Shown here piece after piece: positions 1 to 8,421 of a DNA stretch of 8,421 nucleotides; the stretch's first letter is position 1, and each line of letters opens with the position of its first letter. The DNA is from Desulfobacteraceae bacterium. Lineage in GTDB: Bacteria > Desulfobacterota > Desulfobacteria > Desulfobacterales > Desulfobacteraceae. Both the position numbers and the translations under genes were made by a program. The notes below the pieces were generated by a model that saw only the letters and a list, made by a program, of their open reading frames with translations, ran no database searches and was not told where the DNA came from. The DNA lies in contig JAFLJU010000121.1 of assembly GCA_022712835.1 (NCBI GenBank), positions 1-8,421 of the forward strand. The letters are read 5' to 3'.

Positions 1-2
1 GA

Positions 3-293
3 GAAGGCAAAACTGTTCCGACCTCTTACCTTATGTCGACGTTCCGGGATATTTTCAAGACGCGCACCATAAATCCAAACAATAGTAGCGGCCATCATTG
101 AGAAATTAATGTGATTAATGACGGCATGAGCATTGCGGGTTTGGCTTTTACTACTGCCTATCTCCTGCTTGATTTCTTTGAACCCGGATTCAATTTTCCA
201 CCTGGCACCGTAATACTCGATGATTTGTTTAATTGACAAATCCAAATCAGTTGAGAATAAAGCAACCCATTGGGTCTTTCGATATACCCATAC
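3..293 (-). pseudogene. Transposase, C-terminal part (continues past the left edge)
   Basis: The minus-strand frame through 287-3 encodes 95 residues that continue the transposase of 715-1644. It reads VYRKTQWVALFSTDL, then YGARWKIESGFKEIK, a perfect Y-(2)-R-(3)-E-(6)-K signature of IS4-superfamily transposases. The Glu of this signature is the third catalytic residue (E343 in the rejoined protein). An RNAHAVINHI segment and a basic tail follow, still open at the window edge. The frame is open up to a TGA at 327-329, but codons upstream of 287 (294-326) belong to the inserted element and the duplicated target. There is no start codon with a ribosome site, so this piece is not expected to be translated on its own. 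Confidence 0.85.
288..293. repeat. Target-site duplication, left copy (CCATAC)
   Basis: CCATAC here is identical to 715-720 and directly abuts the TGTAGA end of the 421-bp element. A seventh base, T, also matches, but the symmetric element ends favour 6 bp. On the minus strand it reads GTATGG, two in-frame transposase codons (Val-Trp). Confidence 0.8.
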
Positions 294-318
294 TGTAGAT
301 TGTCGTTTTCCAATCCCA
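294..318 (+). repeat. Terminal inverted repeat, left, of the 421-bp element
   Basis: It starts TGTAGATTGTC and matches the reverse complement of 690-714 at 18 of 25 positions, including the first six, TGTC at 8-11, and ATCCC at 20-24. Confidence 0.8.
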
Positions 319-434
319 AAAAAATGTCACGATTTTTTACCAAAATCTGGCCTTTTTCGGGAAATTTCTATGCGGCACCTTATACATTTTTAAGTGAGAT
401 TTCTTAGGTACCGGAGAGCGGTAGCAAAAAGGCT

Positions 435-520
435 ATAACATACTGATTTGTAAAGAAAAAAAATTCTCATGCTTTTTTACCAAATCCCACTTTACAATTT
501 CATCATTTTTTTTATGTTAT
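435..520. repeat. Nested inverted repeats inside the 421-bp element
   Basis: ATAACATA (435-442) pairs perfectly with TATGTTAT (513-520). Inside that, TTGTAAAG (448-455) pairs with CTTTACAA (490-497). The four arms lie in the right order for one interrupted hairpin about 86 bases long, as expected of a foldable non-autonomous element. Its function is unknown. Confidence 0.5.
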
Positions 521-547
521 GTATCTTGAAAAATCCCCCCCTCTTAT

Positions 548-563
548 CCCCCCAAAAGGGGGG
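548..563. repeat. C6-A4-G6 hairpin in a C/G-tract repeat
   Basis: This is a perfect 6-bp G/C stem with an AAAA loop, preceded by a further run of seven C at 535-541 (AAATCCCCCCC). The C-tract / spacer / C-tract / G-tract layout resembles small intergenic repeats often seen in Desulfobacterota and environmental genomes. That resemblance is from memory and not checked. No T-run follows the stem on either strand in the right place, so it is not called a terminator. Confidence 0.5.
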
Positions 564-643
564 AGGAAAATAAAAGGCATAGGGCGGTTCCTGCTATCTG
601 CAAAAAACAAGGGTATTTTTAGTCTTTAAATACTGTACCTATA

Positions 644-677
644 AAAATCCCATTTAGGTATGCGCATCTGGGATTTT
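644..677. repeat. 9-bp inverted repeat near the right end of the element
   Basis: AAAATCCCA (644-652) and TGGGATTTT (669-677) are perfect inverted copies with a 16-nt loop. The arms are A/T-flanked on both sides, so a transcript in either direction would form a hairpin ending in U's. It could weakly terminate transcription in either direction. Confidence 0.45.
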
Positions 678-689
678 AGACTGGATTTT

Positions 690-714
690 AGGGATCTAAG
701 AAAGACACTCTACA
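690..714 (-). repeat. Terminal inverted repeat, right, of the 421-bp element
   Basis: Read on the minus strand it starts TGTAGAGTGTC. It supplies the premature stop (TAG/TAA region at 688-690) that ends the interrupted transposase. Confidence 0.8.
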
Positions 715-720
715 CCATAC
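715..720. repeat. Target-site duplication, right copy (CCATAC)
   Basis: This second copy of CCATAC directly abuts the TCTACA end of the element. It corresponds to transposase codons V309-W310, the last native codons before the insertion. Confidence 0.8.
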
Positions 721-1653
721 TACCCGGACAGGGCATTTCAGTGTTTTTAGCATGACTACAGTAGAATAAAACATGACCTCACGATAATCGCCATAAAGAA
801 ACACGCTAAGTTTTGAGGCTTGTGATCTGAACATAGCTGCCTCCTCAGAGCATGAGCCTAAACGATTTCCATACTTTCGTGTTCTGCCACGATGTCCTGG
901 TTTCCTTTTGGGTGCTATAGAGTATAGAACGGTATTGGAACGTAACCGTGAGAGCAAATTGAATAGACTGCCAATATGTCTTCTGGTGGGTTTGTACAGC
1001 CCGTTATTACCAAACCAGCTATCACAGACACACAAAATATTGATCCCTTTAATATGATGTGCCAGCTTAACTAACATATCTGCTGATTGTTCCAGCTTTG
1101 TTTTAAAGGAGGGGATTTTCCCGGCAATGTTCATATTATCGGATTTTGAGGTGATGGCTTTTAGTGGTAGATAAAATCTGTGGGAAAGGGGGAGGCATGC
1201 CCAACGGCCTTTTATGGATTTAAGCAAACCAAGGAGCACCACATTTTGCGCCCAAGGATATTTTGTCTGATTTGATTTTGCAGCATGGTCAAAAATGTGT
1301 GAACACCCAAAAATATTCTTGCCGGTTTTGGGGTTGATAGAATCATCCAGGGCAACCAGCAATCGTCCATCGGTTAGAGGGTCTGGAATAGTATCCCACA
1401 ATTTCACCCAGAGCTTATCCCAGGGCAGCTTATTCGATGCCATGAAAGTATAGAACCTTCGTTTATTAATATCGATTCCAAAAAAAATATGCATACAGCG
1501 AAGAATATTCGATGAGATGGAACTGGTAAAAGGTATAATGAATGAAAGCAGGGCATAGGTGAACCATCTACTCCGGTGGTTGCCAAGTTTGCTGGATGAA
1601 AATTCCTTCTGAAGGGGCTTTAGGATATCGCGTAAAATAAACATGAGATTTTA

Positions 1654-1660
1654 CTCCTTT
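1654..1660 (-). promoter_or_regulatory. Ribosome binding site of the transposase
   Basis: AAAGGAG on the minus strand, 9 nt before the ATG at 1644. It is a near-consensus Shine-Dalgarno and decides the start. Confidence 0.7.
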
Positions 1661-1692
1661 TGGGTATAATTTCAGCAGTTTATATGCTATAT

Positions 1693-1721
1693 TTTATACC
1701 ACAAAAAGAGATGCTTCACAA
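1693..1721 (-). promoter_or_regulatory. Likely sigma-70 promoter of the transposase
   Basis: On the minus strand there is TTGTGA (4 of 6 to TTGACA), a 17-bp spacer, then TATAAA (5 of 6 to TATAAT), about 48 bp upstream of the transposase ATG. The spacing is ideal. The call is by eye, with no start-site data. Confidence 0.5.
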
Positions 1722-1758
1722 GTATTCGATTTGTGTAACTAATTGAAATAATAATAAA

Positions 1759-1797
1759 AGTTGGCATAAAAATTGAACTGCATTTTGTATGCCAACT
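1759..1797. repeat. 10-bp perfect inverted repeat upstream of the transposase
   Basis: AGTTGGCATA (1759-1768) and TATGCCAACT (1788-1797) are perfect inverted copies with a 19-nt loop. On the plus strand the stem is followed shortly by TTTTTT (1802-1807). On the minus strand it is followed by TTTTATTATTATTT. It lies upstream of the transposase promoter, so it could block transcripts entering the IS from outside, be an operator, or lie near the IS end. The choice between these is not settled. Confidence 0.5.
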
Positions 1798-1933
1798 AAT
1801 GTTTTTTAAAATTTTAACTTCCGTGCAACCTTTAAATTTTCCGAAAAAATGGTGAAACTTCAGTTCTTAAGGTCGTGGGCCTATTTCGACGGAGCCTTCA
1901 TTTTGCAATATCATAGGATGACAACCACATAAG

Positions 1934-2275
1934 ATGATTAAGACTACGGCTATAATTTCAATTCACATATTTTCCCTGATGTGTTTTACAACCTTCACCA
2001 TCGCTGATGAAAAGAATCAAGAAGATCCGACCAAAATCATTACCAAGCTTGGTGCTGGCGACAATGATCAATTTACTTTTTCAGGTTCTATTGGTTTAGA
2101 CGAGGCACGAATGATTAACGCCCGTATCAATGATGATGCCAGCGAATGGCGCATCGGTGGTTCATGGTTATTTGATTTCGGTATCGTAAATTTTAACGTT
2201 AACCGCAATGACCATAAGATGTTCAGAGTATCAATGATACCAGTTCAAATCTTGATGAAATTTTTAAAGAGATGA
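1934..2275 (+). pseudogene. Truncated exported protein, probable outer-membrane beta-barrel remnant
   Basis: The frame encodes 113 residues. Residues 1-24 form a signal peptide: a Lys at position 3, a hydrophobic core IISIHIFSLMCF, and likely cleavage after TIA before DEKNQ. Residues 30-94 are rich in alternating polar/hydrophobic stretches (FTFSGSIGLDEARMINARIN, EWRIGGSWLFDFGIVNFNVN), typical of an outer-membrane beta-barrel N-terminus. After about residue 94 (NDHK) the character changes to MFRVSMIPVQILMKFLKR and stops, which looks like a frame change or deletion junction, since barrel proteins of this kind are normally several strands longer. The ATG is the first after an in-frame TGA (1919-1921), and only a weak distant AGGA precedes it. 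It converges on glgB. I cannot name the family and cannot exclude a genuine short protein. Confidence 0.5.
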
Positions 2276-2451
2276 CAGGCCACTATATATGGCATCCTGC
2301 GGTCCGAAGGGATGGCAGCCCATTTAATTGGAGGCAAACATTCCCGGATAGAAATTGTCCAATGGAATTGGCTATCGTTTATCCTTTTTCCCTCAATTGC
2401 AGCACCAGGGCGGTTCGTGAGGGAAGATACAACCGGATCAGATTCCTCTGA
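2218..2451 (+). other. Unexplained open stretch after the truncated barrel gene
   Basis: A plus-strand frame different from that of the 1934 gene is open from just after a TAA (2215-2217) to the TGA at 2449-2451. It reads in part EIFKEMTGHYIWHPAVRR and FNWRQTFPDRNCPMELAIVY. It has possible internal ATGs (2272 is in frame) but no ribosome site. The last 73 bases are antisense to the glgB 3' end. It could be the tail of a broken gene joined by deletion to the barrel remnant, or chance. I do not recognise it. Confidence 0.2.
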
Positions 2452-4445
2452 CCAAACTTTCCCGGGTCATGGAGGGTAAAATGGGACTGATCTTTTAAAA
2501 GCCGATGTTTCCCGCCAAATCGGGTCTCATCGGAATTAAAAATCATCTGGTACTCACCCGGGGGCATGTCCATTTGATAATCAGTAAAAGAGGAAGAGGG
2601 ATGGAAATTAAACACAAGGACCAATTGGTTTCGTCTAAAGGCAATGACCTTATCCTCTTCGTGGATATGCAGGAGAATAGTTTCAGATGATGCGAACAGA
2701 TCATGGGCTTTTACAAGGGCCAGCATCTGCCGGTCAAATTCAAATAGGCAGGAAAAAAACAGGCGGGGATCATATTTGAGGGACCATTGCCGCCGGGCAT
2801 GGGCATAGGAAAAATCATTGTTCTCCGAGGGAAAATCCACCCACTCGGGATGGCCGAACTCATTTCCCATGAAATTGAGATATCCTGCATCTGCCGTGGC
2901 AATAGTGATCAAGCGGATCATTTTGTGCAGGGCCACCCCCCTGAGGGTTTCCACACTATCGTTTTGTTTTTCCATGGCCGTATAGATATGATGACCCATG
3001 AGATGCATCATCAGGGTTTTATCCCCCACCAGTGCCTGGTCATGGGATTCGGCATAACTGATGGTTTTTTCTTCTTTTCTTTTGGTGGTTAATTCATGCC
3101 AGAGGGTTCCCAAGTGCCATTGCTCGTCTCTAACCTCTTTTAGCAGTCGTATCCAGAAATCAGCAATGCCCATGGCATACCGGAAATCAAATCCTGTCCC
3201 CCCCTGGGAGATGGGGGCGGCAAGGCCCGGATACCCGCTGACATCTTCAGCGATGGTGATCACCTTTCTTTCAAGACCATGGACCAGGCTGTTGGCAAGA
3301 TATAGGTAGCCCAGGGCATCTGAATCCACATTTGACTGATAATAATCCTTATAGCTGGTAAATGCCCTGCCAAGGCCGTGGTCCTCAAACAACATGCTGG
3401 TAATGCCATCAAACCTAAATCCGTCCATGTGAAATTCCTGGATCCAGAATTTTAAATTGGACAGGAGAAACTTTAAGACCCCGGGATTTCCATAGTCAAA
3501 ACACCGGGAATCCCATTGGCGGTGGTGGCCCCTGGGACCGTCATGGAAAAACTGGAAACAGGTACCGTCAAAGCATGAAATCCCTTCCACTTCATTTTTC
3601 ACAGCATGGGAGTGAATAATATCCATCAATACCCGGATTCCCATTTTGTGGGCGGCATCCACCAGGGATTTCAAATCATCCGGTGTACCGAATCTGGATG
3701 AGGGCGCAAAAAAACTGGAAACATGGTACCCGAATGAGGCATAGTAGGGGTGTTCCTGGATGGCCATCAGTTGAATGGTGTTGTACCCGGCATCGGCTAT
3801 CTTGGGCAGAATATGGTGTTCAAATTCTTCATAGGTTCCCACCCGGCAAGCTTCCAAGGCCATCCCCACATGGGTCTCATAGATCAAAAGCGGTTCTTTG
3901 GACGGGAGAAATCCGGGGATTTTCCATTGATGGGAAACGGTTGGCTGCCAGACCTGGGCATTAAAAATCAGGGTGACAGGATCCTGAACCACACGAAGGG
4001 CAGCCGTTGGAATTCGATCCCCTTCTCCTGACGGCCAGACCATTTTGAGTCTGAAAAGATCTTTGTGGGCAAAGGTCTCTTCGGGAAAATAGCGTTCAAA
4101 CACATGGTTTTCCCTTTTTTCAAGTTGAAAATCCGGATGCTTTTGCCAGGATGTTTTTTCGCACACAATGAACATCGCACTGGCATTGGGGGCCCACTCC
4201 CTGAAAACCCATACGCCTTTAACTTTCTCATTATCTTTCTTTCCGGAGGTTTCAAAATGAAGCCCAAAGATCTCGTGATAATTGGCAAAAGATTCTAAGA
4301 GACCATCATTTTCCTGTTTAATTTTATCTTCAAGGGCAATGGCCATCCTTCGCCGGGAAGAGATAATACCGGCATAGGTCAGCAGATCCGGGTCATTGAA
4401 AATCCCCAAATCAGACAAGGAAGGGCCTTTTAAGCATTTTTCCAT
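2379..4445 (-). CDS. glgB: 1,4-alpha-glucan branching enzyme, eukaryote-like GH13_8 type
   Basis: This cytoplasmic enzyme moves short alpha-1,4 chains to alpha-1,6 positions to branch glycogen. It has 688 residues, the usual length for the GH13_8 branch. A CBM48-like N-terminal domain lies at about 55-160 (REWAPNA at 82-88). The (beta/alpha)8 catalytic core shows all four GH13 regions: DIIHSH (275-280); GFRFDGITS with the nucleophile D346; TIAEDV with the acid/base E400; and YAESHDQALVGDKT (464-477) with H468-D469. The last motif and DGFRFDGITSML are characteristic of plant/animal branching enzymes rather than the common bacterial GH13_9 form. An all-beta C-domain closes the protein (about 590-688). 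The ATG at 4445 lies inside the glgA end (35-bp overlap). An in-frame TAA lies just upstream, and the nearest GGAG is 16 nt away, so translation is probably coupled to glgA. No clear terminator is seen downstream. Confidence 0.93.
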   Translation of the reverse strand: MEKCLKGPSLSDLGIFNDPDLLTYAGIISSRRRMAIALEDKIKQENDGLLESFANYHEIFGLHFETSGKKDNEKVKGVWVFREWAPNASAMFIVCEKTSWQKHPDFQLEKRENHVFERYFPEETFAHKDLFRLKMVWPSGEGDRIPTAALRVVQDPVTLIFNAQVWQPTVSHQWKIPGFLPSKEPLLIYETHVGMALEACRVGTYEEFEHHILPKIADAGYNTIQLMAIQEHPYYASFGYHVSSFFAPSSRFGTPDDLKSLVDAAHKMGIRVLMDIIHSHAVKNEVEGISCFDGTCFQFFHDGPRGHHRQWDSRCFDYGNPGVLKFLLSNLKFWIQEFHMDGFRFDGITSMLFEDHGLGRAFTSYKDYYQSNVDSDALGYLYLANSLVHGLERKVITIAEDVSGYPGLAAPISQGGTGFDFRYAMGIADFWIRLLKEVRDEQWHLGTLWHELTTKRKEEKTISYAESHDQALVGDKTLMMHLMGHHIYTAMEKQNDSVETLRGVALHKMIRLITIATADAGYLNFMGNEFGHPEWVDFPSENNDFSYAHARRQWSLKYDPRLFFSCLFEFDRQMLALVKAHDLFASSETILLHIHEEDKVIAFRRNQLVLVFNFHPSSSFTDYQMDMPPGEYQMIFNSDETRFGGKHRLLKDQSHFTLHDPGKFGQRNLIRLYLPSRTALVLQLREKG

Positions 4446-5910
4446 ATAAATTTATATAGGACTCCGCACATCTGCTGTGATTAAACTCAAGGACGCTATC
4501 AATCATAATCCGCCTTATCTGGACCTCCTTTACCCCGGGGTCAAGAAAATGAAAGGCCATGGCCTGATCGATGGCCCATTTAAACCCGTTGACATCATGG
4601 GAATTAAATAAAAACCCGTTCCCGGTATCCTGGTTGGGGGAAAGCTGACGAATGGTGTCATGCAATCCACCGGTGTCATGGACTATGGGCAAGGTTCCGT
4701 AAATGCCGCCCACCATCTGGGGAAGACCGCAGGGCTCAAAGGAGGAGGGCATGAACAAAAAATCACTGGAGGCAAATGCCTGGTGGGAAAGCCCTTCGTT
4801 AAAACCGCAGATGGCAATCCGTCGCCCCAGGCCGTGAAACCTCACAATCTCATGAAAATGTTTCAGATAGTCTCCGCTGGCAACAGAGACAATCTGGAGA
4901 GGGACATCCCAGTATTGGGTGACAATCTCGTACATGATCTGGCCTAGAAGCTGGCACCCTTTCTGAACCGGGTCAAGCCGGGACGGCCAGAAAAATAGGA
5001 CCGCATTCTCATCTTGCTCAAGATCCAGGATCTTCTGAAGATATCGCTTGTTTTGGGCTTTAACTTTCCGGTGATTTTTCGGTCCATAATTATACCGGAT
5101 CATCTCGTCCACCGCCGGGTTGAATTCCGGTTCCGGTGCATTTAAAATACCCGTGGCGCAACCGGCATAATATTTATGGCTCAGCTCGTTTTTCAAACAG
5201 TTTTCCACAAAGGGATGACGGCTTTCGACAATCTCGGTTAAAAAAGTCGGGCTCACCGTGTTCACATAATGGGCGGCAAACACCCCGGAAGTTAAGAAAT
5301 CCACCCGGTTCCAGTCCCGGCTTTGTTCATAATTGGCTGGCGGGGTTCCAAAATAGAACCATTGCCAGAAGGATGCCGCGTCTATTCCCCTGTCCTCAAT
5401 TTCCGCCATGGTAGATGTCATGGTATGAATATTATGAATGGTGAACAGGCAGGGGATTTCAAGGGATCTGGCCATGGCAGGAATCAAACCGGTCATCCAG
5501 TCATTGCAATGGATGATATCTGGTTGAACCCTTGGGATAATATTATTGATCACCTCCCTTTGAAATGCCAGGGAGACCTTGAGATCTTGATCCGAATAAC
5601 CGGAATAAACATTATCCAGGTAATAAAAGGCCCGGTCTGCCGCCAGATGAATTCGTTCCCCATCCAACCGTTTCCTGATTTTTTCAAGCTCCCTATTATG
5701 GGTCTTTGTGGAATACCCGTCAAAAATAGACCGATAATCAGGAAGGGCCACATGAACATCACAGCCAAGGTCAAACAAGGCGCTGATCAAGGCCGCAGAT
5801 ACATCGGCAAGACCACCGGCTTTTGCCGAATAATGGGACTGATTGCCCATATCCTCTGGAAGATAGGTCACCTCCGGGGTCACAATCAATATTCTTGGTT
5901 TTTTTGCCAT
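4411..5910 (-). CDS. glgA: Glycogen synthase, GT5 family (divergent)
   Basis: This cytoplasmic GT5 enzyme, presumed to use ADP-glucose, extends alpha-1,4-glucan chains. It has 499 residues, the normal size for GlgA. The N-terminal Rossmann domain carries KAGGLADV (30-37; canonical KTGGLADV), CNDWMTGL (135-142) and FTIHNIHTM (156-164). The C-terminal Rossmann domain carries WPSRLDPVQKG (308-318), FEPCGLPQM (391-399), and YGTLPIV with TGGLHDTI (404-420). E392 and the PCGL motif are the nucleotide-sugar site expected for GT-B synthases. It differs from standard GlgA after IHN: the usual AYQG segment and GIDxxxWNP motif are replaced by IHTMTSTMAE and GILNAPEPEFNP. AGGA with 8-nt spacing precedes the ATG. 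The gene follows the debranching gene by 15 bp and overlaps glgB, which fixes the operon. glgC is not in the window. Confidence 0.93.
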   Translation of the reverse strand: MAKKPRILIVTPEVTYLPEDMGNQSHYSAKAGGLADVSAALISALFDLGCDVHVALPDYRSIFDGYSTKTHNRELEKIRKRLDGERIHLAADRAFYYLDNVYSGYSDQDLKVSLAFQREVINNIIPRVQPDIIHCNDWMTGLIPAMARSLEIPCLFTIHNIHTMTSTMAEIEDRGIDAASFWQWFYFGTPPANYEQSRDWNRVDFLTSGVFAAHYVNTVSPTFLTEIVESRHPFVENCLKNELSHKYYAGCATGILNAPEPEFNPAVDEMIRYNYGPKNHRKVKAQNKRYLQKILDLEQDENAVLFFWPSRLDPVQKGCQLLGQIMYEIVTQYWDVPLQIVSVASGDYLKHFHEIVRFHGLGRRIAICGFNEGLSHQAFASSDFLFMPSSFEPCGLPQMVGGIYGTLPIVHDTGGLHDTIRQLSPNQDTGNGFLFNSHDVNGFKWAIDQAMAFHFLDPGVKEVQIRRIMIDSVLEFNHSRCAESYINLYGKMLKRPFLV

Positions 5911-5918
5911 CTTTCGTA

Positions 5919-5922
5919 TCCT
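5919..5922 (-). promoter_or_regulatory. Ribosome binding site of glgA
   Basis: AGGA on the minus strand, 8 nt before the ATG at 5910, lies in the 15-bp gap after the TAG stop (5926-5928) of the debranching gene. Confidence 0.55.
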
Positions 5923-5925
5923 AAA

Positions 5926-8421
5926 CTAACGATTTTCTAACAACTTGTGCATCACCCTTGCTACCTCACTGGTTCCCCAGGCCTGGGCATCGCATCCCCG
6001 GGGGGTATGGGGAAAATTCCCATCCAGTATTTCAGGAATATAGCCTGCTGCCCCTTTTCTCATCAGTCCCATCACACTGCCAAGCCAGGCCAGACAGGTG
6101 GGATGGCTGGAAATACCAAAGGCATTTGCCCAGGCCTCACAAAATACCGGGAACTGCCAGGTCCAGGCAGTGCCGTTATGATAGGAAGGTTTTCTATTTT
6201 TATCCTCATCCCCTTTGTATTCCCCTGAATAGGGGTGGTGGGGGTCGTTTAACAAGTGACCCTGGTGATAAACTGGAAGGGGGGTTTCCATCCTTCTGTC
6301 TGCCAGGCTTCGTATCCCTCCGGGAACCAATAGCTCCTGACAAGTTTCTACACATTTTTGGGCAATCACTTTGTCTTCTATCACCCCCAGGGTGAATAAA
6401 AACAATTGATTGGGTCGCAGGGCATCATCCGGGATTGCGGCTTTGGCACTGCCAGGCCCCTCTGAATGGAGGCAATCTGAAAAAAAGCCAGATTTCTCCC
6501 TCCAGAACAGCTCAAAAATATGGGTTTTAACCGTTTCTGCCCGGTTCTGCCATATGCGTTCATCGGCACCTGGGCTTTGACTGTCAAGGATGTCCAGGGT
6601 GTCAAGGAAGCCCAGGGCATTATGCCATAAGGCTTGTATTTCAACGGGATACCCTTTGCGGGGAGAGCCTGCAGGAAAATTGGTGTCCATCCATGTAAAA
6701 TGAGACGGGCTGTAAAGCAGCAGGGTTTCGGGATCTGCCTTCACGCCGGTGGGCGTCCCACTGATTAAAGAGTTTGCAATGGAAAAAATAATCTGTTTGA
6801 TGGTTCGTCCCCCAAGAACTTCATCTAAAAAATCCCGATTCCCCTCACTTGCTGCCAAATCCTTACAACATGCAAAAAACCACAGGGGGGCGTCCGAGGT
6901 TTCAACATTCTTTGCATCCTCCCCGCAGATCATATTGGGCAGGGTTCCGTGATTTTCAAACCGCCCGAACAATCTTAAGATGGCTTTTGCATCCGAATAC
7001 CGTTTCAATTCAATCAGGCTTCTGCAAAAGATCAGACTATCCCTTCCCCAGTCCAGAAACCAGGGGTATCCGGCCACCACACTCTTGTCATTGCCACGGT
7101 GGACCAAAAATGTGTCCAGGCTTTTGTAAACAGCCTCGGACAAGGGCATGCCCCGTTCAAAGGATTTAAGTTCCGGATAGGGTATTGAAAAATCGACCAC
7201 ACCCGTTTGTCCCTGATGCTCACTGACAACGACTATGAGTTGTTCACTGACTGCCGCAGTGAGTTGTTCACTGACTGCCGCAGTGAGTTTCAAAGGATCG
7301 CCTCCCTTGCAGGAAACCGTAAAATATCCCGGGCTGAAAAGGTCGGATTCCGGGTCAAGACCCCGCTGGGCTTCCAGGGGCCGATACACCATATACTGCC
7401 ACTCAGGTGCCGGCACAAATTCCCCCCTGGAGATAAAAACCCTCAATTGTTTCTGGCTGGCAAGGGTAAAAACAAATCCGTTTTTCAACGGCCGGATGGC
7501 TGCGGGCCAATCCTTTTCAGGCCCGGCAAAGGCCTTAACCGGCTCATGAAAACTTCGGTCTTCAATATCCGGTCGGATGATCAGATTCACCTCTTTATCA
7601 TCACTGAGAAATGCGGGTACATTTGGGTTTGCCTGGCTTCTCACAAGGGTCATCCGGACGATATTTTCTTGAGGATCAATGGACAGGTGGAGCTCCAAGG
7701 CATAATATTTGCCGTCCGAGGTGGGAACATGAAACAGCCATTTACCGCCCTGGTCGTAGGAAAAAGAAAAGGTTTCAAGACAATCTGCTGTCAGCTCCCG
7801 TGAATACCCCTGGTAAATTGCCCAGATTCTGCACCTGGAGAAAACCATCCACCGGTTCTCCGGCAGGGTCGGGTCCATATTTGCCCCGAGAAATCCATCA
7901 TAGCGGCTGTCCAATCGACCCCACCAGGCCGCCGCTCTCATCATTCCCCCACGGCGGGTGGTGCCCAACAATTTTAAAAACGGGGTGTTAACGATCTCCT
8001 TTCGCGTAAAGGTCGACCGCATATACAGGGCATCAAAAGGCGCCAGATATAATAAGGAAACTTTTGATACCTGGGTCCCCTTTGGATCAAAGATCCTGAG
8101 CACCAGGATGTAGTTCTGATGATTTTTTTTGGGCGTTTCCCCGGGGAAAAAAAGTGCAAAAAATCCTGTTTTATCCGGAAAGGCAAGTCCCTCTTCATAT
8201 CCCAGGGATGTTTTCACGCCTTTAGTGTCATCTAAAATTTCTGCCCGGAAGCCTGATCTGCACCGAACCAACAGAAAAAACCCAGCTGGCACCATCAATT
8301 GTCGTTTTACATCTCGTTCAACATCCAACAACACCACCCGGCTTTCCTTTGAATCCCGGTTAAAGGACCGGATGAATTCTATTGGATCACGGGCAAAAAC
8401 AGACGCCTCCTGTTCCACATC
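5926..8421 (-). CDS. Glycogen debranching enzyme, GH133 type, 5' end outside the window
   Basis: This amylo-alpha-1,6-glucosidase removes alpha-1,6 branch glucose from glycogen and acts in the cytoplasm with GlgA and GlgB. At least 832 codons are visible. The GTG at 8418 could start it, but the frame is open to the edge (Asp codon at 8421-8419) and there is no visible ribosome site, so it is treated as partial. Residue numbers are from that GTG. Residues 1-130 form a beta-rich domain. Residues 140-375 match the central sugar-binding GDE N-domain (GFLGANMDPTLP at 175-186). Residues 376-401 are a repeated linker. Residues 425-830 are the (alpha/alpha)6 catalytic domain: WFLDWGRDS (453-461), TLPNMICGEDA (492-502), TSDAPLWFF (507-515), YHNGTAWTWQFP (746-757), and EILDGNFPHTPRGCDAQAWG (796-815). 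The N-terminal beta domain resembles one that follows a GH13 domain in larger fused bacterial enzymes, so an amylase domain may lie upstream. It ends 15 bp before glgA. Confidence 0.88.
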   Translation of the reverse strand, partial: DVEQEASVFARDPIEFIRSFNRDSKESRVVLLDVERDVKRQLMVPAGFFLLVRCRSGFRAEILDDTKGVKTSLGYEEGLAFPDKTGFFALFFPGETPKKNHQNYILVLRIFDPKGTQVSKVSLLYLAPFDALYMRSTFTRKEIVNTPFLKLLGTTRRGGMMRAAAWWGRLDSRYDGFLGANMDPTLPENRWMVFSRCRIWAIYQGYSRELTADCLETFSFSYDQGGKWLFHVPTSDGKYYALELHLSIDPQENIVRMTLVRSQANPNVPAFLSDDKEVNLIIRPDIEDRSFHEPVKAFAGPEKDWPAAIRPLKNGFVFTLASQKQLRVFISRGEFVPAPEWQYMVYRPLEAQRGLDPESDLFSPGYFTVSCKGGDPLKLTAAVSEQLTAAVSEQLIVVVSEHQGQTGVVDFSIPYPELKSFERGMPLSEAVYKSLDTFLVHRGNDKSVVAGYPWFLDWGRDSLIFCRSLIELKRYSDAKAILRLFGRFENHGTLPNMICGEDAKNVETSDAPLWFFACCKDLAASEGNRDFLDEVLGGRTIKQIIFSIANSLISGTPTGVKADPETLLLYSPSHFTWMDTNFPAGSPRKGYPVEIQALWHNALGFLDTLDILDSQSPGADERIWQNRAETVKTHIFELFWREKSGFFSDCLHSEGPGSAKAAIPDDALRPNQLFLFTLGVIEDKVIAQKCVETCQELLVPGGIRSLADRRMETPLPVYHQGHLLNDPHHPYSGEYKGDEDKNRKPSYHNGTAWTWQFPVFCEAWANAFGISSHPTCLAWLGSVMGLMRKGAAGYIPEILDGNFPHTPRGCDAQAWGTSEVARVMHKLLENR
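7217..7288. repeat. 24-bp tandem repeat, three copies, in the debranching gene
   Basis: Two perfect 24-bp copies (7241-7264 and 7265-7288; the unit begins TGTTCACTGACTGCC) follow a diverged third copy (7217-7240, about 17 of 24 matching). In frame they encode LTAAVSEQ, LTAAVSEQ and LIVVVSEH (residues 378-401), so the unit keeps the reading frame. The position is just before the catalytic domain. The perfect identity of two copies points to recent slippage duplication. Confidence 0.9.

What the first reader, a model, noticed from the sequence alone, without database searches (positions are those of the whole stretch)
288..720. Nested transposition: a 421-bp MITE-like element inside an IS transposase, with exact frame-restoring ends
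Inverted ends TGTAGA...TCTACA (18 of 25 matches), flanking CCATAC repeats, and a rejoined frame (GTA TGG | GTA TAT CGA AAG) give three independent proofs of one insertion event. The element has no gene, so it must be mobilised in trans. I do not recognise its family. It may be an undescribed non-autonomous element in this lineage.
Basis: seen in the sequence. Interest (0 to 1): 0.75.

Follow-up and report, generated by a model that had tools for sequence, protein, structure and literature searches.

The report
Transposon-derived miniature element inside an IS
A 421-base gene-less mobile element has jumped into the transposase gene of another mobile element; relatives of it sit in many copies in another sulfate reducer's genome next to a three-gene transposon with matching ends that probably moves them.

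Summary
Window 294-714 is a 421-bp gene-less insert with inverted ends (18 of 25) and a CCATAC duplication, inside an IS701-like transposase. Of 3,155,815 start/length combinations in the window it is the only one with a 6-bp repeat and ends that good. Rejoining the flanks gives one frame with no gap at the junction against six intact homologues.

It is a MITE, and its family and likely driver were found. That transposon encodes a DUF6431-like protein, an IS481-like DDE transposase and an AAA ATPase; genomes near the window's host carry relatives of it. A second genome (G052) has five related MITEs.

The MITE interior is absent from the G069 transposon. A GC hairpin is the transposon's most conserved DNA and is kept in the MITEs. 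Trans-mobilisation is inferred. No near-identical copy was found; the window's own genome is not held. New member of a known kind.

The parts
288..293 (.). left copy of the 6-bp target duplication CCATAC
   Evidence: longest matching flank is 6 bp
294..714 (+). 421-bp MITE (AAA-gene-side end first, ORF1-side end last, by comparison with the three-gene transposon)
294..318 (+). left terminal repeat; element 1-50 aligns with the AAA-gene-side end of the three-gene transposon (74-80% in three comparisons)
690..714 (-). right terminal repeat; aligns with the ORF1-side end of the three-gene transposon
344..533 (+). MITE interior (element 51-240): 79% identical to the G069 MITE interior, no match in the four G069 autonomous copies apart from a 15-bp chance-level one
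534..599 (-). conserved hairpin segment, upstream of ORF1 in the three-gene transposon
548..563 (.). hairpin core CCCCCC-AAAA-GGGGGG
318..344 (+). first copy of an imperfect 27-bp internal repeat (possible protein-binding site, not tested)
458..484 (+). second copy of that 27-bp repeat, 85% identical
715..720 (.). right copy of the 6-bp target duplication CCATAC
715..1644 (-). first part of the interrupted IS701-like transposase gene (its listed frame runs on into the element, to 688)
3..293 (-). second part of the interrupted transposase gene, cut by the window edge

Best explanation
The 421-bp stretch is a miniature inverted-repeat element whose ends are recognised by the DDE transposase of a three-gene transposon (DUF6431-like protein, IS481-like DDE transposase, AAA ATPase). 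The transposase, probably with its ATPase partner, pairs the two ends, cuts or copies the element and joins it to target DNA with a 6-bp stagger; repair leaves the 6-bp duplication. Here the target was the gene of an unrelated IS701-like transposase, which is thereby broken. Shown: insert, ends, duplication, restored frame, a multi-copy related family with the same duplication length, and a transposon with matching ends living in the same genome as that family. Inferred: that this transposon's proteins move the element, that the ATPase is needed, and the cut-or-copy chemistry.
For: Insert, ends, duplication and restored frame. Family: 12 identical 430-bp copies in G069 at 12 places, 11 of 12 with exact 6-bp duplications, the twelfth with 4 bp. 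Partner: four 3,026-3,027-bp copies in G069, 99.8% or more identical, carrying three genes and the same kind of ends; their duplications are 6, 6, 7 and 4 bp. Ends: element 241-421 is 78% identical to the ORF1-side end in G006 and element 1-48 is 81% identical to the other end in G069. Of 27 loci tested, 12 carry matches to all three genes, including loci of G001, G005, G006, G019 and G020, whose GlgA is 86-92% identical to the window's. Second family: five copies in G052, 2 of 5 with exact 6-bp duplications.
Against: The window's own genome is not held, so no partner was seen in the same genome as this copy, and no near-identical copy was found. Between the window element and the G069 MITE identity is 82% over 1-302 but only 53% over 307-421. 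3 of 5 G052 MITE copies and the complete element in G006 have no exact duplication. The G052 transposon copy that was opened has its transposase gene split, so an intact driver there is not shown. Need for the ATPase is not tested.
Confidence: 0.92

Rival explanations
1. A simple internal-deletion remnant of one three-gene transposon, not a separate MITE lineage.
For: Both ends and the hairpin segment match the transposon.
Against: The interior (element 51-240) matches none of the four G069 transposon copies beyond a 15-bp chance-level match, yet is 79% identical to the interior of the 12 G069 MITEs; part of it (180-240) is also shared between the G069 and G052 MITEs at 74%. Deletion remnants formed separately would not share an interior that the parent lacks.
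Confidence: 0.06
2. The element is moved by another, unseen transposase that recognises TGTAGA ends (for example a plain single-gene IS481 element).
For: 6-bp duplications are the commonest length in IS481 (passage in PMC10045372), so end type and duplication length alone do not single out the three-gene transposon.
Against: In G069 the transposon's ends match the MITE's over 36-67 bp and the hairpin segment at 95%; I did not search G069 for other IS481-type elements.
Confidence: 0.06
3. Not an insertion: the stretch is native to this transposase, or chance produced the repeats.
For: None found.
Against: Six intact homologues run through the junction without it; only one such arrangement in 3,155,815 combinations; related copies elsewhere with their own duplications.
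Confidence: 0.01

Closest known systems
Bacterial MITEs in general (review PMC10969869, passages seen)
   Same: Under 500 bp, inverted ends, no transposase gene, direct repeats, several copies in a genome, likely moved in trans.
   Different: Partner is a three-gene transposon with an AAA ATPase; the searched passages of the review do not mention IS481, IS21 or Tn5053 parents (0 occurrences each) and mention Tn7 only for its target site and in the reference list.
IS481 family (PMC10045372 and PMC6794481, passages seen)
   Same: Transposase of the partner is closest to the IS481 model (NF033577, 166 bits) and 6-bp duplications are the majority in IS481; TnRErm46 also makes a 6-bp direct repeat.
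   Different: Score is below the model's cut-off of 224; the partner has three genes; no CTAG target as in TnRErm46; duplications here have varied sequence.
Unnamed DUF6431 - DDE transposase - ATPase gene trio (plasmids pBB2 of Cupriavidus necator N-1 and pGS18 of Geobacillus stearothermophilus)
   Same: Same three genes in the same order; transposase 32-35% identical.
   Different: Annotated gene by gene, not as a transposon; ends there were not looked for.
Tn552, Tn5053/Tn402, Tn7, Mu (recalled, no call beyond weak matches to TnsB)
   Same: DDE transposase of the integrase type plus an ATPase; TnsB is among the weak matches of the partner's transposase (E 7e-5).
   Different: No sequence match of the ATPase to a solved TnsC or IstB; no TniQ- or TnsD-type gene seen in the 3.03-kb copies.
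TIMEs, Tn3-derived miniature elements (listing only)
   Same: Miniature derivatives of a multi-gene transposon rather than of a simple IS.
   Different: Other transposon family.

Membership tests
MITE | short (typically under 500 bp) and without a transposase gene | tested here: met
   421 bp, longest open stretch 60 codons
MITE | terminal inverted repeats and flanking direct repeats | tested here: met
   18 of 25 and CCATAC twice
MITE | several copies in a genome | tested here: inconclusive
   12 copies of a relative in G069 and 5 in G052; the window's own genome is not held
MITE | shares ends with an autonomous element | tested here: met
MITE | moved by that element's transposase | not testable with these tools
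   needs a bench test
IS481 family (for the partner) | transposase reaches the curated IS481 model cut-off | tested here: not met
   166.4 bits against a cut-off of 224
IS481 family (for the partner) | integrase-type DDE core | tested here: met
   rve 44.6 bits, cut-off 32.6
IS481 family (for the partner) | 6-bp target duplication (majority of the family) | tested here: met
   2 of 4 transposon copies at 6 bp, others 7 and 4; 11 of 12 G069 MITEs
Tn7/Mu/Tn552-type transposons (for the partner) | AAA ATPase gene next to the DDE transposase | tested here: met
   AAA_22 53.6 bits, cut-off 27; gene order
Tn7/Mu/Tn552-type transposons (for the partner) | ATPase related to TnsC, TniB or IstB | tested here: inconclusive
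   sequence search of solved structures found only ABC transporter P-loops; no fold comparison was run
DUF6431 (ORF1 of the partner) | reaches Pfam's gathering score | tested here: not met
   22.0 bits against 26.6 in G069; 21.0 in L086

The most novel reading that the evidence does not exclude
A long-lived MITE lineage of several sulfate-reducing genera keeps its own interior but repeatedly takes on the right end and hairpin of whatever three-gene transposon lives in the same genome, by recombination at the conserved hairpin, so that it stays readable by the local transposase. The hairpin itself would be a cis-acting part of transposition, not only a guard of the ORF1 gene. In support: the window element follows the G069 MITE to position 302 (82%) and then drops to 53%, while its 241-421 part follows a Desulfobacula-type transposon end (78%); the G052 MITE and G052 transposon alone share the variant TAGTCAACCGCCC beside the hairpin among the 25 sequences I compared. 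Against: few families, the G052 and G069 hairpins differ little from others, and a global alignment gives only 77% for the hairpin between the window element and the G069 MITE.
Probability: 0.3. Interest if true: 0.6.

Novelty: new member of a known kind. Interest (0 to 1): 0.4.

Why it matters
It gives a gene-less element from one read of raw sequence a family, a probable driver and a testable pair of ends. Miniature partners of transposons that use a DDE transposase together with an AAA ATPase are natural minimal substrates: they mark which end sequences suffice. The conserved hairpin, kept where no gene follows it, points to a cis-acting role that can be tested. It also shows that the ATPase genes of these transposons are filed in sources as secretion proteins (general secretion pathway protein A, ExeA), a labelling trap for genome annotation.

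Tried and rejected
Exact 18-base end pattern in viral contigs: 2 contigs, neither with an element. A 23-base interior pattern and a hairpin pattern there: 0 each. Rfam on the window: 0 matches at gathering score. MITE against plasmids: no match. Hit of element 202-240 in G008 (E 6e-4): lies inside a 1,012-codon open frame, taken as chance. Short hits of 24-34 bp to the G069 MITE in other genomes of the order (for example G094, G115, G157, G197, G291, E 5e-5 to 1e-3) were not followed. G-quadruplex reading of the hairpin's G runs: the strict pattern is in 7 of 8 transposon copies and the G069 MITE but not in the window element or G063a, so not claimed. A structure prediction of the ATPase was not run. 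A suspicion that TnRErm46 of Rhodococcus equi was the same kind was dropped after reading passages: one IS481 transposase, CTAG target. The Pandoravirus paper that came up with Desulfobacula and MITE names a Desulfobacula sequence only among those aligned for the possible partner of another element, Submariner (passage).

Limits of the searches: 7 candidates per genome were scored in the 86-genome searches and 2 per genome in the 389-genome search, so copy numbers there are lower bounds and weak matches can be missed. In one search I compared 25 sequences of my choice; loci of G016, G021, G056, G070 and G086 with partial hairpin matches were left out. In one search the right ends of G005 and G020b were not trimmed exactly, G019, G020a and G004a were not cut at or do not reach their AAA-side ends.

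Full report
What is there. Window 294-714 is a 421-bp stretch between two copies of CCATAC (288-293, 715-720), with ends that match at 18 of 25 positions in inverted order. Among 3,155,815 start/length combinations in the window, 1,319 have a 6-bp direct repeat and only this one also has ends matching at 17 or more of 25. The stretch has no open frame above 60 codons. It splits an IS701-like transposase gene: NF049999 matches profile 2-284 on one side and 304-381 on the other. With the element and one CCATAC left out, the frame is 405 codons to the window edge and aligns, with no gap at the junction, to six intact homologues of 449-461 aa at 52-58% identity. These six were taken from a search in which 13 of 86 genomes matched.

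Where it comes from. The neighbouring genes are glycogen genes; the GlgA protein is 92% identical to that of a Desulfobacula metagenome-assembled genome (L001). The window's own genome is not held. A search of 20 genomes of relatives with the element found matches in 10. Most cover the right part only (element about 241-421), one (G008) is a chance match inside a long gene, and none covers the whole element. A search of 86 genomes of the family found matches in 26; only one, G069, matched element 1-302.

The family. In G069 (main contig 4.82 Mb), 40 of 42 candidates were scored and 20 matched: 12 MITE copies, and the two ends of 4 longer elements. The 12 MITEs are identical over 430 bp and each lies at its own place; 11 of 12 have an exact 6-bp duplication, the twelfth 4 bp. 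Identity with the window element is 82% over 1-302 and 309 of 431 columns overall. In G052, one search gave 14 matches: five MITEs of 94-100% identity and nine hairpin-only matches. Two of those five have exact 6-bp duplications. A search of 389 genomes of the order with the G069 MITE found matches in 43; beyond G069 and G052 they cover the hairpin, an end, or short stretches. Only two candidates per genome were scored there.

The probable driver. The four longer elements in G069 are 3,026-3,027 bp, at least 99.8% identical to each other, with duplications of 6, 6, 7 and 4 bp. From the right end they carry ORF1 (166 codons, DUF6431-like but under the gathering score), ORF2 (403 codons, integrase-type DDE core, closest to the IS481 model but under its cut-off) and ORF3 (277 codons, AAA_22). 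Of 27 loci tested for the three proteins, 12 match all three, including loci of G001, G005, G006, G019 and G020, relatives of the window's host by GlgA. The element's first 50 bases align with the AAA-side end and its last 180 with the ORF1-side end of these transposons. The same gene trio lies on plasmids of Cupriavidus necator and Geobacillus stearothermophilus, 2 of 2 regions opened, out of 1,076 plasmid records with a transposase match, all under 60% identity. ORF2 also matches retroviral integrases and TnsB weakly in solved structures; ORF3 matches only ABC transporter P-loops there.

How it most likely works. The transposase of such an element, probably with its ATPase, takes the MITE's ends for its own and inserts it with a 6-bp stagger. 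Shown are the shared ends, the shared duplication length and the co-residence in G069. Inferred are the trans action, the need for the ATPase and the chemistry.

Two further observations. First, the interior (element 51-240) is 79% identical between the window element and the G069 MITE but matches none of the four G069 transposons beyond 15 bp; of the 156 loci held at that call it matched only the loci with G069 MITEs and the chance locus L091. The G052 MITE shares 180-408 of the G069 MITE at 74%; its interior aligns with the window element only in the three-way alignment. So the MITEs look like one lineage rather than separate deletion remnants. Second, a hairpin segment (window 534-599, core CCCCCC-AAAA-GGGGGG at 548-563) lies upstream of ORF1 in the transposons. 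In 7 of 7 comparisons with the G069 transposon it is the most conserved segment: 89-93%, against 67-88% for the coding regions present. All 25 sequences that I chose to compare keep a C6/G6 hairpin; they had been picked by similarity to it, so this is not an independent count. The G069 MITE hairpin is 95% identical to that of the G069 transposon. A global alignment gives only 77% for the hairpin between the window element and the G069 MITE, although each is 92-94% identical to the G069 transposon's hairpin.

Against the reading. No copy close to the window element was found, and no partner could be seen in its own genome. The right third of the window element differs from the G069 MITE (53% over 307-421). 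Three of five G052 MITEs, one of twelve G069 MITEs and the complete G006 transposon lack an exact 6-bp duplication. The opened G052 transposon copy has a split transposase gene.

In print. Searches of the held library for Desulfobacula with MITE, for DUF6431, for Desulfobacula toluolica with transposase, for IS481 with AAA ATPase and MITE, for TnsC/TniB/IstB with MITE, for TnRErm46 with IS481, for Tn552, and for Desulfobacteraceae with MITE gave no paper whose listing describes this MITE or the gene trio as a transposon. I saw listings only, except passages of PMC10969869, PMC6794481, PMC10045372 and PMC4495683. ISfinder was not available, so a named entry there cannot be excluded.

Verdict. 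It is a new member of a known kind, with a better defined partner than most, and with a conserved hairpin that deserves a test.

Noticed in passing
G052 contig C1, L135 (3778500-3783000): The three-gene transposon copy opened in G052 has its DDE transposase gene split: residues 1-58 and 54-259 lie about 1.7 kb apart, as if another insertion sat inside.
   Followed up: no
window 7225-7290: Short in-frame repeat in the glycogen debranching-type gene: the 24-base unit around agttgttcactgactgccgcagtg occurs about twice to three times (LTAAVSEQLTAAVSEQLIVVVSEH in the protein).
   Followed up: no
window 1934-2275: A 113-codon frame with a signal-like start and no Pfam or NCBIfam match, possibly a broken gene beside the IS.
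   Followed up: no
G005 contig C101, L163: A stretch 89% identical to positions 322-404 of the G069 MITE without the rest of the MITE: possibly another miniature family's end.
   Followed up: partly
P0007, P0020, P0046 and others: ATPases of these transposons are named general secretion pathway protein A or ExeA by sources; some of the contigs they come from are about 3 kb, near the length of the transposon.
   Followed up: no
G069 and window duplications: The duplicated 6-mers vary but their middle two bases are mostly TA or AT (for example TTTAAT, CATAGG, CCATAC, ATATGG), a weak target preference.
   Followed up: no
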